A stretch of 64,000 nt of DNA, taken from Lachnospiraceae bacterium (GTDB taxonomy: Bacteria > Bacillota > Clostridia > Lachnospirales > Lachnospiraceae). The stretch is from the NCBI GenBank assembly GCA_015056865.1, contig SVFM01000008.1:1-64000 (forward strand), written 5' to 3'. A program made the translations under genes and the position numbers. How positions within the stretch are numbered: position 1 is the stretch's first letter; each line of letters starts with the position of its first letter. The notes under the pieces are model-generated. The model searched no databases. It saw only the letters and a list, made by a program, of their open reading frames with translations, and was not told the DNA's origin. Below are positions 1 to 64,000 of the stretch, in pieces.

Positions 1-77
1 TGGCATCCCGGATTGGAGTCGAACCAACGGCCTGTCGCTTAGGAGGCGACCGCTCTATCCTACTGAGCTACCGGGAC
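1..77 (-). tRNA. tRNA-Arg (anticodon CCT), CCA encoded
   Basis: Reverse complement gives GTCCCGG acceptor, D-arm GCTC..GAGC, anticodon stem GTCGC-CTCCTAA-GCGAC, T-arm GTTGG-TTCGACT-CCAAT, acceptor CCGGGAT, then GCCA. Confidence 0.95.
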
Positions 78-96
78 ATATACAAAAACTATTCAA

Positions 97-170
97 TTTT
101 CCGCCCCTCCAGGAAACGAACGAGCTACCGCTTAGGAGGCGGTCGCTCTATCCAACTGAGCTACGGAAAC
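97..170 (-). pseudogene. Degenerate tRNA-Arg(CCT)-like sequence
   Basis: Reverse complement GTTTCCG-TA-GCTCAGTTGGATAGAGC-G-ACCGC-CTCCTAA-GCGGT keeps acceptor, D and anticodon arms. The T-arm (TTCGTTTCCTGGAGGGG) does not fold normally and there is no CCA. Confidence 0.65.
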
Positions 171-230
171 AATTGAAACGACTTGTATTATATCATATCC
201 TAACGGAATGCGTCAATTACTTTTACACCT

Positions 231-1115
231 CTATACAACCGGAAAATTTATATGTCCTTGCAGCCAGATAATTCCCTTAAATCGTCTGCCTGCCTGCGGT
301 TCCCCGTATAGATCCTGGGCATTGATACAAAGATCAAAGGTCAGCTCGTTGCAACAAACTGTCATCTGATAAACAGCTTCCCCTGTGAGACGGTTGGTTA
401 CCATATGGTAATCCAAGATCTCGCCCAAGATAGAATACTGGTCACACTCCACGCCGTAAGGCATAAAATAGGTGTCCACCAGACTAAAAATATCTTCCTT
501 TTGTATCTTTCTGGATATGGTAGAATAAATATCCATATCCTCCAGCGTCAGGGTCTCAATGGCCTCTTCATCCCCTCGTCTGGCAGCAGCAACCAGCTTA
601 GATCTGTTATGAGAATCTTTTTTAATCTGCTGTTTCTGATGTTCATCCTTTTTGATAGGCATCATGATCGTGCCCTGCAAAGACAAGGCAGACAACGTCA
701 ACGTGGTACCGCGCACAGGCAGTTGCCCGCATGCCTGCGCCTTTACATAAGGGATCATATTTTGCAGATAAAAAATCAGGGAAACACCCACTTTTACGTC
801 ATCACAGATACCTGCATAGGATTCCTTCGCGGCATGTCGTTCTACAGAAACATCCTCCTCAGATGTCACGCCGGTGCCACGCAGATAAGGATAATAATAT
901 TCATAAACAAATTTCTCCGCCTCGTCAAATTCTCCGCATACCGCGATTCCTATGTTTTCTCCAAAATCCTTACAATACTCTCCAAGCAAAATATCCTCTG
1001 AATTGGTAGTATAAGCACGGGTCGTCGCGTTTAACACGATTTCTGCAAGCAGCTCTCTCAATTTTTTTCGGTCGGAATATTCGCTAAAACCGATAGCCCG
1101 CAAATATTTATGCAT
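231..1115 (-). CDS. DUF3881 family protein
   Basis: ORF MHKYLRAIGFSEYSDRKKLRELL...; recognised as the uncharacterised family often next to serS in Lachnospiraceae. Confidence 0.7.
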   Translation of the reverse strand: MHKYLRAIGFSEYSDRKKLRELLAEIVLNATTRAYTTNSEDILLGEYCKDFGENIGIAVCGEFDEAEKFVYEYYYPYLRGTGVTSEEDVSVERHAAKESYAGICDDVKVGVSLIFYLQNMIPYVKAQACGQLPVRGTTLTLSALSLQGTIMMPIKKDEHQKQQIKKDSHNRSKLVAAARRGDEEAIETLTLEDMDIYSTISRKIQKEDIFSLVDTYFMPYGVECDQYSILGEILDYHMVTNRLTGEAVYQMTVCCNELTFDLCINAQDLYGEPQAGRRFKGIIWLQGHINFPVV

Positions 1116-1128
1116 GAAAATCCCTTTC

Positions 1129-2406
1129 TTAACCAATCTTTTCCTTACCGCCCATGTAAGGTCTCAGTGCCTGGGGAATGTTGACACTGCCGTCCTCATT
1201 CACATTGTTCTCCAGGAATGCGATCAAACCTCTGGGGGAAGCAATTACAGTATTATTCAATGTATGCACATAGTAAGTACCCTTTTCTCCCTTGGTGCGA
1301 ATACCCAGTCTTCTAGCCTGCGCATCACCAAGAGTAGAACAGGAACCAACCTCAAAGTACTTCTTCTGTCTGGGGCTCCATGCCTCTACATCGCAGGATT
1401 TTACCTTTAGATCTGCCAGATCACCGCTGCAGCACTCCAATGTACGCACCGGAATATCCAGACTGCGGAAAAACTCTACCGTGTAGCTCCACATCTTGTT
1501 GTACCAATCCATGGACTCTTCTGGTTTACATAACACAACCATTTCCTGCTTTTCAAACTGGTGTACACGGTAAACACCTCTCTCCTCGATACCGTGAGAA
1601 CCAACTTCTTTTCTAAAGCAGGGTGAATAAGAAGTCATACTGATAGGCAGGCTGTTCTCTGCAACGATCTGTCCTTTAAACTTACCGATCATAGAATGTT
1701 CAGATGTACCGATCAGATACAAATCTTCACCCTCAATCTTGTACATCATATTCTCCATTTCTGCAAAACTCATAACTCCATTTACCACGCTGCTGCGGAT
1801 CATAAAAGGAGGAATGCAATAAGTAAAGCCCTTCTCGATCATAAAATCTCTTGCATAGCTGATCATTGCAGAATGGATTCTGGCTGCATCACCGATTAAA
1901 TAATAAAATCCATTTCCGCTGGTGCGTCCCGCACTTTCTTTGTCCAAACCACTGATGTGCTCCAAAATATCTGCATGATGAGGAATATCAAACGCAGGAA
2001 CCACCGGTTCACCATATTTCTGAATTTCCACATTCTCACTGTCATCCTTACCGATAGGCACGGAAGGATCAATGATATTTGGAATTGTCATCATGATCTT
2101 TGTGATCTTTTCCTGCAATTCTCCTTCCAGAACTTCCAACTCAGCAAGTCTCTTTGCACCTGCTGCAACCTGAGCCTTTTTCTCTTCTGCTTCTTCTCTT
2201 TTACCCTGGGCCATCAAACCGCCGATTTCCTTGGATATTTTATTACGATTGGCGCGCAGATCGTCCGCTTCCTGCTGCGTTTTACGGCTCTGCAGATCCA
2301 GTTCAATCACTTCATCCACCAGAGGCAACTTCTCATCCTGAAATTTCTTCCTGATATTTTCTTTTACTACCTCGGGATTTTCTCTTAAAAACTTCATGTC
2401 AATCAT
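1129..2406 (-). CDS. serS: Seryl-tRNA synthetase
   Basis: MIDMKFLRENPEVVKENIRKKF..., class II aaRS motifs (FRKEVGSHGIEERGVYRVHQFEKQEM). Confidence 0.97.
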   Translation of the reverse strand: MIDMKFLRENPEVVKENIRKKFQDEKLPLVDEVIELDLQSRKTQQEADDLRANRNKISKEIGGLMAQGKREEAEEKKAQVAAGAKRLAELEVLEGELQEKITKIMMTIPNIIDPSVPIGKDDSENVEIQKYGEPVVPAFDIPHHADILEHISGLDKESAGRTSGNGFYYLIGDAARIHSAMISYARDFMIEKGFTYCIPPFMIRSSVVNGVMSFAEMENMMYKIEGEDLYLIGTSEHSMIGKFKGQIVAENSLPISMTSYSPCFRKEVGSHGIEERGVYRVHQFEKQEMVVLCKPEESMDWYNKMWSYTVEFFRSLDIPVRTLECCSGDLADLKVKSCDVEAWSPRQKKYFEVGSCSTLGDAQARRLGIRTKGEKGTYYVHTLNNTVIASPRGLIAFLENNVNEDGSVNIPQALRPYMGGKEKIG

Positions 2407-2427
2407 ATCAATTTCTCTCCTTTTGCA

Positions 2428-2940
2428 TTATTGTCCCATTGCCAAATTCAATGCTCTTTGTTCTTCCTCACTCAAAGAAATACTGCTTTCACCATTTCTG
2501 ATCTCTTTTGTATAAGAATAGCATCCTTCTGTACTATGCACAGAATTTATAATAAAACCATTATTCTTTTCATTGAGCAATGCCAATGAAAAACTAAGTT
2601 GTCCGCCCATCTGGCGAAATGCATCATACTTGACAATGCCCATTTTTTGAAAAGTATCTTCTAAGTTTTCAAAGATCTTGTCAATATCCTTTTTGTTCTT
2701 TTCTACGGTGATTTTGAGAAACTTATTATCTTCATAAATTCCAACAATATCTTTCTCTAGGCTTTTGCCGTCTTTACCTAATGTGAACTTGTCCAGCCTC
2801 TTTTGTAATTTGGATGACTGCCGAATCTGAAAGATCAATAAAATGAGTAATATCAATATGGCAACAAACATACCAATAAGAATATATCCGATATCTACAT
2901 TACCCATTCCTATTTTTGTAAGCAGTTTGCTCATTTGCAT
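2428..2940 (-). CDS. DUF4446 family protein
   Basis: N-terminal TM helix, coiled coil, then FRQMGGQLSFSLALLNEKNNGFIINSVHS; next to parB. Confidence 0.8.
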   Translation of the reverse strand: MQMSKLLTKIGMGNVDIGYILIGMFVAILILLILLIFQIRQSSKLQKRLDKFTLGKDGKSLEKDIVGIYEDNKFLKITVEKNKKDIDKIFENLEDTFQKMGIVKYDAFRQMGGQLSFSLALLNEKNNGFIINSVHSTEGCYSYTKEIRNGESSISLSEEEQRALNLAMGQ

Positions 2941-2941
2941 A

Positions 2942-3847
2942 TTATACTCCTTTTGTATTTTGTAGCAATATATCCATCAATCGTTCCAGATCATCGTTAC
3001 TGTAAAACTCTAACTCTATTTTTCCCGCACCTTCTCCTTTGGATGTTACAGAAACTTTTGTACTATATACCTGTTTTAATCTTTCTGCAAGGTCCTGATA
3101 AATCAGATCCAATGTTTTATCGTCCACTTTTCTGGGCTTTGTAGGTTTTTGTAGGCTTTTTACAAGCTTCTCCACATCTCTTACGCTTAGTTTTTCATCA
3201 AAAACTTTTTGCGCCAAAGTATATTGCTCTTCCGGATCTTCCACGGCCAAAAGCGCACGAGCATGTCCGGTGGTCAACATCTCATTGATCACCATCTGCT
3301 GCACCTGCTCAGAAAGTTTTAAAAGACGCATGGAGTTTGTAACAGCTGTTCTGCTCTTAGAAACTCTCTCCGCTACTTCATCCTGCTTTAAATTAAATTC
3401 TGTCAACAGCCTCTTATACGCCTGAGCTTCTTCAATCGGATTTAAATCTTCTCTTTGAATATTTTCAATCAAAGAAATTTCTAATATCTCCCGCTCCGTG
3501 TAATTCTTGATAATAACAGGAACTTCTTTTAAACCCGCCAGTTTTGCAGCACGCCATCTTCGCTCACCGGCAATAATTTCGTAATAATCTTTCCTATCCT
3601 GCACTAATATAGGCTGGAGTAAACCAAACTGCTTAATGGAATCTGCTAACTCCAACAGGGCATCTTCATCAAAATTCTTACGTGGCTGCTCCCTATTGGG
3701 CTCGATTTTCGTGATTTTTACAATGGTTTCCGGTACCGTACTATCAGTATTTACCTTTGATGGTGCTTCATTTTTTTCCTTAGCTTTTCCCGCTGCAACA
3801 GGCGGAATCAGGGAATCTAATCCTTTACCTAAACCTCTCGCTGCCAT
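2942..3847 (-). CDS. parB: Chromosome partitioning protein ParB/Spo0J
   Basis: RGLGKGLDSLIP..., IEPNREQPRKNFDEDALLELADSIKQFGLLQPILV, GERRWRAAKLAG. Confidence 0.96.
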   Translation of the reverse strand: MAARGLGKGLDSLIPPVAAGKAKEKNEAPSKVNTDSTVPETIVKITKIEPNREQPRKNFDEDALLELADSIKQFGLLQPILVQDRKDYYEIIAGERRWRAAKLAGLKEVPVIIKNYTEREILEISLIENIQREDLNPIEEAQAYKRLLTEFNLKQDEVAERVSKSRTAVTNSMRLLKLSEQVQQMVINEMLTTGHARALLAVEDPEEQYTLAQKVFDEKLSVRDVEKLVKSLQKPTKPRKVDDKTLDLIYQDLAERLKQVYSTKVSVTSKGEGAGKIELEFYSNDDLERLMDILLQNTKGV

Positions 3848-3864
3848 ACTGGCCCTCTCTTTCT

Positions 3865-4629
3865 CTATTTATTGTGCTTTATTACTTCTGCTGCTAGTTT
3901 CATGTATGCCTCTGCACCCGTAGATTTTGGATCATATACACTAATTGGCTTTCCATAACTTGGTGCCTCTGCTAACCTGATATTCCTGGGAATCATCGTT
4001 TTATATACATTTTGATTTAAATGATTCTTTACGTTTTCCACTACCTGATTAGATAAGTTTGTTCTGGAATCAAACATGGTAAAGACCACCCCTTCCATCT
4101 CTAATTCAGGATTCAGCCTTTCTTTTACCAGATTCACTGTATGTATTAGCTGACTTAGCCCTTCTAACGCATAATATTCGCACTGAATAGGTACCAATAC
4201 ACTGTCTGCCGTTGTTAAGGCATTGATTGTTAATATATTTAAGGAAGGAGGACAATCAATAATAATGAAATCATATTGATCTTTGATCCAATCTACCTCG
4301 TTTTTAAGAATAAACTCTTTTTTTTCAACACCAATCAGTTCTATTTCTGCCGCAGCTAAATTAACGTTAGATGGAAGAATAGCAACCCTTTTTAGTACAT
4401 CTTTGATAACACAATCATGAATACTACACTCCCCCAATATCAATTCATAAATTGTATTATCTAAACTATTCTTGTCTATACCGAACCCGCTAGTGGTATT
4501 GCCCTGTGGGTCAGCGTCAATAACCAATATTTTTTTTCCTTTTTCTGCTAATGAAGCTGATAAATTGATAGATGTAGTAGTTTTTCCTACTCCACCTTTT
4601 TGATTTGCAATTGCTATAATTTTTCCCAT
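3865..4629 (-). CDS. parA: Chromosome partitioning ATPase ParA/Soj
   Basis: MGKIIAIANQKGGVGKTTTSINLSASLA deviant Walker A. Confidence 0.97.
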   Translation of the reverse strand: MGKIIAIANQKGGVGKTTTSINLSASLAEKGKKILVIDADPQGNTTSGFGIDKNSLDNTIYELILGECSIHDCVIKDVLKRVAILPSNVNLAAAEIELIGVEKKEFILKNEVDWIKDQYDFIIIDCPPSLNILTINALTTADSVLVPIQCEYYALEGLSQLIHTVNLVKERLNPELEMEGVVFTMFDSRTNLSNQVVENVKNHLNQNVYKTMIPRNIRLAEAPSYGKPISVYDPKSTGAEAYMKLAAEVIKHNK

Positions 4630-4818
4630 GTGTTCTTCACCTTTCGTTCAGTCACACAAACATTCTCTGTCTTTGCATTATGTCTTTAAATTATATCACT
4701 AAACATTCAAGGAATCCATATAAAATTATTTCCTTTGTAAAAAAATTTGTTTCACGTTGATAAAATACAATATTTATAAATGTTTCACGGTTTTATTACA
4801 CAATATATTGGGTAAAAA

Positions 4819-4834
4819 TGTTTCACGTGAAACA
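4819..4834. promoter_or_regulatory. parS site 1
   Basis: Perfect palindrome TGTTTCACGTGAAACA, the canonical parS sequence. Confidence 0.95.
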
Positions 4835-4868
4835 TTATCTTGTGTCTTTTTATATAGGTAAGATAATA

Positions 4869-4884
4869 TGTTTCACGTGAAACA
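4869..4884. promoter_or_regulatory. parS site 2
   Basis: Second perfect TGTTTCACGTGAAACA, 50 bp from site 1. Confidence 0.95.
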
Positions 4885-4892
4885 TCAAAATA

Positions 4893-5615
4893 TCAATATA
4901 AAGGCTCTTTTGCAGGTAAACCCGCTTTTCGTGGATACTTTTTTGATGTATTCTCAATTTTTTTAATTACAACTAAGTTACGAAATATATCTGTATCGGG
5001 TAAGTAAAACTCCTCTTGCTTCTTAACACTTCCCCCCAGTATGGTAATGGCTTTATTAGCTTTTTCCATTTCTTCAGTAATCTTTTCAGATTTATAAGAA
5101 ATAAATAATCCACTCTTTTTTACAAAAGGAAGGCAATACTCACAAAGGGTGCTCATATTGGCGACTGCTCTGGAGACACAAATATCATATTTTTCTCTAT
5201 GCAGAGGCTGTCTTGCGTAATCCTCCGCTCTGCCATGTACAGCTTCAATATTCTTGAGTCCTAATTTTTCGATTACCTCATTTAAAAAATTAACACGCTT
5301 ATTCAGAGAATCCAGTAGTGTTACGTTTAAATCAGGAAAGGCAATTTTTAAAGGTAAACCAGGAAACCCGGCACCTGTGCCTACATCAATTACATTTCCG
5401 GTAGGTTTACATACCTTTATCAGAGACAAGCTGTCAATAAAATGCTTTTTCATAACCTCGCTATATTCCGTTATAGCAGTCAAGTTCATAAATTCATTCC
5501 ATTCTACTAACAGTTCATAATAACTTAAAAACTGATCTATTTGATTTTCACTCAGCTGTAAATTCAGGGTTTCCAGGTCTTTCCTAAATTGCGTGGTATC
5601 GTATGTCTTTTTCAA
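4893..5615 (-). CDS. rsmG: 16S rRNA (guanine527-N7)-methyltransferase
   Basis: NVIDVGTGAGFPGLPLKIAFPDLNVTLLDSLNKRVNFL; conserved oriC synteny. Confidence 0.95.
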   Translation of the reverse strand: MKKTYDTTQFRKDLETLNLQLSENQIDQFLSYYELLVEWNEFMNLTAITEYSEVMKKHFIDSLSLIKVCKPTGNVIDVGTGAGFPGLPLKIAFPDLNVTLLDSLNKRVNFLNEVIEKLGLKNIEAVHGRAEDYARQPLHREKYDICVSRAVANMSTLCEYCLPFVKKSGLFISYKSEKITEEMEKANKAITILGGSVKKQEEFYLPDTDIFRNLVVIKKIENTSKKYPRKAGLPAKEPLY

Positions 5616-5643
5616 GCAACTATCCCTTTCCTCTTGAACAATA

Positions 5644-7536
5644 TTAGTGATTCTTTATGTGTTCCAAATAGACTAAAAGAACAGATACATCTGCAGGTGA
5701 AACACCGGATATTCTGGAAGCTTGCCCAACCGACACCGGACGAAACATTTTTAATTTCTGCCTGGCTTCTAATCTGAGAGAAGGTACCTGATCATAGTCC
5801 AGATTCTCCGGTATCGCTTTTCTCTCCATTTTTTTATACTGTTCTACTTGCCGAAGTTGACGAATAATATATCCCTCATATTTAATTTCAATTTCTACCT
5901 GCTCGATCACATCCTTAGGCAAAGGCTGTCTTTCCAAATCCAGTTCTGCTAAAAGCTCGTAAGAGATTTCCGGACGACAGATCAATTCCGCCAAGGAGGC
6001 CGCTGTCCGCAGACCAGAGCTTCCGTGAGCCTCTAAAAATTCCTGTACTTTCTTTGAAGCACCAAGACTTGTATTTTTAAGCCTTTCTATCTCTTGTGCA
6101 ATCTGCACCTTTTTAAACCTTAAGGCCTGAAATTGTTCCTCCGATATCAATCCTACCTGATATCCCTTTTCGCGTAGACGCAGATCCGCATTGTCTTGAC
6201 GAAGCAACAATCTATACTCCGCTCTGGAGGTCATCATGCGATAGGGTTCCCTATTGTCCTTTGTAACTAAATCATCAATAAGTACACCAATATAACTTTC
6301 AGACCTGTCTAAAATCAAGGGTTCTTTTCCCTTGATCATCATGGCTGCATTTACACCTGCAACCAATCCCTGGGCAGCAGCTTCTTCATATCCACTACTA
6401 CCATTTAATTGACCACCACTAAATAATCCCTTAATATTTTTAAACTCCAAACTGGGATTCAGCTGCCTAGCGTTAATACAATCATACTCTATAGCATAAG
6501 CATTTCTTACAATTTTGCAATTCTCCAGTCCCGGCACCGTGCGATACATAGCCAATTGCACATCCTCCGGCAAGGAAGAAGACATGCCGCCTACGTACAT
6601 TTCGTTGGTATGTATTCCTTCCGGTTCCAAGAAGACCTGATGCCTTTCTTTTTCTGCAAATTTTACCACTTTGTCTTCAATAGAAGGACAGTATCTGGGA
6701 CCTGTTCCTTCTATGATACCCGCATAAATTGGGGAGCGATCTAGATTATTTCGTATAATTTCGTGTGTTTTTTCATTTGTATATGTGAGCCAGCAGGACA
6801 CCTGCTCTTTTTGAATAGATTCCGGGTCTGTAGAATAAGAAAAAGGAACTACCTTTTCATCCCCGAATTGTTCTTCCATCTTGGAATAGTCAATGCTTCT
6901 TCCATCCATTCTGGCAGGGGTACCTGTCTTAAATCTAGCAATTTCAATACCCAGGTTTCTCAAACAATTTGTCAGGTGGGTTGCAGCCTGAAGTCCATTG
7001 GGTCCTGTATAAGTGATGGCCTCACCACACAAACACCTGGCATTCAAATATGTACCGGTACATAAAACCACCGCCTGACACTCATAAACAGCACCTGTAA
7101 AAGTTTTTAAGCCGGTCACTTTCTTTCCGCGACTTGTCTCCTCCACCAGAATCTCACAGACCTCAGCCTGTTTGATTGTCAAGTGCTTCTGATTTTCAAG
7201 AACTGTTCTCATAGCCCTCGTGTAATCTGCCTTATCCGCCTGAGCACGTAAGGAATGTACAGCCGGTCCTTTTGAAATATTTAACATTTTGGATTGGATA
7301 AAGGTTTTATCAATATTCTTACCCATTTCACCGCCCAAAGCATCAATTTCTCTGACCAAATGACCTTTGGAGGATCCACCGATGTTTGGATTGCAGGGCA
7401 TCAGAGCAATACTGTCCACACTGACTGTGAATATAACTGTTTTAAGTCCTAGCCTTGCACATGCAAGAGCAGCCTCACAACCTGCGTGTCCTGCACCTAC
7501 GATACAAACATCCACTTTTTCTGTAAAAGAATTCAT
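5644..7536 (-). CDS. mnmG: tRNA uridine 5-carboxymethylaminomethyl modification enzyme MnmG
   Basis: [44 protein letters not shown]. Confidence 0.97.
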
Positions 7537-7547
7537 ATTAAGGCTCC

Positions 7548-8957
7548 TTACTTTCCCATACAAAATTTTGAAAATATTTCATTCACCAGATCTTCTCCTA
7601 CTTCTTCACCGATAATCGTTCCCAATGAAGCATAGGCACTCATCAGATCTATAGAATAAAAATCTTCCGGCATCTCATTTATCAGACTATTTTTTACCTG
7701 TATCAAACTTTCATAAGCATCCATCAAAGCTTCCTTATGGCGCAGATTGGTAATACATACCTGATCTCCTGTCCCAATCTCTCCTTTAAAGAACAGGTCT
7801 TTGACCGCTTTCTCAAATTCATTTATTCCAACATTTTCTTTTGTTGAAGTTTTAATAATTCTAATTTCATTTAATGCATGATCCCTGAGACTATCAAAAA
7901 GTATTTTTTCCGTCACAACTTGCTCCAGATCAGTTTTGTTCAAAAGTGCAATACATTTCTTGTCTCCAATAATACGCATAATGGACTTATCATTCTCATC
8001 CAATGGAACAGAGCTATCTGCCACATAAATGATCAAATCAGCATCCTGAGCATATTTTCTTGCCTTTTCTACACCGATTCTTTCAACAACATCCTCTGTT
8101 TCACGGATACCTGCAGTATCGATCACATTCAGGCTGATGCCTTGCATATTGATATTTTCTTCTAAGATATCCCTAGTAGTACCTGCAATCTCTGTTACGA
8201 TAGCTCTTTCCTCGCCTGCAAGAAGATTGAGTAAAGAAGATTTTCCGGCGTTTGGTTTTCCCACTATAACAGTATGAATTCCATCCTTTACCAATCTGCC
8301 GTTATCTACAGAATCGATCAAACTTTTTATTCTATTTAAAATATCTTCATTTTTATCATATAACTTTTGTGTATATCCGTCCAGACTAATATGCTCCGGA
8401 TCATCCAAAGCTGACTCTATAAAAGCAATTTCATATAATATTTCATCTCTCAATCTTCTAACAGCTTCTGAAACGGAACCCTTTAGCTGACGGACAGAAT
8501 TTTTTAAAGCATATTCATTTTTAGAGTGAATAATATCAATGACGGCCTCCGCTTTAGAAAGATCTATTCTTCCGTTCAAAAAAGCTCTTTTTGTAAATTC
8601 TCCCGGCTGAGCCAGTCTGGCACCTGCTTTTAACACAAGTTCAAGAATATGATTGGTCATCAAAGAACCGCCATGACAATTGATCTCCACCGTATCCTCT
8701 GTGGTATAGCTCTTTGGATTTCTAAAAACAGACACCATAACTTCATCTACGATCGACAAATTATTTTCTGTAGAGGGATCTATAATATGCCCGTAATGTA
8801 CTGTATGGCTTGGTACATCCTGCAATTTTTTCTTGCCCTTATTTGCATAAAAAATTTTATCAACTACCTCAATAGCTGCATCCCCGCTTATTCTTATAAT
8901 ACTAATGCCTGAATCTGACATGCCGGTAGCAATCGCCGCAATTGTATCTGTTTTCAT
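7548..8957 (-). CDS. mnmE: tRNA modification GTPase MnmE
   Basis: [40 protein letters not shown]-terminal CMGK. Confidence 0.97.
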
Positions 8958-8972
8958 AACAATTTCCTTTTC

Positions 8973-9034
8973 AAAAAAATACCGGGTGACTTGTGTCTCT
9001 TTTAAAGGCTTTCAGCGAAACACATGCCGCCCGG
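8973..9034 (-). terminator. Hairpin with U-run between jag and mnmE
   Basis: On the minus strand CCGGG..TGTGT..ACACA..CCCGG followed by TATTTTTTT. Confidence 0.6.
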
Positions 9035-9040
9035 CAATAT

Positions 9041-9664
9041 TTATTTCTTTAAAGTTACAACAACTCTTCTAAAAGGTTCTTCCCCTTCACTGTGAGTTGT
9101 TACATATCTGTCATTTTGCAGAGCAGAATGGATGATTCTTCTCTCATAAGGATTCATGGGCTCAAGCAAAACAGGCCGCTTTGTCCTTTTTACTTTATGA
9201 GAAATATTTTTTGCAAGATTTTCCAGAGTTTCTTTTCTTCTTTCTCTGTAATTTTCTGTATCAACTTTTACTTTAATATAATCTTCTGATTCTTTGTTTA
9301 CAACCAAAGATACAAGATACTGTAAAGAATCCAGAGTTTGTCCTCTCTTTCCTATCAGAACACCCATCTCATCACCGCTTAAATCGATTTCCATGCTTTT
9401 TTCAGCTTCATCATATTTTACATTGATTACCACTGTCATATCCATTGCTTCGAATACGCTGTTTAAAAATTCCTTTGCACTATCCTTTACAGAAGATTTT
9501 ATTTTTGCTTTGATAACAGCCGGTTTAGATCCTATTCCAAGAAAGCCTGTAGAACCTTCTTCAACTACAACATAATCTAATTTATCACTGGTCACAGTAA
9601 AATACTGACATGCTTCTGTGATTGCATCATTTACTGTTTTAGCAGAAAATTCTATATATTCCAT
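9041..9664 (-). CDS. jag: RNA-binding protein Jag/KhpB (Jag-N, KH, R3H)
   Basis: MEYIEFSAKTVNDAITEACQYF, GVLIGKRGQTLDSLQYL, R3H MNPYERRIIHSALQ. Confidence 0.94.
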   Translation of the reverse strand: MEYIEFSAKTVNDAITEACQYFTVTSDKLDYVVVEEGSTGFLGIGSKPAVIKAKIKSSVKDSAKEFLNSVFEAMDMTVVINVKYDEAEKSMEIDLSGDEMGVLIGKRGQTLDSLQYLVSLVVNKESEDYIKVKVDTENYRERRKETLENLAKNISHKVKRTKRPVLLEPMNPYERRIIHSALQNDRYVTTHSEGEEPFRRVVVTLKK

Positions 9665-9678
9665 ACTAATCTCCTCCA

Positions 9679-11049
9679 TTACTTTTTGGTATTTCTTTCA
9701 TTATAATCTTTTACCATGTTTGCCCTATCTAAAAGACTTCTAGGCTTTGAGGATGTTGCAACCGTATTTTGTGGCTTACTTTCCTTTGTTTTCTTTTTTA
9801 ATTCAGGTAATGGCTTTCCCGCGTTTTGAGCCTTATATTTTTCCTTCATCTGCTGTTTCTGGGCTTCAAGTCTCTTAGCATTAACAGCAGCATATTGATT
9901 ATACTTTGTCTGACGTTGATTAATTTTTTCTGCCGTCTTTGCAGATTTTACCTTATTTTTTTCTATTATCTCATCCAGATTTAATTTCTTATCCAGGTAT
10001 TTATTGATAACGATCTGTTGGATACTTCTGATCACGGAACCTGCAATCCAGTAAAGGCCCATACCTGCAGGCAATGTAAAGCAAAAAAATGCTGACATGA
10101 TAGGCATGATAGTATTCATCATCTTCATGGAAGAACCCATGGAGGATGTACCGTCTTTATTGTCATTTGCTACAGAAGGCATGAGTTTGGTATTGATCCA
10201 CTGTGTAAGTGCAGACAAAACAGGAATGATAAGTGCTGCAGCTGCCAGAAGCCATGCACCCGCTTCAATCGCTTCATTCATCATAAAGGAAGGAGAATTT
10301 CCTGTATTAATTCCAAGGAAACTATTATAAGTATTGATCAGTCCTGTAGCACCTTCACTGCTTAAAATAAGTTCTCCGTTATATCGAAGATCAGCCAGGC
10401 CATAGTGAGCAGATACGGCATTCATATCTGTAGTAGAAAGCTTATTTAATACATCAATAACACCATTTGTGATATTACCGTCTGCTTTCGTAATCTGTCC
10501 ACCGTACATTTTAACAGTATTTAAAATAGATTCTGCAGTTTTTTCATTTAATCCGGTAGGATTGGTCAAGAAAGCTGCATTATCTGTAGATACGATTTTC
10601 TCTGCAAGAACTCTGAATACATTTCCAACTTTTGTAACATAGGCAGGTATCTTATAAATAACCTGATAAAGTGCAAACAAAATAGGCATCTGGATCAAAA
10701 GCTGTACACAGCTGCCGGAAGGTGAAACGCCGTATTTTGCATAAACCGCACGGGTTTCGTTATTCATCGCCATGACAGAATCATTGTCTTTTTTATTTTT
10801 ATACTTGTCTCGGATCGCATTGATCTCCGGATTCATCCTGGCAGATAACTTTGAAAATTTCTGCTGCTTCATGGTAAGAGGCAACATAAGCATGTTTACA
10901 ACAATTGTAAATAAAATAATAGACAATCCGATATTGGGTATTCTTATAAAATCAAGAACAGTAAAAATACCATCCATGATATATCCCAATATTTCTGCAA
11001 CCCAGCCTATCAAAAATGTATTGCTTTTTGTTAATAAAACTGTGTTCAT
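9679..11049 (-). CDS. yidC: Membrane protein insertase YidC
   Basis: IILFTIVVNMLMLPLTMKQQKFSKLSARMNPEINAIRDKYK; oriC synteny. Confidence 0.95.
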   Translation of the reverse strand: MNTVLLTKSNTFLIGWVAEILGYIMDGIFTVLDFIRIPNIGLSIILFTIVVNMLMLPLTMKQQKFSKLSARMNPEINAIRDKYKNKKDNDSVMAMNNETRAVYAKYGVSPSGSCVQLLIQMPILFALYQVIYKIPAYVTKVGNVFRVLAEKIVSTDNAAFLTNPTGLNEKTAESILNTVKMYGGQITKADGNITNGVIDVLNKLSTTDMNAVSAHYGLADLRYNGELILSSEGATGLINTYNSFLGINTGNSPSFMMNEAIEAGAWLLAAAALIIPVLSALTQWINTKLMPSVANDNKDGTSSMGSSMKMMNTIMPIMSAFFCFTLPAGMGLYWIAGSVIRSIQQIVINKYLDKKLNLDEIIEKNKVKSAKTAEKINQRQTKYNQYAAVNAKRLEAQKQQMKEKYKAQNAGKPLPELKKKTKESKPQNTVATSSKPRSLLDRANMVKDYNERNTKK

Positions 11050-11077
11050 TTAAAATCTCCAATCTTTTAATTGCTAA

Positions 11078-11287
11078 TTAAGGAACCGGATCATATCCGC
11101 CTTTCGAAAAAGGATTACATCTCAGAATTCTCCAAAAAGCTAAAAGTCCACCCTTTAAGGCGCCGTATTTTCTTATAGCTTCAAGTCCATATTGGGAACA
11201 GCAGGGAAAATAGGGACACTTTGTACGCTTTAAGGGAGATATATTCTTTTGATAAAATTTTATAATAGCAATCAGTATTTTTTTCAT
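11078..11287 (-). CDS. yidD: Membrane protein insertion efficiency factor YidD
   Basis: [36 protein letters not shown]...[12 protein letters not shown]. Confidence 0.95.
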
Positions 11288-11289
11288 AA

Positions 11290-11622
11290 TTAAACAATTT
11301 CGTGAAGCTTTGCGAGGTGTAAAATGGATTTTTCTATATCAAAAAAATCTGCTGAAGCTGCATTTACCCTCGAAACGATTACGATATCCAAACCACTATT
11401 GAATATATTTTCATGTAATCGGTAACCTTCTCTTACCAGTCTTGTAATATGATGCCTTACAACACTGTTTCCTACTTTTTTACTAACGCTGATTCCGATC
11501 CTGTTTTTATCTGTGCCATTTTCCATAACATACATTACCAGGTACTTATTTGCATAAGACCTTCCATTTTTATAAACAAACCGGAATTGATGATTTTTTT
11601 TCAATGACTCTGAAAATTTCAT
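11290..11622 (-). CDS. rnpA: Ribonuclease P protein component
   Basis: [56 protein letters not shown]. Confidence 0.95.
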
Positions 11623-11645
11623 TTAAATTGCCTCTATCATTCAGA

Positions 11646-11672
11646 GAAAAAAAGGTCACATTTCTGTGACCT
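11646..11672 (-). terminator. Intrinsic terminator overlapping the rpmH stop codon
   Basis: On the minus strand AGGTCACA-GAAA-TGTGACCT-TTTTTT. Confidence 0.8.
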
Positions 11673-11805
11673 ATGCGGATAATGTCTTTCTTCCTTTTGC
11701 ACGTCTTGCTGCTAAGACTTTTCTTCCTCCGGGAGTACTCATTCTTGCTCTAAAACCGTGTACTTTGGATCTTGATCTCTTCTTGGGCTGAAATGTCATC
11801 TTCAT
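11671..11805 (-). CDS. rpmH: 50S ribosomal protein L34 (absent from the ORF track because of its length)
   Basis: My translation: [44 protein letters not shown]. Confidence 0.97.
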
Positions 11806-11829
11806 GGAAAAGCACCTCCTTCTCTTAAC

Positions 11830-12298
11830 CTTAATCTATATAAGGTAACCATATTTTTTTATAGCTGAATTTTGGAAAATAGCATTTTGATTTTACTGGA
11901 TAAAACGGACAATGTCAAGCATTTTGTGTATTGATGAAAATTTATTTTTAAAATTTTTTTTTGATATTTGAGTTATCCACAATGTTTTTTATATTTTCCA
12001 ATTTACATAATTCTATCCACATAATGTGAATATGTTGTGGATAACCATAGACGTTACTGTGATTACATTGTGTAAAAATAGCTCAAATACGCTTAAAATC
12101 TACCTTTTTCATTGTGTATTAAAAATTAGACATATCCACAATTATATGATTTACAAAATATAATATGTAAACTTATCACCTTAGTTATCAACATATTGTG
12201 GATAACTCTATGTTTATAAAATCTATTTGAAAAATTTATATATTTATAATAATATATAAGTTGAGATATTTTCTTTAAAATGAAAGAGGTTAAGTACT
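11830..12298. promoter_or_regulatory. oriC: oriC region upstream of dnaA (DnaA boxes and AT-rich DNA)
   Basis: DnaA-box-like 9-mers TTATCCACA (11973), CTATCCACA (12013), TGTGGATAA (12036), ATATCCACA (12132), TGTGGATAA (12197) between rpmH and dnaA; coding strand switches here. Confidence 0.9.
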
Positions 12299-13669
12299 AT
12301 GGAAATTAACAAAGAAAAATGGCAAGAAATCAAGGAAACCGTACGGCGAGAATATAATCTTACCGATATTTCCTACAATACCTGGATAGAGCCTTTGGAG
12401 CTTCACAGTGTAAAAGAAAAAATATTCTATATTATCATTCCTACAGATAAGGCCAGTGCCTTCAGTTATATTTCCACTAAGTACAAGGAATTTTTTCACG
12501 TAACTATTTCGGAAATATGCAACGATGATTATGATGTTTCCTTTATATTGGAAAAAGATACAATATCAATGGATGAATCTAACTCAGAAGCTGTACATAA
12601 ACCTGTATACAATATTAATTATGAAAATGCAAATTTGAATCCAAAATACAAATTTGATACATTTGTGGTAGGCAGTAATAATAAATTTGCTCACTCTGCT
12701 TCCCTTGCCGTAGCAGAATCTCCCGGAGAAACATACAATCCTCTTTATTTATATGGCGGAGCCGGACTTGGTAAGACACACCTGATGCATTCCATCGGAC
12801 ACTTTATTTTAGAACAAAACCCTGACAAAAAGGTTCTTTATGTAACATCTGAAGAATTTACAAATGAAGTAATTGAATCTATTCGTTCCGGTAATTCCGC
12901 AGCAATGACCAAATTAAGGGACAAATATAGGACAGTAGATGTACTTATGGTAGATGATATACAATTTATCATAGGAAAAGAGAGTACACAGGAAGAATTT
13001 TTCCACACCTTCAATGTACTTCATGCTGCGGACAAGCAGGTTATTATTTCATCTGATAAACCTCCGAAAGAAATGGAGATATTGGATGAAAGATTTCGAT
13101 CAAGATTTGAATGGGGATTGATTGCAGACATTCAGGCACCTGATTATGAAACCCGAATGGCTATTCTTCGTAAAAATGCAGAAAACTACGAAAAGAAAAT
13201 TGATGAAGAAATTATTAATTATATTGCGACTAATATAAAATCTAATATTAGAGAGCTGGAAGGAGCTTTCAACAAAATTATTGCTTATGTTAAATTAAAT
13301 AAAATAGATACGGAAGATCTTACGATTCAGATTGCTGAAGAAGCCTTAAGGGACATAATCTATCCGGATAAACCAAAGGAAATAACACCTTCTTTGATCA
13401 TCAATGTGGTATGCGAACATTTTGGAGTAAAACATGAAGATATTATTTCTACAAAAAGAAATTCTGAATTTGTTATACCCAGACAAGTGATCATGTATTT
13501 ATGCAGGAATATGACTTCTATTTCTTTACAAGGAATCGGAAAGATCCTTGGTAAAAAAGATCACACTACCGTAATAAACGGAGTAAACAAGATCAAAGAA
13601 GAAATGGATATGAACGAAGAACTGAAAAATAAAATAGACATCATTAAGAAAAAAATAAACCCTACTTAA
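12299..13669 (+). CDS. dnaA: Chromosomal replication initiator DnaA
   Basis: NPLYLYGGAGLGKTHLMHSIG, C-terminal GKILGKKDHTTVINGVNKI. Confidence 0.98.
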   Translation: MEINKEKWQEIKETVRREYNLTDISYNTWIEPLELHSVKEKIFYIIIPTDKASAFSYISTKYKEFFHVTISEICNDDYDVSFILEKDTISMDESNSEAVHKPVYNINYENANLNPKYKFDTFVVGSNNKFAHSASLAVAESPGETYNPLYLYGGAGLGKTHLMHSIGHFILEQNPDKKVLYVTSEEFTNEVIESIRSGNSAAMTKLRDKYRTVDVLMVDDIQFIIGKESTQEEFFHTFNVLHAADKQVIISSDKPPKEMEILDERFRSRFEWGLIADIQAPDYETRMAILRKNAENYEKKIDEEIINYIATNIKSNIRELEGAFNKIIAYVKLNKIDTEDLTIQIAEEALRDIIYPDKPKEITPSLIINVVCEHFGVKHEDIISTKRNSEFVIPRQVIMYLCRNMTSISLQGIGKILGKKDHTTVINGVNKIKEEMDMNEELKNKIDIIKKKINPT

Positions 13670-13917
13670 TCCACATTCCTATGTGAAATGGATGTGTATA
13701 ACTTTTTTATATTGTTTATCCTGAAAAAGGTTATGTGAATAACTTACAAATTAATCACAACTTATTCTGAATTATCAACATAGTTATACTTCCTATTTTT
13801 TGTGATAAATGCTATAATAGAAGAGGTTTTACACATATCCACAATTATTACTACTTATACTTTTAATTTCTTTATAAATTATATAAAACCATCACCACGA
13901 AGGGAGTTATACACAAT
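13670..13917. promoter_or_regulatory. dnaA-dnaN intergenic region with further DnaA-box-like motifs
   Basis: AT-rich 248 bp with ATATCCACAA and several near-consensus copies (TGTGTATAA, TGTGAATAA). Confidence 0.65.
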
Positions 13918-15027
13918 ATGAAATTAGTATGTTCAAAAGCAAATCTTTTAAATGGAGTACAGATCGTATCAAAGGCAGTTCCTAACAAAACTACCATGTC
14001 TATCCTGGAATGTATCATGATCGATGCTACAAAAGGTAGTATCAAATTGATTGCCAATGATATGGAACTTGGTATTGAAACTATTATTGATGGAGATATT
14101 GTTGAAAAAGGCAGTATAGCCATAGATGCAAAGATATTTCTTGATATTGTGCGTAAGCTTCCTGACAGTGATATTACTGTAGAAACAGATGATTCTTATA
14201 AAATGACCATTACATGCGAAAAAGCAAAGTTTAATATTATTGGTAAATCAGGAGAAGATTTTTCTTATCTTCCAAGTGTTGAAAAAGAAGATTGTGTAGT
14301 AATATCTCAATTTACTTTAAAAGAAGTGATAAGGCAAACCATATTTTCCATTGCTGATAATGAAAATTATAAGGTGATGACCGGTGAATTGTTTGATATC
14401 AATGGCAGTGAAATGAAGGTGGTTTCCTCTGACGGTCACCGTATTTCTATTAGAAAAATAGAACTGAAGGATCATTATGAGCCGAAAAAAGTAGTAGTTC
14501 CCGGTAAATCTTTGAATGAGATCAGCAAAATTTTGCCCGGAGATGCAGATAAAGATGTAAATATTTATATTACCTCCAGACATATTGTATTTGAATTTGA
14601 TGATACAACTGTTGTTTCCAGATTGGTTGAAGGAGAGTATTTAAAGATCGATAAGATGCTTTCCAGTGATTATGAAACAAAAGTTAAAATTAATAAAAAA
14701 GAATTATTGAATTGTATCGATCGCGCTACTCTTTTATCAAAAGAGGGAGACAAAAAACCTATTATCATAAATATCACGGATTACAATATGGAATTAAAAA
14801 TCAATTCCATTATTGGAAGTATGAATGAAGAAATAGACATTGAAAAAAAAGGAAAGGATCTTATGATAGGCTTTAATCCTAAGTTTATGATTGATGCTCT
14901 CCGAGTGATAGATGATGAAGAAATTGATGTTTATCTGATCAATCCTAAGGCTCCTTGTTTTATAAAAGATGTAGAAGAAAAGTATATTTATATGATTTTA
15001 CCGGTTAATTTTAATGTGGTAAAATAA
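13918..15027 (+). CDS. dnaN: DNA polymerase III beta subunit
   Basis: MKLVCSKANLLNGVQIVSKAVPNKTTMSILECIMI...; synteny. Confidence 0.97.
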   Translation: MKLVCSKANLLNGVQIVSKAVPNKTTMSILECIMIDATKGSIKLIANDMELGIETIIDGDIVEKGSIAIDAKIFLDIVRKLPDSDITVETDDSYKMTITCEKAKFNIIGKSGEDFSYLPSVEKEDCVVISQFTLKEVIRQTIFSIADNENYKVMTGELFDINGSEMKVVSSDGHRISIRKIELKDHYEPKKVVVPGKSLNEISKILPGDADKDVNIYITSRHIVFEFDDTTVVSRLVEGEYLKIDKMLSSDYETKVKINKKELLNCIDRATLLSKEGDKKPIIINITDYNMELKINSIIGSMNEEIDIEKKGKDLMIGFNPKFMIDALRVIDDEEIDVYLINPKAPCFIKDVEEKYIYMILPVNFNVVK

Positions 15028-15047
15028 AAAGAATAATAAGGGAAAAT

Positions 15048-15257
15048 ATGGAAACTATAAAAATAAGGGATGATTTTATTAAATTAGGACAAGTGTTGAA
15101 GCTTGCAGGTCTTGTACAAACCGGTGTTGAAGCGAAATTTGTAATTCAGGATGGGCTGGTAAAGGTAAATGGGCAGGTTGAACTTCAGCGCGGAAAAAAA
15201 ATAGTTAACGGAGATATCGTTGAATTTGATGGAAATCAAATCAAGATAGAAGGATAA
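15048..15257 (+). CDS. S4-domain RNA-binding protein (YaaA/RlbA family)
   Basis: IKLGQVLKLAGLVQTGVEAKFVIQDGLVKVNGQVELQRGKKI between dnaN and recF. Confidence 0.93.
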   Translation: METIKIRDDFIKLGQVLKLAGLVQTGVEAKFVIQDGLVKVNGQVELQRGKKIVNGDIVEFDGNQIKIEG

Positions 15258-15261
15258 ATCC

Positions 15262-18407
<3,146 letters not shown>

Positions 18408-18433
18408 ATAAAAAGGGATAGAAGCGAGGACGT

Positions 18434-20929
18434 ATGAACGACGACATTTTTGATAAAATTCATGAAGTAGATTTAAAGGAGAGAATGGAGACATTTTATA
18501 TTGATTACGCTATGAGTGTAATTGCTGCCCGTGCTCTTCCTGACGTCAGAGACGGTTTGAAGCCTGTTCAAAGGCGTGTACTTTACTCTATGATAGAGCT
18601 AAACAACGGTCCGGACAAGCCCCATCGTAAAAGCGCCCGTATCGTGGGTGATACCATGGGTAAATATCACCCTCACGGTGACAGTTCTATCTATGGTGCT
18701 TTGGTAAATATGGCCCAGGAATGGAATACCAGATATCCTCTGGTGGATGGTCATGGTAACTTTGGTTCCATGGATGGTGATGGTGCTGCAGCTATGCGTT
18801 ACACAGAAGCCAGACTGTCCAAAATTTCTATGGAGCTTTTGGCTGATATCAATAAGGATACAGTGGATTTCGTACCAAACTTTGATGAAACAGAGAAAGA
18901 ACCTTCTGTTTTACCCAGCCGTTATCCTAATCTGCTTGTAAATGGTACCACCGGTATTGCGGTAGGTATGGCAACTAATATACCCCCTCACAATTTAAAA
19001 GAAGTGGTAAATGCGGTTGTAAAGATCATTGACAATCGTGTAAATGAAAACAGAGAAACTACCATCGAAGAAATTTTGGAAATTGTTAATGCACCGGATT
19101 TCCCTACCGGCGGTTTGATCTTGGGTACCAGAGGCTGTGAAGAAGCATATCGTACCGGCCGAGGTAAGGTCAGAGTCCGTGCAGTGACCAATATTGAGAC
19201 TCTTCCTAACGGTAAAAGTCAGATCATAGCCACAGAACTACCTTATATGGTAAATAAGGCCAATCTGATCATGAAAATTGCTGATTTGGTAAAGCTGAAA
19301 AAGATTGACGGTATCACTGATATTCGAGATGAGTCTAACAGAGAAGGTGTACGTGTTGTTATTGAGCTTCGAAGAGATGCCAATGCAAATGTCATTTTAA
19401 ATCAGCTCTATAAGCACACACAACTTCAGGATACTTTTGGTGTGATCATGCTTGCGCTGGTAAACAATGAACCCAAGGTCATGAATTTGCTGGATATGTT
19501 AAAGTATTATTTGATCCATCAGGAAGATGTAGTGACCAGACGCACCAAGTATGATCTGAACAAAGCAGAAGAAAGAGACCATATTTTACAGGGTCTTCTT
19601 AAGGCGTTAGACTTTATAGATGAAGTAATCTCTATCATCAGAAGCAGCCAGAATACTCAAATTGCTAAAGAAAGATTGATCGAACGTTTTGATCTTTCTG
19701 AAGTGCAGGCACAGGCGATCGTTGATATGCGTCTGCGTGCACTGACCGGTTTGGAGCGTGAAAAGCTTGAAAATGAACATCAGGAGCTTTTGATAAAAAT
19801 AGGTGAATTAAAAGCTATCTTGGCAGATGAAAAGCTTTTGCTGGGTGTGATAAAAGAAGAAATTCTGATTATAGCAGAAAAATTTGGAGATGATAGACGC
19901 AGTAAGATTGGTTTTGATGAATTTGATATTGATATGGAAGATATGATTCCTAATGAAAATACAGTTATCGCTATGACCAGACTTGGTTACATCAAGCGTA
20001 TGACTGTAGATAATTTTAAATCACAAAATCGTGGTGGTAAGGGAATCAAAGGTATGCAGACCATTGAAGAAGATTATATTGAGGATCTGCTGATGACTTC
20101 CACCCATCATTACCTGAATTTCTTTACTAATACAGGAAGAATATATAGACTGAAGGCTTATGAAATTCCAGAAGCGGGAAGAACAGCCAGAGGAACAGCT
20201 ATTGTGAACTTATTACAGCTTTCTCCCGGGGAAAAAATCACAGCCATGATTCCAATCAAGAATTATGATGATGAGAAGAATCTATTTATGGTAACTAAAA
20301 AGGGTATCGTAAAGAAAACTTCTCTCATGGAATATTACAATGTCCGTAAAAATGGATTAATTGCCATTAACTTAAGAGAAGACGATGAACTTATTGAAGT
20401 AAAGACGACTGACAGTGACAGTGAAATCTTTTTGACCACAAAGTATGGTATGTGCATTCGGTTCAAAGAAAAGGATGTAAGAGCTACAGGACGCTCCTCC
20501 ATGGGTGTCATAGGTATGAACCTGAATGATGGAGATGAAATTGTTGGTATGCAGCTGAACACACAAGGAAAAGAACTTCTTTTCGTATCCGAAAATGGCC
20601 TGGGAAAACGGACCGACATGGAAGAATTTAATGTACAAAACCGTGGCGGTAAGGGTGTAAAATGTTATAAAATAACAGAAAAAACCGGCTATTTGGTAGG
20701 TGTGAAAGCTGTCAATGAAGATAATGAGATCATGATCATTACCACAGAAGGTATTATTATTCAAATCCGTGTGGAAGATATCAGTGTTTTAGGCCGTATT
20801 ACTTCCGGTGTAAAACTGATCAATTTAGATTCAGACGTAAAGGTAGCGCAGATTGCCAAAGTAAGGGAAAAAGTATCCAATGGTGAACAGGAATTGGAAG
20901 CTTCCGAAGATGTAGCAAAAGAAGAATAA
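18434..20929 (+). CDS. gyrA: DNA gyrase subunit A
   Basis: [37 protein letters not shown]-type motif. Confidence 0.98.
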
Positions 20930-20938
20930 AAGTGGTTT

Positions 20939-20963
20939 GGCCGCGCTCTTAACAAGCGCGGCC
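20939..20963 (+). terminator. Hairpin downstream of gyrA
   Basis: GGCCGCGCT-cttaaca-AGCGCGGCC; weak T-tract. Confidence 0.6.
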
Positions 20964-21017
20964 TGATTATGTATGTAGGGATGTCTTTTTCTTTATAGAA
21001 GGGAATAATATAATATC

Positions 21018-22394
21018 ATGAATGTAGGTGCAATGAATCAGGAAGAAAAAATAAAATATCTTACAACAAAATCTGTGCCGGGCTTGGTGTGTCAGATGGC
21101 AATCCCAACAATAATCAGTATGTTGGTTACATCATTTTACAATATGGCAGATACTTATTTTGTGGGGATGATCGATACCAATGCAACAGCAGCTGTAGGT
21201 GTAGTTTTTTCTGTAATGGCGTTGATACAGGCTTGTGGATTTTTCTTTGGACACGGTTCCGGAAATTATATTTCCAGAAAATTGGGTGCAGGGGAATATG
21301 AGGAAGCCAATTCTATGGCGGCCAATGGATTCTTTTGTGCTTTTTTTACCGGAATTATTGTAGCAATATTGGGACTTGTTTTTTTGGAGCCTTTATCAAT
21401 TCTCTTAGGTGCTACGTCTGATTTTTTGGAATCTACCAAACAATATCTTGGAATTATTTTGATAGGTTCTCCTTTTATGATGTCTCAATTTGTACTTAAC
21501 AATCAACTCCGTTTTCAGGGCAGTGCTTCTTTTGCCATGATTGGTATTGTGACAGGAGCTGTAATCAATATTGTATTGGACCCGATTTTAATGTTTGGAT
21601 TACATATGGGAGTTGCCGGTGCAGCTGCCGCAACAGTGATCAGTCAGATCATCAGTTTTTTTATTCTCTGGTTTATGAGTCGTAAGGGTGGAAATATTAA
21701 AGTACATTTGAAAAATTTTCACCCTACATTTTATTTTTTCCGCGAGATATTCAGAGGTGGGTTTCCTTCTCTTTGCAGGCAGGGGCTTGGCAGTCTTGCA
21801 ACACTGTGTATGAATCGTTCAGCAGGATTGTTTGCAGGTGACTATACCGTGCAGGCTATAGCGGCCATGTCTGTGGTCACTCGTATCAGTATGTTCGCCA
21901 GCTCTGCATTGATAGGATTCGGACAGGGATTTCAGCCTGTTTGTGGCATAAATTATGGTGCAAAAAAATACGATCGCGTGAAGGAAGCATATTGGTTTTG
22001 TGTAAAAGTTGCGTTTATTGCTTTGTTGATTATATCTGCCCTTGGTCTTATTTTTGCAAAACCTTTGGTTACACTTTTTAGAAAAGATGACCTGGATGTG
22101 ATTCATATTGGCACCTCTGCCTTGCGCTTTCAGTGTTTTGTCTTCCCATTAAATGCATGGACCGTGTTATGCACCATGTACCTTCAGTCTATTGGTAAAG
22201 CAATGAAAGCATCTATTGTATCGGCCTCTAGGCAAGGATTATTCTTTCTGCCTTTGATTTGGATATTGCCTTTCTTTTTTGGTCTTACCGGAGTAGAGAT
22301 TACCCAGATGATCGCAGATATTTGTTCTTTTGTTTTGTCAGTTCCTTTGGGAATCAGTGTGTTGAAAGAAATGAAGAAAATGGAACAAATGTAA
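21018..22394 (+). CDS. MATE family efflux transporter
   Basis: ~12 TM; VPGLVCQMAIPTIISMLVTSFYNMADTYFVGMIDTNATAAVGVVF. Confidence 0.93.
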   Translation: MNVGAMNQEEKIKYLTTKSVPGLVCQMAIPTIISMLVTSFYNMADTYFVGMIDTNATAAVGVVFSVMALIQACGFFFGHGSGNYISRKLGAGEYEEANSMAANGFFCAFFTGIIVAILGLVFLEPLSILLGATSDFLESTKQYLGIILIGSPFMMSQFVLNNQLRFQGSASFAMIGIVTGAVINIVLDPILMFGLHMGVAGAAAATVISQIISFFILWFMSRKGGNIKVHLKNFHPTFYFFREIFRGGFPSLCRQGLGSLATLCMNRSAGLFAGDYTVQAIAAMSVVTRISMFASSALIGFGQGFQPVCGINYGAKKYDRVKEAYWFCVKVAFIALLIISALGLIFAKPLVTLFRKDDLDVIHIGTSALRFQCFVFPLNAWTVLCTMYLQSIGKAMKASIVSASRQGLFFLPLIWILPFFFGLTGVEITQMIADICSFVLSVPLGISVLKEMKKMEQM

Positions 22395-22658
22395 AAGTGC
22401 ATAATACAATATTTAGTGTTTATTTTTTAAAAGTGTCTATCTTATATACTAAATATAGAATTTTCTTTTTTTATTATTATTTTATATTATAATATTTTTT
22501 ACTATATTTCGATTAAAAATAACTTGCGCTGAGAATAATGTTTGTGTTATAAAAAGGGTACGGTATCGATATCAAAACCTTTAAATAGACCTATATTTAC
22601 CTGGTTGAACTTTTATCTTTAATCACATCTAAATTCTACATATAAGGAGACTTTTTAT

Positions 22659-23512
22659 ATGACTTATTCTAATGCTGCCGATAACGGCAGATCTGCTTTG
22701 TCTTTGGAAAGTGCTACAGGAAAAATGCCCTTTCCTCTGAAAAATGATTATATGTTTCGCGCTATGCTGCAGAGTAGCAATCATGCATTAAAAGGCCTAA
22801 TTGCTGCCCTATTGCACATTTTGCCGAATGAAATTACATCCGTGGAGATTACCAACCCAGTAGAACTTGGCCTGAACGGTCTTTGGGGTATTTGTGTCGT
22901 ACTTTTGATCACTTAAATAGCGGACAGGATTATATGGAAACGAAATCTGTGATACAGATTTGCTTTTTGGATTTCACTTTGTTTCGAGAAAATCCGAATT
23001 TTTATACCACTTATATGTTTTGCGATATCAATAGCCACACTGTCTACAGTGATAAGCTAAAGCTTTCTATAGTGGATTTGACGCAAATAGAAAGAGCAAC
23101 AAAAGAGGATATTCGATACGGGATTGATCACTGGGCCAGATTATTTAAGGCGACCACATGGGAGGAATTAAAAATGTTGGCAGAGACAAGCGAATTTTTA
23201 AAAGAAGCATCCGAGGCAGCGTACAAGCTTAGTGCAGAAGAAAAAATACGTCTGAAGTGTGAAGCAAGAGAAGATTATTACCGCCAGCAAAGGTATATCG
23301 AACGTAGAATGCGACAGCTGGAAGAAGCGGAGAAAAAAATATCAGAGAATGAACAAAAGTTAGAGAATCTTAAGCAAAGCCTTGCCGCTACGGAGCAAAG
23401 TCTCGCCAAGACAGAGAAAATCCTTGCGGAGAAGGACAGGCAAATAGAGTTTATGAAAGAGAAATTTAGAGCAGTTAACATCACTTCAAAGAGAATAAAA
23501 GAGTTTTTTTAA
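22659..23512 (+). pseudogene. Rpn/PD-(D/E)XK nuclease family 'transposase', disrupted by internal deletion
   Basis: N-part PFPLKNDYMFRAMLQSSNHALKGLIAALL...VEITNPVELG is in one frame; PERSLGYLCRTFDHLNSGQDY...AEEKIRLKCEAREDYYRQQRY continues in another. The expected middle (D...LEMQ) is missing. Confidence 0.85.
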
Positions 23513-23538
23513 TCTTTATTTTGGATGTAAGCACACAC

Positions 23539-23570
23539 TTAAGGCGCAAACCCTACGATTTGCGCCTTAA
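23539..23570. terminator. Perfect bidirectional hairpin terminator
   Basis: TTAAGGCGCAAA-ccctacga-TTTGCGCCTTAA between convergent genes. Confidence 0.8.
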
Positions 23571-23581
23571 ATAAATAACGG

Positions 23582-24178
23582 TTATAATTTAGCTTTATAA
23601 AGAGCGGTACCAACAGCGCCAGTAATGATAGTAGAGGCTATCATTTCAAAAACTGCATTGATGCCTACAAAAGAGCAGATAAAAATAATAATATTTTTAC
23701 CGCCGATCAGGTTTTGCATGTATTCTGTGTTGCCAAACAGTACAACCAAAGCAGTCATAAAAAAAAGTGTGTTTAAAAATGCGGAACAAAATCCTGTAAC
23801 AAAGCAAGAGATATGTGTGTTAGTGACTTTTTTGAAACCCTTAAAAATAAATCCTAACAAAAGTCCGTCCAAAAGTCTGGGGATAAATCTCTGGACAAAA
23901 GCCAGAAAGGGATTGATCTCAAATAAAATTGCACCCATGGTACTGGTACCTCCTACTCCAATACACTGGAGAAAGCTGGTGAGACCAAAAACAGCACCCA
24001 TGGCAGCCCCTCCTACGGGACCCAAAGTGATCGCTGCGATGGCTACAGGAATTACATTGAATGTAATTGCCAATGGACCGATGTTGAGATACCCTAAGGG
24101 CGTATAAGCCATTAAGAGTAGCACAGCAGTTAACAGTCCTAAAAGAACCATTTTCTTTGTGTTGATAGTTTTCTTCAT
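23582..24178 (-). CDS. ECF transporter S component, PanT-like (putative pantothenate)
   Basis: Small ~6-TM protein MKKTINTKKMVLLGLLTAVLLLMAYTPLGYLNIGPLAITFNVIPVAIAAITLGPVGGAAMGAVFG; divergent from coaBC. Confidence 0.8.
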   Translation of the reverse strand: MKKTINTKKMVLLGLLTAVLLLMAYTPLGYLNIGPLAITFNVIPVAIAAITLGPVGGAAMGAVFGLTSFLQCIGVGGTSTMGAILFEINPFLAFVQRFIPRLLDGLLLGFIFKGFKKVTNTHISCFVTGFCSAFLNTLFFMTALVVLFGNTEYMQNLIGGKNIIIFICSFVGINAVFEMIASTIITGAVGTALYKAKL

Positions 24179-24316
24179 ATTAAGTTTTCCTCCTTGTTAT
24201 CATTCTCCGATTGGAGATACAATACAATACACCTCACTTATATCATATTTTGTAAATTTTGTATATATCAAATTTTATATCCTGTGCTATAATAGTTACA
24301 GTTTAGAAAGGAGGAT

Positions 24317-25507
24317 GTGACTATGTTAAAGAACAAAAATGTAGTTTTGGCGGTAACCGGTAGTATTGCAGCTTATAAAATTGCTAATTTGGCCAGCATG
24401 TTGAAAAAGTTGCATGCAAATATCACGGTGTTGATGACGCAGAATGCGACGAATTTCATTAATCCTATCACTTTTGAGACACTAACGGGAAATAAATGTC
24501 TGATCGATACCTTTGATCGTAATTTTCAATATAGTGTGGAGCATGTCTCTCTGGCTAAAAGTACAGATGTGGTATTGATTGCACCGGCATCTGCCAATGT
24601 GATCGGGAAGATTGCAAACGGAATCGCTGATGATATGCTTACAACCACTGTTATGGCTTGCACTTGTAAAAAGATTGTAGCTCCCGCCATGAATACTCAT
24701 ATGTATGAAAACCCAATCGTACAGGACAATATAAAAAAATTACAACACTACGGGTATGAAGTGATCACACCTGATACCGGTTATCTTGCCTGTGGAGATA
24801 TAGGTCCCGGAAAAATGCCTTCAGAGCAAGTACTTTTGGAATATATCCTGCGGGAAGTGGCCTATGAAAAGGATATGATAGGAAAAAAGGTGCTGGTGAC
24901 AGCCGGTCCTACCAGAGAGAAACTGGATCCGGTCCGCTACATCACCAATCATTCTACCGGCAAGATGGGATATGCCATTGCAAAACATTGTATGCAAAGA
25001 GGAGCGGAAGTTACTTTAGTTACCGGTAAGACTGATACACCCAAGCCGCCCTTTGTGAAGGTGGTGGAGATTATGTCTGCTCAAGATATGTTTGAGGCGG
25101 TAAAAGAGCGCAGTCAGGAGCAGGATATCATCATCAAGGCAGCCGCTGTTGCGGACTATCGGCCCGCACAAGTGTCGGAGGAAAAGGTAAAGAAGAAAGA
25201 CGGAGATTTGTCTATTCCTTTGGAGCGCACGGTTGATATTCTTCAGTATCTTGGGGATAACCGTAGGGAAGGACAGTATCTTTGTGGATTTTCAATGGAA
25301 ACCGAGAACATGTTGGAAAATTCCAGAGCCAAGCTTGAAAAGAAACATGTTGATATGATTGTAGCCAATAATCTGAAACAGGAAGGGGCCGGATTTGGCA
25401 CAGACACAAATATTGTAACATTGATCACCAAAGATAACATGAAGGAACTTCCTATTATGACTAAGGAAGAGGTGGCAAAACAGATTATTGATGCTATTTT
25501 GGCATAA
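24317..25507 (+). CDS. coaBC: Bifunctional phosphopantothenoylcysteine decarboxylase / phosphopantothenate-cysteine ligase
   Basis: NKNVVLAVTGSIAAYKIANLASML, APAMNTHMYENPIVQDN, VTAGPTREKLDPVRYITNHSTGKMG. Confidence 0.97.
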   Translation: MTMLKNKNVVLAVTGSIAAYKIANLASMLKKLHANITVLMTQNATNFINPITFETLTGNKCLIDTFDRNFQYSVEHVSLAKSTDVVLIAPASANVIGKIANGIADDMLTTTVMACTCKKIVAPAMNTHMYENPIVQDNIKKLQHYGYEVITPDTGYLACGDIGPGKMPSEQVLLEYILREVAYEKDMIGKKVLVTAGPTREKLDPVRYITNHSTGKMGYAIAKHCMQRGAEVTLVTGKTDTPKPPFVKVVEIMSAQDMFEAVKERSQEQDIIIKAAAVADYRPAQVSEEKVKKKDGDLSIPLERTVDILQYLGDNRREGQYLCGFSMETENMLENSRAKLEKKHVDMIVANNLKQEGAGFGTDTNIVTLITKDNMKELPIMTKEEVAKQIIDAILA

Positions 25508-25588
25508 AAACGGTTGACATATCAAAATAAAAAATATACTATGACAATAAGTGTTAAAACACTGAATAATTATGCAAGGAGAAATATT

Positions 25589-26434
25589 ATGAAAAAATTA
25601 TTAGCAACACTACTTATTTTAGTTATGTCAGTATGTGCACTGGCAGGCTGCGGAGAGGAAAAGTCCAAGAAGGTAAAAGTGATCGACATCAACCTGACCG
25701 AGGAAGAATATGCATTCGGCGTGGATAAAGCTCAGCCGGAACTGTTGGAAAAGACGAATGAATTCATCAAGGAGATCATGGAAAACGGCACCTTTGAAGA
25801 GATTTGCAACAATTATTTCGGCGACGGTACTCCTGTTGCAGTAAAATCTGCAAAACTTGATGAGTCCAAAGATCAGCTGCTGGTAGCTACCAATGCTTCA
25901 TTTGAACCTTTTGAATATACAGAGGGTGACAGCTATTATGGTATTGACATGGAAATGGCAGCAAAGCTGGCAGAGTATCTTGACAAAGAACTGGTAATCC
26001 AGAACATGGATTTCGATGCAGTTTGTCTGTCTGTTGGCCAGCACAAGAGTGATATCGGTATTGCAGGTCTGACTGTGAAAGAAGATCGTAAAGAGCATGT
26101 AAATTTCACAGATTCTTATTATAATGCATCACAGAAGCTGATCGTTATGGAGGATGATACTACTTTTGATAATTGCAAAACAGCAGCAGATGTAGAGGCT
26201 ATTTTGAATAAGCTTGACAAAAAGACTAAAATCGGCGTTCAGAATGGTACAACAGGAAAGTTTTATGTAGAAGGTGATGAAGAATGGGGATTTGCCGGCT
26301 ATGCAGTTACCTGCACAGGTTATAAGAACGGTTCCATGGCTGTTCAGGATATGATCAATGGAAACATTAATTTTGTAATCATTGACTCTGCTCCTGCAGC
26401 AGCTATCGTGGAAGCAATGAACGCAATGCAGTAA
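25589..26434 (+). CDS. Amino-acid ABC transporter substrate-binding lipoprotein, apparently circularly permuted
   Basis: Lipobox ALAGC. The segment LTEEEYAFGVDKAQPELLEKTNEFIKEIMENGTFEEICNNYF, normally C-terminal, comes before LLVATNASFEPFEYTEGDSYYGIDMEMAAKLAEYL. Confidence 0.92.
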   Translation: MKKLLATLLILVMSVCALAGCGEEKSKKVKVIDINLTEEEYAFGVDKAQPELLEKTNEFIKEIMENGTFEEICNNYFGDGTPVAVKSAKLDESKDQLLVATNASFEPFEYTEGDSYYGIDMEMAAKLAEYLDKELVIQNMDFDAVCLSVGQHKSDIGIAGLTVKEDRKEHVNFTDSYYNASQKLIVMEDDTTFDNCKTAADVEAILNKLDKKTKIGVQNGTTGKFYVEGDEEWGFAGYAVTCTGYKNGSMAVQDMINGNINFVIIDSAPAAAIVEAMNAMQ

Positions 26435-26455
26435 TTTTGATTTGAGGATAAAGGA

Positions 26456-27166
26456 ATGGGTAACTTTGACCGGAAAATAGAGCGATTTTTAGAAATCTTC
26501 ATAGATCAGAGAGGTTATGTAACAGTTCTGGAAGGCTTGCAGAATACCTTGCTGATCGCTGTGCTGGGCCTGGTGATCGGTATCGTTATAGGTACCTTGA
26601 TCGCTTCTGTACGCGTGATGCCAAAGTATAAGACTTTACCAAGAGTTTTGGATAAAATCTGTAGCTTTTATGTGGCAATGTTTCGTGGCACACCCATAGT
26701 AGTACAGTTATTGGTGTTTTACTATGTCTTGTTACCCCTTCTTGGGATCAGAATAACCGGTGTGCAGGTATCCATCATGGTATTTGGCTTAAACAGCGGT
26801 GCCTATGTATCGGAAATCATGAGAGCGGGTATTTTATCTGTAGATCCCGGGCAAATGGAAGCCGGACGTGCTGTGGGCCTTAGTTTTCTCACTACCATGG
26901 TAAAGATTGTGATACCCCAGGCAGTCAAAAATATTTTGCCTACCTTAGGAAATGAATTTATTGTATTGGTGAAAGAAACATCGGTAGTCAGCTTTGTAGG
27001 CGCCTCTGATCTATATGTGGCATTCAGTTATATCGGAAGTAACAGCTATGAGTTTATGGTGCCCTATCTGGTAATGGCCATTATTTACATAGTCATTGTC
27101 CTGATCATCAGTTTCGGTATCAAAATGATGGAAAGGAGCCTGCGAAAGAGTGATAGACGTAATTAA
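26456..27166 (+). CDS. Polar amino-acid ABC transporter permease
   Basis: [66 protein letters not shown]. Confidence 0.95.
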
Positions 27167-27938
27167 TCTGAAAAAAAGCTTTGGTCAGTTAGAAGTTCTC
27201 AAAGGAATAGATCTGACAGTAAAAAAGGGAGATATTATTGCAGTCATAGGACCCTCCGGCTCCGGAAAAAGTACCTTTTTAAGGTGCCTGAACTGTATGG
27301 AAGATCCCACAGGGGGACAGATTATTTTCAATGGAGTGGATATCGCGGATATGTCTGTGGATATCAATGTCCACAGGCGGCATATCGGTATGGTATTTCA
27401 GCATTTTAACTTGTTTAACAACAAGACTGTAAAGGAAAATATTATGCTGGCGCCGGTGCATGTGAGATGCCAGGAATTGCGTAAGGCAAAGCGTAAAAAG
27501 GATGCTGAGAAGGCCGGTGTGAATATGACCAAGAAGCAAATCAAGGAGGAAGCAGAGAGACAGGCAATCGATCTGTTGAAGCGTATTGGTTTGGAGGACA
27601 AAGCAGATGTTTATCCGTCTACACTGTCCGGCGGTCAGAAGCAGCGTGTGGCAATTATCAGAGCATTGGCCATGAATCCGGATGTGATCTTGTTCGATGA
27701 ACCCACCAGTGCGCTGGATCCGGAGATGGTAGGAGAAGTTTTGGACCTGATGCGTGCACTTGCAAAGGAAGGAATGACCATGATCGTAGTTACACATGAG
27801 ATGGGGTTTGCCAAAGAAGTGGCAAACAGAATCCTTTTTATGGATGACGGACAGATTGTGGAAAGTGGAGATCCAAAGGAATTTTTCGCAGATCCTAAGA
27901 CGGATCGTGCAAAAGAATTTTTGTCAAAGGTTTTATGA
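27150..27938 (+). CDS. Polar amino-acid ABC transporter ATP-binding protein
   Basis: [56 protein letters not shown]. Confidence 0.96.
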
Positions 27939-27950
27939 GTAACAGTAATG

Positions 27951-27973
27951 AGGGCTGTCCATAGGGCAGCCCT
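27951..27973 (+). terminator. Hairpin downstream of ABC operon
   Basis: AGGGCTG-tccatagg-GCAGCCCT followed by GTTTAT. Confidence 0.6.
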
Positions 27974-27985
27974 GTTTATAAGAAA

Positions 27986-28756
27986 GTGGTGGATATCATG
28001 TCTGGGGAAGAGAGAAAGCAAGTAATATTGGAGTTATTAGCCAAAGAAGGAAGTGTAAAAGTTGCAGCATTGAGCCAGCTTTTTGGCATATCCGAGGTTA
28101 CTGTGCGAAACGATCTGGCTGATATGGAGTATAAGGGATTGCTATCCAGGGTTCACGGCGGAGCGGTAAGTTCATATAAGCCCTATTACAGCATGAACTT
28201 AAATCAGCGGCTAACCACCAATCATTCAGAGAAGATCGCTATTGCCAGAAAAATTGCGGACATGGTGAAAAACAATGATACTATTATGTTGAATTCCGGT
28301 ACAACTACGCTCCAAGTGTTTCGCATGTTTCCCCAGAATCTGAACCTGAGTATTGTTACCAATTCTATTGCCATCGCATTGGAAGGTGCAGATAATCCCA
28401 ATTTTAATATTCTGTTGCTGGGCGGTTTTGTAAATTCAAAATATCAATTTACATTCGGAGATGATGTGAATCATCAATTAAAGAACTATCATGCAGACAA
28501 ATTAATTTTGTCTGTGGATGGAATTGATCTAAATAATGGTTTTACTACTTATTATGACAAAGAAGCAGAAATTGACCGTATTATGTTGGCCCAGTCAGAT
28601 GTGAGCATTGTGGCAGCGGATTTTTCCAAATTCAATAGAACCGCCTTTACCAAAATTGCTGACCTGAAGGTGGCGGACTATATTATTACTGATAAGGAAG
28701 TCCCCGCAAAATTGCAGAAGGAAATTCAAAAACAGGGCGTGGCAATCAAATTTTAG
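27986..28756 (+). CDS. DeoR/GlpR family transcriptional regulator
   Basis: EERKQVILELLAKEGSVKVAALSQLFGISEVTVRNDLADMEYKGLLSRVHGGA. Confidence 0.93.
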   Translation: MVDIMSGEERKQVILELLAKEGSVKVAALSQLFGISEVTVRNDLADMEYKGLLSRVHGGAVSSYKPYYSMNLNQRLTTNHSEKIAIARKIADMVKNNDTIMLNSGTTTLQVFRMFPQNLNLSIVTNSIAIALEGADNPNFNILLLGGFVNSKYQFTFGDDVNHQLKNYHADKLILSVDGIDLNNGFTTYYDKEAEIDRIMLAQSDVSIVAADFSKFNRTAFTKIADLKVADYIITDKEVPAKLQKEIQKQGVAIKF

Positions 28757-28798
28757 GGTTCCTTAAAATTGATTGCCACATAATATTAGTCTATATTC

Positions 28799-30199
28799 TT
28801 ATACAGTAGCTTCTTCGTATTTCAGATATCTTTCATAGGCCTGTGTATAGTCTGTTCCACTGGGGTAGTATACTTTGTCTGTGGCAACCAGCTTTTCACA
28901 GCTTGCTTTCACACTTTCGAAAATGCCGGCACCAACGCCTGCAATGATAGCAGAGCCGAGACACGCAGATTCAGCGCTCTTTAATGTAATGATCTTCTTG
29001 CCTGTAACATCCGCCTTAATCTGGCACCAGAGGGGGCTGGCAGCGCCGCCGCCCATGGAGCGGATCTCTTGGCAGGATACATTCAGATAGTCAAGGTTTT
29101 CCTGCAGCATAAAAGCAACAGCTTCCTGTATACTTCTGACCATATGAGCCCGGGTATGTTCCATGGTCAGTCCCAGAAAAGCACCTCTGGCGGCGGGATT
29201 GTATTTAGGGATGATGCTGCCGCAAAGGTAGGGCATGAAGGTTAGACCGTCGCAACCCGGAGCAACTTGTGCAGCAAGCTCATTAAGGTCATCAAAGCTT
29301 TTTCCCTCGCAGAAATTATCCCGGAACCACTTCAGGGCAATGCCCGCCGTGGGGGTCCAGGTCAGCAGACAGTAGTTTCCGTCATAATTGATATGGCAGG
29401 GTACTCGGTTGTCCTCTTTATAGGGAGGGAATACATCCGTAGGAACCACGATAGCCATGGTGGTTCCGGTCATTTCGCTGACAACGGTATTGTCAATGAC
29501 ACCGGCACCGATGGAACCGGCAATCTGATCCATAACACCGGTTACTACTGTGACACCGTCATATGTACCAATTACCTGAGCACTGTCCATAAGTCTGGGC
29601 AGTTGATCCGGTTTAATACCGATAAAGTCTAACATTTCCTGCCACCAGCAACCTGTTCGGATATCCAGATACAAGCTGGAGGATTGCAGTGTTTTTTCGG
29701 TGACAAATTCACCGGTTAATTTATAGAGCAGATAATCTTCCAACAGAAAGATCTTTTCAATTTTTTCAAAAATATCAGGTTCATTCTCCCGCATCCACAG
29801 AAGTTTACAGGCAGGCCATGTGGCGGTAATCTCAGGCTGGCCGGTGATTTCATAAACTTTTTGCACACCAAAAGTGTCATTTATTTTTTCTGCCTGTACA
29901 GTGGCTCTGTTATCCAACCATACGATAGCATTATAGAGCGGATCTCCCTGTCCGTCTGTCATGATCAGGGTCTCGCACTGGGTGTCAATGGAAAGAGCGG
30001 AGATGGAGTATTCGCTGCGGATTTCCTCGTAAGCGCTGTGAAACATTTCCCAATAATGCAAGGGATCCAATTCTACCCGGTCCTCCTTTGAGATCAGGGT
30101 ATAAGACTTTGACACAGTTTTTAATATATTGCCATTCTCATCAAATAAAACCATTTTCAGTGAAGTAGTACCTACGTCAACGCCAAGCAAGTTTGCCAT
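28799..30199 (-). CDS. FGGY-family carbohydrate kinase (xylulokinase-like)
   Basis: MANLLGVDVGTTSLKMVLFDENGNILKTVS, AIVWLDNRATVQAEKI, GGGAASPLWCQIKADVTGKKI. Confidence 0.88.
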   Translation of the reverse strand: MANLLGVDVGTTSLKMVLFDENGNILKTVSKSYTLISKEDRVELDPLHYWEMFHSAYEEIRSEYSISALSIDTQCETLIMTDGQGDPLYNAIVWLDNRATVQAEKINDTFGVQKVYEITGQPEITATWPACKLLWMRENEPDIFEKIEKIFLLEDYLLYKLTGEFVTEKTLQSSSLYLDIRTGCWWQEMLDFIGIKPDQLPRLMDSAQVIGTYDGVTVVTGVMDQIAGSIGAGVIDNTVVSEMTGTTMAIVVPTDVFPPYKEDNRVPCHINYDGNYCLLTWTPTAGIALKWFRDNFCEGKSFDDLNELAAQVAPGCDGLTFMPYLCGSIIPKYNPAARGAFLGLTMEHTRAHMVRSIQEAVAFMLQENLDYLNVSCQEIRSMGGGAASPLWCQIKADVTGKKIITLKSAESACLGSAIIAGVGAGIFESVKASCEKLVATDKVYYPSGTDYTQAYERYLKYEEATV

Positions 30200-30365
30200 A
30201 ATTTTTACCTTTACCTTTCCATAGCTTATGCCAGTTCTCATTCATGATACAACACACAAAATGAAAAGTCAAGACGCGGTCTTAGATGACTATATATATT
30301 GAAATATCTGGGGATTAGATGTATAATGTCATAAGTTTTATTATGATATCAAAGGAGGTTTTTCT

Positions 30366-31235
30366 ATGAAAAAGGCTTACATAAGTGTTATTATGGCAGC
30401 AGTATTTTGGGGTACCATGGGTCTGTTTGGACGGTACATGAATGCTATGGGTTTAAATCAAATCCAGGTGGCCATGCTGAGAGTATTCGTAGCAGCTGTT
30501 GTTATGGCCTTTGTACTGCTTATAAAAGATAAAAAGCTTTTTAAGGTGCGGCTTAAAGATATCTGGTGCTTTGTGGGTACTGGTATTGTAAGCTTGACAT
30601 TATTTAATTTTTGTTATTTTACAGCTGTAAATTACACAACGTTATCAGTGGTAACAGTGTTAGTATATACGGCGCCGGCGTTTGTCATGTTGTTCAGTGC
30701 TGTATTGTTTAATGAGAAAATTACAGCAACTCGCCTAGGTGCCTTGGGCCTTATGCTTTTGGGGTGTATTCTGGTAACAGGATTCATTGGCAGTGGTTCG
30801 GAGGGAATAACGCCAACGGGTATATTATTTGGACTGGCGGCAGGTGTTACTTATGCACTCTATAGTATCTTCTGTCGTTATGCTTTAAACAAAGGATATC
30901 ATACGTTTACCATTTCTTTTTATACCTTTTTATTTTCTTCGTTAGCAACTTTGCCATTTGCCGATGTGGGAAATATTGTAGTCAGAATGACACCTGATCT
31001 GGGGCTTCTTGCCTTGGGGCTTGGATTTGTTGCCTGCGTTCTTCCCTACATGTGTTATACAAAAGGATTGGAAAAATTGAAAAACGGAACAGCATCTACT
31101 TTGGCTACTTTGGATACAGCAGTGTCCACATTGGTGGGTGTAATTGCCTTCAAGGAACCTTTGGAATGGTATCATGCGGCGGGCATTGCAGTGCTTTTTG
31201 TAGGGATTATGGTTTTGTCAAAGGCAAAAGATTAA
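30366..31235 (+). CDS. EamA/DMT family transporter
   Basis: 10-TM EamA repeat: AAVFWGTMGLFGRYMNAMGLNQIQVAMLRVFVAAV. Confidence 0.92.
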   Translation: MKKAYISVIMAAVFWGTMGLFGRYMNAMGLNQIQVAMLRVFVAAVVMAFVLLIKDKKLFKVRLKDIWCFVGTGIVSLTLFNFCYFTAVNYTTLSVVTVLVYTAPAFVMLFSAVLFNEKITATRLGALGLMLLGCILVTGFIGSGSEGITPTGILFGLAAGVTYALYSIFCRYALNKGYHTFTISFYTFLFSSLATLPFADVGNIVVRMTPDLGLLALGLGFVACVLPYMCYTKGLEKLKNGTASTLATLDTAVSTLVGVIAFKEPLEWYHAAGIAVLFVGIMVLSKAKD

Positions 31236-31248
31236 AAGGAGATAGGCC

Positions 31249-31908
31249 GTGGAACGAAATGTAGATTTAATGGAAATATCCGATGGCAAAATATATGGTT
31301 TGAATGATATGGTAAAGGCTTGTGCCGGCAACTGTGCCGGTTGCAGTGCTTGTTGTCATGGCCGCGGCGATACCGTAACATTGGATCCCTTGGATGTGCA
31401 TCATCTAAAAAAAGGATTGTGCCTGAGTTTTGAGCAGTTACTGCAGCGAGGAATTAGTTTGAGCGTAGTGGAAGGCGTGATTCGCCCCAGCATTATGATG
31501 ACAGATGAAGAGGATTCAAAATGTGTTTTTTTGAATGAGCAGGGAAGGTGTCGTATTCATTCGTTTCGGCCTGGTCTGTGTCGCTTGTTTCCTTTGGGAA
31601 GAGTTTATCAGGAGAATGGTTTGGGATACATTCTCCTGACAGGGGAATGTGTCCGGGAAAATCGGACAAAGGTTAAGGTGCGAAAGTGGATTGATATGCC
31701 GGATATGCCTGCCTATGAGGATTTTTTATGTAAATGGCATGCCTATTTAAAGGATCTGCAGCAGGTGTTTTTCGAGAGCAATGATGATGCTTTTCTGAAA
31801 AATATGAATATGTATGTGTTGCAGAAATTTTATGTGGAGGATTTTGCTGCAGAGGTCTTTTATGAAAAATTGAAGGAAAAACTTGATGAGGCCAGAAGAC
31901 TCTTCTAA
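31249..31908 (+). CDS. YkgJ family cysteine-cluster protein
   Basis: CAGNCAGCSACCHGRGDTVTLDPLD...CVFLNEQGRCRIHSFRPGLCRLFPLG. Confidence 0.9.
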   Translation: MERNVDLMEISDGKIYGLNDMVKACAGNCAGCSACCHGRGDTVTLDPLDVHHLKKGLCLSFEQLLQRGISLSVVEGVIRPSIMMTDEEDSKCVFLNEQGRCRIHSFRPGLCRLFPLGRVYQENGLGYILLTGECVRENRTKVKVRKWIDMPDMPAYEDFLCKWHAYLKDLQQVFFESNDDAFLKNMNMYVLQKFYVEDFAAEVFYEKLKEKLDEARRLF

Positions 31909-32004
31909 ACTGATTTAATCATCCTGTTTGTTGTTGCATTTTTAACGGAAAAATGATATAGTCATATCAGACAGAATATCCTTCCGGAAGAGACAGGAGG
32001 ATAT

Positions 32005-32988
32005 ATGAGCAAAAAATTTCAGGAGTTGGATTTGAAGGATGCTTTTCTTTTTTCTGCTGCAGTGCAGGATGAAAAGACATGTGGAATGATATTGGAGGTT
32101 CTTTTGGGGCGGCAGGTACCTAAAGTAACTGTGCGGGCAGAGGCAAGCATGCTATATCATTCAGATTTTAGAAGTGTTCGTTTGGATGTGTATGCAAATG
32201 ATGAGATGCAGGTGGCTTACAACCTGGAAATGCAAAACACGGATAATAACAATTTAGCCAAACGTAGCCGATACCATCAGGCGGAAATGGATTTGACATC
32301 TCTAAAACCAGGAGAAGATTTTCGAGAATTAAAGCCCTGTTATGTGATTTTTATTTGTACATATGACCCTTTTAAAAAAGGAAAATACCGCTACACATTT
32401 GAAAATAGATGTCTGGAAGAAGATTTTCCTTTGGGAGATGAAACAACAAAGGTTTTCTTGAATACGAAAGGTACAAATAAAAATGAGGTTCCTGAGGTAT
32501 TGGTTAATTTTCTACATTATGTAGAAAACAGTACAGATGAATACGTGAGTACCATTGAAGACCATACAATTGAAAAAATACATGAAAATATTGTTCAGCT
32601 AAAGAAAAGCAGATTATGGGAGGGCCGATACATGAAATTTGAGGAAATTCTTCGAGAGGCAGAAGAAAATGGTTTAAAACGAGGTATGATAAAAGGCCTG
32701 GAAGAAGGATATCAACAGGGCATGGAGCAGGGCATGCAGCAGGGCTTAGAACAAGGCATGCAGCAGGGCTTAGAACAAGGCATGCAACAGGGCTTAGAAC
32801 AAGGCATGCAACAGGGCTTAGAACAAGGCATGCAACAGGGCTTAGAGCAGGGCATGCAGCAAGGCCGAGATCTATTAATCAAGCTCATAGATTGCATGGC
32901 AGTAGCAGGAGAAGGAAATCAGATTGCAAAGTTAAGTAATTCGGATTTCTTACAGCATATGTTACAAAAATATAATCTAAAAATCTGA
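32005..32988 (+). CDS. Rpn family recombination-promoting nuclease / putative transposase (PD-(D/E)XK)
   Basis: LKDAFLFSAAVQDEKTCGMILEVLLGRQVPKVTV, VRLDVYANDEMQVAYNLEMQN; QGMQQGLE-repeat tail. Confidence 0.88.
   Translation: MSKKFQELDLKDAFLFSAAVQDEKTCGMILEVLLGRQVPKVTVRAEASMLYHSDFRSVRLDVYANDEMQVAYNLEMQNTDNNNLAKRSRYHQAEMDLTSLKPGEDFRELKPCYVIFICTYDPFKKGKYRYTFENRCLEEDFPLGDETTKVFLNTKGTNKNEVPEVLVNFLHYVENSTDEYVSTIEDHTIEKIHENIVQLKKSRLWEGRYMKFEEILREAEENGLKRGMIKGLEEGYQQGMEQGMQQGLEQGMQQGLEQGMQQGLEQGMQQGLEQGMQQGLEQGMQQGRDLLIKLIDCMAVAGEGNQIAKLSNSDFLQHMLQKYNLKI
32715..32871 (+). repeat. In-frame 24-bp tandem repeat (GGCATGCARCAGGGCTTAGARCAR), five full units plus partial ends
   Basis: Full units at 32731, 32755, 32779, 32803 and 32827, encoding GMQQGLEQ. 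Confidence 0.95.
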
Positions 32989-33087
32989 TCATCAAAATAT
33001 CAAATAAATTTTCATTCCGGGAGTTAATCCCGATTCTATTAACTATCAATCTATTAGTAAAAAAATCTTCCGGGAGTATTCTGTCAA

Positions 33088-33825
33088 ATGTTGCAAGATC
33101 AATTTGAATATGCAAAAGAGAAAGTGGTTGGCACGCAAAGACAGCGTCAGGGTATTGGTACGTTGTCGGAAAAAACTGTGCATGCAGTTTTGAAGAATTA
33201 TTATGCGCCGGATGAGGATATGCATGAATTTTCAATTGAAAATTATGTGGCCGATATTTATACCGGTACAGAAATTATAGAAATTCAGACCAGGCAGTTT
33301 TATAGGATGCGGGATAAATTGGCTGCTTTTTTGCCACTTTATCCGGTTACCATTGTATACCCCATACCCCGGGAGAAATGGCTGAATTTGATAGACGAGG
33401 AGAGCGGTGAAGTTTTCGGGCGAAGGAAATCACCGGTAAAAGGGACAGTTTATCATGTGTTTCCGGAGTTGTATCGGATTAAAATGTTTTTGAAGGACCC
33501 GAATCTGAAAATACGTCTGGTGCTGATGGACATGGAGGAATATCGGCGGGCAAACAACAAGAGTCGTAAAAAAAGGAAAGATTCTGTAAAATTAGATAGA
33601 GTTCCTCTTTGTCTCATAGAAGAGACGGAAATTAAAGGCATGCAGGATTATAGGCAGTTTATACCCAGTCAGCTGACAGGTACTTTTACGGTAAAAGATT
33701 TTGCCAAGGCAGCCCGTATTCGACAGCCGCTTGCACAAGTGACACTGAATCTGCTGTATTATGCAGAAGTTGTGGAACGGGTCGGTAAACAGGGTAATGC
33801 CTGGATTTATCATGTTGTTTTTTAG
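33088..33825 (+). CDS. Uncharacterised protein with possible PD-(D/E)xQ-like motif
   Basis: ORF with ENYVADIYTGTEIIEIQTRQFYRMRDKLAAFLP; RKKRKD basic patch; C-terminal wHTH-like FTVKDFAKAARIRQPLAQVTLNLLYYAEVVERVGK. Confidence 0.7.
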   Translation: MLQDQFEYAKEKVVGTQRQRQGIGTLSEKTVHAVLKNYYAPDEDMHEFSIENYVADIYTGTEIIEIQTRQFYRMRDKLAAFLPLYPVTIVYPIPREKWLNLIDEESGEVFGRRKSPVKGTVYHVFPELYRIKMFLKDPNLKIRLVLMDMEEYRRANNKSRKKRKDSVKLDRVPLCLIEETEIKGMQDYRQFIPSQLTGTFTVKDFAKAARIRQPLAQVTLNLLYYAEVVERVGKQGNAWIYHVVF

Positions 33826-34016
33826 ATGAATTTTCGAATAAAGATACTTATTTTGCTAAACGCAGTTGATAAATTTTTGATATTATCCATACGGATGATT
33901 GACGTGATATAATTTAAAGCATCACGGGAAGGGGTACGATATGGGTATAATTACAAGCGTCTTTATAAAGATGCTGAGTGTAGCGGTTACAGATTTATAA
34001 CATATACTTAAATAAC

Positions 34017-34045
34017 TTGAAAATTTAAACAATATGTGTTATATT
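34017..34045 (+). promoter_or_regulatory. Sigma-A-like promoter upstream of cobalamin riboswitch
   Basis: TTGAAA - 17 bp - TATATT. Confidence 0.55.
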
Positions 34046-34069
34046 GTCGAAGTAACATAAGTGAATATT

Positions 34070-34260
34070 GCGATGTCAGGTGTCCGGCGGATATATATCA
34101 GGGCCGGATGAAAAGGGAAGCAGGTGCAAGTCCTGCACGATCTCGTCGCTGTAAGTAGGGAGTGCTCCTCCATTGATGTCACTGGAATTTGTTCTGGGAA
34201 GGCGGAGGTGCGCAGTGATCTATAAGTCAGAAGACCTGCCTGTCATTCGGTACTGAGTAA
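34070..34260 (+). ncRNA. Cobalamin (B12) riboswitch
   Basis: GGGAAgcAGGTGcAAGTCCTGCacGATCtCGTCGCTGTAAgtaGGGA ... GATGTCACTGg ... TGGGAAGGcggaggtgcgcaGTGATctATAAGTCAGAAGACCTGCCTG. Confidence 0.97.
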
Positions 34261-34420
34261 CCACGAGGCATTGGTTGAGTACAGGCAGTCTGTTTACGAA
34301 AAGCAGGCGCCAACAACTCTTCATGCCCCTTGCAATGATTGCAGGAGGCATTTCGTGTTTTCTGAGGTTCTATTCACAAAACCACAGTGCCCAAGAAGGG
34401 CAAACACAAGGAGGAAAATC

Positions 34421-34846
34421 ATGACAGAAACAAAGAAACCCATCAACAAGAAAACAATCATCGGTGCAATTGCATTGATAGCCGTTGTTGCAGTGCTGGG
34501 CATTGCTTATGCAGTGTTTGGGCCCAAGACAACGGACGGTGAAAAATCTATTACTATTGAAGTCATCGACAATGAGCAGAGGAGTGTAGTTTATGAAGTA
34601 GATACAGAAGCAGAGTTCCTGGAGCAAGCCTTTGCGGATGCAGAAGGCTTGGAAGTTTCCGGTCCCAAGACAGAGTTTGGCCTGACCATTGAAACAGTCA
34701 ACGGCCTGACTGCTGATTTTAACAAAAGTAGTGCATATTGGTCCATCATGGTCAATGGAGAATATGGGCAGGCAGGTGCTTCTACCCAGCCGGTAACAGA
34801 TGGTGATGAGTTCCAGTTGGTATATTCGGTTTTTGTAGCGGAATAA
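34421..34846 (+). CDS. DUF4430 (transcobalamin-like) domain protein, N-terminally membrane-anchored
   Basis: TM AIALIAVVAVLGIAYAVFG; GLTADFNKSSAYWSIMVNGEYGQAGASTQPVTDGDEFQLVYSVF. Confidence 0.85.
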   Translation: MTETKKPINKKTIIGAIALIAVVAVLGIAYAVFGPKTTDGEKSITIEVIDNEQRSVVYEVDTEAEFLEQAFADAEGLEVSGPKTEFGLTIETVNGLTADFNKSSAYWSIMVNGEYGQAGASTQPVTDGDEFQLVYSVFVAE

Positions 34847-34855
34847 AACATTGTT

Positions 34856-35407
34856 ATGAAGGAAGTAAAGAAAAAAAATATCAAAAGAGGAATAGCTATT
34901 GTAGATATTGCCCTGATAGGAATGATGATTGCTATTGTAGAGGTCAGCAAGAGAGCTATGGATTTCTTGCCCAATATAGAGTTGGTAACCTTTTGGATCA
35001 TTATGTTCACGCTCTTCCTGGGAGGAAAAGCAATCTATGGAGTACTGGGTTTTGTCTTAATAGAGGGGATGATCTTTGGATTTCACATTTGGTGGATCAT
35101 GTATCTTTATCTTTGGCCGGCATTGGTATTGGTTACTTGGCTGTTTCGAAAAAATGAATCCATGTTTTTATGGGCAGTTATTTCCGGTATCTTTGGCTTG
35201 CTCTTTGGAGCTGCCGGATCACTACCTTATTTGTTTATCGGTACTGCCAGCGGTGGTCTGGCCAATGGATTTTATACCGCTTTTAGCTGGTGGATCGCCG
35301 GAATCCCTTGGGATTTGACTCATGGCATTGCTAATTTTGTGGTCATGCTTATTCTATATCAGCCCATACGGTATGTGATGAAGAAAGTTAAATATCAGGT
35401 TTATTAA
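34856..35407 (+). CDS. ECF transporter S component, putative cobalamin/corrinoid
   Basis: Small ~6-TM protein; directly after DUF4430 gene under the B12 riboswitch. Confidence 0.75.
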   Translation: MKEVKKKNIKRGIAIVDIALIGMMIAIVEVSKRAMDFLPNIELVTFWIIMFTLFLGGKAIYGVLGFVLIEGMIFGFHIWWIMYLYLWPALVLVTWLFRKNESMFLWAVISGIFGLLFGAAGSLPYLFIGTASGGLANGFYTAFSWWIAGIPWDLTHGIANFVVMLILYQPIRYVMKKVKYQVY

Positions 35408-35416
35408 AAAAGAAGA

Positions 35417-35448
35417 GGATGGTGCTTTCTATGCAGAAGGACCATCCC
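35417..35448. terminator. Hairpin between convergent genes
   Basis: GGATGGT-gctttctatgcagaagg-ACCATCC. Confidence 0.55.
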
Positions 35449-35475
35449 CTTGTATGTGTAGATAATATTTAAAAA

Positions 35476-36327
35476 TTATTCCACGGTATATTTTTGGTTA
35501 AATCGGTCTAACAGAAGCGCAGCTACGATACCCAACACCAGACAGACGATATTAATCACGCAACTGCCAATGGAAGCAGTAAAGCTGCCAAAAGGAATAA
35601 TCATGATAGTGGCAGCAATGACGATTCCCACAATGGCATGGAAGGCCACGGAATGATGATGGGTAAACAGAGCGTCAACCGCCTTGGCAAAGAGGATGAC
35701 GGTGGCCAGGGCGCCGATACCGGCGGGGATTAGTATGCCAAAATCAAAGCTACTGATGCCATCCACAAAGGGCTGGTAAAGACCCAGAGGCATGAGTAAA
35801 GTAGAAAAGCTCATACCCGGTGCAATGACGCTTAAGGCCAAACAAAAGCCGCAGAACAAATACCAGACAAAATTGGGTGTGATCTGAATAGAGAACACAT
35901 TCAGACTGATCAGCAGTGCAAAGGTTGCTACCAGAGCAATCCCCAGAGAAATAAAGGATCCCTTGCTTCTGCCCTGTTCACCGGCTTCCCGGAATAAGGA
36001 GGGCAACATGCCTGCTATCAGGCCCACAAAGAGACATACAGAAGGTGCCTCATATCGCTCCAGCAGAAAGGCAAGAAGTTTTGCGATGCCCAAAAAACCG
36101 ATGACACAGCCGATAATCGTGGGGAGAAGCTTGGGTAAATGGGTTTTCAGTTTACGGAAAGGATCTGCTAGGAATTCCATCAGTGTCTTATAGACGCCGA
36201 AAACCACACAGAGAACGCCGCCAGAGATGCCGGGCAACACTGCCCCCAGACCGATCAGGGCACCCTGCAACACTTTCAGGATAAATTTAGAGATAGAAAA
36301 ATTTTTTTCTTGGTTCATAATTGTCAC
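35476..36327 (-). CDS. DUF368 domain-containing membrane protein
   Basis: LQGALIGLGAVLPGISGGVLCVVFGVYKTLMEFLADPFR; SVIAPGMSFSTLLMPLGLYQPF. Confidence 0.92.
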   Translation of the reverse strand: MTIMNQEKNFSISKFILKVLQGALIGLGAVLPGISGGVLCVVFGVYKTLMEFLADPFRKLKTHLPKLLPTIIGCVIGFLGIAKLLAFLLERYEAPSVCLFVGLIAGMLPSLFREAGEQGRSKGSFISLGIALVATFALLISLNVFSIQITPNFVWYLFCGFCLALSVIAPGMSFSTLLMPLGLYQPFVDGISSFDFGILIPAGIGALATVILFAKAVDALFTHHHSVAFHAIVGIVIAATIMIIPFGSFTASIGSCVINIVCLVLGIVAALLLDRFNQKYTVE

Positions 36328-36345
36328 CTCTTATATGAATTTATT

Positions 36346-37776
36346 TTAGTCTTCATCCGTTTCGTTTTTGTCAGATTTGGCCAAGGAAAAGATAAATTCG
36401 GTGCCAACACCCTCTGTACTGATCACATTGATATGTTCATTGTGAGAAAGAATGATCTCCCGGGCAATGGAAAGCCCCAGGCCGGTGCCTTTCTTGTCTT
36501 TGCCTCTTGACAAATCTGATTTGTAAAAACGTTCCCAAACCATTTTTAAATCTTCTTTTGGAATACCGATGCCACTGTCTTTTACGGATACAAAAATCTT
36601 GTTTTTCTTTTCAGTGGTCTCTATCTTGATCACAGAATCGTGATGACTGAATTTAATGGCGTTGTCCAAAAGATTATATAAAACCTGTTGAATCTTATCT
36701 ACGTCCGCGGTTACATACATGACATCTCCGGTCAGTACCAGTTCAATGCCGATAGTCTTTTGTCGACAGGTACCTTCGAAGGAAGCGGCGGTGTTTCGGA
36801 TGACCTGATTAATGTCAAAATCACTTTTATCCAGAAGCATGCCTTTGGTATTTAAGTTGTTTAAGGTCAAGAGACTTCCTGTCAACTTGGTCAGTCGCTC
36901 AGTTTCATTGAGCACTATCTTTAAATATTTTTCGTGCATTTCCGGCGGAATGGTTCCGTCTATCATGGCCTCCAGATATCCGCGGATAGAGGTAAGAGGC
37001 GAACGGAAGTCGTGGGATACATTTGCCACAAATTTCTTTTGATTGTCTTCTGTCCGGGCCATTTCCCCTGCCATACAGGAGATACAAGCGGCCAGATAAC
37101 CAATTTCATCATCACTGTCTATCTGAAATTCATAATGTACATTGCCGGTGGCGTATTGCTCCGCAGCCCGGGTGATCTTGCGCAGCGGAAGATAAACAAT
37201 TTCCGTAAAGAAGATCAGAATGATCAATGACAGCAAAAACAGGATCAGCAGTGTGATCAGCGAGATGTTGACAAGGCTGTTGCTGGAAACCTCCAAAGTC
37301 TCCATGGACATATGGATTACCACATAACCTTTGACAGTGTAGTTTGTGGTGATAGGAGCAAGGACATTTAACATTTCTTCATCAAAGCTGCCAAAAAAGG
37401 TTCCGATATTGTAATAAGAGCCGGCCGTGACGGTGGGATCAAAATTTTCAATAAAGGTTTCCTTTTCCAGGTCGATAGGAGCAGAAGTGTCCAAAATCAT
37501 ACGTCCGGAAGGATTGATAATCCAAATGACAGCATCCATGTAGGAGGAGATAATATCTAATTGCTCTTTTACGGCCTCAAGAGAAGTTTCGTTGGTATAT
37601 AGGCCGCTGGCATAATTCTCGGCAATCACGGTGGCTTCGGTATAAAGAGCACTTGCATTTTGACGGATCAAATGTTGTCTGGTCATATTGGGAACAAAAG
37701 TGTTTACAATAATAAAACCGAAGACGCCGAAGATCACGTAAGCCAATATAAATTTTAAGTATATAGTTTTTTTCAT
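36346..37776 (-). CDS. HAMP-domain sensor histidine kinase
   Basis: FVANVSHDFRSPLTSIRGYLEAMIDGT H-box; GTGLGLSIAREIILSH. Confidence 0.95.
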   Translation of the reverse strand: MKKTIYLKFILAYVIFGVFGFIIVNTFVPNMTRQHLIRQNASALYTEATVIAENYASGLYTNETSLEAVKEQLDIISSYMDAVIWIINPSGRMILDTSAPIDLEKETFIENFDPTVTAGSYYNIGTFFGSFDEEMLNVLAPITTNYTVKGYVVIHMSMETLEVSSNSLVNISLITLLILFLLSLIILIFFTEIVYLPLRKITRAAEQYATGNVHYEFQIDSDDEIGYLAACISCMAGEMARTEDNQKKFVANVSHDFRSPLTSIRGYLEAMIDGTIPPEMHEKYLKIVLNETERLTKLTGSLLTLNNLNTKGMLLDKSDFDINQVIRNTAASFEGTCRQKTIGIELVLTGDVMYVTADVDKIQQVLYNLLDNAIKFSHHDSVIKIETTEKKNKIFVSVKDSGIGIPKEDLKMVWERFYKSDLSRGKDKKGTGLGLSIAREIILSHNEHINVISTEGVGTEFIFSLAKSDKNETDED

Positions 37777-37803
37777 ATAAACAGCCCTCTTTCAGGCAGA
37801 TCG

Positions 37804-38502
37804 TTATCTTGTCTCAAATTTGTATCCAATCCCCCAGATGGTAGAAAGTTTCCAGGAGCTGTGATCCTTGATCTTTTCCCGCAGACGTTTAATATGCACA
37901 TCCACGGTCCGGGTGTCACCAATGTATTCGTAGCCCCAAATTTGATCCAGCAGCTGTTCTCTGGTAAAAACGTGATTGGGAGAGGAGGCCAGAAAATACA
38001 AAAGTTCCAGTTCCTTGGGTGGCATCTCCACAGGTTTACCCATGTACAGCACAGAGTAGTTAGTCTGATTAATGATCAGATCGGGATATTCCACACATTT
38101 GTCGGAAGAAACTTCCGGTGTAGAAACGGCGGGTTTGTAGCGGCGTAGTACCGCCTTGACCCGAGCAACCAGCTCTTTGGTGTCAAAGGGCTTTTCCATA
38201 TAATCGTCGGCACCCAGTTCCAATCCCAAGACTTTGTCAAAGATCTCGCCTTTGGCGGAAAGCATAATGATAGGGGTCTGGGAAGTGGTCCGTACCTCCC
38301 GGCAAACCTGGTAGCCATCCATACCGGGTAGCATCAGATCCAATAGGATTAGATTGGGGTGGTACACATCACAGGCGGCCAGAGCCGATTCTCCGTCTCC
38401 CACGATCATGGTATCAAAGCATTCCTTATTCAGATAGAGGGAGATCAGCTCCGCAATGTTATTGTCATCATCTACAATTAAAATCCGTTGTTTTGCTACC
38501 AT
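37804..38502 (-). CDS. OmpR/PhoB-family response regulator
   Basis: ILIVDDDNNIAELISLYL; GADDYMEKPFDTKELVARVKAVLRR; wHTH LLDQIWGYEYIGDTRTVDVHIKRLREKI. Confidence 0.96.
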   Translation of the reverse strand: MVAKQRILIVDDDNNIAELISLYLNKECFDTMIVGDGESALAACDVYHPNLILLDLMLPGMDGYQVCREVRTTSQTPIIMLSAKGEIFDKVLGLELGADDYMEKPFDTKELVARVKAVLRRYKPAVSTPEVSSDKCVEYPDLIINQTNYSVLYMGKPVEMPPKELELLYFLASSPNHVFTREQLLDQIWGYEYIGDTRTVDVHIKRLREKIKDHSSWKLSTIWGIGYKFETR

Positions 38503-38512
38503 TTTTCTTCTC

Positions 38513-40885
38513 CTATTTGAATGTCACAATGGTGACGCCGGCATCGCCTTCTCCGTGCTCGCCCAGGCGATATTCTTTTACGTATTTCAAACGCTTTAGG
38601 TGTCCGTGTACGGCGCTTCGAAGAGCGCCGGTTCCTTTACCGTGCACCACCCGCACACTGGAAAGACGGGCCAGATAGGCATCGTCTAAATATTTATCCA
38701 GAGCAGCGATGGCTTCGTCTGTTGTCTTACCCAGAAGATTGATCTCCGGAGAGATGGTCAGAGATTTACTCAGCTTCATCTTACCGGTGCCGCCGCCAAA
38801 GGAAGAGACAGCAGGTATCGTATCTTCCTTTATCAACACCAGGTCGGATACATTGACCTGAGAGCGGATAATGCCGCATTGTACAAACAAATTGCCTTTT
38901 GCATCCGGCAGGGTGCTGACGGTTCCCTTCAGGCCCATGGAAAGGATTTTCACGGTCTCTCCCTTTTTTATTTTTTTAGGATCCAGGGTTTTTTGTGGAG
39001 GCTCGGCCTTTTTCAGGCTGAGCTTTGTATTTTTCTCATCAATCTTACTTCTAAGATTCTGACGTTTCTTCTCCAACTCTCGGATGTCTGTGCCATTTTG
39101 AAGTTTCTGGAAATCTCGAATGGTTTCATCCGCCATATCCTTAGCTTCCTGCAAAATTTTTTTGGCTTGTTCGTTGGCTTCCCGGAGAATACGGTCTCTG
39201 GCAGTATCCAGCTTTTCATTTTTTGCTTTCAGCTGGCCTTCCAGAGTCTTGATACGCTCCTTGTACTGGGCAATCTCCCGGTGTTCTTTTTCAATAGTCA
39301 GTCGGCTGGCTTCCAGGTCTGCAATCACATCCTCAAAGCTTTCATCTTCCTTGCTGATCTGCTCCTTGGCGGCAGCAATGATCTCATCCGACAGCCCCAG
39401 TTTGGAAGAAATGGCAAAGGCGTTGCTCTTGCCGGGAATACCGATAAGCAAACGGTAAGTAGGCCGCAGGGTCTCCACGTTAAATTCGCAGCAGGCATTT
39501 TCCACAAAAGGCGTGGACAGGGCATAGAGCTTCAGCTCACTGTAATGGGTGGTGGCCATGGTCCGAATGCCCCGATCGTGCAAGTAATTTAAAATGGCGA
39601 TGGCCAGAGCGGCGCCTTCGGTAGGGTCGGTACCTGCACCCAGCTCATCAAACAGGCATAAAGAGTTTTCGTTGGCCTTTTCCAGAATATTGACAATGGT
39701 GGTCATGTGGGAGGAAAAGGTACTAAGGCTTTGTTCAATGCTCTGTTCATCCCCGATGTCTGCATAAACTTCTTCAAAAACAGAAAGTTGGGAACGATCC
39801 AGAGCAGGAATGTGAAGACCGGCCTGGCCCAGCAGGGTAAAGAGTCCCACTGTTTTTAAGGAAACGGTCTTACCGCCGGTGTTGGGGCCGGTAACAATGA
39901 GCAGATCAAAATCTCCGCCCAAATGGATATCGATAGGAACCACTTTCTTTTTATCCAACAGGGGATGCCTGCCCCCCCGGATATGGATATAGTGGTCAGT
40001 ATTAAAAATCGGTCTGGTGGCATTTTGCTCCATAGCCAGCTTGGCCTTGGCAAAAGCAAAATCCAGCCGCGTCATCATCTGTTGATTGGTACGAAGTTCC
40101 TCCGCGTGCTCTCCGGTCTGGGCACTTAAAGAGGCCAGGATGATCTCGATTTCTTCCTGTTCCTTCAGTGCCAGCTCCTTTAATTGGTTGTTCAGATTCA
40201 CAATGGCAGCAGGTTCAATAAAGAAGGTAGAGCCGGAAGAAGACTGGTCATGGATCATACCGGACACCTGACTTTTGTATTCGGCTTTTACCGGGATGCA
40301 GTAGCGGTTGTCCCGCATAGTGATCACTGCATCTTGCAAAAAGCTACGGTAAGAGCCAGTTACCATAGAGCTTAGCTGGGAATGGATCTTTTCCCCGGTG
40401 GCTTTGATCTGTCGGCGAATATTTTTTAATGTAGGGCTGGCATCATCCGCTATCTCTTCTTCAGACAAAATACATCTGTGAATTTCATTGGCGATCTGGG
40501 TCAAAGGGGTCAGCGCCTCAAAGCAGGGATCCAGACTATCCTCAGGAGTTTCTTCTTTCTCTTTTTTGCCGTAGGTTTTGATACGGCCTACGTTGTCAAG
40601 AAAAGCAGCAATCCGAAGAAGTTCCGGAGCTGACAGGCTGCTGCCGATCTCCAATGAGCGTATAGCAAAACCAAGCTCTTTGTTATTGCCAAAAGAAGTG
40701 CTTCCGCAACGAAACAGACGGGCCAGTGCGTCTGCCGTCTCTGTTTGCGCTATATTTATCTGATGGATATCCGTGCATGGAACCAACTCCTCGCAGAGTA
40801 TCTTGGCGGGCTGAGAGTCCGCTTTTTCTGCCAGAAGTGCAAGGATCTTATTATATTCTAATGTGCGTAGTACTTTTTCGTTCAT
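38513..40885 (-). CDS. mutS2: Endonuclease MutS2
   Basis: MNEKVLRTLEYNKILALLAEKA; VTGPNTGGKTVSLKTVGLFTLLGQAGLHIPA; C-terminal Smr domain. Confidence 0.97.
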   Translation of the reverse strand: MNEKVLRTLEYNKILALLAEKADSQPAKILCEELVPCTDIHQINIAQTETADALARLFRCGSTSFGNNKELGFAIRSLEIGSSLSAPELLRIAAFLDNVGRIKTYGKKEKEETPEDSLDPCFEALTPLTQIANEIHRCILSEEEIADDASPTLKNIRRQIKATGEKIHSQLSSMVTGSYRSFLQDAVITMRDNRYCIPVKAEYKSQVSGMIHDQSSSGSTFFIEPAAIVNLNNQLKELALKEQEEIEIILASLSAQTGEHAEELRTNQQMMTRLDFAFAKAKLAMEQNATRPIFNTDHYIHIRGGRHPLLDKKKVVPIDIHLGGDFDLLIVTGPNTGGKTVSLKTVGLFTLLGQAGLHIPALDRSQLSVFEEVYADIGDEQSIEQSLSTFSSHMTTIVNILEKANENSLCLFDELGAGTDPTEGAALAIAILNYLHDRGIRTMATTHYSELKLYALSTPFVENACCEFNVETLRPTYRLLIGIPGKSNAFAISSKLGLSDEIIAAAKEQISKEDESFEDVIADLEASRLTIEKEHREIAQYKERIKTLEGQLKAKNEKLDTARDRILREANEQAKKILQEAKDMADETIRDFQKLQNGTDIRELEKKRQNLRSKIDEKNTKLSLKKAEPPQKTLDPKKIKKGETVKILSMGLKGTVSTLPDAKGNLFVQCGIIRSQVNVSDLVLIKEDTIPAVSSFGGGTGKMKLSKSLTISPEINLLGKTTDEAIAALDKYLDDAYLARLSSVRVVHGKGTGALRSAVHGHLKRLKYVKEYRLGEHGEGDAGVTIVTFK

Positions 40886-40911
40886 GTGATACCTCAGTAA
40901 GAAAATAAAGT

Positions 40912-41100
40912 GGCGGGGAGTTTTTCTTCGGTCGGGGGTGTGTCCGGTAACAGGGCAGGGCTCTCAATGAAGGACCCTTGAAAGACGTCGGAATCGAGTC
41001 TAGTGTCCGCTACGTATTTCACGGAGCGAAAGCGCGTCCAAATGAGAGCCCTGCCCTGTTACCGGACACACCCCCGACCGAAGGAAAATTTCTCGCCGCC
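40912..41100 (+). other. Structured intergenic element E1 (long-arm hairpin with conserved core)
   Basis: 41-bp perfect inverted repeat 40926-40966 / 41043-41083, outer GGCGGGGAG / CTCGCCGCC. Core shares CCCTTGAAA..ACGT and TTTCACGGAGCGAAAGCG with E2 and E3. Confidence 0.9.
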
Positions 41101-42171
41101 TTATTTTCTTTTTATGGATTCCTCTATCAAAGAAACAATGGTCTCTATGGCGTTCTTCTGCTGGCTCCGGCGCATGTTGTCTACAAAGGACTGCCGGTTG
41201 CAGTAAAGCTCCTGTACCTTTTCTACAAGCAGATTTTCTGTCAGGTAATCTTCATCGATGACAATGGAAAAGCCCTGCGATTCAAAGGATCTGGCATTCA
41301 AAATTTGATCACCCCGGCTACTGGCTGCCGGCAAGGGGATCAGAATATTGGGCTTGTGTAACGCCAAAAGCTCGCAGATAGCGTTGGCCCCTGCCCGGGA
41401 GATCACGATGTCTGCCATTGCAAAGATATCTTTTAACTCTTCCTTCAAATATTCGAATTGCTTGTAACCTTCCACGTTCAACAAAAGATTGTCTATCTTG
41501 TCTTTGCCGCATAAATGAACCACCTGGAAGTCGTCCAGAAGTTTAGGCAGCGCCTGACGGACAGCTTTGTTTATCGCAGCAGCACCAGAGCTTCCGCCCA
41601 CTACCATAATAACGGGTTTATTCGCTGTAAAACCGCATAGATTCAGGGCGCTGATCCGGTTGCCCTGAGTCAGCTCCCCGCGGATAGGGGATCCTGTCAG
41701 AACTGCTTTGTCTGCAGGCAGACAGGACAGGGTCTCAGGGAAGTTGCAACAGACTTTCCGGGCCACAGGAATACAGAGCTTGTTGGCCAAGCCCGGGGTC
41801 ATGTCGGATTCATGAATAATGCAGGGGATTTTTTGAGAAGCGGCAGCCCGTACCACGGGTACACTGACAAAGCCCCCTTTGGAAAAGACAATATCCGGTT
41901 TCAGCTGTTTCAGTATTTTCTTGGCATCACTGTAACCTTTTAGAATTCGAAAAGGGTCCGTGAAATTCTTGGGGTCAAAATATCTGCGCAGCTTGCCGGT
42001 AGAGATTCCGTAATAGGGAATGTTAAAGTCTTCGATCAGACGTTTTTCAATGCCGTCGTAGGATCCGATGTAATGAATCTCGTACCCCAGCTCTTTCAGG
42101 CGGGGCAGCAGTGCTATGTTTGGCGTAACGTGTCCGGCAGTTCCGCCGCCGGTTAAGACAATCTTTTTCAA
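41101..42171 (-). CDS. murG: UDP-N-acetylglucosamine-N-acetylmuramyl-(pentapeptide) pyrophosphoryl-undecaprenol GlcNAc transferase
   Basis: KIVLTGGGTAGHVTPNIALLPRLKELGYEIHYIGS; ISRAGANAICELLALHKPNILIPLP. Confidence 0.95.
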   Translation of the reverse strand: MKKIVLTGGGTAGHVTPNIALLPRLKELGYEIHYIGSYDGIEKRLIEDFNIPYYGISTGKLRRYFDPKNFTDPFRILKGYSDAKKILKQLKPDIVFSKGGFVSVPVVRAAASQKIPCIIHESDMTPGLANKLCIPVARKVCCNFPETLSCLPADKAVLTGSPIRGELTQGNRISALNLCGFTANKPVIMVVGGSSGAAAINKAVRQALPKLLDDFQVVHLCGKDKIDNLLLNVEGYKQFEYLKEELKDIFAMADIVISRAGANAICELLALHKPNILIPLPAASSRGDQILNARSFESQGFSIVIDEDYLTENLLVEKVQELYCNRQSFVDNMRRSQQKNAIETIVSLIEESIKRK

Positions 42172-42186
42172 AATTCCGGCCTCCGC

Positions 42187-42426
42187 TTATTTCTTCATAC
42201 TTTCCAATGCCCTTGCCAGCTGGTCCGGGCAAGAAGTGGATTTAAAGCCACACCGGATACCCTTCAGTCGGGAAATGGCATCATCTATTTTCATACCTTT
42301 TACCAGGCTGCTGATGCCTTGGAGATTGCCGTTGCAGCCACCGGTAAATTGGACAGATTTGATCATGTCGCCTTCTACTTCTATGTTAATTAATTGGGAA
42401 CATACGCCCTGGGTTTTATATATCAT
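42187..42426 (-). CDS. TIGR03905-type TSCPD domain protein
   Basis: MIYKTQGVCSQLINIEVEGDMIKSVQFTGGCNGNLQGISSLVKGM...GFKSTSCPDQLARAL. Confidence 0.9.
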   Translation of the reverse strand: MIYKTQGVCSQLINIEVEGDMIKSVQFTGGCNGNLQGISSLVKGMKIDDAISRLKGIRCGFKSTSCPDQLARALESMKK

Positions 42427-42564
42427 GACAAGCACCTCCGTAAGGATTATAGCAGAAAAAGGCATGATATGCCAGTATTTTGCGATGAAAATATATTGAG
42501 AACCAAACTTTTCATCCATATAATGTATGTTATCCGGACACAAAGTTGCAAAAGGAAAGGCGGG

Positions 42565-43227
42565 ATGAATATGTTTCAGGTTTTTGCGAAGGAAGTATGG
42601 GCGTCAGTGGGAATGTTTGCCGCCATGGTGTTAAGTATTCTCAGTAGAATTATTATATGGATAATCTATCAGAATATGATAAAAGAAACAGACAATATGT
42701 CTGCTACAAAAAATAAGGTGCTCAAGCAATGTAAGCTAAAATTTGCAAATTGTTATCAGCTGAATCGGGGTGTGGCCAACGTGCCGGTATTTGTGGATAA
42801 GTTCCTGAATAAACTGTCTCTGGGTCCTATATCTTTGCAGACCATGTATCATCTGTCGGGACAGCTTATGCTGTTGGGGGTCTTTTTTGCGGGCGTGGGA
42901 GTATGTAGAAGTATCATTGCAGGCAGATCTTTTGGGGACCTGCTGCCTTATTATATTGTCAGCTTCTTAGGATTATATGTCTATTTCTCGGTGTCTGCCA
43001 TAACAGATATCAAAGAAAAAAGGCGGGTTTTGAAAACCAGCCTGGTGGATTATTTGGAAAATCATATGGTAAATAAACTGGGCGGCGTGGAACGGGATCT
43101 GGCCATTGTAGCGCCACCCATATCATCGGATGCTGCAAAGGATAGGAGTTTTAGGCAGCAACAGACGTCCTTTGGTAAATCCGAAGAAAAAGAGTTGGAG
43201 GAACTGTTAAAGGAATTTTTAACCTAA
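42565..43227 (+). CDS. Hypothetical membrane protein
   Basis: ATG with upstream GGAAAGG; three predicted TM segments; no family recognised. Confidence 0.7.
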   Translation: MNMFQVFAKEVWASVGMFAAMVLSILSRIIIWIIYQNMIKETDNMSATKNKVLKQCKLKFANCYQLNRGVANVPVFVDKFLNKLSLGPISLQTMYHLSGQLMLLGVFFAGVGVCRSIIAGRSFGDLLPYYIVSFLGLYVYFSVSAITDIKEKRRVLKTSLVDYLENHMVNKLGGVERDLAIVAPPISSDAAKDRSFRQQQTSFGKSEEKELEELLKEFLT

Positions 43228-43989
43228 TAAGGTTTTTATGGTCTGTATATAAGTACCAATATGGTCGGGTGCATCCTCGCCGTATTTTTCCAAAAGCTCT
43301 ACAAAAGCAGAAACCGCAATCACGCCATCGCAACAGGCTGCCATTTCAGCTACCTGTTCAGGAGTGGCGGTATCATAGCTGATAGCGCAGGGAATATTGG
43401 TACTGCGGCGGATGATCTCTGTGATGTGGGCCGGATCCGTCTTGATCTGGCTGTTTGTATCGGGTACAGCCGGGCCGGGGGTCATATAGAGAAAGCCTTC
43501 TGCCGCCTCTGCGATCATGGAGATTCTTTTTTCTGTGGAGGGAGCGATCATGGAGATCAGATCCACACCATATTTGCGGCAGGCGGGAAGAAATTCCTCC
43601 TTTTCCTCAAAGGGCAGGTCAGGCAGGATCAGCCCGTCAATCTCGGCCTCTTTGCAGGCGGCGAGAAACCGTTCTGCTCCGTAGGAAAACACCACGTTGG
43701 AGTAGGTGGTAAACACAAGAGGAATTTGCACAGTGCTGCGCAGTTCCTTTACAAAGTCAAAAATTTTGTCGGTGGTCACACCGCCCTGCAGGGCGCGGAT
43801 GCTTGCCTGTTGGATCACAGGACCTTCTGCGGTGGGATCTGAAAAAGGAATGCCAAGCTGGATCAGGTCAGCGCCGTTTTCGGCAGCAGCCCGAACAGCG
43901 GCAGCAGTGGTCCCAAGGTCAGGGTCGCCGCAGGTAATAAAGGCGATGAAGGCCTTGCCGTCTTCAAATGCAGATAAAATCTTACTCAT
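43219..43989 (-). CDS. trpA: Tryptophan synthase alpha subunit
   Basis: [52 protein letters not shown]. Confidence 0.96.
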
Positions 43990-45172
43990 GGATATCCTCC
44001 CCTCTGTATCTGGCAATGGCAGCGCAGTCTTTGTCGCCTCTGCCGGAAACGGTAATTACAATGATTTGATCTTTTTGCATGGTGGGAGCAAGCTTCAGGG
44101 CATGGGCCACAGCATGAGCTGACTCAATGGCCGGAATAATGCCTTCTGTCTTGGCCAGATACTCAAAAGCGCATACGGCTTCCTCGTCGGTCACAGGTAC
44201 ATACTGTGCCCGGCCTATGTCATAGAGATAGGCATGTTCGGGACCCACACCGGGATAGTCCAGGCCGGCGGAAATAGAGTATACCGGTGCAATCTGGCCG
44301 TATTGGTCTTGACAGAAGTAGGATTTCATACCATGGAAGATACCAACTTTGCCGGTGGAAATGGTTGCCGCAGTTTCGAAAGTGTCTATGCCTCTGCCTG
44401 CAGCCTCGCAGCCGATCAGCTGCACATCTTTGTCCTCAATAAAATGATAAAAACTGCCGATGGCGTTGGAACCGCCGCCCACACAGGCCAAAACAGCATC
44501 GGGAAGCCGGCCTTCTTTTTGTAGGATCTGTTCCTTGATCTCTTTGGAAATGACGGCCTGAAAATCTCGTACAATGGTGGGGAAAGGATGAGGGCCCATG
44601 ACAGAACCCAGGCAGTAGTGGGTGTCATGAATACGGGTGCTCCATTCCCGCATAGCTTCTGAAACAGCATCTTTTAAGGTTGCCGTACCGCTTTTCACAG
44701 GGATGACCTGGGCGCCCAAAAGGCGCATGCGGTAAACATTGAGTGCTTGCCTAATGGTATCCTCCTCGCCCATAAAAACCACACATTCCATGCCCATCAA
44801 TGCAGCCGCGGTGGCAGTGGCAACACCATGTTGTCCAGCTCCTGTCTCTGCGATCAGGCGGGTCTTTCCCATTTTTTTGGCAAGCAGAGCCTGCCCCAGT
44901 ACATTGTTGATCTTGTGTGCACCGGTGTGGTTTAAGTCCTCGCGTTTGAGGTAAATTTTGGCGCCACCCAGATCCTTTGACATTTTCTCGGCAAAGTAAA
45001 GGCGGGAAGGCCTTCCTGCGTATTCGTTAAAAAGCTCTGAGAGCTCACGGTTAAACCCGGGATCGTTTTTATAATAGTTGTAGGCTTCCTCCAACTCGAG
45101 GATTGCATTCATGAGAGATTCGGGTATGTATTGTCCGCCGTGAATGCCGAAACGGCCGTTGGGATTGGTCAT
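43982..45172 (-). CDS. trpB: Tryptophan synthase beta subunit
   Basis: [51 protein letters not shown]. The ORF-track start is extended into the T-box; ATG at 45172 fits. Confidence 0.97.
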
Positions 45173-45234
45173 GACGATTTTTCCTTTCTTTGTGTGATTT
45201 TCCAGCGCCTGTAAAAAGTCTTCTGCCAGAAATA

Positions 45235-45530
45235 AAAATGTCCTTGACAGAAAGATTGTTTCTGTCAAGGACGAATAAATTATCCGCGGTGCCACCTTGA
45301 ATTCATGGGCAAGCCCATGCGCTTTAGCAGGATACTGATATACCCCCGGCAACTGACGTATGCCCACACGTTGCAGAATACTCTGTGATATTTCACATTT
45401 GACTGCACCCTCAGCGGTCCATTTGACAACTTGTTTCTTGTCCGGTTCTCAGCATCCCGGGCTCTCTGTGTAGGCATCATTGCCGTTATCTCCGCGTCAA
45501 CGGTTTGATCTGTTGAATTTTGTTGCATTG
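45235..45530 (-). ncRNA. T-box leader upstream of trpBA, with terminator hairpin at 45240-45272
   Basis: T-box motif AAGGTGGCACCGCGGATA on the minus strand (45281-45298); terminator GTCCTTGACAGAAA-caatc-TTTCTGTCAAGGAC-ATTTTTATTT; AGAGAG box. Confidence 0.93.
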
Positions 45531-45620
45531 TAACATTATTTTATGACTGTTGTCAAGAGAATTTTTACCACCCGGCGACTTGATTTTACTACACATCTTT
45601 GTTACACTTATAAGCGGTTA

Positions 45621-45825
45621 CAGGCGTTTGAAAAATCAGGCTGGCCGGGGTGCAGGGATCTAACAGGGCGTCGATAGGCCCTTGAAAAACACCGGCACTT
45701 GATTTTCTCAAGCAATGTGCGTCGAGAAAATCTTAGTACCGTTGTGTTTTTCGCGGAGTGAAAACGTGCCTGAGACGCCCTGTTAGATCCCTGCACCCCG
45801 GCTAACCTGATTTTTCGAACACCTG
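45621..45825 (+). other. Structured intergenic element E2
   Basis: 52-nt arms 45621-45672 / 45774-45825, innermost 29 bp perfect, four mismatches overall. Core GGCCCTTGAAAAACACC...CTTAGTACCGTTGTGTTTTTCGCGGAGTGAAAACGTGCC. Confidence 0.9.
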
Positions 45826-45858
45826 GCAATGGTTTATTTAGTAGAGAGGAGCAAATAT

Positions 45859-47208
45859 ATGAGTGCAAAAGTAACATTTGACTATTCAAAAGCAGGCGCT
45901 TTTATTTCCGCATCTGAAGTGGAGAAGATGAAAAAGATTGCGTTGGACGCGAAGGATGTATTGGTTGGTAGAAGCGGTGACGGCAGTGATTATCTGGGAT
46001 GGATTGATCTGCCCGTAGATTATGATAAAGAGGAATTTGACAGGATCAAAAAGGCAGCACAGAAGATTACCCAGGACAGCGAGGTGCTGGTAGTCATCGG
46101 TATTGGAGGATCCTATCTGGGAGCCAGAGCCACCATTGAATTTTTGGGGCACAGCTTTTACAATGTGCTGGATCCCAGTGTCCGTAAGACACCGGAAATC
46201 TATTATGCGGGAAATTCCATCAGCACGACTTATTTGAAGGACCTGATCCAGGTGATCGGTGACAGAGATTTTTCTGTGAATGTGATTTCTAAGTCCGGTA
46301 CCACAACGGAGCCGGCTATTGCGTTCCGTATCTTTAAGGAGTTGCTTGAAAAGAAGTATGGCAAGGCAGAAGCGGCAAAGCGTATTTATGCCACCACTGA
46401 CAAGGCCCGTGGGGCGCTGAAGAAGCTGGCTGACGAGGAGGGGTATGAGACTTTTGTAGTACCGGATGATGTGGGCGGCAGATACTCTGTGCTCACTGCA
46501 GTAGGATTATTGCCTATTGCAGTCAGCGGTGCAGACATCGATCAGCTGATGGCAGGTGCGACAAGTGCCAGAAAGCGTTGTCTGGAGAGTTCTTTTGAGG
46601 AAAATGATGCCCTGCAGTACGCAGCTTTGCGTAATATACTGATGCGCAAGGGCAAATCTGTGGAGATTCTGGCCAATTATGAGCCTCGTGTACACTACGT
46701 GTCTGAGTGGTGGAAGCAGCTTTACGGGGAGAGCGAGGGCAAAGACCAGAAGGGTATCTTCCCCGCCAGTGTGGATCTGACAACAGATCTGCATTCCATG
46801 GGTCAGTTTATTCAGGATGGCGCCAGGATTTTGTTTGAGACCGTTATTGAGATTGAAAATTGCGATGAAGAGCTAATCATCGGTGAAGAGCCTGTAGATT
46901 TGGATGGTCTGAACTACTTGGCCGGCCAGAACCTGGATTTTGTCAACAAGAGTGCTATGAATGGTACGATTCTGGCACATACCGACGGGCAGGTACCCAA
47001 TTTTATGGTGAAGATTCCCAAGGCCAATGAGTTTTATTTGGGTGAGTTGTTCTACTTCTTTGAGTTTGCATGTGGTGTCAGCGGCTATATCAATGGGGTA
47101 AATCCTTTTGACCAGCCCGGTGTGGAGAGTTACAAGAAGAACATGTTTGCACTCCTTGGCAAGCCCGGCTATGAGGCTCAGAGAGCGGAATTAATGAAAA
47201 GGCTGTAA
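45859..47208 (+). CDS. pgi: Glucose-6-phosphate isomerase
   Basis: [50 protein letters not shown]. Confidence 0.97.
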
Positions 47209-47226
47209 TAACGGATAAAATGTTTC

Positions 47227-47252
47227 AGGGGCTGGTCTGCGGACCGGCCCCT
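47227..47252. terminator. Bidirectional hairpin between pgi and the AraC gene
   Basis: AGGGGCTGGTC-tgc-GGACCGGCCCCT. Confidence 0.7.
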
Positions 47253-47259
47253 GCTTGTT

Positions 47260-48132
47260 CTAATTGGATTTTCGGTATTGGCTGGGAGATTGCTTTTTTA
47301 GTTCTTTAAAGGTTTTGGCAAAGTAGGCGCTGTTGGAAAAACCGGTCTGCAGAGCAATCTCAGTGATGGAAAGATCTGTGGTGCGCAGCAGTTTTTCCGC
47401 CATGCGGATGCGATGATCCATCAAATATTCAAAAGGTGTTCTTTGTATACAGTTCTGAAAGCAACGCAGACACTCCCGCCTGCTGATGAAGGCGGCATCA
47501 GCGATTTGATCCAGAGAGAGTTTTTCAGGATAATGATCATGGATAAAGGCAAGCATCAGCTGGATACGCTCCTGGCTTGCTGGTTTTATGGGTTTGGCGC
47601 TATTATCTAATTCCTGTAGCTCTTTGATCAAAAGCAGCCAGATGTCTGAAAAAATATTTCGGGTGTGAAATTCGCTGTATTCTTTCTCTTGCGCTTCGGC
47701 AGCCCGGCGCAACTGTTGCAGGATATTTTGTTGTGTTTCGTTTTCTCCGCAAAAGGAGACTAGTTCAAATTTTTTGTTTTTCAGAACCGGCGCTAAATAT
47801 TTGCTGTCGAAAATACTTCTGTAGTGACTGCCAAGCAACATGGGATGAAACAAATGAGAGTCCCAAAAGGCTCCTGTCTTGGCATCGGCGGGCTCCATGG
47901 TATGTAAAATGTTGGAATTAATAAAAAAACCCTGGTTTTCTTGAAAAATGTAACTTTGTCCAGGCAAGGTTACACGAAGGTTTCCCCGAAGAACATAGCT
48001 GAACTCCACTTCCTCATGCCAGTGCCAGGGTACGGAGGTTTCTCTTCCGTCCACCTTTCTGTATACATAAGGATATTGGGCGGATATGCCAGCCACCTCT
48101 TCCATGTTGTTGTTTTGAATGTTCAGTTTCAT
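47260..48132 (-). CDS. AraC family transcriptional regulator with cupin N-domain
   Basis: VPWHWHEEVEFSYVLRGNLRV; SLDQIADAAFISRRECLRCFQNCIQRTPFEYLMDHRIRMAEKLLRTTDLSITEIALQTGFSNSAYFAKTFK. Confidence 0.94.
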   Translation of the reverse strand: MKLNIQNNNMEEVAGISAQYPYVYRKVDGRETSVPWHWHEEVEFSYVLRGNLRVTLPGQSYIFQENQGFFINSNILHTMEPADAKTGAFWDSHLFHPMLLGSHYRSIFDSKYLAPVLKNKKFELVSFCGENETQQNILQQLRRAAEAQEKEYSEFHTRNIFSDIWLLLIKELQELDNSAKPIKPASQERIQLMLAFIHDHYPEKLSLDQIADAAFISRRECLRCFQNCIQRTPFEYLMDHRIRMAEKLLRTTDLSITEIALQTGFSNSAYFAKTFKELKKQSPSQYRKSN

Positions 48133-48267
48133 TGCGCGGCCTCCATTGCAATATACGGCCATATAATTATAATAGAAGGCATTAAAAGTATATTTTATTG
48201 TTTCTCATTGCGTTATTATTATAGTACAAAGAGAAACAAAAGTAAACACAAAAAGGAGGTAGTTCAT

Positions 48268-48345
48268 ATGTTGATAGTATTTTTAAGTTTGTTTACAGCA
48301 GCACTTTTGGGTCTGGGCCTCTTTGAGGGAAGACTGCAGAACTAA
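48268..48345 (+). CDS. Candidate 25-aa small membrane protein
   Basis: AAAAGGAGGTAGTTCAT-ATG; translation MLIVFLSLFTAALLGLGLFEGRLQN*; followed by a hairpin terminator. Confidence 0.6.
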   Translation: MLIVFLSLFTAALLGLGLFEGRLQN

Positions 48346-48363
48346 TAACGACATGGTAAAGAG

Positions 48364-48400
48364 GGCGTCAAAGGTTTATAACCTTTGGCGCCTAAAGTTT
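48364..48400 (+). terminator. Terminator after small ORF
   Basis: GGCGtcAAAGGT-ttata-ACCTTTggCGCC then TAAAGTTTTTTAT. Confidence 0.75.
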
Positions 48401-48509
48401 TTTATGGGTCAATGATCCAGCAGAAGTGGAAAAGGCTTTGGGCGTTGACATCTGTAAAAGGGTATGGTTGAATAAGGATATAAATAGTTGCAGCAAGGAG
48501 GACACAAGG

Positions 48510-49472
48510 ATGAAGTTGGTTGTGTTGGAAAGAAACAGTGTGGGATTGGATGTGGATATGTCTTGCTTTGAAGCACTGGGGGAGGTAACCTATTATCCCA
48601 ATACTTTTACTGTGGAACAAGTGGCGGAGCGTGCGAAGGATGCGGACATTATTATTGCAAACAAAGCGCCTATCAATGAGGCTTCCCTGAAAAATATACC
48701 CAATGTAAAACTGGTTTGTGAGTTGGCCACGGGATTTGATAACTGTGATCTGAATTATTGTAAAAGCAGAGGTATCAAGGTGACCAATGTAAAGGACTAT
48801 TCTACCTCTATGGTGGCACAGCTTACCATTACTTTGGCCCTTGCTCTGGTACAAAAGCTGGCACACTATGATCAGTATGTGAAATCCGGAGCCTACAGCG
48901 CCCAGGATCGCTTTTCCTATTTTGATGTTCCCTTCTGGGAGTTGGAGGGGAAGACTTGGGGTATTGTGGGTATGGGCAATATCGGTCGCAGAGTAGCGGG
49001 AATTGTATCCGCTTTTGGAGCCAAAGTGATCTTTCACTCTATCACCGGCAGAAGCAGTGTTACGGAGTATGAGCAGGTGGATAAGGAGACATTGCTTCGG
49101 GAGAGTGATTTTTTGTCCTTGCATTGTCCCTTAAGCGATCTGTCCAGAAACTTTATAGATGCAGCAGCTTTGAAACAAATGAAAAAGACGGCTGTGCTCA
49201 TCAATGTGGCCAGAGGTCCGGTGGTAAATAATACAGATTTGTATCACGCACTGGTGGATGGAGAAATTATGGCAGCAGGCCTGGATGTGTTAGAGAAAGA
49301 ACCCTTGCGTCCCGAAAATCCCTTAAGCAGACTAAAAGACAGCAATCAGATCATTATTACACCGCATCTGGGTTGGGGAAGTGTAGAGGCTCGGACCAGA
49401 TGCGTCAATGAGGTATACAAAAATATTCAGAGTTTTCTGAGCGGAGTGGACAGGAATGTAGTCAATCCATAA
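48510..49472 (+). CDS. D-2-hydroxyacid dehydrogenase (NAD-binding)
   Basis: WGIVGMGNIGRRVAGIVSAFGAKVIFHS; LINVARGPVVNNTDLYHALVDGEIMAAGLDVLEKEPL. Confidence 0.94.
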   Translation: MKLVVLERNSVGLDVDMSCFEALGEVTYYPNTFTVEQVAERAKDADIIIANKAPINEASLKNIPNVKLVCELATGFDNCDLNYCKSRGIKVTNVKDYSTSMVAQLTITLALALVQKLAHYDQYVKSGAYSAQDRFSYFDVPFWELEGKTWGIVGMGNIGRRVAGIVSAFGAKVIFHSITGRSSVTEYEQVDKETLLRESDFLSLHCPLSDLSRNFIDAAALKQMKKTAVLINVARGPVVNNTDLYHALVDGEIMAAGLDVLEKEPLRPENPLSRLKDSNQIIITPHLGWGSVEARTRCVNEVYKNIQSFLSGVDRNVVNP

Positions 49473-49518
49473 ACAATAAAAGGAACCTTTTTACGAAAAG
49501 TAAATATAATAATACTGT

Positions 49519-49714
49519 TAATAAATCATCGAGAGGTGGGTCTGGGGTTCGGGGGCAAGGGGGCAGAGAAAGGCCCTTGAAAAACGTCAGCACTTGGATT
49601 TTTCAAGCTTTTGCGCAGGGAAATCCTTAGTACCGTTACGTTTTTCACGGAGCGCAAGCGTGCCTAAGCTACCCCCTTGCCCCGAACCCCAGACCACCTC
49701 TCAATGATTCACTA
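49519..49714 (+). other. Structured intergenic element E3
   Basis: Arms 49519-49566 / 49669-49714, near-perfect complement. Core GGCCCTTGAAAAACGTC...CTTAGTACCGTTACGTTTTTCACGGAGCGCAAGCGTGCC. Confidence 0.9.
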
Positions 49715-49732
49715 TTAAAAGGCGGTATTATT

Positions 49733-50206
49733 ATGTTAGAGCATTTTTACAAGCCTCCCCATGCTGTGGCAACACTCAAGGGAAGCAGAGAATATCCAAA
49801 TATAAATGGGACTGTGGGTTTTTATCAGACCGGGCAGGGTGTGCTGGTGACGGCTGAGGTCACAGGTTTGCCGGCAGCCTCGGACAGATGCGCCAGTCCT
49901 ATTTTTGCATTTCATATCCATGAGGGAGGGCGTTGCACCGGCATTGAGACGGATCCCTTTGCTGATGTAGGCTCACATTATAATCCGGAAGGCTGTCAGC
50001 ATCCTTATCATGCGGGGGACCTTCCACCTTTATTTGGCAACAATGGTTATGCCTTTTTGGCGTTGGTGACAGATCGATTTACAGTCAGTGAAATCCTTGG
50101 AAAGACGGTTATTATTCACAGCCAGCCGGATGATTTTCACACCCAACCGGCAGGAGGGGCCGGTGCTAAGATCGCCTGTGGAGAGATTCGCAGCCGGTGG
50201 ATGTAA
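49733..50206 (+). CDS. Cu/Zn superoxide dismutase-family protein, no signal peptide
   Basis: FAFHIHEGGRCTG...DVGSHYNPEGCQHPYHAGDLPPLFGNNGYAFLALVTDRFTVSEILGKTVIIHSQPDDFHTQPAGGAGAKIACGEI. Confidence 0.9.
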   Translation: MLEHFYKPPHAVATLKGSREYPNINGTVGFYQTGQGVLVTAEVTGLPAASDRCASPIFAFHIHEGGRCTGIETDPFADVGSHYNPEGCQHPYHAGDLPPLFGNNGYAFLALVTDRFTVSEILGKTVIIHSQPDDFHTQPAGGAGAKIACGEIRSRWM

Positions 50207-50254
50207 TTATTTTTTATTGTTGATTTATCGTGTGTTTTGTATTATAATTTCATT

Positions 50255-51250
50255 ATAGAATTCCTCTGCGGAACGGATGAACTATGAGATACAAAAAATC
50301 ATTAAAAGAACTTACCATCAAGGATAATTTCCTGTTTGGGGCGGTAATGAGTGACGAGGAGAACTGCCGCTGTCTTCTGGAATTGATTCTGGCCACATCC
50401 ATTTCACGGGTAAAAGTGAATAAAGAAAAAAGCATCGTATATCATCCGGGATATAAAGGGATACGGCTGGATGTTTATGCGAGAGATGAGAACAACACCC
50501 GTTATAACGTGGAGATGCAGACCTTGCATAAGCCGGCCCTGGGAAAAAGGGCCCGCTATTACCACAGCCAGATTGATATGGAGCTTTTGCAGGCCGGGGC
50601 AGATTATTCTGAACTGCCGGATACGTATGTGATCTTTATTTGTGACTTTGATCCTTTCGGTGCAGAAAAGTACGTCTACAGTTTTGAGAACAGTTGTCGG
50701 GAGGCGAAGGACGTAAAGCTACGGGAGGGAAGCAAGAGTATCTTTCTAAGCACCTGTGGAACCAATCCCCAAGAGGTATTCCGGCCTATGGTAAAGTTTT
50801 TAAACTATGTGGGTGCGAACCTGAAAAGCAGCACAGAAGATTTTGAAGGTCCCTTTGTGGCCAAGCTGCAAAGAAGTGTGCAGACTGTGAAGGAAAGCAG
50901 AGAACTGGAGGAGCAATACATGCTGTTTGAAGAAATGCTTAGAGATGAAAGAGCAGAAGGAAAGGCGGAAGGAAAGGCGGAAATTCTAATCGACATCTTA
51001 CAGGAACATGGCCCGGTTTCTGCAAGTCTGCAGGAAAGAGTTTTTGCCCAGACAGATCCGGAGATCCTCAGAAGTTGGATTAAAGTAGCAATACATGCAC
51101 AGTCTGTGGAACAATTTGAAAAAGATATCATGTCTTAATTATATGTAAAGATTCTAGATGTTTCCTGCAGGGCGATAAGACCTTGCGGGACATCATCTTC
51201 TTATTCATGCCTGTTCAGGCAATCAATTATCAAAAGAGCAGAGGAATTCT
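50255..51250. repeat. 15-bp perfect inverted repeat bracketing Rpn copy A
   Basis: ATAGAATTCCTCTGC (50255-50269) and GCAGAGGAATTCTAT (51236-51250). Confidence 0.85.
50284..51138 (+). CDS. Rpn family nuclease/putative transposase, copy A
   Basis: LKELTIKDNFLFGAVMSDEENCRCLLELIL; IRLDVYARDENNTRYNVEMQTLHKPALGKRARYYHSQIDMELL. Confidence 0.92.
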   Translation: MRYKKSLKELTIKDNFLFGAVMSDEENCRCLLELILATSISRVKVNKEKSIVYHPGYKGIRLDVYARDENNTRYNVEMQTLHKPALGKRARYYHSQIDMELLQAGADYSELPDTYVIFICDFDPFGAEKYVYSFENSCREAKDVKLREGSKSIFLSTCGTNPQEVFRPMVKFLNYVGANLKSSTEDFEGPFVAKLQRSVQTVKESRELEEQYMLFEEMLRDERAEGKAEGKAEILIDILQEHGPVSASLQERVFAQTDPEILRSWIKVAIHAQSVEQFEKDIMS

Positions 51251-51394
51251 ATTGTTGTATCTCATAGAGTTAAAGAGAATAAAAACATATATGCATGATT
51301 TGTATTTGTAATAGAATATAACTTAAATAACCACGGAAAAAAGTAGTGATATTATAGAATCATCCGTGGATTTGCTTTGGTTAGCTAAAAGCAT

Positions 51395-51743
51395 ACACGA
51401 TACGACGGTTGCCAGAATTGTCTCCGCTTTTGGCGTAAAAGTGATCTTCCATTCTGTCACTGGCAAGAGCAGTGTACAGAGTATGAGCAGGTAGATAAGG
51501 AAACCTTGTTGCGAGAGAGCGATTTCTTGCCCCTGTATTGTTCCTTAAGCAGGCTAAAAGACAGCAATCAGATCATCATTACCCTTCATCTGGGCTGGGG
51601 CAGCGTGGAGGTCCGGACCAGATGCGTCAATAAGGTATACAAAAATATTCAAAGTTTCTTAAATGGAGTGCACCGGTAATAAAGCGGATTCCTTTGCGGG
51701 TGCCAGGATCGCCTGTGGAGAAATCCGTAGCTGCCGGATGTAA
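51395..51743 (+). pseudogene. Relic of a duplicated D-2-hydroxyacid dehydrogenase plus SOD-family pair
   Basis: CCAGAATTGTCTCCGCTTTTGGCGTAAAAGTGATCTTCCATTCTGTCACTGGCA... matches 49000-49060; GACAGCAATCAGATCATCATTACC...GTATACAAAAATATTCAAAG matches 49335-49435; ATCGCCTGTGGAGAAATCCGTAG...GGATGTAA matches the SOD 3' end. Confidence 0.9.
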
Positions 51744-51814
51744 TATTTGCATAAGGTTGACAAGCCTGTCCAATCATAGTACAGTATAAGAATAGAACAT
51801 AAGGATGGTGTACT

Positions 51815-52243
51815 ATGATTGGGAAAGTGAAAGCTTTGTATCTGAAACATGAAGAGATCGTCAATTATTTGATCGTAGGTGTGCTCAATACCATAGTGTC
51901 CTGGGCAGCCTGGTTTATCTGTGCTTATACTATATTGGATGCTCAGGTGGTGTGGCAGAATGCGGCGCTCAGCGTGATCTCCTGGGTGGTAGGTGTTGTC
52001 TTTGGTTATTTCATGAACCGGATTTTTGTATTTAAGAGCAAGGAGCCCAACATTTTAAAAGAGTTTCTGCAATTTTCCGGTGGCAGAGTGTCCACCTGGT
52101 TATTGGATCTGGTCATGATGGTGTTGATGGTAAATGTACTGCGGATCAACGAAGCCTTTTCCAAGATCTTTGTATCTGTGTTGGTAATGATCGGAAACTA
52201 TGTGATCAGTAAATTGTTTGTATTTAAGAAGAAACCGGAATGA
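51815..52243 (+). CDS. GtrA family protein
   Basis: HEEIVNYLIVGVLNTIVSWAAWFICAYTILDAQVVWQNAALSVISWVVGVVFGYFMNRIFVFKSK. Confidence 0.9.
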   Translation: MIGKVKALYLKHEEIVNYLIVGVLNTIVSWAAWFICAYTILDAQVVWQNAALSVISWVVGVVFGYFMNRIFVFKSKEPNILKEFLQFSGGRVSTWLLDLVMMVLMVNVLRINEAFSKIFVSVLVMIGNYVISKLFVFKKKPE

Positions 52244-52263
52244 AAAGAATAATAATATTGGAA

Positions 52264-52316
52264 AGCCGCCTCCTTCTGTCTAGAAAGTTATCCGTAAAAA
52301 GAAGGAGGCGGCTGTA
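52264..52316. terminator. Bidirectional hairpin between convergent genes
   Basis: AGCCGCCTCCTTCT ... AGAAGGAGGCGGCT. Confidence 0.7.
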
Positions 52317-52332
52317 TCCATATACAAAACGA

Positions 52333-53958
52333 TTAATTCCGCCAGTTAATGAGAGTTTCTTTGATTACCCCCCTTGATGACTTGAGAGCCGCACCAAGCT
52401 CGACGCTTTCAATATAACCTTTAAAATCTAATATTTTTATTTTTGCCTTTCCATTAGGAGAGGTAACTCGTATTGTATCAGAATCATAACACGTGGTGTC
52501 AAAGGAATATTTATCAATAGCAGTGTCATCATCATACCAGGTAAGATATGTGTGGTACTCATAGTAGTCTTTATTTAAAATATCGTCTATATTTTTTTGG
52601 TGCGCAGCAACATAAGCATCCACATATGTGGGTATATATAATTCAGGCAAAGCATCGGTATTATAATCCTCATATGCCAACCCGGATTCTATTTTAATAT
52701 AAAGTACCGGTGCCTCCGCTAATTCCACCACATCTGCGTCAGATTCGTTTTTTATCTGGACAAATAGCTTTGCGTTACTGTTTTCTTTTTCAAGATTTAA
52801 TTTTATTGTCTCACCGGGTTTCAAAATCTCATCAAGCCTTATATCATCAGTAATGGTGTATCCGTATTCAAACAGTGTATCTAACGTACAAGGGACATAA
52901 ATCAATTGACCATCATAATCGACACATAATTCTTCCCATGTCTGTGGCACTTCTATGGAAGGCTCATGTATGACGATTTCTTTTTTGATCGGATTGCCTC
53001 GTTCCGCAATCAAATTTTTTCGATGTGCGGTCATTTTATCAGAATAATGTGATCTATATTGAGTATCACTTAAATAGAAGTGGATACTTTCGTAATTATT
53101 TGTGAGTACCGCTGCTTGATACTCTAATTCCGCTAATATCTTAAAATCGTCTTCATTAAGAACATCTGAACATATCATTACTTGTATTTCTCTATCGGCT
53201 GATGCGGATATTTGAAACAAAGAGCTAATGTCGGTCAATACACCGGAATCAATGCGTAAAAAGTTCATGTTCGTTAGTTTTGATAAATCGAAACCGATGC
53301 TTTCTAATTTATTCGATTGTATTCTGATTGTTTTTAATGTCGTGAAATTCTGTAAAGCGCAAATATCGTTCAGAACATCGGTCTGTATTTGAAAAATCTC
53401 CAGTTCGGGTAACTCTTGCAACCCATTTAAAGTATCTATACCATAAGAATTTATTCTCAACTCAACCAAATTGGAAGCGCCGGACAATGTGGATAAATCA
53501 TGAAAATGCTCGGAAGTTATGATAAACTTATTTAAGTTATCCATTTCTTTCACAAAGGATGCATCTTCAAAATAATCTGAGTAAATTTCTAACTCTTCTA
53601 TATTGTCAAAGTAAATCAAGTCACTCAAATTATTGTTCTCAAAATCCGTTATACGCAAAGACTTTAACTCTAGTGCGTCCATGGTTGATATTGGTTCATC
53701 GGAATTTTTCCCCAACATACGGGACACTAATTTTTGTAGTTCTTCGTTAACAAATTCAATATTTGTTGATTCAGGAATATCCTCTTTTGTAGGTTCCATT
53801 GTTGATTCCATTATAGATTCCGATGTTTCCTGCTGCGTTGTTTCGGCTTCGCTTGAATCAATAGCAGGTATATATTCCTCAAATCTATTTCCACATCCGC
53901 TTAAACTCAGTACAAATAAAATACAAATAAAGATGGTTATTACCAAATTTCTTTTCAT
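52333..53958 (-). CDS. Leucine-rich-repeat-like lipoprotein
   Basis: Lipobox LSLSGC; repeated LxxLxx blocks (LKSLRITDFENNNLSDLIYFDNIEELEIYS...). Confidence 0.75.
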   Translation of the reverse strand: MKRNLVITIFICILFVLSLSGCGNRFEEYIPAIDSSEAETTQQETSESIMESTMEPTKEDIPESTNIEFVNEELQKLVSRMLGKNSDEPISTMDALELKSLRITDFENNNLSDLIYFDNIEELEIYSDYFEDASFVKEMDNLNKFIITSEHFHDLSTLSGASNLVELRINSYGIDTLNGLQELPELEIFQIQTDVLNDICALQNFTTLKTIRIQSNKLESIGFDLSKLTNMNFLRIDSGVLTDISSLFQISASADREIQVMICSDVLNEDDFKILAELEYQAAVLTNNYESIHFYLSDTQYRSHYSDKMTAHRKNLIAERGNPIKKEIVIHEPSIEVPQTWEELCVDYDGQLIYVPCTLDTLFEYGYTITDDIRLDEILKPGETIKLNLEKENSNAKLFVQIKNESDADVVELAEAPVLYIKIESGLAYEDYNTDALPELYIPTYVDAYVAAHQKNIDDILNKDYYEYHTYLTWYDDDTAIDKYSFDTTCYDSDTIRVTSPNGKAKIKILDFKGYIESVELGAALKSSRGVIKETLINWRN

Positions 53959-53982
53959 CTTCTTTATCCTTTCGTTAGCCGC

Positions 53983-54840
53983 TTAATAAACTATAAGTCT
54001 TCCAATTCTTTCAAGCTGTTCTGGCGTAAGAGTTGGATCGATAATTGTAAATCCCCCATTTTCATTGCGTTCACAGCTAAACCCAGGAATATCTGCGTTG
54101 GGATCTTCAGCCCAAGCAATCTGTCCATCACAGTTAAATATCAATTCAAGATTTTTCTTATGTTCTTCACTCAAACTTGCATACGTGTCAGCCCCCACCA
54201 ATTCTTCAAGGCTTCTTTTCTCTTCTGCAGGAGCAGCCTCAATGATTATTGTGGTTTCTACAGATTGCTCGACAATCGGTGATTGCACCGGCTTTTCAAA
54301 TGACAATGCATCTGCCGGAATGATACTGCTATATGGATTGAAGCAATTTTCAGGGCGTTTGATACGATAGTATTCTACGTCATCAAATATGCCCTTGCCA
54401 TCTATAAGGACTTCATCGCCTGCTTCAACGCAGCCATCCACTCTTAATACACCTTCTGATGCATTTAAATCCGGATATATTTCGGAGTACGTTATGGCAT
54501 ACATAGTTACAGGCTCCATGTCCTCATATGTAATGAAAATTTCTTCATATTCTTTGGCTTCAGCTGTGTATGACCCAGAATTAATTTCTATTTTGAAGTT
54601 ACGATCTGTTGTTGTTTCGCTTTCTGTTTCAACAATGAGTTCCGTTGCAGCTTCTTTGTCCTCCACTTGCTCTGTTACGGATGTTTCAGGCTCTTTAACA
54701 ATGCTGCTCTCTACAACCTCAAGATTCTCTTTTTCGGACGTATCTAAATCTGCCATGCTACCACAACCGGATAGCAAACCAACTAGGATTAGATTGCCCA
54801 GTGTTACTTTAACGATATTTATTACCTTCTTGTTTCTCAT
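53983..54840 (-). CDS. Hypothetical lipoprotein
   Basis: Lipobox VGLLSGCGSMADLDTSEKENLEVVESS; Glu/Thr-rich linker. Confidence 0.75.
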   Translation of the reverse strand: MRNKKVINIVKVTLGNLILVGLLSGCGSMADLDTSEKENLEVVESSIVKEPETSVTEQVEDKEAATELIVETESETTTDRNFKIEINSGSYTAEAKEYEEIFITYEDMEPVTMYAITYSEIYPDLNASEGVLRVDGCVEAGDEVLIDGKGIFDDVEYYRIKRPENCFNPYSSIIPADALSFEKPVQSPIVEQSVETTIIIEAAPAEEKRSLEELVGADTYASLSEEHKKNLELIFNCDGQIAWAEDPNADIPGFSCERNENGGFTIIDPTLTPEQLERIGRLIVY

Positions 54841-54948
54841 AATGCTTACTCTCCTTTTTATAAAAATTACTTAGAACTGTGCCTTTGTAATTATATAGAG
54901 TAAGCAAAGTGCAAAAAGGTTGCACCTAAATTTAAAAATTTTAAAAAA

Positions 54949-56637
54949 TTATTTAACAGGCATATTATATCCCTGTCTCATTCCATCTCCTACGTCAAAG
55001 TATACCATGCTGACATAAATATTGCTAAACATCGAACCTTGAGGACGATCTCCGATCAGAAATATAGTACGTCCTGTTTTTTCATCCATTATCTTATCAT
55101 CTTCTATGACATTCCGATTTCTATCAATCGTACCCTGATCATTCATGTAAAATACACATTCAGATTCAATAGGCAAACCATCTTGTCTATTGCTGTTATC
55201 GTAATCATACATAGTCCAGCGAACCTGGTCAGTAAATGCGTATCCCTCCCAACGCCTTGGCTGGTCAATATATTCAACTAATGATACAGATCCTTCATAA
55301 CGTTCAAATTTCTGATAATTATAATAGCTGGTGATTTCTACATTGTTTATGATCTTTCCATCCTCTATATACATCTTAGTAACATAATAGATTTTATAGC
55401 AATCTTCATCACCGTCACTTGTTACTGTAATATCCGCTATTAAAAGCGTTGTCAGATCTCCTTGCGCTTTTCCATCTTTAAAGTATCCAAACGCCAATTC
55501 ATTATTATTAATTCCTATACCATAACCGGTATAATTTTTTTGAAAAATGAGATCCTCTCCATTATAGAAGCAATTAGTTAGTATCTCTTGATCTTCACCA
55601 TAAAATTTACGAAACGGCTCCTCTGTTTGATAAAAACGGATATTTTCAGTATCATTATCTGTCCATTGTTTAAACAAAGATTCCCATTCATCATCTAAAT
55701 CGGACAGCTGTTCATAATGACCAGCTTCGCATATATCAAGGGTTTGATCCAGCAGACTTTGAAAGTTCGAGGATATCTTTTCTCCTTCCGGCTCACTTAG
55801 ATTAACCGCAACACCACCAACCACTACTGCCCCTGCAGTCGTTCCAACTACGACCGTTGTTTTAACTGCCGCTGCTGACTTGGACCATAATGATTTTACT
55901 TTTGCAATAGTATTTTTCACGATCCCTGATATACTTCCATTCGTTGTTGATGTTCCGATTTCTATTGCCAATGTTGTGGCCATTGGCTTTAATACACAAG
56001 CCTGTACTTCTTTTCTGAAAAATAATAACATAAATGGTGCCATGCTGTAGAGTCTTGTCCCTTTCTTTTCATCCAATTCCACTACAGCCGCTTTAATTTT
56101 CGCCTTTGCCCTGTTCAGGTGTGATTTTACTGTGTTGACAGGTATTCCAAGTTCCTCTGCTATTTCATCTTGTTTCTGCTCGTTATAATAGAAACCGATC
56201 ACGCATAATCTCTGAATATCTGTTAAACCGTATATGATTTCCTTAACAAGCCTCTGTTTCTCCCTGTTTTGCAGTACTGTCTCAGGAATAAATTCTTCAT
56301 TGTCTGGAATATTGTCGAAAAAATCACCCGTTTCGTCATCTTTGTTGACGTATAATAATATATCTTTCTGTTTTCTCAGATACGCATAGCATTTACGATT
56401 TGCTATTGCGGCTGTCCAATTCAAAAAACCTTCTTTATTTTTTAATTGAACGATGCTTTTACTTACCTCTAAGTAAGTCTCCTGCAATACATCCATTGCC
56501 ATATCCTCATCTTTTACCACATGGATTACACATGTATGGAGGTATTTATACGAAAGGTTATAAATCTGATTAAAACTTTCTTTTTTACCATTAGAAAATG
56601 ATTCTACTGCATTTTGTAATTCAATATTTGTATCCAC
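54949..56637 (-). CDS. ECF-type sigma-70 factor fused to a TM helix and a large C-terminal domain
   Basis: Sigma2 VVKDEDMAMDVLQETYLEVSKSIVQLKNKEGFLNWTAAIANRKCYAYLRKQ; sigma4 LTDIQRLCVIGFYYNEQKQDEIAEELGIPVNTVKSHLNRAKAKIK; TM TTVVVGTTAGAVVVGGVAV. Confidence 0.9.
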   Translation of the reverse strand: MDTNIELQNAVESFSNGKKESFNQIYNLSYKYLHTCVIHVVKDEDMAMDVLQETYLEVSKSIVQLKNKEGFLNWTAAIANRKCYAYLRKQKDILLYVNKDDETGDFFDNIPDNEEFIPETVLQNREKQRLVKEIIYGLTDIQRLCVIGFYYNEQKQDEIAEELGIPVNTVKSHLNRAKAKIKAAVVELDEKKGTRLYSMAPFMLLFFRKEVQACVLKPMATTLAIEIGTSTTNGSISGIVKNTIAKVKSLWSKSAAAVKTTVVVGTTAGAVVVGGVAVNLSEPEGEKISSNFQSLLDQTLDICEAGHYEQLSDLDDEWESLFKQWTDNDTENIRFYQTEEPFRKFYGEDQEILTNCFYNGEDLIFQKNYTGYGIGINNNELAFGYFKDGKAQGDLTTLLIADITVTSDGDEDCYKIYYVTKMYIEDGKIINNVEITSYYNYQKFERYEGSVSLVEYIDQPRRWEGYAFTDQVRWTMYDYDNSNRQDGLPIESECVFYMNDQGTIDRNRNVIEDDKIMDEKTGRTIFLIGDRPQGSMFSNIYVSMVYFDVGDGMRQGYNMPVK

Positions 56638-56655
56638 AGTACAGCTCCTTTGTAC

Positions 56656-57354
56656 TTATAGTTTGTCTATCATATATGCTACCAGCCTGGCAGAATGTTT
56701 GGCGGCCTCTCTTTCAAATGTGGGGTAATCCATTTCAGCGCTGTCATCTGCCTTGTCGGAAATGGCCCGGATGATCACAAAAGGAATCTGATTCAAATGA
56801 GCAGCGTGTGCGATGGAAGCGCCTTCCATTTCTGCACAATCGGCCCCAAAATGATCAATGATAAACTGTTTGGATTCTTTGCTGGAGATGAACTGGTCTC
56901 CGCTGGCCACCCTGCCTGTGCGGACATGGATGTCGGGGTTTACCTTCAGGCAGCTTTCCAGAGCGATCTTGGCCATATGGGGATCGGCAGGAAACTCCCG
57001 CAGGCCCATCTGAGGCACTTCGCCCAGCTGATACCCGAAAATGGTCACATCCATATCATGATGAACTGCATCTGTGGAGATAAGGATATCTCCAATATCC
57101 AAATCTGCATTCAATGAACCTGCCACCCCTGTATTGATGATGTGGGTCACTTCAAATTTATCAATCAGGATCTGTGCGCAGAGAGCAGCGTTGACTTTGC
57201 CAATGCCACTTTTTACAATAACGACACTCGTGTCATGTAAAGTCCCCTGGTAGAAATCCATAGAGGCGCAGGAGGTAATCGCTGTTACCGTCATTTCCTG
57301 TTTGAGGGCGTCCACTTCCAGTTCCATGGCGCCGATAATACCAATCTTTTTCAT
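56656..57354 (-). CDS. mtnN: 5'-methylthioadenosine/S-adenosylhomocysteine nucleosidase
   Basis: KIGIIGAMELEVDALKQEM; INTGVAGSLNADLDIGDILISTDAVHHDMDVT. Confidence 0.96.
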   Translation of the reverse strand: MKKIGIIGAMELEVDALKQEMTVTAITSCASMDFYQGTLHDTSVVIVKSGIGKVNAALCAQILIDKFEVTHIINTGVAGSLNADLDIGDILISTDAVHHDMDVTIFGYQLGEVPQMGLREFPADPHMAKIALESCLKVNPDIHVRTGRVASGDQFISSKESKQFIIDHFGADCAEMEGASIAHAAHLNQIPFVIIRAISDKADDSAEMDYPTFEREAAKHSARLVAYMIDKL

Positions 57355-57374
57355 GAAATAATCTCCTTTTTATT

Positions 57375-57854
57375 TTAGTCCGGGTATACCAGCCTGTCCG
57401 GTGTAATGTGATACAGTACCCGGTTCAGGTAATGGTCTGCCAGATAGTTTGCCATGCCCAGATTCATGTCCAAGTAATTACCGCAGTCTTTGGCGCTGGC
57501 ACCGGGTACCTCTCCCTTGTAATCTCTAATAAATTCGTACATTTGGATCATCAGAGGTACAATATCCTGAGAGGTATAGTCTCCCGCCAGCAGCAGGTAA
57601 AAACCGGTTCGACAGCCCATAGGGCCAAAGTAAATGATTTTATCTCCGTAAGCCGGGTGATTGCGCAGAAAAGTGGCACCCAGATGTTCTATGGTGTGCA
57701 CTTCAGCGGTGTTCATGACCGGCTCTTCATTGGGGCTGGTCATGCGCAGATCAAAGGTAGTGATCATGCTATCACCCACAGGATCCTTGCGGGATACATA
57801 GATGCCGGGCTGTAATTTGATATGGTCGATGGTAAAACTTGTTATTTTCTTCAT
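57375..57854 (-). CDS. luxS: S-ribosylhomocysteine lyase
   Basis: FTIDHIKLQPGIYVSRKD; VHTIEHLGATFLRNHP; YFGPMGCRTGFYLLLAGDYTSQDI. Confidence 0.97.
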   Translation of the reverse strand: MKKITSFTIDHIKLQPGIYVSRKDPVGDSMITTFDLRMTSPNEEPVMNTAEVHTIEHLGATFLRNHPAYGDKIIYFGPMGCRTGFYLLLAGDYTSQDIVPLMIQMYEFIRDYKGEVPGASAKDCGNYLDMNLGMANYLADHYLNRVLYHITPDRLVYPD

Positions 57855-58033
57855 AATAATAGTACCTCATTTACGGTTATATGTGGTTAGCGAAGCGGTG
57901 GAGCTGAAATAGGCTGAGGAAAAAAGAAAAGGCCAAACTGCTTCACAGATCCTATTATAACTTGTTTTTGCGAATTTGGCCATAATTTTTTTACGTTATT
58001 GCGTAACCGTACATTTTGTGTTACAATTTTCTT

Positions 58034-59056
58034 ATAGAATTCCTCTGTGGAACGGAGGAACTATGAGATACAAAAAAACCTTAAAAGAACTTACCATCAA
58101 GGACAATTTCCTGTTTGGGGCGGTAATGAGCGATGAAGAAAATTGTCGCTGTCTTCTGGAATTGATTCTGGGCACATCTCTTTCACGGGTAAAAGTGAAT
58201 AAAGAAAAGAGCATCGTATATCATCCGGGATATAAAGGGATACGACTGGATGTCTACGCCGGGGACGAGAACAACACCCGTTATAACGTGGAGATGCAGA
58301 CCTTGCAAAAGCCGGCGTTGGGAAAACGGGCCCGCTATTACCACAGCCAGATTGATATGGAACTTTTGCAGGCTGGGGCAGATTATTCCGAATTACCGGA
58401 TACGTATGTGATCTTTATTTGTGACTTTGATCCTTTCGGTGCAGGAAAGTACGTCTACAGTTTCGAGAATAGTTGCCGGGAGGCTAAGGATGTAAAACTG
58501 CGGGAGGGAAGCAAGAGTATCTTCCTAAGTACCCGTGGAACCAATTTTCAGGAGGTATCCCAGCCTATGGTAAAGTTTCTGGACTATGTGGGAGCAAACC
58601 TAAAAAGCAGCACGGAAGATTTTGAAGATGCCTTTGTGGCAAGACTTCAGAGAAGCGTGCAGTCTGTCAAGGAAAGCAGAGAACTGGAGGAACGTTACAT
58701 GTTGTTTGAAGAAATGCTGAGAGATGAAAGAGCAGAAGGAAAAGCGGAAGGAAGAGCTAAAGGAAAAGCAGAAGCGGTTCTGGACATTCTGTTAGATATC
58801 CTGCAGGAGCTTGGTCCGGTATCTGCAGATCTGAAGGAAAAGATCTTGGCGCAGTCAGATGCGGAGATTCTTAGAAGCTGGGTCAAGGTAGCAATACGTG
58901 CACAGTCTGTGGAGCAATTCGAAAAAGATATCATGTCTTAATATTAAGTAAAGATTCGGATGTTTCCTGCGGGGTGTGCAAGACCTTGCAGGGGCGTCAT
59001 CTTATTATTCATGCCTGTTCAGGCAATCAATTATCAAAAAAGCAGAGGAATTCTAT
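58034..59056. repeat. Inverted repeat bracketing Rpn copy B (14/15)
   Basis: ATAGAATTCCTCTGT (58034-58048) and GCAGAGGAATTCTAT (59042-59056). Confidence 0.8.
58063..58941 (+). CDS. Rpn family nuclease/putative transposase, copy B
   Basis: Near-identical to copy A over most of its length (LKELTIKDNFLFGAVMSDEENCRCLLELILGTSLSRVKVNKEKSIVYHPGYKGIRLDVYAGDENNTRYNVEMQT). Confidence 0.92.
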   Translation: MRYKKTLKELTIKDNFLFGAVMSDEENCRCLLELILGTSLSRVKVNKEKSIVYHPGYKGIRLDVYAGDENNTRYNVEMQTLQKPALGKRARYYHSQIDMELLQAGADYSELPDTYVIFICDFDPFGAGKYVYSFENSCREAKDVKLREGSKSIFLSTRGTNFQEVSQPMVKFLDYVGANLKSSTEDFEDAFVARLQRSVQSVKESRELEERYMLFEEMLRDERAEGKAEGRAKGKAEAVLDILLDILQELGPVSADLKEKILAQSDAEILRSWVKVAIRAQSVEQFEKDIMS

Positions 59057-59249
59057 TATTGTATCTCGGGAGCGGCCGACGAAAATTGTTTTCTTATATC
59101 AAAAAACATATATGCATAGTGTATATTTGTATTGGAAACGCTATAACAGTTGATTTATAATTTAAGTAACCATGGTGGAAGCTACAATAAATAGCTCCGT
59201 GGTTTTGGCTTAATATCATAATTTGCAAGATGAGAAAAGAGGTAAGGCT

Positions 59250-60593
59250 ATGGTAAAGTGTGGATTTTATGAAGCCGACATTACAGGCCCTTTGGGATGT
59301 AACATGATTGGATACAACAAAAAAAGGGTGTCTGACGGTGTGCTGGAAAAGCTGTATGCAAAAGCATTTGCAGTGGATGTGGATGGCGTTTGCGGTATTG
59401 TGATCTCCATCGATGCGGAGTTTACACCCCAGAGTGTACATGACGTGGCGGTAGAAAGAATTACTGCGGCCACAGGGATTCCCTCAGATCGGATTTTGAT
59501 CAATGCAACCCATACGCATACAGGAGGCCCCTTGGGTGTTGGTGGCGGTGTATTCTACACTCCGGATCCGGAGTACAATGATATTTTGTGTCGGATCGTG
59601 GGAGACAGTGGTATTTTGGCTTATCAGCGTATGCAGCCCGCAGGAGCAAAAGTGGCAAGAAAAGATGTGTACGGCATATCCTTTATCCGTAATTACAAGA
59701 TGAAGGATGGCCGAATCTGGATGAATCCGGGCTGGCAGAATCCGGATGTAGTAGAGCCCTTCGGAGAGTTGGATCCGGAGCTTGCAGTCATGTTTATCTG
59801 CGATGAGCAGGATCGTCCCATGGGTGCGCTGGTAAACTATGCCTTGCATCATGACTGTGTTTCCAACAGGTACCATTGTACCAAATACTGTAGTGATTAT
59901 TCCGGTATCATGTCTAAGGAATTGAAAAAGACCTATGGACAGGATTTTGTTACGGTAATGATCAATGGCTGCTGCGGCAATATCAATCATTTTGATATCA
60001 GCAGAACCTTTGATGACTTTTTCGCTGATCCGCCCTACATCCGTATTGGACAGCGTCTGGCAGACGAGGTGCGTAGCCTTTATGAGGAGGCGAAACCTCT
60101 GGCAATCACTGCGGTGGATGGTAAAAAGGAGATTGTAGAGATTGAGAGAAGACAGGTGCCTGATGAGGAAGTGCAGATTTACAAAGATTTGATTAAAAAG
60201 TATCCTACCACAGAAGGTTTGCAGCACAGCTTCCTCGATCCCAATGGGGATGGATGGAGACGTAAACGAGCAGAGGCCATATTGAATTTTGTGCAAAGAC
60301 CCGATAAGTTACCCGTGGTAGCACAGGCTCTGCGGATTGGCGATTGCATGATGTATGCCGTAAGTGGCGAGGTATATTCAGAATTTGGACTTTATATGAA
60401 GAGGAACTCTCCTTGTGACTTCAATATGGTAGCTGAGATGGCTAACGGAGGCGAGTCCTGTTACATACCCACTCCTCAAGCTTTTGGAACAGAACTTTAT
60501 GAAGCCCAGATTCCCACCTCCAAACTGATCCCTCAGGGCGGATACATTATGGCAGACCATGCGTTAGAAATGGCAAGGGAACTGGTGAAATAA
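59250..60593 (+). CDS. Neutral/alkaline ceramidase-like N-terminal domain protein, paralog 1
   Basis: MVKCGFYEADITGPLGCNMIGYNKKR; INATHTHTGGPLGVGG; YALHHDCVSN; NGCCGNINHFD. Confidence 0.85.
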   Translation: MVKCGFYEADITGPLGCNMIGYNKKRVSDGVLEKLYAKAFAVDVDGVCGIVISIDAEFTPQSVHDVAVERITAATGIPSDRILINATHTHTGGPLGVGGGVFYTPDPEYNDILCRIVGDSGILAYQRMQPAGAKVARKDVYGISFIRNYKMKDGRIWMNPGWQNPDVVEPFGELDPELAVMFICDEQDRPMGALVNYALHHDCVSNRYHCTKYCSDYSGIMSKELKKTYGQDFVTVMINGCCGNINHFDISRTFDDFFADPPYIRIGQRLADEVRSLYEEAKPLAITAVDGKKEIVEIERRQVPDEEVQIYKDLIKKYPTTEGLQHSFLDPNGDGWRRKRAEAILNFVQRPDKLPVVAQALRIGDCMMYAVSGEVYSEFGLYMKRNSPCDFNMVAEMANGGESCYIPTPQAFGTELYEAQIPTSKLIPQGGYIMADHALEMARELVK

Positions 60594-60608
60594 GAAAGGG
60601 CAGACATC

Positions 60609-61952
60609 ATGGTAAAATGTGGATTTTATGAAGCAGATATTACGCCCCCTTTGGGATGTAATATGAGTGGCTATTTCAAGAGAAGAATTTCGACCGGGGT
60701 GCTGGAAAAACTCTATGCAAAAGCATTTGCAGTAGAAGCAGATGGGATTTGCGACATTGTGATCTCCATTGATTCGGAATTGGTACCCAAATCCATACAT
60801 GATGTAGCAGTGGAAAGAATTGCCCAGGCTACAGGGATTCCTTCCGACAGGGTACTGATCAATGCAACCCATTCCCATACAGGTGGAGCATTGGGTGATA
60901 AAGAAGACATGGTTTATACTCCGGATCCCATTTATAATAATGTTTTGGGTAGAATCGTGGGCGATTGCGGCATTCTGGCCTATCAGCGTCTGCAGCCGGC
61001 AGGGATTAAAGTGGCTAAGAAGGACGTGCACGGGATTTCTTTTATCCGCAATTATGTGATGAATAACGGCCAGGTGTTTATGAATCCCGGCTGGCAGAAT
61101 CCGGAGGTGAAGGAGCCTTTCGGAGAGTTGGATCCGGAGCTTGCAGTCATGTTTATCTGCGATGAGCAGGATCGTCCCATGGGAGCACTGGTAAATTACG
61201 CGCTGCATCATGACTGTGTTTCCAACTGGGAACATTGCACCAAGTATTGCAGTGACTATTCCGGCATCATGTCCAAGGAATTGAAAAAGACCTACGGACA
61301 GGATTTCGTCACAGTAATGGTCAATGGCTGTTGCGGTAACATCAATCACTTTGATATCAGCAGAACCTTTGATGACTTTTTTGCAGATCCGCCTTACATC
61401 CGCATCGGGCGGCGTCTGGCAGATGAAGTGCGTAGTCTTTATGAGGAGGCAAAGCCTCTGGCAATTACTGCAGTGGATGGAAAGAAAGAGATTGTAGAGA
61501 TCGAGAGAAGGCAGGTTCCCGAGGAAGAAGTTCAGATTTACAAAGATTTGATGATAAAGTATCCCACTACAGAAGGTCTGCAGTACAGTTTCCTTGATCC
61601 CAACGGGGACGGCTGGAGGCGCAAGCGTGCGGAATGGATATTGGAATTCGTGGAGGAGCCGGAGAAGTTGCCCATGGTGGTGCAAGCTTTGAAGATCGGT
61701 GATTGTATGATATATGCAGTGAGCGGCGAGGTTTATTCGGAATTTGGTCTTTATATGAAGAAGAATTCGCCTTGCGCCTTTAATATGGTTGCAGAGCTGG
61801 CCAACGGTGGTGATCCCTGTTACGTACCTACACCGCAGGCGTTTGGAACAGATCTTTACGAAGCCCAGATTCCTTCTTCCAAACTGATCCCTCAGGGCGG
61901 ATATATTATGGCAGACCATGCGTTAGAAATGGCAAGGGAACTGGTGAAATAA
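60609..61952 (+). CDS. Neutral/alkaline ceramidase-like protein, paralog 2
   Basis: MVKCGFYEADITPPLGCNMSGYFKRR; INATHSHTGGALG; close similarity to paralog 1. Confidence 0.85.
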   Translation: MVKCGFYEADITPPLGCNMSGYFKRRISTGVLEKLYAKAFAVEADGICDIVISIDSELVPKSIHDVAVERIAQATGIPSDRVLINATHSHTGGALGDKEDMVYTPDPIYNNVLGRIVGDCGILAYQRLQPAGIKVAKKDVHGISFIRNYVMNNGQVFMNPGWQNPEVKEPFGELDPELAVMFICDEQDRPMGALVNYALHHDCVSNWEHCTKYCSDYSGIMSKELKKTYGQDFVTVMVNGCCGNINHFDISRTFDDFFADPPYIRIGRRLADEVRSLYEEAKPLAITAVDGKKEIVEIERRQVPEEEVQIYKDLMIKYPTTEGLQYSFLDPNGDGWRRKRAEWILEFVEEPEKLPMVVQALKIGDCMIYAVSGEVYSEFGLYMKKNSPCAFNMVAELANGGDPCYVPTPQAFGTDLYEAQIPSSKLIPQGGYIMADHALEMARELVK

Positions 61953-61968
61953 AAAAGAGGAATACAGT

Positions 61969-63312
61969 ATGGTAAAATGTGGATTTTATGAAGCAGATAT
62001 TACTCCCCCTTTGGGATGTAATATGATTGGTTATTTCAAGAGAAGAATTTCAGACGGCGTGTTGGAAAAACTTTATGCAAAAGCATTTGCTGTGGATGTA
62101 GACGGAGTTTGTGGCATTGTGATTTCTATTGACGCTGAACAGGTGCCTCAGAGTGTGCATGATGTAGCTGTGGAAAGAATTACTGCGGCAACAGGAATTC
62201 CCTCCGACCGGATTTTGATCAATCCAACTCACACCCATACCGGAGGCCCTTTGGGTGATCACGGAAATGTGTATTATACGCCGGACCCCTATTACAATGA
62301 TATTTTGTGCAGGATCGTGGGAGACTGTGGCATTCTGGCTTATCAGCGTCTGCAACCTGCAGATGCCAAGGTGGCCAAGAAAGATGTGTACGGTATTTCC
62401 TTTATCCGCAATTATGTCATGAAAGACGGCAGAGTATTTACGAATCCTGGCTGGCAGAACTCGGAGATCAAGGAGCCCTTCGGGGAGTTGGATCCAGAGT
62501 TGGCGGTAATGTTTATTTGTGATGAGCAGGATCGTCCCATGGGTGCGCTGGTGAATTATGCGCTGCATCATGATTGTGTTTCCGACAGTAAGCACTGCAC
62601 CAAGTACTGTAGCGACTATTCAGGTATCATGTCCAAGGAGTTGAAAAAGACTTACGGACAGGATTTTGTTACAATAATGGTCAATGGATGTTGCGGTAAT
62701 ATCAACCATTTTGATGTGAGCAAAAGTTTTGCAGACTTTTTTGCAGATCCCCCCTATATTCGCATCGGAAAACGGTTGGCGGATGAGGTGCGTAGCCTTT
62801 ATGATGAGGCAAAGCCTCTGGCAATTTCCGTGGTGGATGGCAAAAAGGATATCATAGAAATAGAAAGAAGACAGGTTTCTCCGGAGGAAGTGCAGGAATA
62901 TAAAGACTTAATTAAGAAATATCCTTCTATGGAGGGGCTGTATTACAGTGTTCATGATCCCCACGGAGAGGGCTGGAAACGTAAGCGTGCAGATAATGTA
63001 TTAAAGTTTGTGGAGAAGCCGGATAAGCTGCCTATGGCAGTGCAGGCGTTGCGAATCGGGGATTGTATGCTGTATGCGGTAAGCGGCCAGTTGTATTCCG
63101 AGTTCGGCCTTCATATGAAGAAGAATTCTCCTTCTGCCTTTAATATGGTTGCAATGATGGCCAACGGCGGTGACCCCAATTACATACCTACACTTCAGGC
63201 ATTTGAAATGGACCTTTATGAGGTACAGGTTCCTACCTCCAGCCTGATTCCTCAAGCTGGATATATGATAGCAGATCATGCGTTGGAGTTGGCTAAGGAA
63301 CTGGTAAAATAA
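61969..63312 (+). CDS. Neutral/alkaline ceramidase-like protein, paralog 3
   Basis: MVKCGFYEADITPPLGCNMIGYFKRR; INPTHTHTGGPLGDHG. Confidence 0.85.
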   Translation: MVKCGFYEADITPPLGCNMIGYFKRRISDGVLEKLYAKAFAVDVDGVCGIVISIDAEQVPQSVHDVAVERITAATGIPSDRILINPTHTHTGGPLGDHGNVYYTPDPYYNDILCRIVGDCGILAYQRLQPADAKVAKKDVYGISFIRNYVMKDGRVFTNPGWQNSEIKEPFGELDPELAVMFICDEQDRPMGALVNYALHHDCVSDSKHCTKYCSDYSGIMSKELKKTYGQDFVTIMVNGCCGNINHFDVSKSFADFFADPPYIRIGKRLADEVRSLYDEAKPLAISVVDGKKDIIEIERRQVSPEEVQEYKDLIKKYPSMEGLYYSVHDPHGEGWKRKRADNVLKFVEKPDKLPMAVQALRIGDCMLYAVSGQLYSEFGLHMKKNSPSAFNMVAMMANGGDPNYIPTLQAFEMDLYEVQVPTSSLIPQAGYMIADHALELAKELVK

Positions 63313-63328
63313 GAAAGGTAATAAAATC

Positions 63329-64000
63329 ATGGTAAAGTGTGGATTTTATGAAGCGGATATTACACCTCCTTTGGGTTGTAATATGCGTGGCTACAATCGC
63401 AAAAGAGTGGCGGACGGTGTGTTGGAGAAACTCTATGCCAGAGCCCTGGCAGTGGATGTGGATGGAGTTTGCGGCATTGTAATTTCTATCGATGCGATTG
63501 GAACACCACAAGCAATACATGATGTGGCAGTGGAAAGAATTGCTGCGGCCACAGGGATTTCCTCCGACCGGGTTTTGATCAACGCAACCCATACCCATAC
63601 GGGAGGTCCCTTGGGGGGAAATATTGAACCCAACTATATAGCGGATCCGATTTACAATGATCTTTTGAGCCGCATTGTAGGCGACTGTGGTATTCTGGCG
63701 TATCAGCGCCTGCAGCCCGCAGGAGCCAAGGTGGGCAGAACGGATGTGCATGGTATTTCCTTTATCCGCAATTATGTGATGAAGAATGGCCAGGTTTGGA
63801 TGAACCCCGGCTGGCAAAACCCGGATGTAGTCGAACCTTTCGGAGAGTTGGATCCGGAGCTGGCAGTGATGTTTATCTGCGACGAGCAGGATCATCCCAT
63901 GGGAGCTCTCGTGAATTTTGGCCTACATAACGATTGTATTTCAGATAGAAAGCCTTGCACCAAATATTGTAGTGACTATGTGGGCATTCTGGCAAAAGAA
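63329..64000 (+). CDS. Neutral/alkaline ceramidase-like protein, paralog 4 (truncated by window end)
   Basis: Open frame to window end: MVKCGFYEADITPPLGCNMRGYNRKRVADGVLEKLYARALAVDVDGVCGIVISIDAIGTPQ...; not in the ORF track because no stop is reached. Confidence 0.88.
   Translation, partial: MVKCGFYEADITPPLGCNMRGYNRKRVADGVLEKLYARALAVDVDGVCGIVISIDAIGTPQAIHDVAVERIAAATGISSDRVLINATHTHTGGPLGGNIEPNYIADPIYNDLLSRIVGDCGILAYQRLQPAGAKVGRTDVHGISFIRNYVMKNGQVWMNPGWQNPDVVEPFGELDPELAVMFICDEQDHPMGALVNFGLHNDCISDRKPCTKYCSDYVGILAKE

Follow-up and report, generated by a model that had tools for sequence, protein, structure and literature searches.

One gene of the window (the whole 64,000-nucleotide stretch of DNA that was analysed) encodes a putative binding lipoprotein whose chain appears to begin with what is normally its end. 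This raises the questions of whether the order of its segments is truly rotated, whether the rotated protein still serves an ABC importer, and how often such a change has occurred. The gene product is very probably a lipid-anchored amino-acid-binding protein of an ABC importer and a natural circular permutant of the SBP_bac_3 fold. It belongs to this family according to its PF00497 (SBP_bac_3) score of 100.1 bits, compared with a curated cut-off of 26.4. The canonical order of the family, in which the front of lobe 1 is followed by lobe 2 and then by the back of lobe 1, is rotated in the window protein. The features of the locus are listed in Table 1. Promoter-like sites around the gene are hardly commoner than in shuffled sequences (9 versus 7.3).

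Table 1. Coordinates of the permuted binding-protein gene, the segments of its product, and the adjoining importer genes in the window
Feature	Position	Strand	Details and basis
Circularly permuted SBP_bac_3 lipoprotein (very probable)	25589..26434	+	281 aa + stop, ATG start; Pfam, phmmer, profile, AlphaFold
Lipoprotein signal peptide	25589..25651	+	Lipobox LAGC, Cys21 expected to be lipidated; sequence
Relocated segment, residues 27–77	25667..25819	+	Profile positions 174–227; 4zv1 180–233; 1ggg 173–223
18-residue linker, residues 78–95, former C-terminus to former N-terminus	25820..25873	+	Model without helix or strand element
N-terminal half of lobe 1, hinge 1, and first strand of lobe 2, residues 96–187	25874..26149	+	PF00497, profile
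Remainder of lobe 2, closing after its last helix at residue 281	26150..26431	+	Profile positions about 104–176
Sigma-70-like promoter candidate	25514..25542	+	TTGACA-17-TACTAT; consensus match 10/12
Amino-acid ABC permease (HEQRo type)	26456..27166	+	PF00528 1e-24; TIGR01726 2.7e-21, over cut-off
Amino-acid ABC ATPase (GlnQ type)	27150..27938	+	PF00005 6.1e-38; NF007027 2.1e-91

The best stretch of the match to PF00497 covers residues 97–224, and the relocated segment ahead of it is C-terminal in canonical, GlnH-type proteins. In phmmer searches against the PDB, residues 96–275 of the window protein align with residues 11–176 of AncQR (PDB: 4zv1), and residues 26–79 align with residues 180–233. 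The same swap is seen with GlnH (PDB: 1ggg), in which residues 4–104 are matched by residues 96–199 and residues 173–223 by residues 29–79. The search identified no close permuted homologue among the solved structures, and the best match, of 90.6 bits, is composed of swapped pieces. A profile of 229 positions was built from 30 canonical-order relatives, and each protein was scored against it as a single copy and written twice. The single copy of the window protein gives two out-of-order matches of 174.4 bits (positions 4–176) and 39.9 bits (positions 174–227), whereas the doubled sequence gives one domain of 211.6 bits covering positions 4–227. Doubling raises the score of none of the 30 canonical proteins. 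The earlier note had read the segment after the lipobox as the canonical C-terminal tail, followed by the normal N-terminus, with the chain stopping where the tail would continue. The alignments bear out this reading: the normal N-terminus of the family (residues 96–187, profile positions 4 to about 103) comes after the moved tail, and the core halts at profile position 176. The natural circular permutation that the note had proposed is thus identified by the swapped pieces, the single full match of the doubled sequence, and about 90 full-length homologues with the same order. Profile searches report such permuted proteins as fragments, which should serve as a warning.

Two alternatives would do away with the permutation. 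The protein could be a complete, ordinary SBP_bac_3 protein extended by an N-terminal helical pair, the case that the earlier note had named as refuting its proposal, and the position of the Pfam core, with about 75 mature residues ahead of its start at residue 97, is what such an extension would look like. However, nothing follows the core after position 176 of the 229, and the front piece supplies exactly the last ~53 positions that the core lacks, and merges with it on doubling; therefore, there is no added helical pair. The 92 homologues of the clade, most of which begin at profile positions 173–178 and finish at 174–179, argue against the extension as well, and we give it next to no credence. 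Smaller still, and in our view negligible, is the chance of an assembly error or a chimeric MAG contig. Many of the records are indeed MAGs, but the same order is kept in isolates and in about 90 loci, and is therefore not an assembly artefact.

The AlphaFold prediction for the window protein, a check that had been suggested together with the proposal of the permutation, was made with 74 homologues (model m23ebadef214d) and yielded a compact and confident structure with a mean pLDDT of 93.2 and a pTM of 0.83. The best PDB matches from Foldseek are ArgBP of T. maritima (E 1.6e-10), AncCDT-1, AncQR, and proteins of the GlnH type. The alignments are sequential and not permutation-aware, and cover about 186 columns of the 261-residue model (about 70%), a coverage that a rotated chain should give with an aligner of this kind. 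The relocated segment runs from the final strand of lobe 2 through hinge 2 into the C-terminal helix pair of lobe 1; its elements in the model are a strand of residues 29–32 and helices of residues 50–65 and 68–77 (full-length numbering). With the domain limits that we take to apply to GlnH, the relocated piece starts about eight residues before hinge 2 in GlnH numbering, and the first mature strand therefore belongs to lobe 2. The break is located one beta-strand before hinge 2, inside lobe 2, and not at the lobe boundary. A break at the hinge itself had been considered and was dropped once the chain was mapped onto GlnH numbering. Since the break is one strand ahead of hinge 2, both hinge crossings should stay covalent. 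The chain is rotated by about 50 residues relative to canonical binders, and both new termini are in lobe 2, whereas those of canonical members are on lobe 1, as in LAO-BP (PMC5087393).

The window protein shares its family, predicted fold, site positions, and operon partners with canonical GlnH (PDB: 1ggg, 1wdn), T. maritima ArgBP (PDB: 4prs), and AncQR. Residues F105, F142, G160, T162, R167, and D266 are invariant in 74 sequences, and so are N102, Q218, and T222. We take the first six to be the equivalents of F13, F50, G68, T70, R75, and D157 of GlnH, of which Arg75 and Asp157 presumably hold the alpha-carboxyl and alpha-amino groups of the ligand. As judged from the sequence, the invariant site positions point to an alpha-amino acid as the ligand. 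The side-chain pocket has N102 and Q218 in the places of D10 and K115 of GlnH, and given this dissimilarity we name no substrate. Differences from close homologues amount to about 0.5 at third codon positions and 0.10–0.19 at the others, and this excess of third-position changes indicates purifying selection on the gene. In most homologous loci, genes for the permease and ATPase come after the binding-protein gene, and the HEQRo-type permease and GlnQ-like ATPase mark the locus as that of a polar amino-acid importer. The match of the ATPase to the GlnQ model NF007027 is below the equivalog cut-off despite its low E-value. The earlier note had spoken of a functional operon: both genes are placed as it described and their order is conserved, while "functional" is what this arrangement suggests.

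The 18-residue linker joins the former C- and N-termini, and the new termini open in lobe 2, one strand ahead of hinge 2. If both hinge crossings are covalent, the permuted protein would still close on an alpha-amino acid as GlnH or HisJ does, and pass the ligand to the permease. The lipid tether would then be on lobe 2, beside the hinge, instead of on lobe 1. The permutation could also be real and the transport role lost, with the protein having become, for example, a sensor or an enzyme, as is conceivable in a family whose solved relatives include cyclohexadienyl dehydratases. This is decidedly improbable for a protein that is encoded directly upstream of a permease and an ATPase in most loci, is fused to a permease in two genomes (L093 and L098), and has kept the GlnH-equivalent positions for the alpha-amino and alpha-carboxyl groups invariant.

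The order of the window protein, in its own clade (A1), was found in 9 of the 60 same-genus genomes searched and in 80 loci taken from a named genome collection. Isolates that carry it include Acetivibrio mesophilus N2K1, A. straminisolvens JCM 21531, Thermoclostridium caenicola DSM 19027, Blautia sp. Marseille-P3201T, and Eubacterium ruminantium FB3002. The breakpoint survey proposed in the earlier note shows that about 90 further homologues across Clostridia, 66–80% identical in the aligned set, keep the tail-first order over their whole length. The lipobox pattern is present in 90 of the 92 homologues of the clade. A second tail-first clade, A2, has the same register and is 41–44% identical. 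When the window sequence is de-permuted, its nearest canonical proteins show 43–45% identity along the full length. The genome sampling is uneven. In a class sample of 291 genomes, 28 have strong matches, 21 of A1, 6 of A2, and 1 of the other, lobe-2-first register, and only 3 genomes in a phylum sample of 300 have a match at E 1e-40.

In the second register, found in about 20 loci, lobe 2 comes first, and the two parts of lobe 1 follow with the back ahead of the front. These proteins end one strand behind hinge 1, at profile positions of about 103–107, and doubling of one of them (L012) turns matches of 158 and 145 bits into one of 306. The predicted structure of the second register (pLDDT 89.4) is built of the secondary-structure blocks seen in the model of the window protein, swapped as wholes. 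In Foldseek searches it matches OpuAC along its length (TM 0.57), and also HisG and LysR-type proteins with TM of about 0.4–0.46; these latter values are in keeping, at the level of the models, with the pseudo-symmetry between the two lobes. Only two SBP_bac_3 genes were found in the genome of the window: the window gene and a lobe-2-first gene (L002, L172; contig C38, 40319–41032). Relatives of the latter exist in both orders, and the permuted L173–L177 and the canonical L178–L186 are about 60–73% identical across registers, with permeases that are about 56–67% identical. They are the clearest natural pair of permuted and canonical proteins.

Seven second-register proteins are fused to permeases. 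L217 (G098:C26) has three binding domains and L220 (G179:C193) has two, and both arrays are fused to a permease at their end. The arrays are shifted as wholes, so that they begin with lobe 2 and finish with lobe 1. A 910-residue chain (L218:1153-3882) combines a permuted binding domain, a permease, and an ATPase, and is, dimerisation apart, a single-polypeptide ABC importer. In L093 (from 3992 onward) and L098 (from 4001 onward), an A1-type tail-first binding protein is fused to its own permease. Canonical, tail-first, and lobe-2-first proteins of one Pfam family thus occur within the same bacterial family, with permuted forms of both kinds sometimes fused to permeases and the lobe-2-first form also in arrays.

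Trees were built on de-permuted sequences from two partly overlapping sets, the second of which adds the B2 set. Clade A1 forms one group with a support of 100/100. A2 lies among canonical proteins, one of which (L206) is inside A2 in the second tree, and the second register is scattered over several places. Could all permuted forms nevertheless descend from one ancient permutation, with the canonical relatives permuted back or misplaced in the tree? Both registers have a junction in which the back of lobe 1 leads into its front, and a joint origin of A1 and A2 was not rejected (p 0.09). In contrast, a single clade of all permuted proteins was rejected with a p of 1.1e-5 and a log-likelihood lower by 420 in the set with B2, and with a p of 0.0018 in the first set. 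The B2 group also has canonical relatives that are 60–73% identical, and we consider a single origin improbable. The permutation arose several separate times in Clostridia, at two or more places of the same protein. The number of events can safely be put at three or more, and is likely to be at least four (A1, A2, B1, and B2). This extends the earlier note, since the permutation recurs within SBP_bac_3 in two registers and has precedents outside amino-acid binders.

The permuted forms may go back to two binding domains fused in tandem, of which the first copy then lost its front and the second its back. The tail-to-head junction needed for this is present in the L217 and L220 arrays and between SBD1 and SBD2 of GlnPQ (PDB: 6h30), and fits permutation by duplication as described previously (PMC3320104). 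Each domain of GlnPQ is complete and in canonical order, unlike the window protein. No A1 protein was found to retain parts of both copies, as an intermediate would, and the duplication route is suggested for this clade by analogy with the other clades.

Other binding proteins are known to be naturally permuted. One is TpMglB-2 (Tp0684), of "Type Ic / Cluster Bc", a lipid-anchored ABC binding protein with Gram-positive relatives, and its authors also suspect a link between permutation and anchoring (PMC4990184). However, it has the type I sugar-binding fold of an unrelated family and its permutation adds a fourth hinge crossing, whereas the Pfam, PDB-sequence, and Foldseek matches of the window protein are of the SBP_bac_3 type. 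The two-lobe glycine-betaine binders (OpuAC, ProX) and molybdate binders are also related by natural circular permutation (CPSARST, PMC2395249), but they are less than 24% identical and bind different ligands, whereas the forms described here are up to about 73% identical within one Pfam family. The ECOD paper (PMC6588880) was set aside as a precedent, since the permutation in it concerns transmembrane domains; PMC2912341 and PMC7683729 deal with other subjects. No report of natural permutation in amino-acid binders was found in a literature search that covered a minority of subscription papers and no bioRxiv preprints, and this is weak evidence of absence. Permuted LAO-BP has been engineered for FRET sensors, in a design that reportedly follows Okada et al. 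2009. It still binds ligand, with a 36-fold weaker Kd for lysine in the sensor (PMC5087393). Its linked termini and new termini near the hinge resemble those of the window protein, but it is man-made and has one hinge crossing deleted, whereas the natural form has its opening within lobe 2 and should lose neither crossing.

Circular permutation is seldom caught in nature between close relatives, and these proteins offer a natural experiment on whether the position of the termini and the hinge connection matter for Venus-flytrap closure, on the course of permutation by duplication, and on the designs that sensor engineers make by hand. The median distance from the lipobox cysteine to the first matched residue is 5 residues in A1, 2 in A2, and 6 in lobe-2-first proteins, compared with 14 in canonical ones, and the idea of a shorter tether rests on this difference of medians. 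The canonical distances range from 2 to 63 and overlap those of the permuted groups. Tentatively, clostridial amino-acid binders may have been permuted repeatedly and adaptively: moving the point of tethering or permease fusion from lobe 1 to lobe 2 might alter docking or opening, and selection might have favoured it on four or more occasions, in two registers and by way of tandem fusions.

Elsewhere in the window, a DeoR-type regulator (+) faces an FGGY carbohydrate kinase (-) just behind the importer operon (27986-30241). Two overlapping frames are located at 22659-23512, the second of which matches positions 96–224 of 229 of PDDEXK_2 (PD-(D/E)XK nuclease family transposase). The first reads, by eye, like the missing front of PDDEXK_2, and the gene looks frameshifted.

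Follow-up and report, generated by a model that had tools for sequence, protein, structure and literature searches.

The plus-strand region at 49531–49702 of the window (the 64,000-nt stretch of Lachnospiraceae DNA analysed here) is best read as an old copy, E3, of a non-autonomous MITE-like element of Lachnospiraceae. The element family, MITE-like with a conserved folded core, belongs to a known kind; its members are about 170–250 bp in size, multi-copy and devoid of an ORF. The explanation that we consider probable is that of a mobile folded module borne by a MITE, whose ends are spread by a transposase, whose core is kept by selection on its fold, probably as RNA, whose arms are homogenised, and which, as a hairpin in mRNA leaders, would alter the fate of the transcript. 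The covarying GNRA junction in carriers with unrelated ends is a variant on this known kind, found in neither Rfam nor the open-access literature searched.

Copies of the element in the window

The window contains three copies, E1, E2 and E3. E3 lies inside the leader of a Cu/Zn superoxide dismutase gene (49733–50206, plus strand; Pfam Sod_Cu, E 3e-27). Its core of ~95 nt (49571–49665, plus strand) is a three-way junction, the module common to all copies, and is covered by a covariance model match at 49559–49676 (122 bits). The core is enclosed by two outer arms that form an inverted repeat and the outer stem, a G-rich left arm at 49531–49566 and a C-rich right arm at 49669–49702 (both plus strand). 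E2 (45621–45825, plus strand; core 45677–45771) is a full copy with end motifs CAGGCGTTTGAAAAAT and CAGGTGTTCGAAAAAT, and is located in the leader of a glucose-6-phosphate isomerase gene (45859–47208, plus strand; Pfam PGI). E1 (40899–41110, plus strand) is a diverged copy with arms of 68 nt that are 91% complementary; it is antisense to, and immediately upstream of, a minus-strand gene that looks like mutS2 (38513–40885). With the whole unit as query, BLAST returned 48 matches in the own genome, at no fewer than 30 separate loci, and the number of dispersed copies, E3 included, is roughly 30–45.

Several other features of the window were recorded. Its only Rfam riboswitch is a cobalamin riboswitch at 34061–34257 (plus strand, 119 bits). 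A gene for a PD-(D/E)XK nuclease-family transposase (PF12784) occurs twice, at 50284–51138 and about 57983–58957, with similar flanks, and identity between the two copies is 81–94% in the pieces tested. A unit of roughly 1360 nt is present as four direct copies at 59233–63934, which run to near the window end and share 71–81% identity in the pieces tested. The segment at 51475–51760 is a partial duplicate of the ends of the hydroxyacid dehydrogenase and superoxide dismutase genes, 1.5–2.4 kb downstream of the originals, and 32666–32870 holds a 12-nt repeat array that is apparently coding.

Structure of the folded core

The P1–P4 sequences quoted in the first-pass annotation are all found in E1, E2 and E3. 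Stem A is formed by AGGC (49571–49574) and GCCT (49662–49665), both on the plus strand; in the own-copy alignment it is 98.1% paired, with double changes in three of its four pairs. It is directly adjoined by Stem B (previously P2), whose 5′ strand spans 49575–49594 (plus strand) and whose first bases, CC, pair with GG at 49649–49650 in the wider alignment (pairs C49575–G49650 and C49576–G49649). The column pair equivalent to C49575–G49650 is CG in 101, UA in 14, AU in 5 and GC in 5 of the 125 rows of that alignment. The “GGA bulge” described previously is thus incorrect, its two G's pairing with C49575–C49576 and a single A being left at the junction. Stem B is followed by this unpaired A49651, by the P4 hairpin GC-GCAA-GC (49652–49659, plus strand; pairs G49652–C49659 and C49653–G49658, loop GCAA), and by two unpaired bases, and the arrangement of Stem A, Stem B and P4 therefore constitutes a three-way junction. 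P2 of E3 contains one A·C mismatch (A49589/C49634). The apical stem-loop (previously P3; 49596–49626, plus strand) differs between species, and E1, from which P3 had been reported missing, is indeed a copy without this stem.

The GNRA tetraloop of P4, first seen in E2 and E3, is present in all 98 distinct cores (GAGA in 46, GAAA in 35, GCAA in 9, GGGA in 3, GGAA in 3 and GCGA in 2). The change of a P4 stem pair with retention of the loop is likewise general, as the 2-bp stem covaries across the same cores (GC/GC 71, GT/AC 16, AC/GT 6, AT/AT 2, wobble 3) and its helix is 100% paired in the own copies. The outer P4 stem CAC/GTG suggested in the same annotation fared poorly, with zero double changes and pairing of only 85.9%.

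The compact three-way junction with its GNRA loop is the fold that lay behind the earlier proposal of a cleavage test, and would be compatible with the core being a self-cleaving ribozyme. This is very improbable, however, given that none of the ribozyme models in Rfam matched, either at gathering score or to E 10, that an invariant catalytic-looking internal loop is absent, and that the majority of invariant core positions fall in the A/U stem. Rfam as a whole gave no match at gathering score at E3, where the best weak match, to a plant miRNA model (E 0.3), is attributable to chance.

Covariation and distribution of the core

The compensatory substitutions that had been noticed by comparing three copies hold in larger alignments. 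In the own-genome alignment (A1, 26 copies), 95.3% of cells are paired, compared to 40–52% in slid versions, and double changes occur in 22 of 40 pairs, a number as high being reached in 0 of 500 shuffles. A wider alignment of 125 distinct rows, mostly from relatives, is 96.7% paired, compared to 34–53% when slid, with double changes in 37 of 40 pairs. Pairing of the core is far beyond chance in both.

A covariance model built from A1 located the core in 93 of 138 genomes belonging to the genus. Of 296 genomes sampled more widely, across the order, 23 contain it; these represent ten genera, all of one family. A pattern scan of named genomes gave matches only in MAGs/assemblies, nearly all labelled Lachnospiraceae or its genera. 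The sole match labelled Muribaculaceae shares 93–96% identical loci with a Blautia-labelled MAG and is probably mislabelled. A phage or plasmid origin was rejected, with no match among viral contigs, plasmids and phages.

RNA or DNA as the folded strand

Helix covariation alone is weak evidence for RNA, because template switching can produce double changes in palindromes. The arms of inverted repeats are known to be homogenised by such switching between DNA templates (PMC8604942). The core could, on this basis, be merely a DNA palindrome whose compensatory changes arose by template switching, with no folded RNA selected, an explanation that we consider unlikely. As helix covariation by itself leaves RNA selection unproven, the G-U and A-C mismatches were compared. 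Genus-wide, core mismatches comprise 74 G-U vs 19 A-C, or 49 vs 19 after one wobble-rich pair is dropped, an excess that comes in part from common ancestry and flexible apical positions. The own copies alone have 18 vs 10, which is not a significant excess. Mismatches in the outer arms number 33 G-U and 31 A-C, so that the arms show no RNA-strand bias.

This lack of a G-U preference in the arms is what a DNA palindrome would predict, and the scarcity of wobbles in the core helices of the own copies and the equal preservation of both leader orientations (see below) point in the same direction. On the other hand, the core retains its G-U excess when the wobble-rich pair is dropped, the local 2-bp stem of P4 covaries even though it lies outside the main palindrome and carries an invariably GNRA loop, and the core stays similar while the arms drift near unrelatedness. 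Together, the GNRA loop, the covarying isolated P4 stem and the G-U excess favour a fold of the plus strand, most likely as RNA. Thus, of the proposal in the first-pass annotation that RNA structure is selected in plus-strand sense, the part that the sequence comparisons support is selection on a core in which the plus strand folds, whereas RNA is likely rather than proven, since G-T also exceeds A-C in stability in single-stranded DNA.

Outer arms

Mismatches between the two arms of a copy amount to ~5% near the core and rise to as much as ~17% outward. Arms of different copies are barely more alike than shuffled arms; a subset is still homologous, with 55–72% identity, and among significantly similar arm pairs 291 mirrored changes were counted vs 77 single changes. 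Of 27 copies, 26 have a G-rich left arm. Where terminal motifs can be recognised, their distance to the core is a near-constant 51–56 nt, and about 10 own copies have such motifs on either side. The idea that the arms were copied from the target site at insertion was rejected in view of their near-constant length, the homologous subset and the G-rich left arm. The pattern of changes suggests that the arms diverged in place and were repeatedly homogenised, and homogenisation at the DNA level fits their palindromy better than does selection on RNA.

A conserved scaffold with copy-specific flanks is also reminiscent of a trans-acting guide-type RNA, in which variable arms accompany a fixed scaffold, as in the nuclease-associated omega RNAs. 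The variable arms are, however, complementary to one another, a nuclease gene was not seen beside the copies, and the ends are common to many coreless elements, all of which render such a role extremely improbable.

Ends, target duplications and transposase

The termini of recent copies in relatives are TAGGYRWTTGCGAAAC and its inverse, and TAGGYRWTTGCGAAAC is also found at both ends in about 10 own copies. These elements (type i) are flanked in relatives by target duplications of 10–11 bp. Among 35 elements with TAGGYRWTTGCGAAAC ends, many of them coreless, the mean TSD score is 4.57, compared to a null maximum of 1.06. Neither a clear TSD nor a recognisable TIR is present at E3 itself. An autonomous element bounded by the MITE ends, and lacking the core, was identified in G104; it encodes a 485-aa transposase that matches DUF772 (4e-11, above its cut-off) and gives a DDE_Tnp_1 signal. 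Inverted ends, target duplications and an autonomous partner in relatives, together with the multiple copies devoid of a transposase gene in the own genome, are characteristic of MITEs.

The own draft genome gave no match to the G104 transposase, and its single DUF772 transposase was rejected as a partner since the ends of that element, AAAAGAGGGTGTCCCAAAA, differ and do not fit. With no partner transposase, the own copies currently seem to be immobile, to the extent that a draft genome can show this. Separately, three loci (L142, L144 and L157) contain a 143-bp coreless G104 element with TAGGYAATTGCGAAAC ends and perfect target duplications of 10–11 bp, and several contig ends of G067 (L126, L127 and L145–L147) stop within another presumed autonomous element, whose ends are the same as those of the MITEs.

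The same core in carriers with unrelated ends

The Blautia-labelled MAG and its sister carry the core in elements that end in CACGGAAATCAATTTTCAG and have a sharp 9-bp target duplication; flank identity is 74% at 9 bp, compared to at most 36% at any other length between 6 and 13 bp. This MAG contains core-bearing elements of both end types, on L052 and L072. On L072, the type i copy has an apical stem of the kind that belongs to the 9-bp elements, suggesting exchange. Core copies in G085 are flanked by a third end type, GGGGCTGTTGCAAAATAG. As the core is thus found in carriers with unrelated ends, its conservation cannot be explained by one transposase recognising it. A bolder reading, which we hold only tentatively and regard as somewhat doubtful, is that this GNRA three-way junction, conserved throughout the family, forms an RNA domain that is mobile independently of any one transposon, with a selectable RNA function of its own (such as the toleration or processing of insertions in transcripts), which is exchanged between MITEs with unrelated ends and copies of which have become fixed here in about 30 mRNA leaders.

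Genomic placement

In the own genome, 30 of 31 copies are located within 80 nt upstream of a Shine-Dalgarno sequence and start codon, compared to 35% of random intergenic positions (p about 3e-13, for a null drawn from this window alone with simple gene calls). About a third of the own copies have clear promoters that end 0–12 nt ahead of the element. E2, for example, begins ~12 nt past a predicted −10, and this gpi promoter is conserved in relatives without the element. Convergent sites account for 1 of 24 sites in the own genome vs 10 of 26 in G081/82/85. These three observations would suit a domesticated cis-regulatory leader, by which about 30 genes are jointly controlled via the RNA core in a riboswitch- or protein-binding-like manner.

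We do not claim such a leader, and consider it quite improbable, based on the mixed orientations and genes, the placement of copies in relatives, and equal pairing in antisense copies. A riboswitch or attenuator would be expected to have a fixed orientation and a common downstream function, but the own copies are sense to the gene in 17–18 cases and antisense in 13, and the downstream genes are mixed (gpi, sod, glmS, valS, argC, folP, mutS2-like and others; gpi and sod were named by Pfam and the rest from translations by eye). The antisense copies are as well preserved as the sense copies in the covariance-model alignment (p = 0.24), and this speaks against the element acting in place within the sense leader. 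A MAFFT alignment had hinted that sense copies were the better preserved, but the difference vanished in the model-based alignment. In 29 relatives the gpi leader holds no element, and an ancestral insertion at this gene was accordingly rejected. Copies in relatives are mostly nearer to 3′ ends, at a median distance of 11 nt vs 98 nt to 5′ ends. In two species, the same intergenic site of a folate operon (L015 and L205) is occupied in opposite orientation by copies with unrelated arms, as a result of either independent insertion or a flip.

Proposed spread and action of the element

For the MITE-borne folded module, we propose that a transposase acting in trans on the ends would spread the element, and that the core would be maintained not by any single transposase but by selection for its fold, most likely that of an RNA. 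The long outer arms would remain palindromic mainly through DNA template-switch homogenisation. Once transcribed within a leader, the element would form a very long hairpin near the 5′ end of the mRNA. This hairpin may change the fate of the transcript, either by inviting double-strand cleavage by RNase III or by shielding the 5′ end, and the core could act as a processed or protein-bound RNA domain.

Bacterial MITEs are usually seen as passive ends with filler between them, whereas the filler is the best-conserved part of this element. The recurrence of the core fold in carriers with different ends and duplications makes the idea of an RNA cargo of small transposons directly testable. The arms provide a natural record of long palindromes that stay palindromic during sequence turnover.

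Comparison with known systems

The partner transposase in G104, with its DUF772 and DDE_Tnp_1 signals, has IS1182 as its best NCBIfam match (NF033551, E 7e-22), but its score of 78 bits against a family cut-off of 270 indicates a distant relative rather than a clear member of the IS1182 family. The BOX and RUP repeats of pneumococci are small interspersed repeats of a Firmicute that form stem-loop RNAs and are probably mobilised by host transposases, in which respects they are similar to the element here. They are set apart, by description, by their modular layout.

The bcr1–bcr18 repeats of the Bacillus cereus group (PMC3446304) are also dispersed; some are MITE-like, some have a conserved secondary structure, and they are often transcribed in UTRs. 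The MITE-like bcr1–3 and the conserved-RNA bcr10 and bcr18 are described as separate families (PMC3446304), whereas both properties are combined in one element here, a distinction that is again based on description. Parallels can also be drawn with the IS-derived bacterial MITEs, such as QMITE2 of Coxiella and the Correia elements of Neisseria (PMC10969869), which are likewise short, ORF-less and intergenic, with inverted ends, target duplications and an autonomous partner, and whose transcripts fold into a stable hairpin. Unlike these, the Lachnospiraceae element contains a conserved internal module that has undergone strong compensatory evolution and is common to carriers with unrelated ends, and its arms are near sequence saturation yet palindromic.
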